The translations under genes were made by a program, and so were the position numbers. DNA of 53,632 nt from an uncultured Gammaproteobacteria bacterium (GTDB taxonomy: Bacteria > Pseudomonadota > Gammaproteobacteria > SZUA-229), in assembly GCA_913065105.1 (NCBI GenBank), contig CAJXZZ010000009.1, positions 1 to 53,632 on the forward strand, read 5' to 3'. Shown piece after piece: positions 1 through 53,632 of this stretch (positions within the stretch are counted from its first letter, which is position 1; every line of letters begins with the position of its first letter). The notes beneath the pieces are model-generated. The model searched no databases. It was not told the DNA's origin and saw only the letters and a program-made list of their open reading frames with translations.

Positions 1-2
1 CC

Positions 3-2147
3 TCACATGACGCAGCTAACCTCGAATCTAAATACCTCGATTATTGTGTCAACCTTGATGAGATGACCTGGGGTGGCACCATCAGTTATGCAACTGATGC
101 TGAACTTCTAAAGACGGATGATCTGGCTATATCATCCACAGGTAATTTCTCACTTAATGGATTAACCGTAACCGACAATAAACTGAACAGGAAACTATTG
201 ACCTCTTCATCCAACACTCTCGAAGAGGTGGCCGTTTCCGGTTTAAACAAAATCCATGTTAACAAATTAATAATGAATGATCTGTCAGCATTGCAGCGCG
301 ATGACGAAAAACATAAGGACTCTGTTCGTTTCAAACAGCTTTCAATAGAAAACATCAAGTTAACTAACTTAAATTCACTATCTATTAACCAGATAACAGT
401 CGATCACCCGGGGGTGTATCTGGTCAAACTCAAACAGACTGAGTGGGAGCACCAGCAATGGATCCCCTCTTCTGATAAACAAAAAAGCGCCGACAGCAAA
501 AACAATACACCAGGTAGTGATCAATTTAATTTTTCTTTGCAAAACCTTACGGTCAACAACGCTGACCTCTGTCACCAAAATAAAATAACTGATTTTTATT
601 ACTGCTTTACCTCAGAAAAACTACACTGGACAGGCGCTATAAATTACGACTCGCAGCCATTAGTAGCCTCTAAAATCAATCTGACAGCTAGCGGTGATTT
701 TTCCCTCGCCCAACCCGAGATAAAAAATCTTACGATAGATCGCACCCTGTTGAGCTTTAATGCGCTTAAGCTGAACAAGCTGAACGTCTCTAACTTAGAA
801 GATGTAACCCTGAAAAAACTTTCAATTGATAACCTGCATGCTTTACAGCGAAGCAAAAACAAGCTGGATAATACACTTGCCTTTAGCAAGCTTGATATCG
901 ATAAAGTGAGCTACAAAAATGATGTCGTAGCAATCGACAGCATCAAACTTACAGGATTAACAAATACAGTTTCTAAAAACAAATCCGGTGAGTGGGAACA
1001 CGACAAGTGGAAATCTAAAACAGATGAAAAACCCACTGCCACTCAAAACAGCACGAAACCATCTGGCGAACCTATCAAGATATCACTAAAAAAAGTACTG
1101 ATTGAATCAGACGGTGAAATACTATTTATTGACAACACTACCAAACCCGCAATGAAGATCGGTTTACAAAAGCTTTCATTTGATATCAAAGATCTTTACG
1201 CGTCCAAACCGAAATCTAACAGCCCATTTAAGCTCTATGCAAAAACATTACGCCACAGCGCCATCGATATCAAAGGCACTATAAAACCCTTTGACGAAAA
1301 AGTTTCATTTACCGCCGATGGCGATCTAAAAGGGTTTGATCTAAGAGCAGCAACACCCGCCACACAAAAAGCCATCGGTCATATAATCAAGAGCGGTCAG
1401 CTGGATGCAAAACTTGAGTTACTGGCTAATGACGGCATACTCGACAGCAATGTATCATTGAGCCTTTACCAGTTCCACATAAAGCCGATGAGTAAAGAAG
1501 CAGCCGCGGACCTGGATGCTGAATTTGGCATGCCGCTCAACCAGACACTGACTTTACTACGCGATAAAGACGACAGCATACATCTGGACATCCCGATTAC
1601 CGGTGATATAAATAATCCAGACTTTGACCCTATGCACGCCATCGTAAAGGCAACCTCAAAAGCCGCCACAGTTACATTGATAACATTCTTTACTCCTTAT
1701 GGTCTGATCTATGCTGGCGGCAATATTGCATTTGACCTGGCTACCGCTCTCAATTTTGACCCACTGGACTTTAAACCGGGCGAAGCTAAATTAGACGAGG
1801 CGAATAAAGAGCAGCTGAACGGTCTAACCGGGTTATTAAACGAAAAACCTCAGGTACACCTGACGTTATGCGGAACAACAAATCAGGCAGACCTTTTTGT
1901 GCTGTACCCCGACCTTAAGGAAGAGCAAAAAACAAATAAGGACAAAGACAAGGACTCTCCAGAGAAAGAGATAATATTAACCAAAGAGCACAAGGCCGCG
2001 CTTAAAAAACTTGCTATAGAAAGACAGGCCAACAGTAAAAATTATTTGATCGATGTTTCCAGGATCACCCATGACAGATTGATCTTATGTGAGCCAGCAC
2101 CGCTGGCGGAAAAAGATGCGCTATCCGGAGTGGAAATAAATATTTAA
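3..2147 (+). CDS. DUF748/AsmA-like protein, C-terminal part (5'-truncated by window edge)
   Basis: The reading frame is open to the left edge, so the ATG at 63 is internal and the real start lies outside the window. The visible part (about 715 aa) has long stretches of alternating hydrophobic residues typical of AsmA-like/DUF748 beta-rich envelope proteins. Its C-terminal part (around 1740-1890) has the family's 'LDEANKEQLNGL...LNEKPQVHL' type of segment, which resembles the end of DUF748 proteins. Two successive repeats of roughly 185 residues are visible; each contains a 'LxALQR' segment (about 285 and 840) and ends in an 'EWEHxxW' motif (about 445 and 993). Known AsmA-like proteins bridge or act on the Gram-negative envelope; the substrate here is unknown. 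It converges on the DUF1289 gene, 16 bp away. Confidence 0.75.
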   Translation, partial: SHDAANLESKYLDYCVNLDEMTWGGTISYATDAELLKTDDLAISSTGNFSLNGLTVTDNKLNRKLLTSSSNTLEEVAVSGLNKIHVNKLIMNDLSALQRDDEKHKDSVRFKQLSIENIKLTNLNSLSINQITVDHPGVYLVKLKQTEWEHQQWIPSSDKQKSADSKNNTPGSDQFNFSLQNLTVNNADLCHQNKITDFYYCFTSEKLHWTGAINYDSQPLVASKINLTASGDFSLAQPEIKNLTIDRTLLSFNALKLNKLNVSNLEDVTLKKLSIDNLHALQRSKNKLDNTLAFSKLDIDKVSYKNDVVAIDSIKLTGLTNTVSKNKSGEWEHDKWKSKTDEKPTATQNSTKPSGEPIKISLKKVLIESDGEILFIDNTTKPAMKIGLQKLSFDIKDLYASKPKSNSPFKLYAKTLRHSAIDIKGTIKPFDEKVSFTADGDLKGFDLRAATPATQKAIGHIIKSGQLDAKLELLANDGILDSNVSLSLYQFHIKPMSKEAAADLDAEFGMPLNQTLTLLRDKDDSIHLDIPITGDINNPDFDPMHAIVKATSKAATVTLITFFTPYGLIYAGGNIAFDLATALNFDPLDFKPGEAKLDEANKEQLNGLTGLLNEKPQVHLTLCGTTNQADLFVLYPDLKEEQKTNKDKDKDSPEKEIILTKEHKAALKKLAIERQANSKNYLIDVSRITHDRLILCEPAPLAEKDALSGVEINI

Positions 2148-2163
2148 GACTGTAACCGCTTAC

Positions 2164-2343
2164 TTAAGCCCAGCTTGTTTTCCTGTTTGCGTTCCTTTTT
2201 TTAGCAGCCATGATAATAACCAGCTTTTCTTTATCATCCGCATCACCCCAACGAATAATTTCGTCGACCGTACGGCCGCAACCGATGCATACGTCCTGTC
2301 TATCCAGACAACAGTTTCTAACGCAGGGAGATGATACAGGCAT
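2164..2343 (-). CDS. DUF1289 domain small cysteine-rich protein
   Basis: A 59-aa gene that begins with ATG at 2343 and ends with TAA at 2164. The cysteines C7, C11/C12, C19 and C22 form the C-x3-C-x7-C-x2-C pattern of DUF1289 proteins, with the family's 'CxGCGRTxDEIxxW' core followed by a basic tail. The cysteines suggest a metal or Fe-S site, but no biochemical role is established for the family. Its start lies 5 bp after the stop of the TRAP binding-protein gene on the same strand and has no clear Shine-Dalgarno sequence, so translation may be coupled to that gene. The identification rests on motif recognition. Confidence 0.8.
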   Translation of the reverse strand: MPVSSPCVRNCCLDRQDVCIGCGRTVDEIIRWGDADDKEKLVIIMAAKKRNANRKTSWA

Positions 2344-2348
2344 TAAAT

Positions 2349-3434
2349 TTAACGTACATTATAATAAATCTTTTCTGAAATCTCATGCCAGGCAGAAACC
2401 TGCTTGTAGAATTTATTGTACGAATCATAAATTTTTTGCGCGGCTTTATTTTTTTCTGCCAGCTCACTGACAACATCATGCGACAACTCTTTTAATTTAT
2501 TTAATACATCATCAGGTAGTCTACGAACATCTACATTATGTTTATTGACCAGGGTATCCAGCGCCGTATTATTTTTTGCCGTGAACTCCAGTGACATATT
2601 CTGATTGACTATCTTGCAGGCATTTTCCACGATGCTTTTTAAATCGCCAGGTAAAACTTCAAAAGCTTCTTTATTAATGATCGCTTCCAGTGTAGTACCT
2701 GGTTCATGCCAGCCTGGGTAATAATAATATTTAGCGGCTTTATACAACCCAAACGCCAGGTCGTTATATGGGCCTACCCATTCCGTAGCATCGATAGCCC
2801 CCGTCTTTAATGAAGTAAATAATTCACCGCCTGGCAAGTTTACTGGTGTGCCGCCTGCACGTTTCAATACTTCACCGCCTAATCCCGGGATACGCATTTT
2901 TAATCCTTTGAGATCATTCACATTATTTATTTCTTTATTAAACCAGCCTGCCATCTGTACTGTGGTGTTCCCTGCCGCTGCCGGAATGACACCAAAAGGT
3001 TCATACGTTTCTTTCCATAATTCCATGCCACCGCCATAATATAACCACGAGGTCATCTCCTGTGAGTTCATGCCAAAGGGAACGGTAGAAAAAAACTGTG
3101 CCTCTTCTATTTTTCCTTTCCAATAGTAGGCTGAACCGTGACCTATTTGCGCGGTGCCGCGTGAAACTGCATCAAACACTTCAAAAGCCGGGATTAATTC
3201 ACCAGCACCATAGACTTTGACTTCGATACGGCCATCGCTCATTTCGGTAATCAGTTCTGCTAACTGATTTGCGCCCGTACCTAACACCGGAAAATTTTTC
3301 GGCCAGGTAGTGACCATCTTCCATTTTATTTTTGTGTCTGCGCTTTTAGTAGTTGTGGCGATTGCCGGCGCTGCCGCTGCGGATGAAACCACTGCACCTA
3401 CACTTGCCTGTTTAATAAAATCTCGACGTTTCAT
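2349..3434 (-). CDS. TRAP transporter solute-binding protein (DctP family), Tat-exported
   Basis: 361 aa. The N-terminus has a twin-arginine signal (MKRRDF, R3-R4) followed by an Ala-rich hydrophobic stretch to about residue 26, so export of the folded protein by Tat to the periplasm is likely. The mature part looks like the FcbT/TakP branch of DctP binding proteins: 'KWKMVTTWPKNFPVLGTG' near residue 37, and the 'AIDATEWVGPYNDLAFGLYKAAKYYYYPG' region near 210-240 (the family's conserved ligand and helix region). Such proteins deliver organic acids or related ligands to a DctQM permease. No DctQ or DctM gene is present in the window, so the partner must be elsewhere. The ligand cannot be inferred. 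Confidence 0.88.
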   Translation of the reverse strand: MKRRDFIKQASVGAVVSSAAAAPAIATTTKSADTKIKWKMVTTWPKNFPVLGTGANQLAELITEMSDGRIEVKVYGAGELIPAFEVFDAVSRGTAQIGHGSAYYWKGKIEEAQFFSTVPFGMNSQEMTSWLYYGGGMELWKETYEPFGVIPAAAGNTTVQMAGWFNKEINNVNDLKGLKMRIPGLGGEVLKRAGGTPVNLPGGELFTSLKTGAIDATEWVGPYNDLAFGLYKAAKYYYYPGWHEPGTTLEAIINKEAFEVLPGDLKSIVENACKIVNQNMSLEFTAKNNTALDTLVNKHNVDVRRLPDDVLNKLKELSHDVVSELAEKNKAAQKIYDSYNKFYKQVSAWHEISEKIYYNVR

Positions 3435-3478
3435 ACTGATACCTTTAAATTATTTATTCTTTAATGAAAAAACTTTAT

Positions 3479-3578
3479 ACCGCAGAGACGCTGAGTCGCC
3501 GTAAAAAAATGTATGTTTTACCTGAGCCTTCGGCGCATAGCTTTAAAAACCTCTGCGACTCTGCATCTCTGCTGTGAA
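3479..3578. repeat. Imperfect terminal-inverted-repeat element between uvrD and the TRAP gene
   Basis: The ends of this intergenic stretch form an imperfect inverted repeat: 3479-3501 read forward matches 3554-3576 read in reverse at about 19 of 23 positions, with a core like 'GCAGAGACGCTGAGTCGC'. The interior (about 50 bp) has no coding signal. Short elements with a 'CCGCAGAGACGC' type end are frequent in bacterial intergenic DNA. A weaker relative may occur at 47439-47530. It may be a small non-autonomous repeat, or it may simply act as a hairpin-forming spacer. Confidence 0.5.
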
Positions 3579-3585
3579 TGCCTTT

Positions 3586-5832
3586 TTAAGCTGGTGTCAA
3601 ATTAGCATAAGCCATCACTAGCCATTTACTGCCTTCGGATTCAAAATTAACCTGAACGCGAGCATGACTGCCACTGCCTTCTAAATTCGTCACAATTCCT
3701 TCACCAAATTTTTTATGGCTAACGCGTTGCCCGACATATACGCCATTAACTGTTTCAGTAGTTTTGTATTCAGAGGAACTATATTGTGGAGTCGACACTT
3801 TATGGCTGGCATTATGCCTGCCTCTTACTTCGTTTATTAGATGCTCAGGAATTTCGCTTATAAATCGCGAGGGTGATGGATACAAATCCTGCCCATATAA
3901 ACGACGGTGCTCGGCGCAGCTTAACACCAGCTGTTCACGCGCTCGCGTTATGCCCACATAACAGAGCCGACGCTCTTCTTCCAGCTTACCCTCTTCTTCC
4001 AGTGAGCGCTGGCTAGGAAACAGGCCTTCTTCCATGCCGACGATAAACACCAGGGGAAATTCCAGACCCTTGGCGCTGTGCATGGTCATCAACTGCACAC
4101 AGTCATCCCATTCTGCCGCCTGGCCTTCACCCGCTTCTAATGCGGCATGGGTTAAAAACGCCGTCAGCTCATCCATCGGTACGTCCATTTCGGACTGGTC
4201 ATAATCAAAACCACGCGCCGCGGTAATTAACTCTTCGATATTTTCTACTCGCGCCTGCGCCTTTTCACCTTTTTCTTTTTCATAGTGTTCGATCAATCCA
4301 ACATTATGCACCACGTGGTCAACTTGCTCATGTAGCGACATCTCACCGGTATCCGCCTGCAGATTCTCGATAAGATCGATGAAACTCAGCAAGGCATTTG
4401 ACGCCCTTGCCGGCAAGCCTTTGTCCTCAATAATCTGCTTAGTAGCTAACCACATCGGATGATTATACTGCCGGGCGACTTCGCGCACCTTCTCAACACT
4501 GCGCTCACCGATGCCGCGTGTTGGCGTGTTAACTACCCGTTCAAAAGACGCGTCATCGTTTACATTATTCATCAGACGTAGATACGCCAGTGCATTTTTA
4601 ATTTCGGCGCGCTCGAAGAAGCGCATGCCGCCATAAACGCGATAGGGTATTGCCTCACTGACAAACCGTTCCTCAAGCACTCGAGACTGCGCATTTGAAC
4701 GATACAAAATCGCTACGTCTGCACGCGCGTTGCCCGCCTCGACAAACTGTTTTATTTTATCAACAACAAAATGCGTTTCATCTCGTTCATCATACGCATT
4801 ATAAAAAATAATGGGCTCGCCATCTTCACCGCTCGACCACAACTTCTTACCCATGCGATCAGCGTTATTATCTATTAGTGCATTCGCTGCCGATAGAATA
4901 GTTGTCGTCGACCGATAGTTCTGTTCCAATCGGATAACTTCAGCAGAAGGAAAGTCTTTTTGGAAACGTTGGATATTTTCTACCCGGGCACCACGCCAAC
5001 CATAGATGGCCTGATCATCATCACCCACGATGAATACTTTGTTTGACTGCCCGGCCAATAGTTGGATAAGGGCATATTGAATAGTATTGGTGTCCTGAAA
5101 CTCATCGACCAGGATATGCTGAAAACGTTTTTGATAATGTTTCTGTAATGATTCGTTATCTCGGATCAATTCCAGGGTACGTAATAATAGTTCAGCAAAA
5201 TCTATTACGCCCGCCCGTTCACAGGCTGCCTGGTACGCCGTGTAGATCCTGACCATCTGTTCATAGACGGGATTACGCGAGGTATCGATATGCGATGCAC
5301 GTTTACCCTCGTCTTTACGTGCATTTATAAATCCCTGTGCCTGTTTTGGTGGCCACTTCGCCTCATCCATGTCCAGCGATTTTAATACTCGACGGATGAG
5401 ACGGTATTGATCATCAGAGTCCAGGATCTGAAAACTCTGTGGTAACTTCGCTTCTTTCCAGTGATTGCGCAGTAAACGGTGTGCCAGGCCATGAAACGTT
5501 CCGACCCACATACCGGTAACCGGTAGTCCCTGCAAATCGGCTACCCGCTGGCGCATCTCTGCTGCCGCTTTATTGGTAAATGTAACGGCAAAAATATTAA
5601 ACGGTGAAACGCCTTCTACCTGGTTTAACCAGGCGATGCGATGTACCAGCACGCGGGTCTTACCACTGCCCGCGCCTGCCAGTACCAGCATATGCTCAGG
5701 CGGCCCAGTAACCGCGCCGCGTTGTGCGTCATTTAAATTATTTAATATATGCGAAACATCTGCATGTTCAGCCTGTTCTACAATCTGTTGTAGGACCTTA
5801 TCTGGGGCTTCTGGCATTTTCTCGACTGACAT
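3586..5832 (-). CDS. uvrD: DNA helicase II, UvrD
   Basis: 748 aa, close to the usual 720-750 of UvrD. All superfamily 1A motifs are visible: Walker A GAGSGKT (53-59), 'FTNKAAAEM' (Ia), 'VDEFQDTN' (II), 'GDDDQAIYGWRGA' (III), 'EQNYRST' (IV), 'MTMHSAKGLEF' (V) and 'YVGITRAREQL' (VI). The C-terminus has the Tudor-like RNAP-binding segment with 'VGQRVSHKKFGEGIV'. UvrD is a 3'-5' helicase in nucleotide excision and mismatch repair. ATG start at 5832. It lies 89 bp downstream of the outer-membrane peptidase gene on the same strand. Confidence 0.96.
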   Translation of the reverse strand: MSVEKMPEAPDKVLQQIVEQAEHADVSHILNNLNDAQRGAVTGPPEHMLVLAGAGSGKTRVLVHRIAWLNQVEGVSPFNIFAVTFTNKAAAEMRQRVADLQGLPVTGMWVGTFHGLAHRLLRNHWKEAKLPQSFQILDSDDQYRLIRRVLKSLDMDEAKWPPKQAQGFINARKDEGKRASHIDTSRNPVYEQMVRIYTAYQAACERAGVIDFAELLLRTLELIRDNESLQKHYQKRFQHILVDEFQDTNTIQYALIQLLAGQSNKVFIVGDDDQAIYGWRGARVENIQRFQKDFPSAEVIRLEQNYRSTTTILSAANALIDNNADRMGKKLWSSGEDGEPIIFYNAYDERDETHFVVDKIKQFVEAGNARADVAILYRSNAQSRVLEERFVSEAIPYRVYGGMRFFERAEIKNALAYLRLMNNVNDDASFERVVNTPTRGIGERSVEKVREVARQYNHPMWLATKQIIEDKGLPARASNALLSFIDLIENLQADTGEMSLHEQVDHVVHNVGLIEHYEKEKGEKAQARVENIEELITAARGFDYDQSEMDVPMDELTAFLTHAALEAGEGQAAEWDDCVQLMTMHSAKGLEFPLVFIVGMEEGLFPSQRSLEEEGKLEEERRLCYVGITRAREQLVLSCAEHRRLYGQDLYPSPSRFISEIPEHLINEVRGRHNASHKVSTPQYSSSEYKTTETVNGVYVGQRVSHKKFGEGIVTNLEGSGSHARVQVNFESEGSKWLVMAYANLTPA

Positions 5833-5921
5833 TTATAGTATGTTCTATGAATTTATGTAACGGTTATTCTACTGCCTGAATTCAACTTTAAACAGTGATA
5901 TTCCGGCTTTATCCATAACCA

Positions 5922-8747
5922 CTAAAAGCTGCTGCCAATTTCAATATAGATAAGGTCATCTCCTATATCCTTATCAAAACCATGTGCGTATCCTGCACGC
6001 GTACGCAACGTTAGATAGTAGAACAGGTTAATATCAGCAGTCAGCTCTATCCCGGCACTGGAGTAATAGGTCTCTGGCGAATCATAATAGGCGCTACCCG
6101 TTTCTGCAAAAACCGTACCATACCACTGCATGATACCGACTGGCGGTGCCATAATACCTTTTTCAGTCCGTTGTATTGGAAAACGCCATTCAGCGGTAAG
6201 TAATTGTGTTCGCCGCCCCTGTAACTGAGGCAAGCCCTCACTATAACCACGCAACGCATAATTTCGTCGATTAAAAACAGCCTCATTACTCGTCCCAAAC
6301 AGCACGTTTACTGCATCGTCATTATAACCTTCACCACCCAGCTGAAACTCTCGCGGCTGCTCCGTGCCCCATCCCTGTAAAAATCGCAAAGCAAAAACAC
6401 TTTCTTTTCCTGTGCGGATATATTGTCTCCAGTCAAAAGTGTATACCTGTCCTGTATAGTAGGAACTTAACGTGTCGCTATCTTCTGCAACCAATCTCAG
6501 CTTCATGCCATCGACCAGACTTATCGATAACGGATTATATTTAGACGTGTTATACAGCCATGCCACCCCCAGAAGATTGTCTTCAAAATTTTCTAAGGGT
6601 ACTGCGCCTGGCGCCAACTCAGCATCAGCTGTTACATCATAGATCAGACTAAATAATATATTCGACTGTTTTTGTATATAAAGATCAGGAAATGCCAGTA
6701 CTGCACTTGCAATACTGCGATTTGAAACACGTTCCTGATTCCCACTAGCATCTAGCGTGATCTCATTCAGCCTTACTGCTGAGAGAAAAAATCGATCGGC
6801 ATATGCATAACCTAATTGCCCTGCCGGCATGTCTAATTTCGTATCATAAGTGGCAGTTATAGAATAGTTATGAATGCCCAGTGCATCACCACCGGTTGTA
6901 GTTAACCCAAATTCCGATCTCTGTTCACTAAATTGCAGCACCGGAAACCACCAGCGAGGATACATGTTGCTTAAGGCCGAATAATTTTTTTGTTTATGTG
7001 ACGCAACTTCGTAATCAATGGGTTTTAGATGATCGTCTACAAACGTAACGGCATCGGTCCGCGCCTCGGCTTCGGTTAATTTATAGACGGCATAACCTTC
7101 GGCGCTATAACCAGCATAATAGATATCGCCGTTTACACTTGCCTGGCTTGACTGAAAAGCGCCGCCGATAAGGTTAGTTATCTGTTCGACCTTAGCCGTC
7201 TCAATATAATACCGGTGCAAATTATAAACACCATTACTCTCCATGCTAAACAAAATATTACCCTCCGGAGAAAATTGAGGATTCGCCGTAATACTTACGC
7301 CTGCTGTTATTTTTTTCCATTGCCTGTCAGTTATATCAAACAGCTCCAGGTTCCAACCATCGCCTCGACGCCATATTGATGCGACGACCTGTTTACCATC
7401 CGGTGACACGTCAATCTGTCCGATTATTTCACCGTCACTTGCCTGCCACAACACCTGTTGTAACTGCGCACGTTTATCTAATAACTGCAATTCAAATCGT
7501 CCAGCATCATTCTTCACTGCAGCCATCTGCACGCCATCAGGAAACCAGCTTGCAAATAGATAGCGGCCACATTCCGTCAGCCGTGTTATTTTATTTTCGT
7601 CTTTATCATATAAATATATGTCTTTATAAACCGTATAGTTATTACAGAATTCATTTTGGGTAAGTAACAGGCCCGCTTCTGGATGGATGTCCAGATCTGC
7701 GCCATTATTTAGATCGATAAGTTCTTTCGAATTACCATTGGCATCGACATGCATCAAACTTGCACGTTTATAACCGCCATTGCGTACATAATAAATTTCA
7801 TCGCCCGACTTAGTTGAAACCGTACGCACTGAATCTGTTCGATATGCATCTGTTGATAGCTGTATAACTGGCGTCACACCTTTCGCTTTTATCTCATCGA
7901 TCTGTGGTTGAAACTTTGCTTCTAGCCATTGTTGATACTCTTGCCATAATGGGGTTAGTTTTTTTCCTAATGTTTGCTTCGCATTGGTATTGATAAAAAA
8001 TGGAAACAAGTTATCTCCGTACTCTTCTACCCATTCCTGCAACTTATCTTCACCGTATTTCTCAACGATAAAGGTCATAAAATAAACGCCGTAAAGATAG
8101 CGTGTAGTTCCTGCTGGCCATGTCTTCACAGGCAGGTTTACGTGAGAGATCGGCTGCAATCCTTTTGCCACCTCTTCTCGCATCATTGAAGCAAACATCG
8201 TACTCTGGCCACGGCCAATACCACGCTCCGGATATGTTTCCTTATAGGTTGCCAGGCCTTCTGTCACCCATGCCGGTTGAAACAGATTTGGAAACAGTAA
8301 AAAAAAGCGTCCAAATATTTTTCTTAGATATTCTGGTGAGCCAGCACTCTTATCCAAATGGATGATATGAGTGTATTCGTGAATTATTAAAGTGCTTAAC
8401 CAGTCATCAAAATCTTCCAGCGTATCAATACTGGTTGGCGGCGCTAGATATAAAACGGTGCGGTTAAAAAAGATGGGCGTAGCGAAACCATTAGGCTGAT
8501 CGGTTTCATCACTGAGGATGACATGTGTTTTTTCTTTGGGATTCCAGTTTAGTTCTTTTGTTAAGCGTTGATGTGCGGCTTCGGTTATAGCTAAAGCTTT
8601 TTCTGCAATGGTTTTATTGCCATCGGCATAGTGCACGTAGAGATGTTCGCTTTCGATGGTCTTCCAGCTCAGGCCTGGATCTACAGCAAAAACATCCTTA
8701 CTAAATAATATAAAACAACAAACACTAAAGACTAATAGTTGTTTCAA
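5922..8747 (-). CDS. Outer-membrane protein: gluzincin peptidase, beta-propeller and Omp85-type barrel
   Basis: 941 aa with a signal peptide (about 1-22). Near the N-terminus a zinc-peptidase site is visible: HEYTH at 123-127 and, 36 residues on, 'TEGLATY' with E163 as the likely third ligand, the gluzincin arrangement. The middle (about 300-580) has repeats such as 'ISPDGKQVVAS' and 'FSPEGNILFS', the signature of TolB/PD40 beta-propeller blades. The last ~350 residues are rich in alternating aromatic strands and end in 'YIEIGSSF', as in outer-membrane barrels of the bacterial surface antigen (BamA/TamA-like) family. The start is a TTG at 8747; an AAGG sequence about 10 bp upstream overlaps the ubiB stop region (13-bp gap), so it is probably cotranscribed with ubiB. 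The substrate is unknown. Confidence 0.82.
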   Translation of the reverse strand: MKQLLVFSVCCFILFSKDVFAVDPGLSWKTIESEHLYVHYADGNKTIAEKALAITEAAHQRLTKELNWNPKEKTHVILSDETDQPNGFATPIFFNRTVLYLAPPTSIDTLEDFDDWLSTLIIHEYTHIIHLDKSAGSPEYLRKIFGRFFLLFPNLFQPAWVTEGLATYKETYPERGIGRGQSTMFASMMREEVAKGLQPISHVNLPVKTWPAGTTRYLYGVYFMTFIVEKYGEDKLQEWVEEYGDNLFPFFINTNAKQTLGKKLTPLWQEYQQWLEAKFQPQIDEIKAKGVTPVIQLSTDAYRTDSVRTVSTKSGDEIYYVRNGGYKRASLMHVDANGNSKELIDLNNGADLDIHPEAGLLLTQNEFCNNYTVYKDIYLYDKDENKITRLTECGRYLFASWFPDGVQMAAVKNDAGRFELQLLDKRAQLQQVLWQASDGEIIGQIDVSPDGKQVVASIWRRGDGWNLELFDITDRQWKKITAGVSITANPQFSPEGNILFSMESNGVYNLHRYYIETAKVEQITNLIGGAFQSSQASVNGDIYYAGYSAEGYAVYKLTEAEARTDAVTFVDDHLKPIDYEVASHKQKNYSALSNMYPRWWFPVLQFSEQRSEFGLTTTGGDALGIHNYSITATYDTKLDMPAGQLGYAYADRFFLSAVRLNEITLDASGNQERVSNRSIASAVLAFPDLYIQKQSNILFSLIYDVTADAELAPGAVPLENFEDNLLGVAWLYNTSKYNPLSISLVDGMKLRLVAEDSDTLSSYYTGQVYTFDWRQYIRTGKESVFALRFLQGWGTEQPREFQLGGEGYNDDAVNVLFGTSNEAVFNRRNYALRGYSEGLPQLQGRRTQLLTAEWRFPIQRTEKGIMAPPVGIMQWYGTVFAETGSAYYDSPETYYSSAGIELTADINLFYYLTLRTRAGYAHGFDKDIGDDLIYIEIGSSF

Positions 8748-8760
8748 CTTTAAGACGACC

Positions 8761-10422
8761 TTATTTTCTAAGGCCGTAAATTATAAACAAACCACCGGTC
8801 ACACCAAAAACCCACGACAAAACTGGCGCACCTAGTATCAATGGAACAGAACTTGCCAATGCATAAACAACAGAGGACGCAATCAACAATCCCGAACCGC
8901 TAATAACGATTAAACTGCGCTGGTGATTTTGATTTAACTGTTGACGAATCTTATTGATTTCATCAATCTGCTTTAGATGATATTCGCCACCGGCATATGC
9001 TTTAAGACTTTTATAAACCAGGCCTGGCATCTCTGGCATCTTCTCTAATAAATAGGGCAAATCATCTTTAATATTTCGCAATAAAGCACGTGGCCCAACC
9101 TGTTCTTCCATCCAGTTTTCCAGGAACGGTTTCGCTGTTTTCCACAGATCAAGATCGGGATATAACTGACGACCTAAGCCTTCGATATTTAACAACGTCT
9201 TCTGCAGCAGAACCAATTGCGGCTGCACTTCCATATTAAAACGCCGCGCAGTCTGAAATAATCGTAACAGTAACTGACCAAAAGAAATTTCTTTTAAGGG
9301 TTTCTCAAATATAGGCTCACACACACTGCGTATGGCAGACTCAAATTCATCAACACGCGTATGCGAGGGTACCCAGCCCGACTCGACATGAAGCTTTGCT
9401 ACTTTATAATAGTCGCGTTGAAAAAACGCCAGAAAGTTTTCTGCCAGATAACGCTTATCAGTCTGACTCAATGTCCCCATGATGCCGAAATCAACCGCGA
9501 TATATTTTGGCGCTTTAGGGTTATCGGTATCGACAAAAATATTACCGGGATGCATGTCCGCATGGAAAAAATTGTGCGAGAACACCTGGGTGAAAAATAT
9601 TTCCACGCCCATGGCAGCCAGCCGCTCCATGTCCGTTCCCTGCTCCCGCAATGATTCGGTATCTCGAATTGACGTACCGTAAATCCTCTCCATAACCAGC
9701 ACATTTTTACGTACATAATCCCAATGTATCTCTGGCACGTATAAATCATTCGACCCATCAAAATTTCTACGTAGCTGGCTTGCGTTGGCTGCTTCACGAA
9801 GTAAGTCGAGTTCATCGATAATGGTTTTTTCATATTCAGCAACAACTTCAACGGGACGTAAACGTCTAAGTTGTGATGAATATTTAGCCGCTAGCTCGGC
9901 GATAATATATAACAGTGAAATGTCTCGTTTAATAACCGGCAGCACGTCCGGACGTAAAACTTTTACGACAACATCTTCACCCGTTTTTAGTACTGCGGCA
10001 TGCACCTGTGCTATCGAAGCAGAAGCCAGTGGTTGTTCGTCAAAGTCTTCAAATAACTCCGTTACCGATTTACCAAAAGCTTTTTCGATTATTTTTCTGG
10101 CCTGATCACCTGGAAAAGGCGGCACATTATCCTGCAGACTCTGTAACTCATCAGCAATATCATCTGCCAGTAAATCGCGCCGTGTTGATAACATCTGGCC
10201 AAATTTAATAAAGATTGGCCCTAGATCTTCCAGCGCTTCACGCATGCGAACGGCGCGAGGTTTACGCTTGCGACGAAACCAGTTCCACGGGAACAGATAA
10301 ATAATAAAACGAAAGGGTCGGAACAGGTGGGTGGTAAAAACGATGTCATCAAGGCCATGTCGCATTAACACCCAGTTGATGTGTAACATACGAATAAATT
10401 GACCTGGCGTTAATATTGGCAT
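8761..10422 (-). CDS. ubiB: Ubiquinone biosynthesis kinase-like ATPase UbiB
   Basis: 553 aa, the usual length. The UbiB/ADCK-specific 'KxGQ' element is seen as KFGQ (73-76), the Ala-rich loop as 'ASASIAQVH' (133-141), and the catalytic and metal-binding segments as '[11 protein letters not shown]' and 'VDFGIMG'. Two hydrophobic segments at the C-terminus (about 500-550) anchor it in the inner membrane. UbiB is an atypical kinase-fold ATPase needed for ubiquinone synthesis. It is the sixth gene of a run hslV-hslU-DUF971-ubiE-ubiJ-ubiB. The start is ATG at 10422, 33 bp after ubiJ. Confidence 0.95.
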
Positions 10423-10455
10423 TTTGTTTTTTATATGTAGTTACTTTTTAATAGT

Positions 10456-11037
10456 CTATTTGGATAAAGTTTTTATTTTTGCCTGTAAGCGATCGACATC
10501 ATCTCTTAACTGGTCAACGTCATCATTAAAAATATTTAATTCTGTTTCAGTGATCACGTCTCGGCTTTCTTCCTGTAGATATTCGCTAACACTACTGGAT
10601 ACCGATTTAATAACGTCTTTTCCCCACCCGCCTATTTTTTTTCCTGACTGCTGGATCTGGTAAGCAAAAGTGTCGCCAACTATATCAGCCAACGGTTCAG
10701 ACCAGTCGATATCCATCTGTGAAAATACGTTTTTAAACTGGTGGCCAAGCCGCGTATCGCCGCTAATTTCAACTTCCCCTTTTAATAGCAGCGTAGCGGC
10801 ATCGGAAACTATTCCCATTTTAAATAGTGCCATCGGCGTGCCACGTAAGGTGGTATCAACTTCACCCTCATATTCTGTACTCACCTGTATGCATTTACCG
10901 TCAGGCAACATATAAAGCACCTTGTTTATGCCAATAATCTCTAACTTGATAACCTTGCCACTAAAGACTTCCAGCTTGTCCAGCATTTCAGGGTCTAATG
11001 CCAGGTATCGATTAATAACAGTTTCAACGATTAACAT
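10456..11037 (-). CDS. ubiJ: Ubiquinone biosynthesis accessory factor UbiJ (SCP2 domain)
   Basis: 193 aa. The N-terminal ~110 residues form a short SCP2/sterol-carrier type domain ('VIKLEIIGINKVLYMLPDGK', then 'TLRGTPMALFKMG'), and the C-terminus is a predicted coiled coil with regular heptads ('DVDQLRDDVDRLQAKIKTL'). UbiJ binds lipid intermediates and supports the soluble Ubi complex of aerobic ubiquinone synthesis. The identification is strengthened by its place between ubiE (9-bp gap) and ubiB (33-bp gap), the standard gammaproteobacterial order. Confidence 0.92.
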   Translation of the reverse strand: MLIVETVINRYLALDPEMLDKLEVFSGKVIKLEIIGINKVLYMLPDGKCIQVSTEYEGEVDTTLRGTPMALFKMGIVSDAATLLLKGEVEISGDTRLGHQFKNVFSQMDIDWSEPLADIVGDTFAYQIQQSGKKIGGWGKDVIKSVSSSVSEYLQEESRDVITETELNIFNDDVDQLRDDVDRLQAKIKTLSK

Positions 11038-11046
11038 AAAAGACTG

Positions 11047-11793
11047 TTACAGCTTAAAACCTTTATGCAGGGCAACGATACCACCGGTCATATTGTGGTA
11101 AGTACATCGTTCGAAACCAGCAACTTTCATCATCTGTTTTAATGTTTCCTGGTCAGGATGCATACGGATCGATTCTGCGAGATAGCGATAGCTGTCTTCA
11201 TCATTGGCTATCAATTTACCCAATTTAGGCAGGATATTAAATGAATAAAAATCATACATCTTATTCAGCCCAGGCGTTGTCGGTTTAGAAAATTCTAAAA
11301 TCAACAAACGGCCACCCGGTTTTAATACGCGATACATGGATTGCAGCGCTTTATCCTGATGCGTTACGTTACGCAAACCAAAGGCGATGGTTATACAGTC
11401 AAAACTATTATCTTCAAACGGTAGCTCTTCTGCATTTGCTTCAACAAAATCGATGTTACCCGCATAACCTTTATCAAGCAGGCGCTTGCGTCCTTCTTCC
11501 AGCATCGCTGCATTTATATCGGAAATAATAATTTTACCCGTGGGGCCCACCTGCTTTGACATCTGCATGGTCAGGTCACCCGTACCGCCGGCGACATCCA
11601 GTGCCATATCACCCGGTTTTAGCCCGGTGTGCTGCATGGCGATTTTTTTCCAGATGCGATGTACACCAAAAGACATGACATCATTCATGATGTCATATTT
11701 ACTGGCGACAGAATCAAACACGCCAGCAACTAAACTTTCTTTTAGGTTTTCATCGACGCTCTTATAGCCAAAATGGGTTTCTTTTTTCTTCAT
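11047..11793 (-). CDS. ubiE: Demethylmenaquinone/ubiquinone C-methyltransferase UbiE
   Basis: 248 aa, class I SAM-dependent methyltransferase. Motif I is '[11 protein letters not shown]' (about 65-75); family signatures '[14 protein letters not shown]' (33-46), '[11 protein letters not shown]' and '[15 protein letters not shown]' are all visible. It carries out the C-methylation step in ubiquinone (and, where present, menaquinone) synthesis. It starts 2 bp after the DUF971 gene, so the two are most likely cotranscribed. Confidence 0.97.
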
Positions 11794-11795
11794 GT

Positions 11796-12155
11796 CTAAT
11801 CTATTTTTCTGCGTTCATGCCCAGCTGCTTTTAAACGATCAAGATAATCCTGCCACTTTTCTTCATACTTCGAGCCTAGTTCGTACAGATAGTCCCAGGT
11901 ATAAATTCCCGTGTCATGTTTATCATCAAACATAAACTTCAGCGCATAGTTGCCCTGCGGCTCGATGGCGTCGATAGTCACTTCTTCTTTATTTAGCTGC
12001 AGGATCTCCTGACCCGGGCCATGACCGGTTACTTCTGCTGAAGGTGAATATACACGTAAATACTCACACGGTAGTTGATGTACGACACCATCTTCATACT
12101 CAATTTCTAAAACACGACTTTTCTGATGTAAATTTATATTGCTTGGTCTAGACAT
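11796..12155 (-). CDS. DUF971 domain protein
   Basis: 119 aa from the ATG at 12155. A GTG at 12173 would add six residues, but the ATG has an AGAGAAA sequence just upstream and the family begins close to the '[19 protein letters not shown]' segment seen here, so I choose the ATG. The domain (about 10-100) is the beta-rich fold also found at the N-terminus of gamma-butyrobetaine hydroxylases; the '[23 protein letters not shown]' region is characteristic. The function is unsettled; in other genomes it sits, as here, between hslU and ubiE. Confidence 0.9.
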
Positions 12156-12231
12156 AATTTTTCTCTGGTTCACTGAATAAATTCACCATTCAGTATGTTC
12201 TCTATATTAACGAATTAAAGACGCTTTTGAT

Positions 12232-13563
12232 TTACAGGATATACCGGCTTAAATCTTCATCTTTAATTAACTCGCTTAAACTGTTATTAACGTATTCCGC
12301 ATCGATCACTATCGACTCACCGGTGTTATCCGGCGCAGAATACGAGATCTCTTCCAGTAATCGTTCCATAATCGTATGTAATCGCCTCGCGCCGATGTTT
12401 TCTGCGTTTTCATTCACATCAAAAGCAGATTTTGCGATCTGTTTTACCCCGTCTTCAGTAAAACTAAGATCCAGCCCCTCGGTCTTCATCAGGGCTTTAT
12501 ACTGCACTGTCAAAGCCGCATCCGGTTCAGTCAGTATCCGTTCAAAGTCTTCCGCATTTAGTGCACTGAGCTCGACGCGAATTGGTAAACGCCCCTGCAG
12601 CTCAGGGATAAGATCGCTGGGTTTGGTCAAGTGAAAAGCGCCAGAAGCAATAAATAAAATATGATCGGTTTTTACCATGCCATATTTGGTTGTCACCGTG
12701 CAGCCTTCCACCAGTGGCAGCAGGTCACGCTGTACGCCTTCGCGAGAAACATCGGCGCCACCGCCACTTTCAGCACGTCTTGCCACTTTATCTATCTCAT
12801 CGATAAACACGATGCCATTCTGCTCAGCATTCTCCAGTGCCCGGGTTTTAATCTCGTCTTCTTTAAGCAGCTTGCCCGCTTCTTCATCAAGAATAACTTT
12901 ACGCGCTTTGGAAATACGCATCTTGCTGGTTTTTTTCTTATCACTACCCATGTTCTGGAACATGCCCTGTAACTGGGACGTCATCTCTTCCATGCCTGGT
13001 GGCGCCATGATCTCTACACCAATAGCGGCGGCCGAGACTTCCATTTCTACTTCCTTATCGTCCAGCTCACCATTGCGCAATTTCTCCCTGAATTTCTGAC
13101 GGGTCGCATTTTCACTATCTTTTTCAGGTTCGCCAAACTCGTTTCTGGCCGGTGGTAACAAAGCGTCTAATATACGATCTTCCGCCGCCTGTTCTGCCAG
13201 ATGGCTCACTTTCGCCATCTCCTGCTCACGCGTGGTTTTTATCGACATATCGACAAGATCGCGAATGATAGTGTCAACTTCACGGCCAACATAGCCAACT
13301 TCGGTGAACTTCGTTGCTTCAACTTTAACAAAAGGGGCGTTTGCAAGATGCGCCAGGCGACGTGCTATTTCAGTTTTACCAACGCCAGTAGGGCCAATCA
13401 TTAAAATATTTTTCGGCGTAATCTCATTTCTCAGCTCTTCATCAACTTGCATCCGACGCCAGCGATTACGCAACGCAATCGCCACGGCGCGTTTTGCATC
13501 GTTCTGACCAATGATATGTTTATTTAATTCCTGAACAATCTCGCGTGGCGTCATTTCAGACAT
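12232..13563 (-). CDS. hslU: ATP-dependent protease ATPase subunit HslU
   Basis: 443 aa from the ATG at 13563 (starting MSEMTPRE, as in relatives). A TTG at 13572 is also in frame, but the AAGG ribosome-binding sequence is positioned for the ATG. Walker A GPTGVGKT is at 57-64; Walker B 'FIDEIDKVA', the insertion (I) domain rich in charged residues in the middle, and the sensor '[15 protein letters not shown]' are visible. The C-terminus ends 'LSRYIL', the tail that docks into HslV. HslU is an AAA+ unfoldase feeding substrates to HslV. Confidence 0.97.
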
Positions 13564-13651
13564 ATATCTCAAACCTTCTATAAAATACGGTAACTTGTGG
13601 TTAATGGCGGCTAAAATAGCCTTTATCTAACGATCTATAAAAATCATTTTT

Positions 13652-14185
13652 TTAAATCTCTTCTAATGTGCGTGTATGATTGGTGTAAATACAGATATCA
13701 CCCGCAATCTCCAAACTTTTCTCCACAATATCCCTGGCCGAGAGTTCCGTACTGTTAAACAAAGCCCTGGCGGCAGATTGCGCATAAGGACCACCCGAAC
13801 CGATGGCAATCAAGTCATCATACGCTTCAATCACATCGCCCGTACCAGAAACCAGCAAAGAGGCCTCTTTATCAGCGACGATTAGCATGGCTTCAAGTTT
13901 GCGCAGAACGCGATCCGTTCGCCAGTCTTTAGCCAGCTCAACAGCCGCTCGCTTTAACTGGCCACTATGACGCTCAAGCATGGCTTCAAAACGCTCTAAT
14001 AATGTAAAAGCATCAGCAGTAGCGCCAGCGAAACCGACAATCACCTTATCACCATAAATTTTTCGCACTTTTGTGGCGTTACCTTTCATTACTGTATGGC
14101 CCAGTGTTACCTGACCATCGCCACCAACAACGACTTTGCCGCCACGGCGTACAGTGAGAATGGTTGTTCCGTGAAATGTTTCCAC
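13652..14185 (-). CDS. hslV: ATP-dependent protease peptidase subunit HslV
   Basis: 177 aa. The start is a GTG at 14185 with CGGAG about 6 bp upstream. After removal of a short propeptide (METFHG) the mature protein would begin with the catalytic threonine, T7, in 'TTILTVRR'. The 'GDGQVTLG' and '[15 protein letters not shown]' segments are typical. HslV forms the double-ring peptidase that works with HslU. It is first in the hslVU-DUF971-ubiEJB run, 79 bp before hslU. Confidence 0.97.
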
Positions 14186-14430
14186 TTTTAACTCCGAAAA
14201 TGAGGTATTTGCGACAGGGTTATATTGCCGGTGCCTAAAAGGCTGAATTTTACACTATGGAGGGGGATGCTCATACCATGAGTGGGCTGGGGTTACTTTG
14301 TTTGTTTAATGCCTCTAATCTATTATTGATGCACTCTAATTAGATTTCAAGTCTCGCCATTGATGACCCTACTAATCATTGCTGGCCTTACTTTCTGTAG
14401 CGTTTCTTTTTTGATGCGGTGCTTTCAATG

Positions 14431-15204
14431 CTACGGCTGTGGTCGTTCGAATGTCCATTGCTTATCGTCAGACAATGCCTTAACAAATTTATAACCACCC
14501 AGTTTAAACTTTTTAATGTCTTCTGACCTTTCAATTCGATTACGAATAATATAATCGGTCATCATGCCACGCGCACGTTTGGCAAAAATAGCGACGATTC
14601 GTGTTTTCCCATCCCTGGTTTCTTTAAAGTTTATATTTAACAATCGGCCTTCTAATAATTTTGGTTTAACAGATTTAAAATATTCATTCGATGCCAGATT
14701 GACCAACACCGGTTCCTTCTGTTTTTTAAGTTCTTTGTTTAGGCTTTTAGTAATGCGATCATCCCAGAACTGATACAAGTTTTCACCACGTGCATTTTTC
14801 AGTTTGGTTTTCATCTCCAGTCGATACGGCTGAATTAAATCCAGCGGCCTTAAACAACCGTATAAACCAGACAAAATTCTTAAATGCTCTTGCGCATAGC
14901 TATAATCATCTTCGGTAAAATCTTTAAGTTCCAACCCGCCATATACATCACCTTTAAATGCAAAAATTGCCTGCTTGGCGTTTTTAGTCGTAAACGGTGT
15001 GCTAAATGATTTGAAACGGCCCACGTTTAAGTTTGCAATGTTTTCACTAACGGTCATCATTTCCTGAATCTGTTTACTGTTTATTTTTTTTAGCTCTTTT
15101 ATTAATAATTCAGAATCATTTAAATCCGCTGGTTTGCTGTGTTTTTTTGATAACGGCGGCTCAATAAAGTCCTGACCTTTTGATGGTGATAGTGTGATTA
15201 ACAT
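14431..15204 (-). CDS. yaaA: Peroxide stress protein YaaA (DUF328)
   Basis: 257 aa. The full family pattern is present: 'MLITLSPSKGQDF' at the start, 'AIFAFKGDVYGGL', 'LRILSGLYGCLRPLDLIQPYRLEM', 'LVNLASNEYFKSV' and 'FAKRARGMMTDYII'. In E. coli YaaA lowers free intracellular iron during hydrogen peroxide stress and binds DNA. It stands alone, 117 bp from xerC and 245 bp from hslV. The 14186-14430 gap holds no gene or strong hairpin that I can see apart from the hslV upstream region. Confidence 0.95.
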   Translation of the reverse strand: MLITLSPSKGQDFIEPPLSKKHSKPADLNDSELLIKELKKINSKQIQEMMTVSENIANLNVGRFKSFSTPFTTKNAKQAIFAFKGDVYGGLELKDFTEDDYSYAQEHLRILSGLYGCLRPLDLIQPYRLEMKTKLKNARGENLYQFWDDRITKSLNKELKKQKEPVLVNLASNEYFKSVKPKLLEGRLLNINFKETRDGKTRIVAIFAKRARGMMTDYIIRNRIERSEDIKKFKLGGYKFVKALSDDKQWTFERPQP

Positions 15205-15321
15205 TGATTTCTCAGCTTATTGTCTTTGTGATTTATTACTAATTATACAACGTCATTATAATACACCGCATGGCTAGTCAAAAACCTCGCGCTATTTATG
15301 TCTATTACAACTTTTGAACTA

Positions 15322-16263
15322 TTATTTTTTTCTTGCGCGCGGGTGCGCGCTGTCATAAACACCAGCAAGATGCTGGAAATCAAGATGGGTATATATCTGT
15401 GTGGTACTCAGATTAGCGTGGCCAAGTAATTCCTGTACGGCTCGCAGGTCTTTTGATGACTCCAGGATATGTGAAGCAAACGAATGGCGTAGCATGTGCG
15501 GATAAACGTTAGTGTTTAAACCCTGGGTTAATGCCATTTTTTTTAGTCGCTTCTGTATGCTGCTATTACTTAAACGACTACCACGCAGACTGACAAACAA
15601 TGCCTGTTCGCTTTCGTTAGCCAGTAACTTACGAATTTGTAACCAGTTGTTTATGGCTTGTTTTGCTTTACAGCCAAAAGGAATCTGTCGTTGCTTTTGA
15701 CCTTTACCTGTTACTCTTATTGTTTGTTGCTGCCAGTCTACATCGGCTAAATTTAAACCGCTTACTTCTGACAAACGCAGGCCGCAGGCATATATCAATT
15801 CTATTAATGCCACATCCCGAATTGTTAAATCATTGTTACCTGAATCGTTGTCTTTCAAATTCGGCTTAAATGAATCAACGTTTAACAATTGACTAATTTC
15901 ATCTACGTTTAATGTTTTCGGTAATCGCTTTGCTGCTTTTGGTGCTGGAATACCTATAGCCGGGTTATGTGTCGCGCGATGAAAACGGCAGAAAAAATTA
16001 AACAGGCTCCTAATCGTAGATAACCATCGCTGTAAGCTTTTGCCGGACAATCCCTGGCGATGTAACTTTGCTACACACTTCCTGATATCTGCCTGGCTGA
16101 TGTCGTCCCAGTTAATAACTTTTGCTTCATCGCACTCCAGACAATGGAGAAGGTGTTTTATATCACGCCGATAAGCAGAAACGGTATGCGGCGAGTAACG
16201 TCGCTCGGATTCTAGATAACTATAAAATCTATCCAGATCATACTTTAACGTTTCGGCTGGCAT
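15322..16263 (-). CDS. xerC: Tyrosine recombinase XerC
   Basis: 313 aa. All catalytic residues of the tyrosine recombinases are visible: R163 ('CGLRLSEVSGL'), K187 ('TGKGQKQR'), H256 and R259 ('HMLRHSFASH'), H282 ('LLGHANLSTTQ') and nucleophile Y291 ('IYTH'). The N-terminal SAM-like core-binding domain covers about 1-100. With XerD it resolves chromosome dimers at dif. It follows the DUF484 gene by 11 bp in the standard dapF-DUF484-xerC order. Confidence 0.95.
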   Translation of the reverse strand: MPAETLKYDLDRFYSYLESERRYSPHTVSAYRRDIKHLLHCLECDEAKVINWDDISQADIRKCVAKLHRQGLSGKSLQRWLSTIRSLFNFFCRFHRATHNPAIGIPAPKAAKRLPKTLNVDEISQLLNVDSFKPNLKDNDSGNNDLTIRDVALIELIYACGLRLSEVSGLNLADVDWQQQTIRVTGKGQKQRQIPFGCKAKQAINNWLQIRKLLANESEQALFVSLRGSRLSNSSIQKRLKKMALTQGLNTNVYPHMLRHSFASHILESSKDLRAVQELLGHANLSTTQIYTHLDFQHLAGVYDSAHPRARKK

Positions 16264-16274
16264 TTTAGAAAAGC

Positions 16275-17009
16275 TTAACTTTCTAACTGAACCGCAAGTG
16301 AAGCGCTGATCAGCTCACCGATCTGTGAAAGAAAATCGGTGCCTATTGACGGGTTAAAACGATTGATGTCTTTCGAGCCTAAACCTATCAGACCCAGGTT
16401 TGCTCCTGACACCAGTGGAATGATAGCCACTGAATTAATATCGCCTGAAATATCGTCAAACAAAAAATCTTTTTGTTCCTTTGTCGCTTTACCACACACG
16501 ATATTTTTTTGTTCGAGCATAGTCTTAAACGCTTTTAGCGCATCTTCACCGGCATCAACAAATAATCCGGAGGATTGTTCAATGCGCTGCCTGTCGTTAC
16601 TAAATAATTTTACAACTGCAAAATCAGCGGCCAGTTCATTCGATAGAACATCGAGCACCGTACTGACAACGTCATCAAGATCGCGCGAGGAAAGCAGGTT
16701 CAGCGCAAGCCCATGACGACTTTTTGCTAAACGTTCATTATCTCTAGCCACATCCATTAACTCACACAGGCGATTCTCCTGTACCTGATTCTTCTCGCGC
16801 AATACTGCAACCTGCCTTTCGATTAACGAAACGGCCTTTCCAGTATCGTGAGGAACATCAAGTACTGCTAACAATTCTGGATGACGCTGTAGTATGTCCG
16901 TATTCTCTCTTATCAAACTGATAAGCTCTAGATCTGTTGCCAGTTGCTTCTCGTGAGCCATAGCTGAGTCTTCGTTTATTGAATCTTTTTTTATTATTTT
17001 TGTTTTCAT
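16275..17009 (-). CDS. DUF484 family protein (GAF-like domain)
   Basis: 244 aa from the ATG at 17009, one base after the dapF stop. An in-frame TTG at 17024 lies inside dapF and is less likely. The N-terminal part has the DUF484 'LRENTDILQRHPELLAVLDVPHD' segment followed by a predicted coiled coil ('ERQVAVLREKNQVQENRLCELM'); the C-terminal part is GAF-like ('AIIPLVSGANLGLIGLGS'). The function is unknown; the gene is a constant neighbour of dapF and xerC. Confidence 0.92.
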   Translation of the reverse strand: MKTKIIKKDSINEDSAMAHEKQLATDLELISLIRENTDILQRHPELLAVLDVPHDTGKAVSLIERQVAVLREKNQVQENRLCELMDVARDNERLAKSRHGLALNLLSSRDLDDVVSTVLDVLSNELAADFAVVKLFSNDRQRIEQSSGLFVDAGEDALKAFKTMLEQKNIVCGKATKEQKDFLFDDISGDINSVAIIPLVSGANLGLIGLGSKDINRFNPSIGTDFLSQIGELISASLAVQLES

Positions 17010-17010
17010 T

Positions 17011-17841
17011 TCACTCACTGTCAATTTGCCCCTGAAAAACCGTTGTTGCCGGCCCTGTCATTAATAATTTTTGCCCTTCACCCGGCCATCGGATAGATAA
17101 ATCGCCACCATGGAGCCGCACCCTAACCTGGTCATCTAATTTGCCTAACATACGACCTACTGCTACCGCTGCACATGCGCCTGTACCACAGGCCAATGTC
17201 TCTCCCGCTCCACGCTCATACACACGTAAACGTATCTCAGCACGATTAATAATTTCCATAAAACCTACATTCACACGTTGTGGAAATTGTTTATGTCTTT
17301 CGATCGCTGCGCCTATTTTTTCGACATCGGCAGTATCAACATCGTCCACCTGTAACACGACATGTGGATTTCCCATCGATACAGCACCTATAGCATATTC
17401 AGCGTCATTCACCATGAGATAATACGTTTCCACCTGGGTTTCCGTTAAAAAGGGCAAACTTTTCGGCTGAAAATCTGGCACCCCCATATCAACCGTTACC
17501 TGGTCCCCATCTACCGCCAGCTCAATCAGACCGCCCGCAGTTTCTACCGGGATGACCGTATTTGTCGTTAGTCCCTTGTCTCTGACAAATAAGGCAAAAC
17601 AACGTGCCCCATTGCCACATTGCTCAACTTCTCCGCCGTCGGCGTTAAATATTCTATATCTGAATTCCGCATCTGGATTCGTCGCTTTTTCGACCAGCAA
17701 TAGCTGGTCACAACCGATGCCAAAATGGCGATCTGCTATCGCTGTAATCTGCTCGGTTGACAGCTCTATCGACTGGGAAATAGCATCGATAACAACAAAG
17801 TCGTTACCCAGTCCATGCATTTTTGTAAATTCAATAACCAT
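17011..17841 (-). CDS. dapF: Diaminopimelate epimerase
   Basis: 276 aa, the usual length. The two catalytic cysteines are C75 ('EQCGNGARC') and C218 ('[11 protein letters not shown]'). The N-terminal '[15 protein letters not shown]' is the family signature. It converts LL- to meso-diaminopimelate for lysine and peptidoglycan. It is the first gene of the dapF-DUF484-xerC run; its usual upstream neighbour lysA is found 2.8 kb away, beyond an accessory block. Confidence 0.97.
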
Positions 17842-18007
17842 TAAAATCTTTTAGCGCCTCAAAAAGCCTCTCATTAACCTTAAAATAATGCTTCAACTCA
17901 AGTTTTGAGCATACCCTGTGACTCACCATAATGGCAATCAGATTTATTGCTAAAGATGGCTTTTATGTTAATATCAGACATACGTCTAACTAATAGGTCA
18001 ATATATC

Positions 18008-18652
18008 ATGTCTCTTGCAGAAAATATCCAAAACTTTCAGGATGAATTTATTCCTACCATTCCTGAAGCTACCCTCAACACCCTGATGTCTGAGCTACAG
18101 AGCCTTATTGCATCAGGCATTGCAGAAAAGTCAATTAAGCAAGGTGATACCTTTCCAGATTTTGTTTTACCTAATGCCAATAATAAGCCACTCCAGCTAG
18201 ACGCATTTCTTAAAGATGGTCCGTTGGTAATCAGTTTCTACCGAGGCGCATGGTGCCCTTACTGTAATCTTGAGATTAATGCACTGCAGAAACGTCTGCC
18301 CGACATTACCGCGACAGGCGGACAACTGGTGGTCATCTCGCCACAAACACCCGATAAATCTGTTGATCAGGTCGCTAATTCACAACTTACTTTTGAAGTA
18401 TTAAGCGACATTGAGAACAAACTGGCCAAAGAATGCGGACTGGTTTTTACCTTGCCTGAATCATTACGGCCGATTTACAACGCATGGCAAATTGATATCC
18501 CTGGTCATAATGGCAACGACAGTTTTGAGCTGCCTATTCCAGCAACCTACATTATCGACACCAAAGGCAAAATTCGTTACGTTTTTGCTGACATGGATTA
18601 CACCAAAAGACTCGAACCTGACGTTATTATCGAACAGCTTAAAAAACTCTAA
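18008..18652 (+). CDS. Peroxiredoxin-like protein (AhpC/TSA family)
   Basis: 214 aa. The thioredoxin fold begins near residue 45 with 'GDTFPDFVLPNANNKPLQL'. The active-site region is 'FYRGAWCPYCNLE' with C83 and C86, a CxxC arrangement characteristic of the peroxiredoxin-like subgroup rather than of classical AhpC, which has a single peroxidatic Cys here. It probably reduces peroxides or acts as a thiol-disulfide protein in the cytoplasm; no signal peptide is visible. It is divergent from dapF and followed by a repeat cluster. ATG start at 18008. Confidence 0.88.
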   Translation: MSLAENIQNFQDEFIPTIPEATLNTLMSELQSLIASGIAEKSIKQGDTFPDFVLPNANNKPLQLDAFLKDGPLVISFYRGAWCPYCNLEINALQKRLPDITATGGQLVVISPQTPDKSVDQVANSQLTFEVLSDIENKLAKECGLVFTLPESLRPIYNAWQIDIPGHNGNDSFELPIPATYIIDTKGKIRYVFADMDYTKRLEPDVIIEQLKKL

Positions 18653-18672
18653 GCTAAAGCACCCTGGGCTTA

Positions 18673-18857
18673 CTGGCTCTTTGCAGAATACGACCACCAT
18701 GGATGGTGGAAGTACAAATATTGTATCATTACATGGATGTAACTTATTAGGGCAATGCAGGAGCAGTTGCCGAGGAGCAAATATCCGTCCGTACATCCTG
18801 TACATAACCGCACCGCCTTCCTGGCTCTTTGCGGAATACCGTACATCCTGTACATAA
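18673..18857. repeat. Cluster of short palindromic and direct repeats
   Basis: Several small palindromes are packed in a non-coding stretch. Hairpin 18694-18709 has 7-bp arms CCACCAT/ATGGTGG around GG; 18729-18742 has TTACAT/ATGTAA around GG; 18791-18803 and 18841-18853 are identical GTACA-TCC-TGTAC units. A 19-nt direct repeat, CTGGCTCTTTGCAGAATAC at 18673-18691, recurs with one change at 18821-18839 and precedes a palindrome each time. This looks like a mosaic of REP/BIME-like intergenic repeats. No ORF with coding character covers it. Confidence 0.75.
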
Positions 18858-18880
18858 AAAAGCCGCCCCTAAGGGCGGCT
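18855..18880 (-). terminator. Intrinsic terminator of the secreted rhodanese gene
   Basis: The arms AGCCGCCC and GGGCGGCT (18861-18880) form a perfect 8-bp GC-rich stem with a 4-nt loop. Read on the minus strand it is followed at once by a run of T (18855-18861). It lies about 50 bp beyond the rhodanese stop at 18929. Confidence 0.88.
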
Positions 18881-18894
18881 GCATCACCAAGCAA

Positions 18895-18917
18895 GTAGTA
18901 TTTTTCCTAAATACTAC
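18895..18917. repeat. Perfect 9-bp hairpin downstream of the rhodanese gene
   Basis: GTAGTATTT (18895-18903) and AAATACTAC (18909-18917) form a perfect 9-bp AT-rich stem with a 5-nt loop. It lies between the rhodanese stop and the strong terminator and may protect the 3' end of the transcript or add to termination. Confidence 0.55.
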
Positions 18918-18928
18918 GGAACAAATTT

Positions 18929-19582
18929 TTATTCACCGGGAACGGTTGATAAACCAAGAATTTCCCAATCCTGCATACCACCACGGTACCATTTAATCTT
19001 ATGTGATGGATAACCAAGTTTTAGCAGATTTAAAATATTATTAGGTGATTGACCACACCACATACCATTACAGAACATAACCAAAGTTTTGGCGTTACTG
19101 AAGTTCAACAGGCCTTCGCTCTCGGATACACCAAACTCACTTTCCAATATTTCAAGGATAGAAATCGGGTCGGCGCCTTTTGCTGGATTCAGCTTTGTCC
19201 ATGGAATATTTTTTGCACCTGGAATCGTACCTTTTTTCACCCAGTCAGGTGTGCGTGAATCAACCACTAAAATAGAACTATCACCACCAGACATCTTAGC
19301 GATGTAATCGATTACTTCAAGCTCAGCAATAGTTTCAACACCTGGCGCTAAAATGGCAGGCTGAATACAAAATGGTGGGCATGGTCGTGAGGTTTTAGCA
19401 AAAGCAGGATTAACCGTATTTTTGTTATCCTGATTACGAGTGATTTTTACATCTGTCCCATTATGTTTAACTGTTACGTCCATCATGCCTTTTACTATAG
19501 CGACAGGTTTACCAGCACTAACATTGGCAGAAAATACTAAGCTTGCAGCGAACGCTGCTACTAAAAATTTTGATTTCATCAT
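18929..19582 (-). CDS. Secreted rhodanese-domain protein
   Basis: 217 aa with a Sec signal peptide (cleavage probably after 'VSA', residue 23), so it is periplasmic. After a linker with a C-x3-C motif (C68-PPF-C72) comes a single rhodanese domain (about 85-215): 'SSILVVDSRTPDWVKKGTIPGAKNIPW' and the active-site loop starting with C171, which reads CNGMWC (171-176) and so offers a second cysteine at C176. Rhodaneses transfer sulfane sulfur; in a thiosulfate oxidiser a periplasmic one could handle sulfane sulfur or act in thiol-disulfide chemistry, but the substrate is unproven. The start is ATG at 19582 with AGGAG 7 bp upstream. A strong terminator follows the gene. Confidence 0.85.
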   Translation of the reverse strand: MMKSKFLVAAFAASLVFSANVSAGKPVAIVKGMMDVTVKHNGTDVKITRNQDNKNTVNPAFAKTSRPCPPFCIQPAILAPGVETIAELEVIDYIAKMSGGDSSILVVDSRTPDWVKKGTIPGAKNIPWTKLNPAKGADPISILEILESEFGVSESEGLLNFSNAKTLVMFCNGMWCGQSPNNILNLLKLGYPSHKIKWYRGGMQDWEILGLSTVPGE

Positions 19583-19680
19583 TCAAGGACTCCTCAGAGC
19601 AAAGTTTGTTTATTGGTTTTTTGTTATCTAAATTTATATATTCAGACTTCCAGTCTATTTATTCACACAGAACAGCTGGA

Positions 19681-19872
19681 TTATTCGCAATCAGGCTCTT
19701 CCTCTTCTGTTTTTTTATCTCCCTCTTCTGTTTTTTTATCATCATTTCCATCACTATCGCTATCGCCATACACAGCTCTAGGGGTAAGCTCGACGCCGTT
19801 GACCGCAGCATAAGAAGGGGCGCAAACACCTATCAACAATAAAAAGGGAATTACTTTAATTAACAGGTTCAT
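19681..19872 (-). CDS. Small secreted acidic protein of unknown function
   Basis: 63 aa. I place the start at the ATG at 19872, which has GGAG 6 bp upstream. A longer reading to 19968 would run into a transcription terminator and lacks such a site. Residues 1 to about 24 form a signal peptide ('FLLLIGVCAPSYA'). The mature part is about 40 residues, very acidic, with a repeated KKTEE unit (KKTEEGDKKTEEEE) and ends in 'PDCE' with a single Cys. The repeat is also visible in the DNA as two copies of 'CTCTTCTGTTTTTTTATC' around 19696-19742. It is not recognised; it lies upstream of the secreted rhodanese in the same direction and may accompany it. Confidence 0.6.
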   Translation of the reverse strand: MNLLIKVIPFLLLIGVCAPSYAAVNGVELTPRAVYGDSDSDGNDDKKTEEGDKKTEEEEPDCE

Positions 19873-19958
19873 TAACGGCTCCAAATTATCTTTTACGTCT
19901 CGTTTGAAAAGAATAACAGAGTAAATTAATAAAAATAGGACAAAATGGCATGTTTTGC

Positions 19959-20005
19959 AAAAAAACATGCCGTATTTGTCAGTTTTTATCTGACAGATAC
20001 GGCAT
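19959..20005 (-). terminator. Strong intrinsic terminator downstream of the 2OG-Fe(II) oxygenase gene
   Basis: The arms 19967-19982 (ATGCCGTATTTGTCAG) and 19990-20005 pair over 16 bp with a single G-T wobble and a 7-nt loop. On the minus strand the stem is followed by seven T residues (19959-19965). It lies 25 bp beyond the oxygenase stop and would end a lptM-lysA-oxygenase transcript. Confidence 0.9.
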
Positions 20006-20030
20006 GACTAGCCATGGTAAACACTTTGAT

Positions 20031-20654
20031 TTACTCTTTTATTGCAAAAGCAGAACGAGGCTTTTTATTTGCAGCAAACGATGTTGATAGAAAACAGGCC
20101 AGGGTTAAACGTTCGCCGCTTTCAACTTTAGTCACCTGATGTGGAACACTGCAATTATTTACCAACGCCATGTGGGCCTGCGGCTTATATGATTGCCGCT
20201 CACTGGTCTGGAAACGACCGCCACTATAATCATCACTGAAGTGAAAAACGATCGTTGCCAGATAATCCGGACTGCTATCCTGATCCTTGTGCTCACCAAT
20301 ATAATCATCCTTCTGTAAACGATTCGCCTGACATCGGCGTAGGCACAATCTATCGGTCCCGGTGAAACACTGGTAAAAACGGCGCATTTTCTGACTCATC
20401 ACAATGGCCTCTACATGCCTGGACAAGTCATTCAATGCCTCGGGAGATTCAATATCATTAAAGTATCTACTTACCCAAACCGAATGGCTTTCACTGGCAT
20501 CCCCACCTATGATGTGCTCATATTCACTGCGTGCAAGCAAATCGGCCAGCTGCTGCCATTCCTGTTTGCTTAAGGGTATTTCCTTTTCTTCAAACAATAA
20601 GGTTGCTTGCTCGTCGAGATCAAATTTTTTTTCATTACGAAGTTGTACGTTCAT
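20031..20654 (-). CDS. 2-oxoglutarate/Fe(II)-dependent oxygenase (prolyl 4-hydroxylase-like)
   Basis: 207 aa. The C-terminal half has the facial triad and 2OG anchor of the superfamily: H122-x-D124 ('GEHKDQDS'), H172 ('VPHQVTKV') and R182 ('SGERLTLACFLS'). The strands 'YLATIVFHFSDDYSGGRF' between them match the P4H-type double-stranded beta-helix. No signal peptide is present. The N-terminal 90 residues are not recognised. It starts 30 bp after lysA on the same strand and ends before a strong terminator, so it is probably cotranscribed with lysA. The substrate is unknown. Confidence 0.85.
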   Translation of the reverse strand: MNVQLRNEKKFDLDEQATLLFEEKEIPLSKQEWQQLADLLARSEYEHIIGGDASESHSVWVSRYFNDIESPEALNDLSRHVEAIVMSQKMRRFYQCFTGTDRLCLRRCQANRLQKDDYIGEHKDQDSSPDYLATIVFHFSDDYSGGRFQTSERQSYKPQAHMALVNNCSVPHQVTKVESGERLTLACFLSTSFAANKKPRSAFAIKE

Positions 20655-20684
20655 GTCTTTAAATAGTCGTCTCTATTATTAGCA

Positions 20685-21944
20685 TCAGTCATTTAAAACT
20701 GATTCATCAGAAAAAAGTTGTTCTATGGTTTCACGCTGACGAATGACCTGAAATTTTTCGCCATCAACCATAACTTCAGCTGCGCGCGGACGTGAGTTAT
20801 AGTTTGAGCTCATGGTAAAACCATATGCTCCCGCTGAGCGCACTGCCAGCAGATCACCCTGTTCGATTGCCAGCTCTCTTTCTTTTCCTAGAAAATCACC
20901 GGTTTCACAGATTGGGCCGACAACATCATAAACTTTCGATGGCACCTGTGATGAAGCCGAATGAGAAACTACGGGCTCGATGGCCATCCAGGCCTGATAT
21001 AGCGCAGGGCGCATCAAATCATTCATTGCCGCATCGACTACCGCGAAGTTTTTTTCTGCAGTATGTTTTAGATACAACACCTGGGTTAATAATATACCGG
21101 CATTACCGACTATCGCGCGGCCAGGTTCGATCAAAATCTCAAAATGTCGACCGGCCAGTCGTTGCAACACTGCGGCCATCTGCTCTTCCGGTAGCGGTGG
21201 CGTTTCATCTTGATAACGAATACCCAGGCCACCCCCTAAATCCAGGTGATGAAGCTCGATATTTATTTCTGCCAGACGGTCAACCAGCGCCAGTACGCGA
21301 TCCAGTGCATCAACAAATGGGGTTATTTCGGTCAATTGAGAGCCTATGTGACAATCGACCCCTGTTACCTTTAGATGCTCGGAATCAGCGATAGACTGAT
21401 ATACCGCTACCGCCTCATCAATGGCGATACCAAACTTATTATCTTTTAGTCCGGTGGATATGTAAGGATGCGTTTTTGCATCGACATCGGGATTAACACG
21501 TAAAGACACGGGCGCCTGTACACCTTTGCCAGCAGCCACCTGCTCTAACAATTTAAGCTCTGCCTGCGACTCCACATTAAAACATCGAATGCCCACATCC
21601 AGTGCGCGTGCCATTTCTTCTGCGGTTTTGCCGACCCCTGAAAATACAATCTTATCGGCACTTCCACCCGCTCGAAGAACACGTTCAAGCTCGCCCATTG
21701 AAACGATATCAAAACCTGAACCCAGTCTCGCCAGCACATTTAGTACGGCTAGATTCGAATTCGCTTTTACAGCATAACAAACCAGATGTGGCTGCTCGCC
21801 AAGCGCTGAATCAAACGCTTTCCAGTGCCGCTCTATAGTGGCGCGCGAATACACATAACAGGGCGTACCCCATGCATCGATGTTGGCCGTTATATCCACA
21901 TCTTCTGCCCACAGCCGGCCTTCTTTGTAATTAAAATAATCCAT
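20685..21944 (-). CDS. lysA: Diaminopimelate decarboxylase
   Basis: 419 aa, fold III PLP decarboxylase. The Schiff-base lysine is K60 in 'CYAVKANSN'; the glycine-rich phosphate-binding segment is 'HLDLGGGLGIRY', and the C-terminal substrate site is 'CETGDFLGKERELA'. It converts meso-diaminopimelate to L-lysine. It is 15 bp downstream of lptM, as in other gammaproteobacteria, but is separated from dapF by an accessory block. Confidence 0.97.
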   Translation of the reverse strand: MDYFNYKEGRLWAEDVDITANIDAWGTPCYVYSRATIERHWKAFDSALGEQPHLVCYAVKANSNLAVLNVLARLGSGFDIVSMGELERVLRAGGSADKIVFSGVGKTAEEMARALDVGIRCFNVESQAELKLLEQVAAGKGVQAPVSLRVNPDVDAKTHPYISTGLKDNKFGIAIDEAVAVYQSIADSEHLKVTGVDCHIGSQLTEITPFVDALDRVLALVDRLAEINIELHHLDLGGGLGIRYQDETPPLPEEQMAAVLQRLAGRHFEILIEPGRAIVGNAGILLTQVLYLKHTAEKNFAVVDAAMNDLMRPALYQAWMAIEPVVSHSASSQVPSKVYDVVGPICETGDFLGKERELAIEQGDLLAVRSAGAYGFTMSSNYNSRPRAAEVMVDGEKFQVIRQRETIEQLFSDESVLND

Positions 21945-21959
21945 CGTTATGCTTTTTGT

Positions 21960-22079
21960 TTAAGCGCCTTTGTTTGTTTTCTGGGCGGACTGATCAGTAT
22001 TTTTTTCAGGCAAATATAAATCACCCTGCATGCCACAGGAAGACAATATCAATAATGAGAATAAGACTAAAATTTTCAC
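21960..22079 (-). CDS. lptM: LPS translocon-associated lipoprotein LptM (YifL-like)
   Basis: 39 aa when started at the GTG at 22079, which puts the start just before the signal segment 'KILVLFSLLILSSCG'. The lipobox is LSSC, and the conserved 'CGxxGDLYLP' motif follows directly, as in LptM (formerly YifL). A TTG at 22142 would give 60 aa with an unusual hydrophilic leader in front of the signal peptide; that is less likely. LptM helps the maturation of the LptD/E translocon. Its place just before lysA supports the call. Confidence 0.82.
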   Translation of the reverse strand: MKILVLFSLLILSSCGMQGDLYLPEKNTDQSAQKTNKGA

Positions 22080-22195
22080 CGCGTTCAAATAAATTACTTT
22101 TATCGTTGTTAAATGATTATTATTGCAATATTCGATTAACAACGAAACCTATTTTTATAGATCCCGTGAAATAATACCCATAGAAATTTAATATT

Positions 22196-22858
22196 ATGTC
22201 TGAACTTGATTCCATCATTATCGAAACTCAACCGCATCCCGATGCCGCCATCATCTGGTTACACGGTTTAGGTGCCGACGGTAATGACTTTGTACCGATC
22301 GTTGAACAGTTACAACTGCCATCACATCTCGCACTTCGTTTTATCTTTCCTCATGCCCCGGTAAGACCTATCACCATCAACCAGGGATATCAGATGCCTG
22401 GCTGGTATGACATCAGCAGTCTCTCCATCGTTGAAAACGAGGATGAAGAAGGCATAAAAGAGTCTTCTGCTATTTTAAGTGAGCTCTGCCAGGAACAGGA
22501 AGCCAATGGCATAGCCAGCAGCAGAATTATTGTTGCCGGTTTCTCTCAGGGTGGCGCTATTGCGCTGCACTGCGGCTGCCGTTACCCAAGACCGCTGGGC
22601 GGTATCATTGCGTTATCCACTTATCTCGCTTTGCCCGGGTCACTGGAAGATGAGATAAGTGATCAGCTAACCGAGGTGCCCATTTTCATGGCTCATGGCA
22701 GGCAGGATGATGTCGTTGATTATGAGTACGGCAAACAGAGTTTGGAACAGTTAGAGGCCTATGATATTGAAATCCAATGGAATGAATATGATATGGGTCA
22801 TGCTGTTTGTTTGGAAGAAATACAACACATTCGCCAATGGCTTACAGAGCAGCTATAA
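22196..22858 (+). CDS. Carboxylesterase/phospholipase-type alpha/beta hydrolase
   Basis: 220 aa, the size of the bacterial carboxylesterase II/acyl-protein thioesterase-like family. The catalytic triad is visible as S117 ('AGFSQGGAIA'), D171 ('HGRQDDVV') and H202 ('DMGHAV'), and the oxyanion segment as 'IWLHGLGADGNDF' (20-32). It is cytoplasmic (no signal peptide). Likely activity: hydrolysis of short-chain esters or acyl thioesters. Divergent from lptM-lysA. Confidence 0.92.
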   Translation: MSELDSIIIETQPHPDAAIIWLHGLGADGNDFVPIVEQLQLPSHLALRFIFPHAPVRPITINQGYQMPGWYDISSLSIVENEDEEGIKESSAILSELCQEQEANGIASSRIIVAGFSQGGAIALHCGCRYPRPLGGIIALSTYLALPGSLEDEISDQLTEVPIFMAHGRQDDVVDYEYGKQSLEQLEAYDIEIQWNEYDMGHAVCLEEIQHIRQWLTEQL

Positions 22859-23008
22859 CCTGATTTCTGGTTTCAACGTCTAAAACCCTATCTTTCAACA
22901 ATATACTTTAAGAATAAACTCGCCTTTATCAGACAGTTTGACTATTATTTAACAATGTAGAGTACGTAATATACATACTGATAACTTTTTACTAGCCGTT
23001 TTTAACTG

Positions 23009-23365
23009 ATGGATAAAACCGAATTAAAACTTAGCGTTGATCTTACCCCTGCCGAGCCTCTGTGGAAGCTTGCACCTACTCGCGATGAAAATGGCGGTCC
23101 GGTCAGCGATGTATTGATTATTATCCCCAAACTTAAAACACAATCCGAACAATATATTAAAGATACCCTGGCAAATATTGAATTTGCACTGAAACAGTTT
23201 AGTAATGAAATTTTGTTTGCCAACGTTGATATGAAACTAAATACCCTGTGGGTTTCCTTCAAAGCGGTACCCGGCGTTTATGTCGATATCGTCTCAACGT
23301 TAAGAGCCCATGTTCCAGAAGCTGTCCTTGTGGGTGATACTCACTCTCGCTTAAACAAAGATTAA
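23009..23365 (+). CDS. Conserved-looking small protein of unknown function, next to an Hpt protein
   Basis: 118 aa, not recognised. It has no signal peptide, membrane segment or cysteine. It looks like a compact alpha/beta protein: a strand-like start 'ELKLSVDLTP', 'VSDVLIIIPKLK' (about 33-44), an amphipathic helix (48-65), 'TLWVSFKAVPGVYVDIVSTLRAHVP' (83-107). The stop is 15 bp before the Hpt gene, which has its own AGGA site, so the two are probably one operon and may work together in phosphorelay signalling. That link is an inference from spacing only. Confidence 0.75.
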   Translation: MDKTELKLSVDLTPAEPLWKLAPTRDENGGPVSDVLIIIPKLKTQSEQYIKDTLANIEFALKQFSNEILFANVDMKLNTLWVSFKAVPGVYVDIVSTLRAHVPEAVLVGDTHSRLNKD

Positions 23366-23380
23366 TCGATTAGGAATAAT

Positions 23381-23725
23381 ATGTCACAACCTGCCATGGA
23401 TGCCAACGCATTCGCCGAAATGAAAGAGCTGATGGGTGACACATTTAAAGAAGTTGTTTCTTTATGTGCTCAAAGCCTGCCTGAACAATTAAGCAATATC
23501 GAACGTGCAATAAAAGATCAGAACGCCGAAACCTTATTTTCTATCTCCCACAAAATGAAAAGCTCCTGTGGCAGCATTGGCGCCTTTGGACTTGCTGAAA
23601 AAGCAGAGGCCATAGAATTAATTAGCCGCGATGGTTCAACGGATATACCAGAACCAGCCATCAACAATTTACGTGATGCTACCGGGCAAGTTTTATTGAT
23701 ATTAAACGCCGAATTAAATGATTAG
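23381..23725 (+). CDS. Histidine phosphotransfer (Hpt) domain protein
   Basis: 114 aa, a stand-alone Hpt domain. The phosphorylatable histidine is H57 in 'ISHKMKSSCGSIGAFGLAEKAEAIE', which matches the HxxKxxxxxxG Hpt signature. It would relay phosphate between a hybrid histidine kinase and a response regulator; neither is encoded next to it. It is tail-to-tail with the AraC-type gene (3 bp apart). Confidence 0.9.
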   Translation: MSQPAMDANAFAEMKELMGDTFKEVVSLCAQSLPEQLSNIERAIKDQNAETLFSISHKMKSSCGSIGAFGLAEKAEAIELISRDGSTDIPEPAINNLRDATGQVLLILNAELND

Positions 23726-23728
23726 AAT

Positions 23729-24727
23729 CTAACTTAAGGAATTGCGGTATTCGACCGGCGATTTCCCTGTCCATTTTTTAAACGCTCGTGAAAAAGCACT
23801 TTGTTCTGAGAACCCTATTAAAAAAGCAATATCACTCATCCGATTCATCGGGTTTTCTATATATTGTTTTGCAACCATTTCACGGACGCTATCTAATAAA
23901 AATCTGAATGTAGTTTTATGTTCTTTTAACCGGCGCTGCATGCTGCGTTCACTTAAGTTCAACTCGGTCGCGACCATCTTATCGGTCACCTGCCCGTCGG
24001 GCAGATTTTCCAAAATAATAGATTGCACCTGTTGCACGATATCGCCCTTTTTAATTTCGACGAGATATCTCATCAGCATCTCATCATGCATCAGGGCAAT
24101 TTGTTTATTGCCTGAGAGTAATACGTGATCAGCATCCGCCCTGGCAATGGTTAAACTGCTTTGCTCAGCATCAAATTGCACATCGGTTCGAAAATAATCA
24201 GTAATCTTAGTCGAACATGCAGGTTCTGGATGCGCCAGTTTGATTTCACTAGCGACCAGCTCATCACCAAAGTTAAACCTGCACATATGCATCAGGATAG
24301 TGATGACCAGATCATGATGTTGTGGCAATGTAAAAATTGAATCTGCGAGATCCACACTTATTTTCAGACCTGCGGGCGTATCTACAACCTCCAGATTTAA
24401 GTCTTCAGTAACCACATGTATATATCGAACGGTACGTTTAAATGCTCGCCGCAAAGTTGAGCTTGCCAGCCAGGCGTAACCTAAAGCGCCCATATGTGAC
24501 GGATGCCAGAACTCTGCCATGTCTATCGCAAAACAGGGATCCTCAATTACGCCTGCCGCCTGCTCCCAAAGTGCATCAACGCAATTAATATTTATTCGCG
24601 CATTTGGATTCAATAATAGCTCTGGATTAATCCCTGCATTTTTATACAAAGGTTCCGGATTTATGCCTGTACTATCTAAGTACTTCCATAATAGGCTTGT
24701 TGCGGGTGCAAAATGTGTTAAAGACAT
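23729..24727 (-). CDS. AraC-family transcriptional regulator
   Basis: 332 aa. The N-terminal ~200 residues resemble the 'arabinose-binding-like' domain of the OruR/ArgR-type branch ('GALGYAWLASSTLRRAFKRTVRYIHVVTEDL'). The C-terminal AraC HTH pair is clear: first helix-turn-helix 'VATELNLSERSMQRRLKEH' and second 'MSDIAFLIGFSEQSAFSRAF', ending in 'KKWTGKSPVEYR'. Target and effector are unknown. It is upstream of and in the opposite orientation to the Hpt gene, with argH upstream on the same strand. Confidence 0.93.
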   Translation of the reverse strand: MSLTHFAPATSLLWKYLDSTGINPEPLYKNAGINPELLLNPNARININCVDALWEQAAGVIEDPCFAIDMAEFWHPSHMGALGYAWLASSTLRRAFKRTVRYIHVVTEDLNLEVVDTPAGLKISVDLADSIFTLPQHHDLVITILMHMCRFNFGDELVASEIKLAHPEPACSTKITDYFRTDVQFDAEQSSLTIARADADHVLLSGNKQIALMHDEMLMRYLVEIKKGDIVQQVQSIILENLPDGQVTDKMVATELNLSERSMQRRLKEHKTTFRFLLDSVREMVAKQYIENPMNRMSDIAFLIGFSEQSAFSRAFKKWTGKSPVEYRNSLS

Positions 24728-24771
24728 AATTTTTTCTCAACAATATTTACATCAAATATAGAGCAGGATGG

Positions 24772-26172
24772 TTATGTTTTACGAGCAAGGGCAATGGCTT
24801 TCCTCACTTGCTCAGGCGCTGTACCACCAACATGATTACGCGACTCTACAGAACCCTCTAACGTTAAGACATCAAAAACATCCGCCTCGATTTTATCTGA
24901 AAATTGCTGTAACTGTGTAAGCGTTAGCTCACTTAAATCGTTACCCGTACTAACGCCCATGGCGACGGCTTTACCAACGACTTCATGCGCATCTCGAAAC
25001 GGCAGGTTTTTGCGCACCAGATAATCCGCCAGATCAGTCGCCGTGGAAAATCCTTGTTTAGCCGCTTTATACATATTGTCATGTTTACAGGTGATGGCGG
25101 GCACCATGTCTGCAAATGCACGCAGACAACCCAATACGGTATCCACCGTATCAAACAGAGGCTCTTTGTCTTCCTGGTTGTCTTTGTTATAGGCCAGTGG
25201 CTGGGATTTCATTAAAGTTAATAAACTAACTAAATTACCATTAACCCGGCCTGTTTTTCCACGCACCAGTTCTGGCACATCCGGGTTTTTCTTTTGCGGC
25301 ATAATGGATGAGCCGGTACAGAAACGATCGGGCAGTTCAATAAAATCAAACTGCGCTGAAGCCCATATCACCAGCTCTTCAGACATGCGTGACATATGCA
25401 CCAGTAAGATTGCCGCAGCAGAACAAAACTCGATGGCAAAATCACGATCACTCACCGAGTCCAGAGAATTTTGCGTCGGCGCGGTAAAGCCCAGTTCTCT
25501 GGCGGTAAATTCACGGTCAATCGGGTAACTGGTTCCGGCCAGAGCAGCAGCGCCCAGAGGCGACATATTCATTCTTTTCTGACAATCAGAAAAACGCTCA
25601 GCATCTCGTTTTAGCATTTCATACCAGGCCATCACATGGTGGCCAAACGTCACCGGTTGCGCCACCTGTAGATGTGTAAAACCTGGCATGATGGTTTCGG
25701 CCTCGCGCTCAGCCACAGTCAATATGCCATGCTGTAATCTCGTTATTTCATTAATAATGAACTCGATCTGTTCACGCAGATATAAACGGATGTCCGTTGC
25801 CACCTGATCATTCCTCGAACGCCCGGTGTGCAGGCGTTTACCCGCATCGCCAATCAACTCGGTTAGCCGTGCTTCGATATTCATATGGACGTCTTCACGA
25901 GCGATCGACCAGTTAAACTCACCGGCCCTAATCTCCTCTTCAACTTTATCCAGTCCAGCTAATATCGCCGTTAGATCATCGCCACTAAGCACGGCAATTT
26001 TATTGAGCATTTTTGCATGTGCGCGTGAGCCCGCAATGTCCTGTTTATACATGCGCTGATCAAACTGGACGGATGCGGTAAATGCTTCAACAAAAGCATC
26101 CGTTTGCTCAGTAAAGCGACCACCCCAGGCTGAATTTGTATCCGCATCTGTCTTTTGTTTTTTATCACTCAT
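24772..26172 (-). CDS. argH: Argininosuccinate lyase
   Basis: 466 aa. The fumarase/aspartase superfamily signature is '[11 protein letters not shown]' (around residue 287-297), with '[20 protein letters not shown]', '[18 protein letters not shown]' and '[12 protein letters not shown]' all matching ArgH. It splits argininosuccinate to arginine and fumarate. It is divergent from algZ, the order seen in Pseudomonas and relatives. Confidence 0.97.
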
Positions 26173-26289
26173 AATTTTTCTATGATTTTATTTAGTGGTT
26201 TTAGTATTTATAAAATTTTTAGCAGTATATCAAACACTGTGTTCTACAATATTTTTAGCTAAAAATTAATTTATTGACTGTTCTATGCC

Positions 26290-26317
26290 TTGCTTTCCAT
26301 CTGGTCTCGTCTATCTA
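26290..26317 (+). promoter_or_regulatory. Candidate promoter very close to algZ start
   Basis: TTGCTT (26290-26295), a 16-bp spacer and TATCTA (26312-26317) resemble a sigma-70 promoter. The start of transcription would fall about at the algZ ATG (26324), which has no ribosome-binding site, so the mRNA could be leaderless. This is a weak pattern match. Confidence 0.3.
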
Positions 26318-26323
26318 ATGTAA

Positions 26324-27400
26324 ATGACTGAAAACATTGTGAATAATACATCAAATAAGGACCTGCAGTTAGCCCAGTGTTTGCTGCCTAACTTTTGCGA
26401 TGTACGCATTCTTTTTATCCTTGTATTACTTACTGAAGTGCTCGCTATCATCTTCGCCATGGCCGCGGCATCCAGTAGTGATCAATTCTGGGATTATCTG
26501 GCCATTTCCTCACTGCTGATGTTATGGATTGCCTTAATAAATGCTGCGGTATTATGTTCTCTGCGCGCCTGGTTACACAGACAAAAAGAGACTCACTGTC
26601 TGATAATAACTTTTTGTTTGATGATGAGCGTCAGCATCCTGGTCTCTTTACTCACTAGCAAAGCCGGCTCATTACTTTATTTAGAGCTTGGTAATAGCCT
26701 GAATTCATTATTCTTTTTACGTGTAATAATCATTAGTGCTGTAATTTACTTTCTTTTATTGCGTTATTTTTACATCCAGCAACAATGGCGACTTAACCTT
26801 GCCGCACAAAGCCGTGCTGAAATCCAGGCCTTACAGGCTCGTATACGCCCACACTTTCTCTTCAATAGCATGAATACTATTGCTAGTTTAATTACCATCT
26901 CACCTGAAACTGCCGAAACGGCCATCGAAGATCTTTCTGACCTGTTTCGTGCCAGTCTAAGTGAAAAAAATATGCATCAGTTGAAACAGGAGATCGAGCT
27001 AACAAAAAGTTATCTGGCGATCGAGTCATTACGATTAGGCGAGCGCTTACAGATCAAGTGGCAGATTGATGAAAATTTACTAGCTACTGAAATCCCCTCC
27101 CTCAGTCTTCAGCCGTTGGCAGAAAATGCCATATATCATGGAATTGAACCTATCGAAAAAGGTGGCAAAATTCTGATTTCTGCACTACAAATAGAGGACA
27201 AACTGATTTTATCTGTAAGCAACCCGTTGATGGGCGAAAACCAGTCTTCGACCTTCAACAAAAAGGGCAATCACATGGCTCAGGATAACATCAGGCAACG
27301 CCTGAAACTCGTCTATGGAAACAAAGGCGGATTTTCAATAAATGACACCAAAGAAAGCTACACCGTTTCTCTCTCAATCCCTTTGGATGTTAAAAAATGA
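26324..27400 (+). CDS. algZ: LytS/AlgZ-type sensor histidine kinase
   Basis: 358 aa. Four or more hydrophobic segments fill residues ~28-155. The His_kinase domain has H175 or so in 'RPHFLFNSMNTIASL', and the N-box 'QPLAENAIYHGIEP' is clear. The G-box position reads 'GNHMAQDNIRQRL' instead of the usual glycine-rich GxGIGLxN, so ATP-lid glycines are partly missing; AlgZ/FimS proteins are known to be unusual kinases. It overlaps algR by 4 bp (ATGA). Position beside argH supports the AlgZ assignment. No Shine-Dalgarno sequence is visible. Confidence 0.88.
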   Translation: MTENIVNNTSNKDLQLAQCLLPNFCDVRILFILVLLTEVLAIIFAMAAASSSDQFWDYLAISSLLMLWIALINAAVLCSLRAWLHRQKETHCLIITFCLMMSVSILVSLLTSKAGSLLYLELGNSLNSLFFLRVIIISAVIYFLLLRYFYIQQQWRLNLAAQSRAEIQALQARIRPHFLFNSMNTIASLITISPETAETAIEDLSDLFRASLSEKNMHQLKQEIELTKSYLAIESLRLGERLQIKWQIDENLLATEIPSLSLQPLAENAIYHGIEPIEKGGKILISALQIEDKLILSVSNPLMGENQSSTFNKKGNHMAQDNIRQRLKLVYGNKGGFSINDTKESYTVSLSIPLDVKK

Positions 27401-28125
27401 ATGTTTTGATAGTTGATGATGAACACCTTGCCCGCCAACGTTTAAGAAAATTATTATCTGCAACTTCTGAACACCAGATTATCGGTGAAGCTGAAACAGG
27501 TGAAGATGCGCTTCGAAAAACGCAGGCGTCTCATCCTGATGTTGTATTAATGGACATACGTATGCCAGGCATGGATGGCTTAGAGGCCGCCAGTTACATT
27601 AATCGAATGGATAAACCTCCTGCCATCATTTTCACCACCGCCTTTAGCGACCACGCTTTAAATGCGTTCGAAACACACGCCATCGATTATTTACTAAAAC
27701 CAATCAAACAGAGTCGCTTAGAAGCAGCGCTAGAAGCAGCGAAACGCATGAATAAAGCTCAACTAAGCCAGCTTCGTGAAGATGAAACTGGCAACGCCCG
27801 TGAAAGAATATGTGTAAAAAGCAGAGGCACACTTGAGCTCATACCGATTGAAGAAATCGTTTATTTCAAAGCCGATCAAAAATATGTCACCTTACGTACT
27901 GCTGATCAGGAATATCTAATTGAAGAATCACTAAAGTTACTAGAAGATGAATTTGCTCACCAGTTTATTCGGATACATCGTAATGCCCTGGTGGCGCAGC
28001 ACATGTTACAGGGTTTGAAGAAAAACGATCTCGGTCACGCCTGCATCAGCTTCACCGAGATTGATGATTTATTAGAAGTCAGTCGTCGACACCTACCCTT
28101 TATACGTAAAAAGCTGCGTCGCTAA
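27397..28125 (+). CDS. algR: LytTR-family response regulator AlgR
   Basis: 242 aa. The receiver domain (1-~120) has acidic residues D7, D8 and phosphoacceptor D53 ('VVLMDIRMPGMDG'), with T and K at 'FTTAFSDHAL' and 'DYLLKPIKQ'. The C-terminal LytTR DNA-binding domain starts near 140 ('RICVKSRGTLELIPIEEIVYFKADQKYVTL') and includes 'HQFIRIHRNALVAQ'. It would be activated by the sensor encoded just upstream. Its Pseudomonas relative controls exopolysaccharide and type IV pili; the targets here are unknown. Confidence 0.92.
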   Translation: MNVLIVDDEHLARQRLRKLLSATSEHQIIGEAETGEDALRKTQASHPDVVLMDIRMPGMDGLEAASYINRMDKPPAIIFTTAFSDHALNAFETHAIDYLLKPIKQSRLEAALEAAKRMNKAQLSQLREDETGNARERICVKSRGTLELIPIEEIVYFKADQKYVTLRTADQEYLIEESLKLLEDEFAHQFIRIHRNALVAQHMLQGLKKNDLGHACISFTEIDDLLEVSRRHLPFIRKKLRR

Positions 28126-28200
28126 AATAGACTTAAGGCTGTTAAAATCATACCGTGTACAACGCAATAAAAGCTGTTTTATCACAGCTAAAAGACTTAA

Positions 28201-28968
28201 ATGAAAACGGCTACACCACTGTCTAATAAAACCATTCTCATCACCAGGCCTGTCGGTCGTGAGCTACAATTACGCCAACTTATAGAACGGGCAGGGGGCA
28301 ACGTTATCCACTATCCGGCTTTTAGTATAGAGCCGCCTCAAGAGCTTGAAATCGAACAACTTATAACTTTACGCAGCCAACTACATAAGTTTACGATGGC
28401 TATTTTTATTAGCCCAACCGCCGTTGAGCAAAGTCAGATCTATTTCCCTGCGCTACCCGAGCATTTCACTATCGTTTCCATCGGCAGCAAAACTACAGAG
28501 GCGTTAGAACAACAAAATATTTCGGTTGATATTGAAGCGCCCGAACACGATACAGAATCATTGCTACATACTGCCGAATTCCAGATGCCCCAAATAGATG
28601 GGCAAAGAATTGTTATTTTTCGCGGCTCTGGTGGTCGCACCCTGCTCGGTGACACATTAGTTCGACGCGGCGCACAGATACGTTATGTTGAAACCTATCG
28701 GCGTGAAATACCTCATCACACCCCTTTGACTGAACAACAAACTAAAAAACTGGACGCTATTACCATCAGCAGTAATGAAGGTCTGGACAATCTCGTCACG
28801 CTAATGGAAGACCCAAGCCTGTTAATCGGCATTCCACTTGTCGTTCCTGGTCAACGCGCAGTAACTCTCGCAAGACAACATGGCTTTAACACCATTATCG
28901 CTGCAAAAAATGCCACAGACAAAGCCATAGTATCTGCTTTAACTGATTATTTATCATCACTACACTGA
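28201..28968 (+). CDS. hemD: Uroporphyrinogen-III synthase
   Basis: 255 aa. The N-terminal 'KTILITRPVGRELQLRQLIERAGGNVIHYPAFSIEP', the central 'FISPTAVEQ' and 'VSIGSKTTEAL', and 'QRIVIFRGSGGRTLLGDTLVRRGAQIRYVETYRR' form the usual HemD pattern of two alternating domains. The enzyme closes hydroxymethylbilane to uroporphyrinogen III. Unusually, hemC is not upstream: hemD follows algR directly after 75 bp. HemY follows, without the usual hemX between them. Confidence 0.92.
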   Translation: MKTATPLSNKTILITRPVGRELQLRQLIERAGGNVIHYPAFSIEPPQELEIEQLITLRSQLHKFTMAIFISPTAVEQSQIYFPALPEHFTIVSIGSKTTEALEQQNISVDIEAPEHDTESLLHTAEFQMPQIDGQRIVIFRGSGGRTLLGDTLVRRGAQIRYVETYRREIPHHTPLTEQQTKKLDAITISSNEGLDNLVTLMEDPSLLIGIPLVVPGQRAVTLARQHGFNTIIAAKNATDKAIVSALTDYLSSLH

Positions 28969-29073
28969 ACACCCTGTATCACCAAAAAGAGTTACTATAT
29001 ATTTGTTCCTATTTACGATAACCTATAAGGCATCTTTCAACAGATATTAAAATGCTAAACACGGGTGATTGAT

Positions 29074-30354
29074 ATGAATCGACTGTTATATATATTGCTA
29101 ATCTCTGCAATTACTATTGCTGGTTTTTCAATGTATAAACAAAATGATCTCGGCCACATCAGTTTTAATTTTGCTGACTTTTCTTTCGAAACAAATCTTG
29201 TTGTTTTTGGTGCCGGTATTCTTTGCTGCTTGTTTGTGCTTTTAGTTTTAATTAGAAGTGCGAAATTCATTAAAACTGTCTTTATCTACTTCAGTAATAA
29301 ACGACAAAAACATCTTGAACAAAAAGCACACCAGGCATTATCAGAAGGATTAATCGAATACGCAGAAGGCCGCTTTGAACAGGCGGAAAAAGTATTGCTG
29401 CAGCAAGTTAAATACAGTGACAATCGGTTACTTGTTTATCTCTCAGCCGCGCGCGCCGCACAACAAATCGGTGCTCATGATCGCCGCGACGACTATTTAC
29501 GTCTGGCACATACAGAATCACCCACCGCCGATATAGCTATCGGTCTTACTAAAGCTGAATTACAGCTGGCTCATAATCAAAGTGAACAGGCGTTAGCAAC
29601 ACTTACACAACTTAATGAACTTTCAGCAAACCACACTTACATTTTAACGCTACTTGCAAACACCTATAAACGTTTGCAGGACTGGGACAACCTCAATAAA
29701 ATACTTCCCCAGCTTAAAAAACATGGCAACCTATCTGTTGAAAGTTTTCTTTCATTTGAAATTATGGTTTGTAATGGTCAGCTCAGCAATTTTGCTAAAA
29801 CTTCCCTTGTTAATAATAAAGACAACCAGGCTTTACTCTCTTTCTGGAAAACCGCCCCACATCACCTAAAAATATTACCGGGTGTTGTCGAACATTATGC
29901 AAGACAGTTAGTTCGTACAAACGCTGCTGGCGAAGCTGAAACTATTTTACGTGTTTATTTAAACGATAACTGGGAGGAAAGCACCGTTATTTTATATTCG
30001 GAGCTAGACGTACTTGTCGATAATAAGTCACTTGAAATGGCTGAAGGCTGGTTAAAAGATCATCAGCATAATGCCCACCTGTTACTTGCCCTCGGTAAGA
30101 TGTGTTCGTCTCATTCTTTATGGGGCAAAGCACGAAGTTTTCTGGAAGCCAGCATTTCAATTAACCCCATGCCTGAAAGTTATTTAATACTTGCGCGCCT
30201 GTTAGAAGAACATATGAATGAACCCATTGCCGCTCAGGAATGCTATCGTCAGGGCCTGCTTTTACTTGCGGGTGATTGCACTGAAAAAGTTCTGACAAAA
30301 AACACTAACAACTTTGAGCATGAGACGCCATTGTTACAAATCGTTAAGAGTTGA
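29074..30354 (+). CDS. hemY: HemY-type TPR membrane protein of the hem locus
   Basis: 426 aa from the ATG at 29074, chosen because GGGTGA lies 5 bp upstream; a GTG at 29065 would overlap that site. Two hydrophobic segments (about 4-20 and 40-62) are followed by 'KRQKHLEQKAHQALSEGLIEYAEGRFEQAEKVLL', the HemY_N signature, and then by TPR repeats to the C-terminus ('GKARSFLEASISINPMPESYLILARLLEE'). HemY of this family is associated with haem/porphyrin metabolism but is not protoporphyrinogen oxidase. Slightly longer gap (105 bp) from hemD. Confidence 0.9.
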   Translation: MNRLLYILLISAITIAGFSMYKQNDLGHISFNFADFSFETNLVVFGAGILCCLFVLLVLIRSAKFIKTVFIYFSNKRQKHLEQKAHQALSEGLIEYAEGRFEQAEKVLLQQVKYSDNRLLVYLSAARAAQQIGAHDRRDDYLRLAHTESPTADIAIGLTKAELQLAHNQSEQALATLTQLNELSANHTYILTLLANTYKRLQDWDNLNKILPQLKKHGNLSVESFLSFEIMVCNGQLSNFAKTSLVNNKDNQALLSFWKTAPHHLKILPGVVEHYARQLVRTNAAGEAETILRVYLNDNWEESTVILYSELDVLVDNKSLEMAEGWLKDHQHNAHLLLALGKMCSSHSLWGKARSFLEASISINPMPESYLILARLLEEHMNEPIAAQECYRQGLLLLAGDCTEKVLTKNTNNFEHETPLLQIVKS

Positions 30355-30384
30355 AGATAATCTAATAACTAACAATGCTGTATT

Positions 30385-30867
30385 TTATTTTGCTATAACC
30401 TTATCTTGCAGTTTAATAATACCAGTAGAGATCACACGCGCATTGATACCGCCGTGCCCTCTTACTGCGTTATAACCACCCTCACCAAAGTTTTCTTCCA
30501 TACGTGAGCAGGGATGACACAACCCTGTCATTTTTAATATGGCCGTGCCAATTTTAAATTCACGATCTTTCAGCGCCAACAGATTAATACCGCTAACGAC
30601 TATATTTCGTCTTAACTCTTCAGGGGCTATTTTATTTTTGTGCAACAATGATGCAACCGCATCGATATGCTCCCTTTGAATTAAAGTCACGCTTCGATTA
30701 CCGCTACGCCCCGCATAATGGTCGCCATCAAGGCCGTGTTTTAAAACGACCACCGTCTCTACAACCGTTAACGGTTGTCTTTTCCCCGATCGAACACCAA
30801 TCCATTCCACTTTTCCCTGTTGCGGCAGGTTTTGTATCAGTTGTTTTATTGTTGGTTTGTCAAACAA
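30385..30867 (-). CDS. MOSC-domain molybdenum cofactor protein
   Basis: 160 aa, a single MOSC domain. Typical features: 'VLKHGLDGDHYAGRSGNRSVTLIQREH' (42-68), 'LRRNIVVSGINLLAL' (85-99) and the cysteine that binds the cofactor in known members, here C117 within 'GLCHPCSRMEENFGEGG' (C120 is a second Cys). The start is a TTG at 30867; no ATG lies nearby. It begins 12 bp after the flavoprotein reductase gene, suggesting an operon. MOSC proteins of the YiiM/YcbX type reduce N-hydroxylated compounds with electrons from a separate reductase; this pairing would fit. Confidence 0.88.
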   Translation of the reverse strand: MFDKPTIKQLIQNLPQQGKVEWIGVRSGKRQPLTVVETVVVLKHGLDGDHYAGRSGNRSVTLIQREHIDAVASLLHKNKIAPEELRRNIVVSGINLLALKDREFKIGTAILKMTGLCHPCSRMEENFGEGGYNAVRGHGGINARVISTGIIKLQDKVIAK

Positions 30868-30879
30868 GAGAAACTCAGT

Positions 30880-31935
30880 CTATGTCTCTGTTTTGGGTTT
30901 CTGTATGCCCATAGCTTTTAATGCATCATCAGAATACTCGAACGAATCGGAATAAATCTGGGTTTCAGGTAAGCCTTTTTCGTAGAATAGATCCATGCCA
31001 GCTTTAACCATTGGTGGCGGTCCACTTAGATACACATCAAAACCAGATAAATCAGGATAATGCTTAACTACGCTTTCATGCACCAGCCCAGTTTCACCCT
31101 GCCAGTTATCTTCTTCCAATGGGTCAGATAATACCGCCGTGTATTTTAAATTTGGGCACTGCTTCAGCCATTGCTGCACCATCTCATCCATGTATAAATC
31201 CCGCTTCGCGCGTACTCCACAAAACAGGTGGATTGGCCGATCTAAATTGATATAAAACGCATGTTCCAACATACCTTTTAAAGGCGCAAAACCAGTGCCT
31301 CCACCCATCAAAATAATAGGCCGATTACTGTCTTCACGTAAAAAATAGCTGCCTAAAGGGCCTTCGATACGCATCAGGGCTTTTTCTTTCAAACCATCAA
31401 AAACAAAATCACCAAACTGGCCATCCGGCACATGGCGGATATGCAGCTCAATATATGCATCATCGTGCGGCGCATTAGCTATGGAAAACGCGCGGCGTTT
31501 ACCATCTTTTAGTAAAAACTCCAGATACTGCCCCGCCATGAACTGCAACCGCTCAGTTTCCGGCAGTTTTAGCTGTAACATCATGACGTCATGCGTTAAT
31601 AAACTCATTTTCTCAACACGACATGGCAGTGTTTTGATTTCAATATCACCGCTTTTAACAATTTCTCTAACTTTTATTTCAAGGTCACTAATCGCACAGG
31701 CCTGACAAAATAAGGTTTTACCTGCTTCATGTTCTTTTTTAGCCAGTGCACGCAAAGCATCTGTATCGTATTTGGTTTGACCGGCCAGCACCTCTCCTGA
31801 ACATTTTCCACAGGCACCGTTACGGCAACCATATGGTAAGCCCACACCCTGTCTTAAGGCGGCGTCTAAAACAGTTTCGTTCTCTTCAGCAGTAAATTCG
31901 TGCCCACTCGCAGGCACGCTAATCTTAAAACTCAT
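30880..31935 (-). CDS. 2Fe-2S/FAD oxidoreductase (CDP-6-deoxy-glucoseen reductase-like)
   Basis: 351 aa with a plant-type ferredoxin domain first (C37, C42, C45, C77 as the 2Fe-2S ligands), followed by an FNR-like FAD domain ('RRAFSIANAP', RxFS-type motif) and an NAD(P)-binding domain ('MGGGTGFAPLKGM', 'LSGPPPMVKAGMDLF'). Domain order as in CDP-6-deoxy-delta-3,4-glucoseen reductase-like and flavin reductase (Fre-region) proteins that are often annotated near ubiD. Substrate is uncertain. Likely operon with the MOSC gene. ATG at 31935. Confidence 0.9.
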   Translation of the reverse strand: MSFKISVPASGHEFTAEENETVLDAALRQGVGLPYGCRNGACGKCSGEVLAGQTKYDTDALRALAKKEHEAGKTLFCQACAISDLEIKVREIVKSGDIEIKTLPCRVEKMSLLTHDVMMLQLKLPETERLQFMAGQYLEFLLKDGKRRAFSIANAPHDDAYIELHIRHVPDGQFGDFVFDGLKEKALMRIEGPLGSYFLREDSNRPIILMGGGTGFAPLKGMLEHAFYINLDRPIHLFCGVRAKRDLYMDEMVQQWLKQCPNLKYTAVLSDPLEEDNWQGETGLVHESVVKHYPDLSGFDVYLSGPPPMVKAGMDLFYEKGLPETQIYSDSFEYSDDALKAMGIQKPKTET

Positions 31936-32050
31936 GTAAAATAACTCGAATTAATGTCTTGTTCAGCACTATAACTGATTCGACTGGGTATTTTCCCTTA
32001 TTTTAGTAAGAATACAAAACAACTATTTATAAGTATTTAGCAGGTCTTTT

Positions 32051-32305
32051 ATGACGCGTTTAAAAGTTTACAGTACCGGTATCTGTCCCATCTGTGATAA
32101 AACCAAAACATTATTATCAAAATGGGGAATCCCATATGAAGAAGTTCGTGTAGATAAGGATCAAGCGAGTTTACGTGAATTCTCACAAATCACCAATGGC
32201 GCACGCACCGTGCCACAGATAACCATCGATGGAAAATGGATAGGCGGATTCAGCGAATTAACTGAATTACACATGGAAGACGAGCTCGGCGACTTAATGC
32301 AATAA
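32051..32305 (+). CDS. Glutaredoxin (GrxC-like)
   Basis: 84 aa, the size of single-domain glutaredoxins. The dithiol active site is C12-PI-C15 ('GICPICDKT'). The cis-proline/GSH-binding segment is 'TVPQITIDGKWIGGFSEL', diagnostic for glutaredoxin. It has an AGCAGG ribosome-binding site. It is a cytosolic thiol-disulfide reductase using glutathione. Confidence 0.95.
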   Translation: MTRLKVYSTGICPICDKTKTLLSKWGIPYEEVRVDKDQASLREFSQITNGARTVPQITIDGKWIGGFSELTELHMEDELGDLMQ

Positions 32306-32364
32306 TCAGCAGCGGATTCATGTAACAGTAAAAAATTTAAAATAGTTACTAACAATACTAATAA

Positions 32365-32946
32365 CTAATTCGACTTCTTAACAAATTTAGTCAATATAAC
32401 TATTTGCTGGCCATTAACTTTGCCTTCTATATGCTCAGGGTTATCGGCTACTAGTGAAATACCCCGAACTGCGGTCCCGCGTTTAGCGGTAAAATTTGCG
32501 CCTTTTACATTTAAGTCTTTTATCAGGGTAACCGTATCGCCGGACTCTAGTACCGTACCGTTACTGTCCAGATGTTTAACTGTATCTTCCGTATTATCGC
32601 CTTCGCCGGTTGCCTGCGCCCAGGCCAACAATTCGTCGTCCAGATATAACATGTCGAGTAAATCTTGAGACCAGCCTTCTTTTTTTAAACGTGAAAGTAA
32701 ACGCCATGCCATTACCTGTACAGCAGGCGTTTGACTCCACATGCTATCGTTAAGGCAACGCCAGTGATTTGTGTCTGTTTTATTCGGGTTTATTATTTGA
32801 TCGCGGCAGGTTTCACAAAGTAGTACGCTGTCATCAACGTTGCCTTGTGATTCTGGTGGCACTTCATACACTGCTAAATTATCAGTTGCGTTACATAATT
32901 CACACTTTGAATCACTGCGTTGATGTAATGCTTCGACTGTGCTCAT
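32365..32946 (-). CDS. PhnA/YjdM-type zinc-ribbon protein
   Basis: 193 aa. The N-terminal zinc ribbon has C17-x2-C ('CELCNATDN') and C-x2-C ('LCETCRDQI'). The C-terminal PhnA domain is typical: 'SNGTVLESGDTVTLIKDLNVKGANFTAKRGTAVRGI' and 'EGKVNGQQIVILTKFVKK'. PhnA/YjdM is widespread but its function is unsettled (the name came from a phosphonate locus and does not imply phosphonate use). There is an intervening middle region of ~70 residues between the two parts. Confidence 0.88.
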   Translation of the reverse strand: MSTVEALHQRSDSKCELCNATDNLAVYEVPPESQGNVDDSVLLCETCRDQIINPNKTDTNHWRCLNDSMWSQTPAVQVMAWRLLSRLKKEGWSQDLLDMLYLDDELLAWAQATGEGDNTEDTVKHLDSNGTVLESGDTVTLIKDLNVKGANFTAKRGTAVRGISLVADNPEHIEGKVNGQQIVILTKFVKKSN

Positions 32947-33077
32947 GAACGTCTCATTATTCTTTTATGTGATTTTGTACAAACAGCTTTATCTTGTTTC
33001 TGTAAACGAAACTAGCCATAAAGATCATTGCTGTGCACAGACTGGTTACACAACAATTGTTAGCTGCTGAATTCCAG

Positions 33078-33854
33078 TTAATACCTTACCGCTGGTGTTT
33101 CAATTGCAAGGCCGTTAGAACGTGACATCAAATAAAACCCCAATAATTTTATTTCTTCCGAGTCAGTATCAAAGGGGTCGGCTCGTAATAAGGTAAGACA
33201 TTGTTGGATGCGCTGATGGAGACTGGTCACTTCTCCCGTAGCTAGACGATACGCTGGAAAACCATTAGCCTGTCCCTGACTAATCTTTTGACCTCGTATC
33301 ATCTGGCCCGGGTAAAGAGTATGACAATGGTAACAGGACATATCGATCAAACCATAACGTGTCGTGTAAAGTTCTTCACCTTTCTTCAAAAGTTCGCTCA
33401 CCGGGCCATCGGTCTGTATATTAACTATCTCACCATGGGCCTTATTACGTACAAACGTTTCAAGCGCGACCAGATCCGGATGGTCTGTAACTTGAGTCTT
33501 GTCTGAAATAGTAGATCTGCAGTTTTTGATGCGTTTTTGCAGGGTAATAATTTCTTTTGTCTTACTGTTATAAACGGGATAGCGCGCTATTTCTTTCGTG
33601 TTAAATTTCTCGCCTCCTTCACCATGGCAATCGGCACAGGACTTATTATTACTTACATGTTTCTGATTAAATAACTCCTCACCGCGTTCAACCGTTAGCA
33701 AACCAGGGTTTGCAAAATCATCATCCTGCATCTCACGCGTATCGGAAGTTATAAACTCATAACCTGAACGTGGTTCGGCAGCAACACCGTTTACGGTCAA
33801 CAACAGTAAACAGAAACCCGCCATAGTAAAATAATTTTCTTTGATCGACCTCAT
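33078..33854 (-). CDS. soxA: Sulfur oxidation c-type cytochrome SoxA
   Basis: 258 aa with a signal peptide (about 1-26). Two CxxCH haem motifs are present: C73-AD-C76-H77 and C174-YH-C177-H178, so it is a dihaem SoxA. The catalytic cysteine that carries the persulfide in SoxA is represented by C219 in 'QRIQQCL', and C112 in 'RIKNCR' is the matching residue of the first domain. SoxAX attaches thiosulfate to the SoxY swinging arm in the periplasm. It overlaps soxX by 4 bp (ATGA). SoxYZ and SoxB are not in the window. Confidence 0.95.
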   Translation of the reverse strand: MRSIKENYFTMAGFCLLLLTVNGVAAEPRSGYEFITSDTREMQDDDFANPGLLTVERGEELFNQKHVSNNKSCADCHGEGGEKFNTKEIARYPVYNSKTKEIITLQKRIKNCRSTISDKTQVTDHPDLVALETFVRNKAHGEIVNIQTDGPVSELLKKGEELYTTRYGLIDMSCYHCHTLYPGQMIRGQKISQGQANGFPAYRLATGEVTSLHQRIQQCLTLLRADPFDTDSEEIKLLGFYLMSRSNGLAIETPAVRY

Positions 33855-34369
33855 TTCAGCGTCACCAGATACGCAACAACATCTTCAACCTGCTGTGCAG
33901 ATAAAAATGTTCTTCCTATGTAAGGTTTTCCAGGGCGGTTAATTAAACTGGGGTCACGATAAAAACCGGGCATAATCGACATTGGATTTATATGTCGAGT
34001 ATCGACGACACGAAGTCGGATGAACCCTTCCGGCAATCGGCTGCTTACGCCTTCAAGCGGTGGTCCGATCGTACCGTACGCTTCAATACCGTCGATGGGT
34101 AATTGATGGCAGGCCAGACAGTTGCCCTTACTGCCATCAGACGCTATCGCCTGGCCGCGTTTTGCGTCACCAATGTGATTACATAACGGTTTTTCAATTG
34201 AGTAATTAGCTTCTTGCCACTCACAGTATGGTTCTGGCGGAGGCATCTTATCTGGACTGTCGGCAACACCATTGTCAGAAAACAATACTAGAAAAACTGA
34301 AATAAAAGTAGCAACTAGCGAAATGGTTCTCGGTTGAGTTATGGTCCGATTATAAGGCCGGCAATTCAT
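33851..34369 (-). CDS. soxX: Sulfur oxidation c-type cytochrome SoxX
   Basis: 172 aa with an N-terminal hydrophobic signal region (about 15-36). The single haem motif is C84-LA-C87-H88 ('KGNCLACHQLP'), with M133 ('SIMPGFYR') as likely axial ligand. 'GTIGPPLEGVSSRLPEGFIRLRVVDTRHINPMS' matches SoxX. It forms the SoxAX heterodimer with the product of the next gene. The start ATG at 34369 lacks a clear Shine-Dalgarno sequence, so an alternative start cannot be excluded. Confidence 0.94.
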   Translation of the reverse strand: MNCRPYNRTITQPRTISLVATFISVFLVLFSDNGVADSPDKMPPPEPYCEWQEANYSIEKPLCNHIGDAKRGQAIASDGSKGNCLACHQLPIDGIEAYGTIGPPLEGVSSRLPEGFIRLRVVDTRHINPMSIMPGFYRDPSLINRPGKPYIGRTFLSAQQVEDVVAYLVTLK

Positions 34370-34487
34370 AATTTATTGGTGTTTTTCATATTTATACTCG
34401 AAATAAGTAATACGAACATTTTAAGGACTAAATTGCGCAGTTTTCTTAACAAAGGTCATGTAAACCTTCTTAATCTATAATATTTTT

Positions 34488-35954
34488 TTAATTTATTCCC
34501 AGTTCTTGCCAGATGTCATCGACTCGAGACTTTACTGCTTCATCCATTTTTATCGGTGTCCCCCATTCTCTGTCGGTTTCACCGGGTAATTTGTTAGTGG
34601 CATCAATACCCACTTTTGAACCTAAACCAGAAACCGGTGAGGCAAAATCCAAATAATCAATCGGTGTATTTTCTATCATGGTGAAGTCACGCACTGGATC
34701 TACTCGTGTACTCATCGCCCAGATTACATCTTGCCAGTCTCGGATATTAACGTCGTCATCCACCACGATAACAAACTTGGTGTACATAAATTGTCGCAGG
34801 AAAGACCAGACACCCATCATTACGCGTTTGGCATGGCCTGGATACTGTTTTTTCATGCTAACGATGGCGACCCGATAGGAGCAACCTTCAGGAGGTAAAT
34901 AGAAATCTATAATTTCCGGAAACTGTTTTTGGAGTATAGGAATGAAAACTTCATTTAATGCCACGCCTAAAATAGCGGGTTCATCCGGTGGTCGGCCAGT
35001 ATACGTACTATGATAAATCGGATTTTTACGGTGGCTGATTCTCTCGATGGTAAACACCGGAAACATTTCAGTTTCGTTATAATAACCGGTGTGGTCACCA
35101 TATGGGCCTTCTTCGGCAATTTCATCAGGATAAATAAACCCTTCTAAAATATATTCTGCCGATGCAGGTACCTGTAGATCACTTAGGGTGCATCTAACCA
35201 CTTCGGTTTTACTGCCGCGTAATAAACCCGCAAAGCCATATTCAGATAAGGCATCTGGCACCGGTGTTACGGCCGCTAAAATTGTTGCTGGATCTGCACC
35301 AAGAGCAACCGCTATGGGGAAAGGTTCGCCGGGATGCTGCTGTTGCCATTCAAGAAAATCTAACGCGCCGCCACGTTGTGCCAGCCAACGCATGATGACT
35401 TTATTTTTTGCTATAACTTGCTGGCGATAGATACCTAAATTCTGCCTTTCTTTTTGAGGCCCTCTGGTCACCACCAGCCCCCAGGTAATTAAAGGCGCAA
35501 CATCACCCGGCCAACAGGTTTGAATGGGGATTGAATTTAGATCAACCTCATCTTTTTCAAAGACGATTTCCTGGCAAGGGGCTTTTTTGATTTCTTTGGG
35601 CGCCATGTTCAACACTTGTTTGAAAACAGGCATTTTCTCCCAGGCGTCTTTCAATCCTTTCGGTGGATCAGGTTCTTTTAAAAAGGCGAGTAATTTACCG
35701 ACTTCACGTAGAGCTTCTATCGACTCTTCGCCCATGCCCATAGCAACACGCTGGGTGGTACCAAATAAATTGGCTAAAATCGGCACTGAAGAGTTTTTTA
35801 CGTTTTCAAATAATAACGCGGGGCCCTGTTGTTTAAGGGTGCGATCACAAATTTCGGTTATTTCTAGGTAGGGATCAACTTCTACGCTGATACGTTTTAA
35901 TAATCCTTTACCTTCAAGTTGTTTTATGAAGTCGCGTAGATCGTTATATTTCAT
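34488..35954 (-). CDS. ubiD: UbiD, 4-hydroxy-3-polyprenylbenzoate decarboxylase
   Basis: 488 aa, the standard length. Features of prFMN-dependent UbiD enzymes: '[18 protein letters not shown]' at the start, '[18 protein letters not shown]', '[45 protein letters not shown]' with the conserved Glu-Arg-Glu-type region, and '[30 protein letters not shown]'. It decarboxylates the polyprenyl-hydroxybenzoate intermediate in ubiquinone synthesis. It sits 63 bp after gyrB and 118 bp before soxX. Confidence 0.97.
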
Positions 35955-36017
35955 TAATTTACTTATCTAAACTTTAACGGTTTAAACCAATTGAATAATA
36001 ATATTAGCGCGGTTTTT

Positions 36018-38444
<2,427 letters not shown>

Positions 38445-38531
38445 TTATTTGAACTACCGCATTATATCAGGTCTTTAATACTGATAACTGTGTGAGACAC
38501 AATAAACATTACTTTTATCCCGTTTTTTAAA

Positions 38532-39611
38532 TTAACTTTTTGTTATTAATCGTCCATGTTCCACGTGGAACATTTTTTTTATCGGCCAGGCAGATAAATC
38601 AATTTGTTGTTTTTCTATAGCAGTGAGAAATAGCTGAATATTCATTGAAGAAAGAACAGAAAGAATTAATTGACGATGATTAATATCAAGTTCTGCTGGT
38701 AAATCATCATATAACAACACACAAGGTTTATTAGTCGCTTCTGTAAACTGCATTGCCTGCGCCAATCGCATTAGTGCAACTAATGTTTTTTGCTGACCTC
38801 GAGATATTCCGGTTTGAGCAGACTGCCCGTTTACCTTTATAATAATTTCAGCTCTGTGTGGACCATATGAAGTAAACCCTTTTAAACGGTCTTTTTGTAT
38901 ATTTTCCTCTAATAACTGAATAATATCTTTATCTTTAGTCCATCCTCGTCTGTACTCAATACTAACAATATCATCTAAGAAAAATTGTTCAGTTAAATGA
39001 TTAAAATAAGGTTTTAGTTTTTCAAAATAATTGTGCCTTAATTGGTCAATATAATGTGCTGTATTACTGATTTCAGTATTCCATAACTGACAGATATTAT
39101 GTTTTTGTTTAGATTTTAGAGCCGCATTTCTTTGCATTAATGCTTTTTTAAAACGTTGCCATGCTCTAAAAAAACCATGTTCCACGTGGAACACTCCCCA
39201 GTCTAAGTATTGTCTACGCTCAGAAGGACTACCTGTTATTAATTTATAACTATCTGGATGGATAGCTAAAACAGGAAATTGAGCTGCAATATCTGATACA
39301 CGTTTTATGGGCTGTTTATTAACACGTATTTGAGATTTATTAAGACTACGCCGGATACCAAGGGGAATAGCCTGTTGATCAGATGATTGTATGCTAGCAA
39401 CAAGTTGTAGATAGGGGGTCTGTCTAAGAATTAGATCTGAAACATGTTGAGTCCGAAAAGAACGTACATGGCTAAGATAATATATAGCTTCCAATAAACT
39501 AGTTTTACCGGAAGCATTATCACCCCAAATTAAATTTACCCCTTGAATAGGGGTAAATTCCACATTTTTAAGATTACGAAAATTTGTTATTTGAAGCTGC
39601 TTTAATAGCAT
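38532..39611 (-). CDS. recF: DNA replication and repair protein RecF
   Basis: 359 aa from the ATG at 39611 (MLLKQLQITNFRNL, the usual RecF start); the TTG at 39638 would add nine residues. Walker A is GDNASGKT (30-37); the signature 'ISRGQQKTLVALMRLAQA' and Walker B 'CVLLYDDLPAELD' follow. It loads RecA at gapped DNA with RecO and RecR. Two parS palindromes are embedded in its coding sequence, both encoding FHVEH. Confidence 0.96.
   Translation of the reverse strand: MLLKQLQITNFRNLKNVEFTPIQGVNLIWGDNASGKTSLLEAIYYLSHVRSFRTQHVSDLILRQTPYLQLVASIQSSDQQAIPLGIRRSLNKSQIRVNKQPIKRVSDIAAQFPVLAIHPDSYKLITGSPSERRQYLDWGVFHVEHGFFRAWQRFKKALMQRNAALKSKQKHNICQLWNTEISNTAHYIDQLRHNYFEKLKPYFNHLTEQFFLDDIVSIEYRRGWTKDKDIIQLLEENIQKDRLKGFTSYGPHRAEIIIKVNGQSAQTGISRGQQKTLVALMRLAQAMQFTEATNKPCVLLYDDLPAELDINHRQLILSVLSSMNIQLFLTAIEKQQIDLSAWPIKKMFHVEHGRLITKS
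38557..38572. other. parS (ParB-binding) site 1, in recF
   Basis: TGTTCCACGTGGAACA is a perfect 16-bp palindrome identical to the parS sequence known from Pseudomonas and related gammaproteobacteria; the 18 bp at 38556-38573 are also palindromic. It lies about 3 kb from the dnaA gene, as expected for origin-proximal parS. In the recF frame it is read as 'MFHVEH'. Confidence 0.88.
39178..39193. other. parS (ParB-binding) site 2, in recF
   Basis: A second copy of the same 16-bp palindrome TGTTCCACGTGGAACA, 621 bp from the first, in the middle of recF. It is read in the recF frame as 'VFHVEH'. Clusters of two or more parS near oriC are common; together the two copies strongly suggest a ParB loading site. 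Confidence 0.88.
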
Positions 39612-39673
39612 TTTTAGGTAGCTAAATAGTACATACAATCACGCAACACCCATGATTATAAAACAATCTACAT

Positions 39674-40774
39674 TTATAAACGCATAGGCATAATGACATA
39701 TTTGCAGTCTTCCTGATCAGGATAAGTTAATAAAAAGCTGCTATTACTATCACGGAGTGCTGCTTGTACAATTTCAGAGCTGGCAACATTTAATACATCA
39801 AGCATGTAATTAACATTGAAACCAATCTCAATATCATCACCGTCATAAACCACCTCAAGTTCTACATCTGCTTCTTCCTGATCTGGATTTTGTGCCTGTA
39901 ATTTGATTAGATTTTTTTCTAAAGTTAAACGTATACCACGATATTTTTCGTTAGATAAAATTGATGCCCTAATTAAGGCCTGGCGCAATTGATCACGATC
40001 TGCACTGATTACATTATCGCCATCAGTAGGAATCACGCGATTATAATCTGGAAAACGCCCATCAATAAGTTTTGAAGTTAAACGTATTTGATTAAAATCA
40101 ACCTGTAGATGGTTACTACCGAAAGTGATTTTAACCATATCTTCAGAATCACTAAGTAAACGAACTAGTTCCAAAACACCTTTTCTAGGTAAAATCACTT
40201 GTTTAATATCTGCGATATCTGCATTAGTCAATTTTTCACAGTAAGCTAATCGATGACCATCTGTAGCAACTGCACGTAAATAATTAGAACTTACCTCTAG
40301 CATTAAACCGTTTAGATAATAACGGACATCCTGTTGTGCCATAGCAAAAGCCGTTTTATCAATAATATCTCGTAGTGTTTTTTGTGTTATTTCAAAGTCA
40401 TAAACGCTATTAATTGTATCTAGCGATGGAAAATCATTAGCAGGTAAAGTGGTTAATGAAAAACGACTACGACCCGATTGAACAAGTGCTTTGTTATTCC
40501 TAACAGTAAAATTAATTAAAGCCTCGTTAGGTAAAGATTTACAAATATCTAATAATTTACGCGCAGGCACAGTGATTTCACCAGGCTCATCTACTACCAT
40601 GCCTATTTGGCTAACTAATTCTATTTCTAAATCGGTTGCTGTAAGAGTTAATGAATTTTCAGTAGTTCGTATTAAAACATTAGAAAGTGCAGGCATGGTT
40701 TGTCTTTTTTCTACTGCACCGATGATCTGCTGGAGTGGGTCTAGCAAAGTTTCCTTTTCAATTTGGAATTTCAT
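39674..40774 (-). CDS. dnaN: DNA polymerase III beta sliding clamp
   Basis: 366 aa, the standard length. Three repeats of the clamp fold are recognisable; 'MKFQIEKETLLDPLQQIIGAVEKRQTMPALSNVLI' at the start and 'YVIMPMRL' at the C-terminus are characteristic. The hydrophobic clamp-loading pocket residues lie in the last two domains. It follows dnaA on the same strand, 270 bp downstream, and precedes recF by 62 bp. Confidence 0.98.
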   Translation of the reverse strand: MKFQIEKETLLDPLQQIIGAVEKRQTMPALSNVLIRTTENSLTLTATDLEIELVSQIGMVVDEPGEITVPARKLLDICKSLPNEALINFTVRNNKALVQSGRSRFSLTTLPANDFPSLDTINSVYDFEITQKTLRDIIDKTAFAMAQQDVRYYLNGLMLEVSSNYLRAVATDGHRLAYCEKLTNADIADIKQVILPRKGVLELVRLLSDSEDMVKITFGSNHLQVDFNQIRLTSKLIDGRFPDYNRVIPTDGDNVISADRDQLRQALIRASILSNEKYRGIRLTLEKNLIKLQAQNPDQEEADVELEVVYDGDDIEIGFNVNYMLDVLNVASSEIVQAALRDSNSSFLLTYPDQEDCKYVIMPMRL

Positions 40775-41044
40775 CGTGTTACCTATATATAGTTTTTATC
40801 TTTTATATATATTTTATTATTATAGTTAAGTAACACATTTTTCTGTGGGTAACTATTAAATACATATATAAATCAATAAGTTAAGTTAGTTATTTTGTTC
40901 TTATAAAAGTTATATTAGTTGCGTTTTAACTGTTTATGGTTTGTGGATAAGTTTTTAAATGCTTTTTGTTTACATCTTATAACGAACAAACTCACATTTT
41001 ATTCACAGCTTTCTATTTATATTTTATAACCTGTTAATAAGTTG
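40775..41044. other. dnaA-dnaN intergenic region: AT-rich, DnaA boxes, candidate oriC
   Basis: This non-coding stretch is very AT-rich (around 40780-40830 it is nearly pure A/T, a possible unwinding element). It contains three DnaA-box-like 9-mers: TGTGGATAA at 40942-40950 (perfect, reverse of TTATCCACA), TGTGGGTAA at 40844-40852 (one mismatch) and TTATTCACA at 40999-41007 (one mismatch). It must also hold the dnaN promoter or leader. The other side of dnaA carries a perfect box too, so I cannot say which of the two is the functional origin. Confidence 0.6.
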
Positions 41045-42406
41045 TTAATTACTTAATATACGGATCATGTTTTTGTAGTCTTCATCAATCCTATTATCCA
41101 GTTCTCGTAATTCAGCGATCTTTCTACACCCATGTAATACCGTTGTGTGGTCGCGTCCGCCAAATGCAGCACCGATTTCAGGCAGGCTATGACTAGTTAA
41201 TTCTTTTGATAGAGCCATTGCTAATTGTCTGGGACGTGTAATAGAACGGCTTCGTCGATTTGAATGTAAATCAGAAGTACGTATTTTGTAATATTCAGCA
41301 ACCGTTTTTTGAATATTATCAATAGTTATTGTACGTTCCTGTAATGCTATTAAATCACGTAATGCTTCTTTGGCAAAATCGAGAGTAATAGGCGAGGCAG
41401 TAAAATTGGCTGTTGCCATAACACGGCGAAAAGCGCCTTCAAGTTCTCGTATGTTAGAACGAATACGTTTAGCGATAAAAAAAGCAACTTCGCTGGGCAA
41501 ATCAATATTCGCCTCTTCAGCTTTTTTTTGCAAGATAGCAACACGAGTTTCTAATTCTGGCGGTTCTATGCAAACGGGTAATCCCCAACCAAAACGTGAA
41601 CGTAAACGCTCTTCCAGTCCCTCCACTTCTTTAGGGTAACGGTCGCAGGTCAATATAATCTGACTGCCGCCTTCAAGTAAAGCATTGAAAGTATGAAAAA
41701 ATTCCTCTTGTGAACGCTCTTTACCGGCAAAGAACTGGATGTCATCAACTAAAATAGCATCAAGTGAACGATAGTGTTGTTTGAAAGCATCAATGCTATT
41801 GTGCTGCAAAGCTTTTACCATGTGCCCCACAAACCGTTCGGAATGAATATAAGTAATACGTGCATTAGGTTTATGTTTTAGCATCATATTACCCACAGCA
41901 TGCATCAAATGGGTCTTACCTAAACCTACTCCGCCATAGAAAAACAAAGGGTTATAAGCACTTCCAGGGTTTTCTGCAACTTGTATTGAAGCAGCTTTTG
42001 CGAGTTGATTTGATTTACCCTCAACAAAATTATCAAATGTAAATGAAGGATTTAAGTTGTGTTCAACTAACGAGTTGTTTGATGGTGGCTTATTATTTGT
42101 AAGAAAGGATTCTGTTTTAACCGTATTACTGGTAACTACCGGCTTATCATTATGTATATTTTTCTGACTACCTATCTCAACAAATAATTGTGTAGTTTGT
42201 TTAGGATCAAGATCAGATAAGATTGTTTGAATCTTATCCTGAAAATTTTGTTTTACCCAATCTTGTACAAAACGGTTAGGTGCTAACAGTTTAATCTGAT
42301 TATTTTCTTCGATGATTTGTAATGGTCGAATCCAGGTATTCAATTGTTGGTCAGTGAGCTCCTGTTCTAGACGTTGTAAGCAACTGGACCACATTGTTTT
42401 GCTCAC
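41045..42406 (-). CDS. dnaA: Chromosomal replication initiator DnaA
   Basis: 453 aa. The start is a GTG at 42406 with a GAGG sequence about 10 bp upstream; an ATG at 42394 is possible but less well placed. Domain I (about 1-85) begins '[30 protein letters not shown]'-like as in other DnaA. The AAA+ domain has Walker A 'GVGLGKTHL' and Walker B 'ILVDDIQFF'. Domain IV contains the DnaA signature '[20 protein letters not shown]'. It initiates replication at oriC. Confidence 0.98.
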
Positions 42407-42688
42407 TACAGACTAACCTCACGGATAAAATTAAAGAATAGTTACTAATTTAGAGTAATGATTCTGGGAAAATTGGGAGATTGATTGTATACCTGTTAAA
42501 CGGACTTATCCACAAGAGAACTATAATATTGCATATTGTAATCTCAGAATATGTATAGATCTCGCGTAAAATGGTTATAATTTAACCAGCAAAAAAACAT
42601 TGATAATTTAACAAATTGTTTTTGACTAAATGGCTTAGGGCACGTAAAATGCGCGGTTCGCTGAAACATTGATTTATTGGATTTAGTA
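42407..42688. other. rpmH-dnaA intergenic region with one perfect DnaA box
   Basis: 282 bp with no gene. A perfect DnaA box TTATCCACA lies at 42506-42514. In Pseudomonas the functional oriC lies between rpmH and dnaA, so this is a second origin candidate, but only one clear box was found. The divergent promoters of dnaA (leftwards) and rpmH (rightwards) must also lie here; TATAAT at 42576-42581 is a candidate -10 for rpmH. Confidence 0.5.
42576..42581 (+). promoter_or_regulatory. Candidate -10 element for rpmH-rnpA
   Basis: A perfect TATAAT about 108 bp upstream of the rpmH start. No convincing -35 hexamer is seen at the usual 17-bp distance, so this is tentative. Confidence 0.3.
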
Positions 42689-42823
42689 ATGAAAAGAACA
42701 TTTCAACCAAGTTGTTTAAAACGCGCCAGATCTCATGGCTTTCGTGCTCGTAGTCGTACTGTTGGTGGGCGTCGAGTGTTAAAAGCACGCCGTGCAAAAG
42801 GACGTCATAGCTTAACTGTTTAA
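42689..42823 (+). CDS. rpmH: 50S ribosomal protein L34
   Basis: 44 aa, the normal L34 length. It reads '[19 protein letters not shown]', with '[19 protein letters not shown]' at the end. Residue 9 is Cys where Lys/Asn is usual, and the stretch between 'GFRAR' and 'GGRR' differs from the common MATKNGR form; both look like normal family variation. It starts with ATG at 42689 and is followed by rnpA after 47 bp, the universal rpmH-rnpA order. Confidence 0.96.
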
Positions 42824-42870
42824 TTTTCTAGTACTGAAAAATTTTAGTACAGAAAAATCCGGAAGAAGCT

Positions 42871-43239
42871 ATGTCCCTGGCGTGTTTAACTAAACATGTC
42901 AGATTATTAAAAGCAGCGGATTATAAATACGTTTTTGATGACCCTGTCCGCTCTTCAGATCGCTATTTCACTATTTTAGCACGCCCTAATAATTTGCTTA
43001 CAGCACGTTTGGGTATGGCTTTTTCAAAGAAAAAAGTAAAATTGTCGGTAGCTCGAAATCGATTAAAACGTATTTCTCGAGAAAGTTTTCGATTGTCTCA
43101 GTTAGGACAAAATAAGTTTAGTGCTGATTATGTGGTTTTGGCTGGTGCACAGTGTGTAGAGGCTACTAATCAGCAGTTATTTAATTCACTGGAAAATCAC
43201 TGGTTACAATTGAATAAAAAATGCGAAAATTTATCGTAA
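42871..43239 (+). CDS. rnpA: Ribonuclease P protein component
   Basis: 122 aa. The RNR basic motif is visible as 'VARNRLKRISRESFR' (about 67-81), with the preceding 'ARLGMAFSKKKVKLS'. It binds the RNase P RNA in tRNA 5' maturation. The ATG at 42871 has GGAAG upstream. Its 3' end overlaps yidD by 19 bp. Confidence 0.95.
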   Translation: MSLACLTKHVRLLKAADYKYVFDDPVRSSDRYFTILARPNNLLTARLGMAFSKKKVKLSVARNRLKRISRESFRLSQLGQNKFSADYVVLAGAQCVEATNQQLFNSLENHWLQLNKKCENLS

Positions 43240-43475
43240 ATATAATTACATATATTATTCGTGCTTATCAGTATGTTATTAGTCCTTATTTGACGCCAAG
43301 CTGTCGTTATAGTCCAACGTGTTCTGAATATTCAATAGAAGCATTTCAACGATTCGGGGTTTTCCGAGGGTTTGTTTTATCTGTTCGTCGAATATTCAGT
43401 TGCCACCCCTGGCACCATGGTGGACATGATCCGGTACCTGCTACATTCACATTAAAAAAATCTATAAAAGAATAA
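43221..43475 (+). CDS. yidD: Membrane protein insertion efficiency factor YidD
   Basis: 84 aa. The family core 'IRAYQYVISPYLTPSCRYSPTCSEYSIEAFQRFG' with its conserved cysteines (C29, C36) and 'RIFSCHPWHHGGHDPVP' is complete. YidD is a small membrane-associated protein that helps YidC-dependent insertion. Start overlaps the end of rnpA; yidC follows after 34 bp. Confidence 0.96.
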   Translation: MRKFIVNIITYIIRAYQYVISPYLTPSCRYSPTCSEYSIEAFQRFGVFRGFVLSVRRIFSCHPWHHGGHDPVPATFTLKKSIKE

Positions 43476-43509
43476 AACGCTGAAATTAAACAGCCGGAAC
43501 GAATAAATC

Positions 43510-45153
43510 ATGGGAAATCAACGCGTACTTTTATATTTAACTCTATTTTTCATTATCTATATGATATGGGCACAATGGCAAATAGATTATGCGCCAAAAT
43601 CAGAGTCTGGCACTATAAGCCAATCTACACAGATAAATGGTAAACAGATAACAACGGAAGATATACCGCTAGCAGTAACAACAGATAGTGGCCAGATTAT
43701 TTCGCCTGCAGGTAAAGAAGTAAGCGCAGTTAGTAAACATATAAGAGTTGTTACTGATGTACTGGATGTAGAGATAGATACTAAAGGCGGTGATATTCTA
43801 CGTGTGGTTTTACGTGATTATTCAGTAAAAGCAGATGAGCCTGAAGAGAAATTGGTGTTGATGACGGATGCAGATATTAATTATCATATTGCGCAATCAG
43901 GACTGGTTTCGGTTAACAAAGGTACTGCGCCCTCACATAATGCAATTTATCGTAGCGAACAAGATGTCTATCGTTTAGCAGAGGGAGAAGACATTATTGA
44001 AGTTCCGCTTTACTGGGAAAATGGTAATGGCGTCACTGTTAAAAAAGTTCTAACGTTTAAACGTAACAACTACGTTATCGACATAAATAATTACATCACG
44101 GCGGGTTCGCAGAAGTGGAGTGGCAGTGATTATATGCAACTCACACGTTCACTCCCGGTAGAAATAAATGGTAATGCATTTATAAGGACCTATACTGGCG
44201 GCGTTGTGTATAACGATGAGATTAAATACGAAAAATATGATTTTGATGATATTGCGGAAACAAACTTAAACTATCAATTAGCAGATGGTTGGGTGGCGAT
44301 GATTCAGCATTATTTTCTTGCGGCGTGGATTCCTGAACGCGGTAAAGATAATCTATATTATAGTCGTTACAATCGAAATAAAGATCATTACACCATGGGT
44401 ACGCGTACATCCGCTATTACTATAGATGCGGGGCAAACCGGTGAAATAAATTCTCGTTTAGTGGTTGGTCCAAAATTACAATATGAACTGGAAGAAATAG
44501 CACCAGGTTTAGATCTAACGGTTGATTACGGTATATTAACCATTTTCGCAAAACCACTGTTCTGGTTATTAAATGCTTTTCACGAGATGTTTAATAACTG
44601 GGGCTGGGCTATTATATTTTTAACTATTACAGTAAAAGCTATATTTTTTAAATTATCAGAAATGAGTTATCGCTCTATGGCAAGAATGCGCAAAGTGGCT
44701 CCGCGCATTCAAAAGATGAAAGAACAGTTTGGTGATGACCGTCAGGCAATGAGCAAGGCGATGATGGAGATGTACAAACGGGAAAAAATAAACCCGATGG
44801 GCGGTTGTCTCCCCATCGTTGTACAGATGCCGGTTTTTATCTCGCTTTACTGGGTATTGCTTGAAAGCGTTGAAATGCGTCACGCACCATTTGCTCTATG
44901 GATAACAAATTTAACCGATAAGGACCCCTACTTTGTATTACCTGTTTTAATGGGTATATCGATGTTTATCCAGCAAAAATTAAATCCAGCACCCGTTGAC
45001 CCTATCCAACAAAAAGTATTTCAGATAATGCCTTTTGCGTTTACTATCATGTTTGCTTTTTTCCCTTCAGGGCTGGTGCTTTACTGGGTAGTAAATAATA
45101 TATTATCGATTACACAGCAATATTTTATTACTAAAAGAATTGAAAACAGTTAA
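43510..45153 (+). CDS. yidC: Membrane protein insertase YidC
   Basis: 547 aa. The N-terminal transmembrane anchor (about 5-22) is followed by the large periplasmic P1 domain (about 60-340) and five C-terminal membrane segments beginning at 'LLNAFHEMFNNWGWAIIFLTITVKAIFF'. The cytoplasmic C1 hairpin 'MARMRKVAPRIQKMKEQFGDDRQAM' is typical. It inserts and folds inner-membrane proteins. The ATG at 43510 has a GGAA sequence upstream. Confidence 0.97.
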   Translation: MGNQRVLLYLTLFFIIYMIWAQWQIDYAPKSESGTISQSTQINGKQITTEDIPLAVTTDSGQIISPAGKEVSAVSKHIRVVTDVLDVEIDTKGGDILRVVLRDYSVKADEPEEKLVLMTDADINYHIAQSGLVSVNKGTAPSHNAIYRSEQDVYRLAEGEDIIEVPLYWENGNGVTVKKVLTFKRNNYVIDINNYITAGSQKWSGSDYMQLTRSLPVEINGNAFIRTYTGGVVYNDEIKYEKYDFDDIAETNLNYQLADGWVAMIQHYFLAAWIPERGKDNLYYSRYNRNKDHYTMGTRTSAITIDAGQTGEINSRLVVGPKLQYELEEIAPGLDLTVDYGILTIFAKPLFWLLNAFHEMFNNWGWAIIFLTITVKAIFFKLSEMSYRSMARMRKVAPRIQKMKEQFGDDRQAMSKAMMEMYKREKINPMGGCLPIVVQMPVFISLYWVLLESVEMRHAPFALWITNLTDKDPYFVLPVLMGISMFIQQKLNPAPVDPIQQKVFQIMPFAFTIMFAFFPSGLVLYWVVNNILSITQQYFITKRIENS

Positions 45154-45175
45154 TTTAATTAGTAATTAAGAAGAT

Positions 45176-46498
45176 ATGTATAGTGATACCATCGCCGCCA
45201 TCGCAACTCCTGCAGGCCAGGGCGGCGTAGGTATCGTTCGTGTTTCAGGCACCGGCGCCGCTGATGTCGCAAAGAAAATTTCTGGTTTATGCCCTGCTCC
45301 ACGTTACGTACACTACGGGGTCTTTAGCGATAAAGATAAAGTCACGATTGATAGTGGCTTAACACTCTATTTTAAAAAACCCTTTTCTTTTACTGGCGAA
45401 GATGTCATTGAGTTTCATGCTCACGGCGGGCCGGTTGTTTTAGATATTTTATTAAAAGAAATACTACAACACGATGTTCGGCCGGCAAGAGCGGGTGAAT
45501 TTACGGAACGTGCTTTTTTAAATGACAAAATAGATTTAGCACAGGCTGAAGCGATAGCCGATTTGATTGCTGCGGATAGTGAACAGGCAGCGCGTGCAGC
45601 AATACGATCTATGCAGGGCGAATTTTCAGCCGTGATTCAACAGCTAGTAGAAGATTTAACGCAATTACGTATTTATGTTGAGTCAGCTTTAGATTTTCCT
45701 GAAGAAGAAATAGATTTTTTGGCAGACGATGCCATTTCAGAAAAACTAGGTTCAGTAAAACAAAAATTACAGAAAGTAAAATCCTCAGCGCAACAGGGCC
45801 GTTTGTTAAAAGAAGGAATGACCGTTGTAATAGCAGGAAAACCAAATGCCGGAAAATCAAGCCTGTTAAATCAACTAGCGGGACAGGATTCGGCGATCGT
45901 TACTGATGTTCCAGGAACAACGCGCGATATTTTACGCGAACATATTCAAATAGATGGTTTGCCTTTGCACATTATAGATACGGCAGGCCTGCGCGACAGT
46001 GATGACGTGGTTGAGCAAGAAGGTGTAAAACGCGCAAAACAAATGATTGAAAAAGCGGACCGCGTTTTATTTGTTGTTGATATTAATGATGATGACCAAT
46101 CAATAATGCAAACGTTGCCAGAAAATATAGGTAGAACTACCATATATAATAAAATTGATAAGATTAATCGTGTTGCTGAGATGCAAGGTCAGGATATCTA
46201 TCTTTCAGCAAAAACAGGCCATGGCATTGACCTGTTAAAGCAGCATTTAAAAAATTGCATGGGTTATCAACAAAAAACTGAAGGACAATTCATCGCGCGT
46301 CGTCGACATCTGGATGCAATTGATGCGGCGGAAGAACATTTACAGATCGCCGATAGAAACTTGCATGAATTAAAGGCAGGTGAATTACTCGCCGAAGAAC
46401 TTCGTTTTGCACAGGAAGCGCTTTCATCCATAACGGGTGAGTTTAGTAGTGATGATTTATTGGGGAGAATTTTTTCAGATTTTTGTATTGGAAAATAA
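45176..46498 (+). CDS. mnmE: tRNA modification GTPase MnmE
   Basis: 440 aa. The N-terminal tetrahydrofolate-binding domain begins '[22 protein letters not shown]'. The G domain has '[12 protein letters not shown]' (G1), 'GTTRD' (G2), 'DTAGLRD' (G3) and 'NKIDK' (G4). The C-terminus ends 'DFCIGK', with the conserved functional Cys. It works with MnmG at the wobble uridine of tRNA. Here mnmG is not next but about 6.7 kb away. Confidence 0.97.
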
Positions 46499-46556
46499 GG
46501 CACCAAAAATTATTTAGCGGCCAGGTATTTTTATATCGTAAAAACATAAATAAATA

Positions 46557-47426
46557 ATGACAGACTCAACTAAAAAATCCGCTATTTTATTAATTCATTG
46601 TTTGGACAAGCCCGGTCTCGTTGTTGCGATTACGGATTTTATCCATAATAACGGCGGTAATATTTTATATCTTGATCAGCATGTCGATAGTGAACGCGGC
46701 GTTTTTTTCATGCGTATTGAATGGGACCTGAAAAAATTTGCTATCCAGCAAGATAAGATCGCCGAGTATTTTGAAACGTTGGTTGCTTCACGTTATCAGA
46801 TGACAGCACAATTACATTTTTCTGACACGAAATTACGTATGGCATTGTTTGTATCAAAAATGTCACATTGTTTTTATGATCTACTTGCGCGTTATGAGAG
46901 TGGTGAATTAAATGTTGAGATACCGGTAATTATTAGCAATCACGCCGACCTTCAACATGTAGCAGAACGGCTAGATATTGATTTTCACTGTATACCCGTC
47001 ACTAAAAACAATAAACAACAACAAGAAGAAAAACAGAAAGAGCTGCTACAGCAACATCATATCGACTTTATTGTACTGGCGCGTTACATGCAGGTATTAA
47101 GTGATGATTTTGTGAAATGTTACCCACAACGGATTATAAATATCCATCACTCTTTTCTGCCGGCATTCCCCGGAGGCCGTCCTTATCACAGCGCCTATGA
47201 ACGCGGCGTGAAAATCATAGGTGCAACTAGTCATTACGTAACCGCTGAACTAGATGCTGGCCCGATTATTGAGCAGGATGTGGTTCACGTTAGTCATAAA
47301 GATTCAGTTGAAGATATGGTGCGCATTGGCCGTGATCTAGAGAAAATTGTGCTTGCGCGCGCGGTCAGACATCATGTGCATCATGATTTACTGGTTTACG
47401 AGAACCGTACTGTTGTATTTGAATAG
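46557..47426 (+). CDS. purU: Formyltetrahydrofolate deformylase
   Basis: 289 aa. An N-terminal ACT domain ('ILLIHCLDKPGLVVAITDFIHNNGGNILYLDQHVD') is followed by the formyltransferase-like catalytic domain with 'IINIHHSFLPAFPGG' (Asn, His) and 'VTAELDAGPIIEQDVV' (Asp), the expected catalytic set. It releases formate from 10-formyl-tetrahydrofolate. It starts 58 bp after mnmE and converges on soeC. Confidence 0.96.
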   Translation: MTDSTKKSAILLIHCLDKPGLVVAITDFIHNNGGNILYLDQHVDSERGVFFMRIEWDLKKFAIQQDKIAEYFETLVASRYQMTAQLHFSDTKLRMALFVSKMSHCFYDLLARYESGELNVEIPVIISNHADLQHVAERLDIDFHCIPVTKNNKQQQEEKQKELLQQHHIDFIVLARYMQVLSDDFVKCYPQRIINIHHSFLPAFPGGRPYHSAYERGVKIIGATSHYVTAELDAGPIIEQDVVHVSHKDSVEDMVRIGRDLEKIVLARAVRHHVHHDLLVYENRTVVFE

Positions 47427-47472
47427 TAAAAATATTTCTACCGCAGTGGCGCAAAGAGGCTGAGTTGTTTTT

Positions 47473-47495
47473 GTTGTTCGCCATAGGTGAACAAC
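47473..47495. terminator. Hairpin between the convergent purU and soeC genes
   Basis: GTTGTTCGCC (47473-47482) and GGTGAACAAC (47486-47495) form a 10-bp stem (one G-T wobble) with a 3-nt loop, midway between two convergent stop codons. A T-run (47466-47472) lies on its left side, so termination of the leftward (soe) transcript is the better fit. It sits inside a weak inverted repeat, 47439-47459 against 47507-47530. Confidence 0.5.
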
Positions 47496-47536
47496 CAGTT
47501 AATTTTTCTCTTTGGTCTTCCGCGGCAAAATAGTCT

Positions 47537-48514
47537 TTAAATTGTTTGGTAATATAGATTTTGTGGATGATTTGCCTGTGCAAAAAAGAACCAGCGCTCA
47601 GCGATTAAACCGACATATTGCACGATAAACGCCAAAGCAAACAGACCAAACATATCACTAGCTAGTGCGACTGAAAGTAACAGCACGGGCACGACAAAAA
47701 CCATCACTAAAAACGCCCACTTTATGCTTTTAAACAAAGCAGGTTTTGCACCGTGAAAATATTCGCGGGTATTAAAGGAGCCGCCCATTGAACCCTGTGC
47801 TTTTTGTTTGATATTTTTATGACGGATGCCGATAGCCGAGCTTAGATTTGATTTATATTTTATTTTTGAGTTTCGAATTAAAGCGGCACTGCGCGTTATA
47901 AATGCGAACGCGGTCAGAACAATAGCCCAGCCACCGTAAAAATTAATTAAATCTGATTCAACAAAGGCAGCAAAAGCGGCGCTTAATGCAAAGCCAGAAG
48001 CCATGCCAAGCAGCGTGTAATTTATAACCGTAAGTGGTGTTGACCATTCCTGTAAAAATTTAATGCAGGCATAAATCATAGCGGTGCAAATAAATAATGA
48101 AAAAGCTAATACCGTATTGATCATGCCAACCAGTAAAGATAGATCTACGATGAAATCTGCGCTAAGTGCAAACAACACAGGGTTCCATCCAGAGATATGT
48201 ATCATTGCATAAATAAAAGTGGTGCCCATAAAAGCCGGCAATACGATTACTTCACGTGATAACCAGGACGTTTTCCACTTTGCTGCAGAGCGCCAGGCCC
48301 GTTCTGGATGACCCAGATGGAAGAAAGAAGCAATCAGCCCCGCCACTAAAAATACTAGTGCAAGTAAACTGCCGTAACCATAAAAACCAGGAGAGTCCTG
48401 TACCGGCAATACTTTAATGACGGAATAAAGCTGGCCGGTATATAAAGCTAAAAACAGCCCCTGACCTACCCCAATTAATGTAGTCAGAAAAATTACTGAA
48501 AAAGCAGGATGCAT
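47537..48514 (-). CDS. soeC: SoeC, membrane anchor of sulfite dehydrogenase (DmsC/NrfD type)
   Basis: 325 aa, with about eight hydrophobic segments, matching the DmsC family. 'LLALVFLVAGLIASFFHLGHPERAWRSAAKWKTSWLSREVI' near residue 50-90 carries the family's conserved 'HLGxPxRAxR' and 'SWLSRE' motifs. It anchors the SoeAB subunits to the inner membrane and passes electrons to quinone. It is the last gene of the soeABC run; 61 bp after soeB. Confidence 0.88.
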   Translation of the reverse strand: MHPAFSVIFLTTLIGVGQGLFLALYTGQLYSVIKVLPVQDSPGFYGYGSLLALVFLVAGLIASFFHLGHPERAWRSAAKWKTSWLSREVIVLPAFMGTTFIYAMIHISGWNPVLFALSADFIVDLSLLVGMINTVLAFSLFICTAMIYACIKFLQEWSTPLTVINYTLLGMASGFALSAAFAAFVESDLINFYGGWAIVLTAFAFITRSAALIRNSKIKYKSNLSSAIGIRHKNIKQKAQGSMGGSFNTREYFHGAKPALFKSIKWAFLVMVFVVPVLLLSVALASDMFGLFALAFIVQYVGLIAERWFFFAQANHPQNLYYQTI

Positions 48515-48574
48515 AGTTATAGTCTCTTTAATTTATTGAAGATGATCATATTTATAAAATGCCTTGTATAAAGA

Positions 48575-49306
48575 CTACCAACTCATAACATCGTCGAGTG
48601 TTTGTTCGTCATCACCCGGCATAGGTAACTGACGTTCTTTATTAAGCGGATTATCAACACGGGTAAGCTCATCTTTGTGAATAGTGATGTTGGCTTTACG
48701 GCGAGGTAAATAGTGGTTCGCTGGTTTTGTGCCCCACTCTGGCATTAATTGATAACCACCGTTATCACGAATTTGTTCTGATACGATTGAGTCAGGATCA
48801 TTTACATCACCAAATAGACGAGCGCTGGTCGGACACGCTAAGACACATGCCGGTTTACGTTCAGCTTCTGGTAATGTTTCATCATAGATACGATCAACAC
48901 ATAAGGTGCATTTTTTCATTACTTTCTGGTTTTCATCGATCTCGCGGGCGCCATATGGGCAGGCCCATGAACAATATTTACAACCGATGCATTTGTCATA
49001 ATCGACGAGAACAATACCGTCTTCTTCGCGCTTATAACTGGCACCCGTCGGACAAACGGGAACGCAGGGTGGCTCCTCACAATGCAGACAGCTTTTTGGA
49101 AAATGAACGGTTTGTGTATTAGGGAATTCGCCAATTTCAAAAGTTTGTACACGATTAAAAAAAGTTCCTGTCGGGTCCTTATCGTAAGGATTATAGTCAG
49201 ACATAAAACCAGCGGTACCGGAGGTGTTCCACTCCTTACAACTGGTAACGCAGGCATGACAGCCAACGCACACATTTAAATCGATAACTAAAGCAAGTTG
49301 AGTCAT
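48575..49306 (-). CDS. soeB: SoeB, iron-sulfur subunit of sulfite dehydrogenase
   Basis: 243 aa with four [4Fe-4S] binding motif groups: C13-x2-C16-x2-C19-x3-C23 ('CVGCHACVTSC'), 'CLHCEEPPCVPVCPTG', 'CIGCKYCSWACPYGA' and 'CTLCVDRIYDE...ACVLACPTSA'. No Tat signal, so it stays in the cytoplasm with SoeA. It transfers electrons from SoeA to the membrane subunit. It begins 9 bp after the soeA stop. Confidence 0.9.
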   Translation of the reverse strand: MTQLALVIDLNVCVGCHACVTSCKEWNTSGTAGFMSDYNPYDKDPTGTFFNRVQTFEIGEFPNTQTVHFPKSCLHCEEPPCVPVCPTGASYKREEDGIVLVDYDKCIGCKYCSWACPYGAREIDENQKVMKKCTLCVDRIYDETLPEAERKPACVLACPTSARLFGDVNDPDSIVSEQIRDNGGYQLMPEWGTKPANHYLPRRKANITIHKDELTRVDNPLNKERQLPMPGDDEQTLDDVMSW

Positions 49307-49315
49307 ATGTAATTC

Positions 49316-52231
49316 CTAAGCCTTCTTACCAGCAAAATATTTTAACCAGCGGCCACTCATAAATTTATTGCGAGTCAGGGTGCCAGGTGTTTTTGCGCCT
49401 TCTTTAAACTGTGGGAAAGTTTCTTCGGGCTCGCCCTCTTCGGCGGGATAAATTTTTACGCGTACGTCATACCATCCGGCCTGTCCGGTTACCGGATCAG
49501 AGTTAGATAAGTGATCGCCGGCTTCGCTCGAAGGCAATTCTTCGCTGATCAAGTGATTTAACAAAAAGCCTTTTTGTGATTCGTTGGCGTTTTTCTTTAA
49601 GCCCCAGGTGCCCCTGGCTTTACCAATGGCGTTCCATGTCCATACCGTTCCTGGCTCGACCGCTTCAGAATGACGACACATGCAACGTACTTTTCCGTGC
49701 ATAGATTCCACCCACATCCATTGGCCATCAGCAATGCCAGCGGCAATGGCCGTTTTGGTATTCACGTGCAGATAATTATGGGTGTGAATTTGACGTAACC
49801 AGGCATTTTGTGAATCCCATGAATGGTACATCGCCATTGGGCGTTGGGTAATGGCATTTAATGGATACTGACGTAAATCGGTTTGTTGCGCCTCAAGTGT
49901 GTCGGAGTAAAAGGGTAAAGGATCAAAATGTGTATTGATGCGATCACGTAAATGGTCGGGCGGTTGTTTGCCGTCGGATTTTCCTTGTGCGGCGAGACGG
50001 AATTTTTGTAACACTTCACTATAAATATGAATGTTAATGGGCTCTGCATAGCGCGTTAGGCTATGGCGTTTCGCCCATTCCAGATAACCCTGATTCCAGT
50101 TGCGCATGTACTGATAAGATTTAGGCAGTTCATACTGAAAAACACAGTTGTTTTTTTCGTACATCTCCCATTGATTCGGGTTGGGCTCCCCTTTCATGAA
50201 TTTTTCACCACCCTTTCCACGCCAACCGGCAAGAAAACCAATACCAGAACCTGGCGCGGTTTCGTAATTGATCACGAAGTCAGGATAATCGCGGTATTTA
50301 CGTTCTCCCTGTTCATTAACAAATGCAGGCAGTTTTAAGCGTGAACCCAGCTCAATAATCACTTCCTGAAAAGGTTTGCACTCACCGGTTGGAGGTACAA
50401 CAGGAATACGGACTGAATCGACAGGACCATCAAATTCTGAAATTGGGCGATCTAACATCGACATTACATCATGGCGTTCCAGATAAGTGGTATCGGGCAA
50501 TACCAGATCGGCAAAGGCAACCATTTCTGACTGGAAGGCATCACAAACAATCAAAAAAGGTATTTTATATTCGCCCTGCTCGTCTTTATCGTTGAGCATG
50601 TCGCGCACGCTCTGTGTATTCATGGTTGAATTCCATGCCATATTGGACATGAAAATCATCATGGTATCGATGGGATATGGATCACCACGCCAGGCATTGG
50701 TAATGGCGTTTTGCATTAAGCCATGAACGGACAAAGGGTGTTCCCAGGAAAAAGCTTTATCAAGACGAATGGGCCCGCCTTTCTCATCCACAAACAGATC
50801 GTCCGGGTCTGCCGGCCAGCCAAGTGGCATACCATTTAATGGCGTATTCGGTTGAACATCATCCCAGCTTGTCGGCGTTTTTGCGCAGGGAGGGATCGGT
50901 CTTGGGAAAGGCGCTTTGTGGCGGAAGCCACCAGGGCGATCAATCGTACCCAAAATACTCATCAATATAGACATGCCGCGAATGGTCTGGAAACCATTAG
51001 AATGTGCCGCCAGTCCACGCATGGCATGGAAAGACACCGGGTTGCCTTTTATGTGGTCATGTTCTTTGCCCCAGGTATCGGTCCACGAAATGGGCAGCTC
51101 GATCTGTTCATCACGCGCAGTGATGCCCATTTCATAGGCAAGGCGTTTGATGGTTTCAACCGGAATCCCGGTGATGTCAGCGGCCCATTCAGGCGTGTAA
51201 TCTTTAACTCGGTCGACCAGTAACTGGAAGGCGGGTTTTACCGGAGTACCATCATCGAGTTTAAATTCACCTAACAGATAAGGGTCTGAACCTTCGGTGT
51301 GCATAGAAATAGGTTTATTGAGATCTCTGTCCCACCAGAGTTTGTTTTGTGCATCAAAGCACCCTTCTTCTTTTGGTACTTCAAAGCGCACAAACATGCC
51401 ATGTTCGCTAGAGCCCTCATCCATGTTGACCAGTTCGGCGGAGTTTGTGTAATTTACAAGAAATTCACGGTCATATAGACCCTGTTTGATGATTTCATTA
51501 ATCAGCGCTAAAAATAATGCGCCATCAGTACCCGGTTTTATCGGTACCCATTCATCGGCGATACCGGCATAACCGCTGCGTACCGGGTTAATAGCAATGA
51601 ATTTTCCACCCTGGCGTTTAAACTTGGCTAAAGCGATTTTCATTGGGTTAGAGTGGTGATCTTCAGCGGTTCCAATCATAATGAACAGCTTGGAACGCTC
51701 GAGATCAGGGCCGCCAAACTCCCAAAAAGAGCCACCGATAGTGTAAATCATGCCAGCGGCCATATTCACTGAACACAAGCCGCCATGTGCCGCGTAGTTT
51801 GGTGTGCCAAACTGTTTTGAAAATAAACCGGTTAAAGCCTGCATCTGATCTCGACCAGTAAACAAGGCGAATTTTTTCGGGTCAGTGGCGCGAATTTTGC
51901 TTAGGCGTTCTTCCATAATGGAAAAAGCCTTGTCCCAGGAAATTTCAACAAATTCATTATCACCACGGTTGCTATCAGGTTTGCGCATTAGTGGTTTAGT
52001 CAGACGCGCAGGGGAGTATTGTTTCATGATGCCCGATGCACCTTTGGCACAGATTACGCCTTTATTTAGTGGGTGCTCAGGGTTGCCCTGAATATAACGA
52101 ACTTCGCCATCACGCAGCGTGACTCGAATACCGCAGCGACAGGCACACATATAACAAGTCGTGTTTTTGGTCTCTATACGACTATTTTCATCCGTCGCTT
52201 TTGACGTCGGGTTATGTACCGGTTGTGACAT
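49316..52231 (-). CDS. soeA: SoeA, molybdopterin catalytic subunit of sulfite dehydrogenase (quinone)
   Basis: 971 aa, DMSO-reductase family. The N-terminal [4Fe-4S] site is C26-x2-C29-x3-C33-x27-C61. The Mo-bis-MGD binding domains follow ('GGLCSVNMAAGMIYTIGG' carries a probable Mo-ligand Cys near residue 152; 'HAMRGLAAHSNGFQTIRGMSILMSILGTIDRPGG' and the C-terminal MopB cap are typical). There is no twin-arginine signal, in line with the cytoplasmic SoeABC of purple sulfur bacteria such as Allochromatium, as opposed to periplasmic relatives. Assignment to sulfite rather than polysulfide or tetrathionate rests on this and on soxXA in the same window. Start ATG at 52231. Confidence 0.86.
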   Translation of the reverse strand: MSQPVHNPTSKATDENSRIETKNTTCYMCACRCGIRVTLRDGEVRYIQGNPEHPLNKGVICAKGASGIMKQYSPARLTKPLMRKPDSNRGDNEFVEISWDKAFSIMEERLSKIRATDPKKFALFTGRDQMQALTGLFSKQFGTPNYAAHGGLCSVNMAAGMIYTIGGSFWEFGGPDLERSKLFIMIGTAEDHHSNPMKIALAKFKRQGGKFIAINPVRSGYAGIADEWVPIKPGTDGALFLALINEIIKQGLYDREFLVNYTNSAELVNMDEGSSEHGMFVRFEVPKEEGCFDAQNKLWWDRDLNKPISMHTEGSDPYLLGEFKLDDGTPVKPAFQLLVDRVKDYTPEWAADITGIPVETIKRLAYEMGITARDEQIELPISWTDTWGKEHDHIKGNPVSFHAMRGLAAHSNGFQTIRGMSILMSILGTIDRPGGFRHKAPFPRPIPPCAKTPTSWDDVQPNTPLNGMPLGWPADPDDLFVDEKGGPIRLDKAFSWEHPLSVHGLMQNAITNAWRGDPYPIDTMMIFMSNMAWNSTMNTQSVRDMLNDKDEQGEYKIPFLIVCDAFQSEMVAFADLVLPDTTYLERHDVMSMLDRPISEFDGPVDSVRIPVVPPTGECKPFQEVIIELGSRLKLPAFVNEQGERKYRDYPDFVINYETAPGSGIGFLAGWRGKGGEKFMKGEPNPNQWEMYEKNNCVFQYELPKSYQYMRNWNQGYLEWAKRHSLTRYAEPINIHIYSEVLQKFRLAAQGKSDGKQPPDHLRDRINTHFDPLPFYSDTLEAQQTDLRQYPLNAITQRPMAMYHSWDSQNAWLRQIHTHNYLHVNTKTAIAAGIADGQWMWVESMHGKVRCMCRHSEAVEPGTVWTWNAIGKARGTWGLKKNANESQKGFLLNHLISEELPSSEAGDHLSNSDPVTGQAGWYDVRVKIYPAEEGEPEETFPQFKEGAKTPGTLTRNKFMSGRWLKYFAGKKA

Positions 52232-52748
52232 AGTTTTTCCTGATGCGCGGTAAAAGTTGGCTAGGCGTTATCAATTTAATAATATCAAGTGATTACTGTA
52301 CTTGAGCTGATGGCGTTTGGCTAATCAGCATTATTAAAGCAACCATAAAATATTCTAATATTCTAATATAAAGACAGCTTATGGTTTGTAATATAGCCGT
52401 AAACAAAGCGATATAGCTGTTATTCATATGGGATATAGCAAAAAATTTTTAAACAAATCAGTTTTAAAGTAAGACTGGCTTTAATAATAAAGAGGGTTAA
52501 AGAATTCCAATAAAGTTGATTAATTATCAATAGCTTAAACGAATTTCTAAAATGAATTTTAGATTGTCTCAATATGTAACGTATTGATTTTACTTCCTAT
52601 AATATAAGTGTGTCATTTTTTCGACAAAGCTATATTTTGTGCTATATATAAAACATAAGATGTAAAAAATTATGGCTGTTAGCAATAACTGCTGTATAGA
52701 AATGAGAAAAAATTTAAATGGGACTTTAAATTTTGTTGGACAAAGAGA
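52232..52748. promoter_or_regulatory. 517-bp divergent regulatory region between soeA and a small plus-strand gene
   Basis: No gene is seen here. The heptamer ATATAGC occurs three times in the same direction at 52391, 52411 and 52433 (start-to-start 20 and 22 bp, about two helical turns), and its reverse complement GCTATAT occurs at 52629 and 52641. An 8-bp tandem repeat TATTCTAA is at 52351-52366. A sigma-70-like pair TGTAAC (52575) and TATAAT (52598), 17-bp spacer, could serve the rightward gene. This looks like a control region for soeABC, but the regulator is unknown. Confidence 0.5.
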
Positions 52749-52949
52749 ATGAATTTAAATCAAAATAGAAGCTGGTTTTTAGGCATATTTGCATTTGTTG
52801 CGTTGTTTGCCGGATCCAGTTTATTTATTACGAATGAACTAGGCGACCAGCCGGGTGCCATTCAATTTTCTGGTTTAACCGACGCAGATATCGACATGAT
52901 TATGTCAGTTAAAGCTAAAATGCAAGCGGCTAAAATTCAGCCCGATTAG
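52749..52949 (+). CDS. Small membrane-anchored protein of unknown function
   Basis: 66 aa. It has one hydrophobic segment (about 9-27, 'FLGIFAFVALFAGSSLFI'), which may be an uncleaved anchor or a signal, followed by a short mainly hydrophilic helix rich in Asp, Ala and Lys ('GLTDADIDMIMSVKAKMQAAKIQPD'). AAAGAGA lies just upstream of the ATG. It is not recognised. It lies between the soeA control region and mnmG. It could be translated; the length makes this less certain. Confidence 0.55.
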   Translation: MNLNQNRSWFLGIFAFVALFAGSSLFITNELGDQPGAIQFSGLTDADIDMIMSVKAKMQAAKIQPD

Positions 52950-53157
52950 TTTTATCTGCAATGCGTGAGTACTTTTAAACGTCTTTCTTGGTGGGCAAAG
53001 GTAGCTAAAACGACACGTATCTGCGCATCTATAGTGCCAGATGAATCAATATCATCTACTTCTGTTAAGTACTTTTGGCCTAAGCTTTAGGTTAAATCAC
53101 TGATTTGTATTATCCAGGTTTGTAATATAATAGGCAGCCTTAATCTTGAGGTTGTTA

Positions 53158-53632
53158 ATGTTTTATTCTGATTCTTTTGATGTAATTGTTATTGGCGGTG
53201 GCCACGCAGGCACAGAAGCCGCGCTTGCTGCTGCGCGTATGGGTGTAAAAACTCTGCTGCTGACACATAACATTGAAACCCTGGGCCAGATGAGCTGTAA
53301 TCCCGCTATCGGTGGTATCGGTAAAGGCCATCTGGTAAAAGAAATTGACGCTATGGGCGGCGTCATGGCAAAAGCGGCCGATCGTGGCGGCATTCAGTTT
53401 CGTATTTTAAACAGTCGTAAAGGCCCAGCTGTTCGTGCTACCCGTGCGCAGGCTGACCGTGTTTTATACAAAGCGGCGGTTCGAGAAGTTTTAGAAAATC
53501 AACCCAATCTTTCTTTGTTTCAACAAGCGGTAGACGATTTAATTGTAGAAACCATCAATGGTGAGCAACAAGTGACGGGTGTTGTTACTCAGATGGGGCT
53601 TAAGTTCAAAGCAAAAGCCGTCGTGTTAACGG
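53158..53632 (+). CDS. mnmG: tRNA uridine-5-carboxymethylaminomethyl modification enzyme MnmG, N-terminal part
   Basis: The first 158 residues are visible; the gene runs off the right edge. The FAD-binding '[22 protein letters not shown]' begins at residue 9, followed by '[28 protein letters not shown]' and '[21 protein letters not shown]', all strictly typical of MnmG/GidA. It works with MnmE at wobble uridines. The ATG at 53158 is chosen with GAGG upstream. Confidence 0.97.

Follow-up and report, generated by a model that had tools for sequence, protein, structure and literature searches.

Genes and Sites at the Locus

The window, i.e., the whole analyzed stretch of 53,632 bp from an uncultured gammaproteobacterium, includes recF and its usual neighbors, with two copies of one 16-mer located inside recF. 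The features of this region are:

36018..38444, minus strand: open reading frame (ORF), gyrB, downstream of recF in the order dnaA-dnaN-recF-gyrB
38532..39638, minus strand: recF, host of both sites; best TIGR00611 match in the genome (E 4.4e-108), with solved RecF relatives
38557..38572: parS site 2, TGTTCCACGTGGAACA, palindromic over all 16 bp; codes for FHVEH at RecF residues 357-361, within KKMFHVEHGRL near the C terminus
39178..39193: parS site 1, TGTTCCACGTGGAACA, palindromic over all 16 bp; codes for FHVEH at RecF residues 150-154, within WGVFHVEHGFF
39674..40774, minus strand: ORF, dnaN, upstream of recF
40775..41044: gap between dnaA and dnaN, 79% A+T, candidate origin with two exact and two one-mismatch DnaA-box-like words
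41045..42406, minus strand: ORF, dnaA

The ORFs named gyrB, dnaN, and dnaA are presumed to be these genes on the basis of their sequences and gene order. The listed recF frame opens at TTG; the ATG of codon 10 (39609-39611) appears the likelier start, because the protein would then begin with MLLKQLQITNF. Both sites are read as TG TTC CAC GTG GAA CA(T) and are separated by 621 bp, or 207 codons, in the same recF frame. Since TGTTCCACGTGGAACA is a palindrome, the location of recF on the minus strand alters nothing.

The gap between dnaA and dnaN is a candidate for oriC because of its DnaA-box-like words, which were found with what we take to be the DnaA-box consensus. It is located about 1.6-2.5 kb away from the parS sites. 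The gap upstream of dnaA (42407-42871) contains one exact DnaA box. In the region 45176-53632, the ORFs that we take to be mnmE (45176-46498) and mnmG (from 53146) flank a presumed formyltetrahydrofolate-deformylase-like ORF and three minus-strand ORFs resembling a molybdopterin oxidoreductase with iron-sulfur and membrane subunits.

A single ParB was found in the genome, on contig 21 (TIGR00180, E 6.7e-56), and is related to solved ParB chains. Its gene directly follows a ParA-like and an RsmG-like ORF, which we take to be parA and rsmG, forming the order rsmG-parA-parB. The usual order mnmG-rsmG-parA-parB may continue onward on contig 21. Both parA and parB, as expected for a ParABS system, are present in the same genome.

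Rarity and Identity of the 16-Mer

The scan of the 53,632-bp window for TGTTCCACGTGGAACA found the two exact copies listed above and no further match even at up to three mismatches. At this threshold, shuffled windows gave a mean of 0.20 matches, and two matches were reached in 2 of 100 shuffles. The draft genome (3,055,959 bp, 147 contigs), searched with up to two mismatches, also contains just two exact copies, both in recF, whereas about 0.0007 exact copies of one 16-mer are expected by chance per 3 Mb. One additional copy, with two mismatches, lies between the listed ORFs (at least 80 aa) on contig 6. About 0.8 such matches are due by chance, and this copy was judged one of them.

The first-pass annotation of this DNA had described a 16-mer occurring twice, 621 bp apart, in the reading frame of recF and encoding FHVEH. 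The exact matches in the window and in the genome agree with this description, which leaves the minus strand of recF unmentioned, and the word is not common in the genome. The annotation had further identified the word as parS and the sites as origin-proximal. Indeed, the word is letter-identical to parS2 of Pseudomonas aeruginosa, from which parS1 differs by its last base alone (PMC4368675), and the sites are located in recF near the likely origin, as in P. aeruginosa. Location in the origin region, here a candidate one, and rarity elsewhere are both expected for a chromosomal parS, and both were found.

Distribution of the Sites in Gammaproteobacteria

The strict 14-base core of the motif, GTTYCACGTGRAAC, was found in 231 of 274 genomes of the class, compared with 10 of 274 for a reversed control. 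The commonest state, found in 165 genomes, is two copies of the core. A profile search of the 274 genomes for RecF yielded 224 above the cut-off. The best-scoring 149 RecFs, belonging to 148 of these 224 genomes, were analyzed together with the RecF of the window as an additional one; lower-scoring RecFs are outside this 149-gene set. In the 148 genomes, 240 of the 300 strict parS copies are located in recF, and 103 genomes have all of their strict copies inside this gene (per-genome core counts behind this tally were transcribed by hand).

Sites were sought in stop-to-stop frames at up to 15 or 20 codons from the aligned place. At up to one mismatch, both sites were found in 115 of the best-scoring 149 RecFs, site 1 only in 12, site 2 only in 11, and neither in 11; these counts, like all counts of genomes and RecFs given here, are not independent because the rows are related. 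The spacing of the 115 pairs is 612-651 bp and in each case a multiple of 3. An additional 80 loci, found partly through peptide patterns, are outside all counts; their peptide frequencies are biased because the patterns included DWGVFHVE.

Two genomes deviate in copy number. In the stretch 52314-52948 on contig 23 of G347, a single recF has three strict cores (52314, 52539, and 52935) inside it or at its end, the middle one at a different position, as judged from coordinates only. Genome G271 has two good recF genes, on contigs 39 and 40, and each of its four parS cores is located in recF; it is possibly a mixed assembly.

That 115 of 149 relatives have both of these codon positions filled at up to one mismatch bears on whether the two 16-mers are coincidental. 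Two shuffled windows did reach two matches, at a threshold of three mismatches that is far looser than exact identity. Against this, two exact copies are found in one gene of a 3-Mb draft genome and none elsewhere, and the comparison with relatives already refutes coincidence, the probability of which we regard as negligible.

Synonymous Codons under the Sites

Among the 149 best-scoring RecFs of the class, the GC content of recF ranges from 29 to 72%. Normalized synonymous entropy was scored for 172 alignment columns, each with at least 60 rows sharing a degenerate residue. The median is 0.94, the seven lowest values are 0.09-0.23, and the eighth is 0.67. All seven lowest columns, namely V149, H151, V152, E153, H358, V359, and E360, are under the two parS sites; the last two bases of the V149 codon open site 1. 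The entropy for F150 and F357 is 0.999, with TTC and TTT about equally used. The third base is free in these codons because parS has a degenerate C/T at this position. It is also free in H361, where it falls outside parS.

The peptide FHV[EK] is encoded with CAC-GTG-RAA in 122 of 125 cases at site 1 and in 118 of 123 at site 2, compared with 8.2 and 8.7 expected from the codon usage of each gene. The corresponding P values, 7.1e-152 and 1.5e-140, should not be read literally, as they assume independence of rows that are related. The fourth residue, E or K, is encoded by GAA or AAA in nearly all rows, matching the degenerate G/A of parS. Site 1 has H, P, Q, or R as the fifth residue, and site 2 has H, Q, or R; the first base of the codon for this residue is C in 125/125 and 123/123 rows, respectively. 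Codons and residues are largely limited to those that parS can encode; thus, the variation of RecF here stays inside the limits set by the DNA word. In these 149 RecFs the word is conserved beyond coding need, as expected for chromosomal parS. The low synonymous variety under the sites upholds the earlier suggestion that the recF codons serve both functions, and in relatives the synonymous codons for FHVEH are held fixed rather than random. Of the two outcomes that the annotation had named as refuting its reading, a 16-mer common across the genome and random synonymous codons at FHVEH, neither was observed.

Joint Presence of the Peptide and the DNA Site

The peptide FHV[EK] and parS at up to one mismatch were tallied jointly for 205 RecFs, including 149 of the class set, 50 of the order set, the RecF of the window, and five named ones. 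At site 1, both were found in 137 RecFs, neither in 64, parS alone in 3, and the peptide alone in 1. At site 2, the respective numbers are 151, 47, 5, and 2. That a RecF with parS also has the peptide is in part built into the tally, and the informative result is that the peptide rarely occurs without parS. It does so in L257 at site 1 and in L249 and L270 at site 2. In the parS-less rows of the codon test, FHV[EK] was found in 0/22 cases at site 1 and 0/23 at site 2.

On the RecF tree (FastTree, site columns excluded), the fewest changes are 18 and 20 for the two sites. Twelve supported independent pairs on this tree gave a median p of 0.004 for site 2. For site 1 the pair test reached no significance (median p 0.22), as the six pairs are too few.

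The outgroup comprised 36 RecFs, taken from a set of 45 genomes that belong to the same phylum but to other classes; it is rich in one family (f200), and its alignment is less certain. The parS core was found within three mismatches near either place in 0 of 36 outgroup RecFs. None of the 36 has FH at site 1, and 4 of 36 have FHV at site 2. Most simply, both sites would have originated inside the class or at its base. Since the tree cannot tell gain from loss, this class-level origin of the pair is what we infer. At site 2, parS may have been placed on an F-x-V frame that already existed.

FHVEH could also be conserved as a functional peptide of RecF, the palindrome being its by-product. FHVEH is common in the RecFs of the class sample, four outgroup RecFs have FHV at site 2, and L270, from a ParB-lacking genome, keeps FHVK there. 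However, synonymous codons are fixed at both sites far above the expected numbers; the fifth residue varies whereas the first base of its codon stays C; FH at site 1 is absent from all 36 RecFs outside the class; and where parS is gone, the peptide is nearly always gone as well, as in Escherichia coli and Pasteurella (see below). The fixed codons and the near absence of the peptide without parS led us to reject the protein-motif reading, which we consider highly improbable.

Most likely, judging from these alignments, the DNA site shaped the peptide rather than the reverse. The first-pass annotation had proposed that the site was recruited from a conserved peptide. This proposal does not stand, as FHV[EK] almost never occurs without parS and FH is missing at site 1 outside the class. 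A small part of it may hold at site 2, because of the four outgroup RecFs with FHV.

Sites in Genomes Lacking ParB

The order that includes genome G252 is represented by 119 genomes, and a strong ParB match (E below 1e-45) was found in 87 of them. The core motif is present in 86 of these 87 genomes vs. 2 of the 32 others. The group analyzed for RecF as lacking ParB of the chromosomal type consists of 24 of 25 eligible genomes, G353 being left out. Genome G352 was placed in this group because its sole strong ParB match is on contig 2, and seven other genomes of the group have weak ParB matches alone (E 2e-36 or worse). An exact site was found in 0/24 of these RecFs, and nearly all of them have an altered peptide. 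At one mismatch, site 1 was found in 0/24 and site 2 in 2/24, both with CAC changed to CGC. The above-mentioned L270 belongs to this group; it still encodes FHVK at the place of site 2, although the parS word is absent there.

For the ParB-bearing RecFs of the same order, site 1 was found at up to one mismatch in 11/27 and site 2 in 26/27; therefore, site 1 has been lost in ParB-bearing genomes as well. In ten ParB-bearing RecFs (L242, L248, L252, L254-L256, L258-L260, and L265), site 1 is gone and site 2 has one mismatch, CAT GTG for CAC GTG. In the 149-gene class set, neither site was found at up to one mismatch in 10 of the 145 RecFs from genomes with a ParB match.

The peptides at sites 1 and 2 are FHNEP and FTVEK in E. 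coli K-12, FHNEP and FSVEH in Proteus, and FHHHN and FRVEE in Pasteurella. According to a review, in the part available, ParB is absent from E. coli and Pasteurella (PMC7022226). Site 2 alone is kept in Aeromonas recF and site 1 alone in Acinetobacter recF. Within one genus, the sites have two and one mismatches in G173 (L163), where no ParB match was found, and both are intact in G027 (L190), where ParB is present. The motif was also found in 4 of 12 genomes of the class without a ParB match (G130, G131, G215, and G217). Their assemblies consist of 130-300 contigs, and a parB gene was likely missed in them. Together, these sequence comparisons indicate that the recF sites and their peptide tend to decay where ParB is missing.

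The co-occurrence with ParB also bears on a palindrome kept for some other role in DNA or RNA, such as binding of another CACGTG-recognizing regulator, a modification site, or a hairpin in recF mRNA. A perfect palindrome might suit other binders, and binding of ParB in the window organism is itself a prediction. Nevertheless, the match to parS extends over the full 16 bp, relatives vary at the degenerate C/T and G/A positions of parS, and the motif accompanies strong ParB matches within one order. Moreover, P. aeruginosa ParB binds the identical word (PMC4368675). Retention for another role thus has, in our estimation, a very small chance of being correct.

Proposed Explanation and Its Meaning

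We are highly confident of the explanation as a whole: the two words would be the chromosomal parS of this gammaproteobacterium, with selection at the DNA level fixing codons and residues of recF, and with drift where ParB is absent. The single ParB encoded on contig 21 most likely binds both palindromes. It would load at the sites as a clamp and spread across the recF region, and ParA would then segregate the newly copied origin region. As the sites are in frame, selection on the DNA word would fix the codons and hence F-H-V-(E/K)-(H/P/Q/R) at two places of RecF, where most variation would stay among residues compatible with the parS consensus. After loss of chromosomal ParB the constraint would be gone, and codons and peptide would drift toward degraded remnants, such as those in E. 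coli recF.

A broader statement seems probable to us, with somewhat less assurance: the two recF codon positions have been a standard centromere of the class since early, the DNA site wrote the protein, with RecF varying at these places almost exclusively among residues available to parS, and decayed remnants of both sites persist in recF of E. coli and Pasteurella. In 103 of 148 genomes, every strict parS copy is at the recF positions.

The recF sites would provide a clean case in which, throughout much of a bacterial class, the sequence of a protein is dictated by a non-coding function of DNA; lineages without chromosomal ParB serve as natural controls. They are also a warning that the conserved RecF peptide should not be taken for a functional protein motif. 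In practice, the sites may serve as a simple marker for an active chromosomal ParABS system and also for its loss. Why two recF copies persist, although one origin-near parS suffices in P. aeruginosa, is approachable by synonymous recoding.

Comparison with Known Systems

Among the solved relatives of the ParB of the window genome are chains of Noc, a ParB relative acting at NBS. Noc binds another palindrome than parS, and the window word has the parS form.

The word is a 16-bp palindrome of the TGTTNCACGTGAAACA type, as expected for chromosomal parS and as in the parS/Spo0J system of Bacillus subtilis, where the sites are also mostly in the ori domain (PMC7022226). Relative to TGTTNCACGTGAAACA as given there, it has C at position 6, which is allowed, and G at position 11, like P. 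aeruginosa parS2. B. subtilis has ten parS sites, eight of them within the ori domain (PMC7022226), vs. two exact sites in the window genome.

In the literature searched, partly available and excluding the comparative survey of Livny et al. (2007), we found neither a codon-level treatment of the recF sites nor the comparative evidence for DNA-level selection and for remnants of the E. coli type.

The pair of parS sites in recF is already known from P. aeruginosa, and the window is a further case. In the available parts of the cited reports, the P. aeruginosa sites nearest to the origin, or parS1 and parS2 by name, are located in recF (PMC3909081; PMC5521831). ParB of this species has the best affinity for parS2 and parS3, followed by parS1 and parS4; a single site of the parS1-4 cluster is enough for segregation in the laboratory; and mutants of intragenic sites, designed to be protein-neutral, had weakened or abolished ParB binding (PMC4368675). 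P. aeruginosa has eight more putative sites (parS3-10), whereas in the window genome just the two recF copies have zero mismatches. ParB binding was measured in P. aeruginosa for the identical word, while the window organism is known here from its sequence. Because both the location of parS1 and parS2 in recF and their ParB binding are published, the arrangement in the window is a case of a known kind: as in P. aeruginosa, two parS sites lie in recF near oriC, here the candidate origin, with the 16-mer of parS2.
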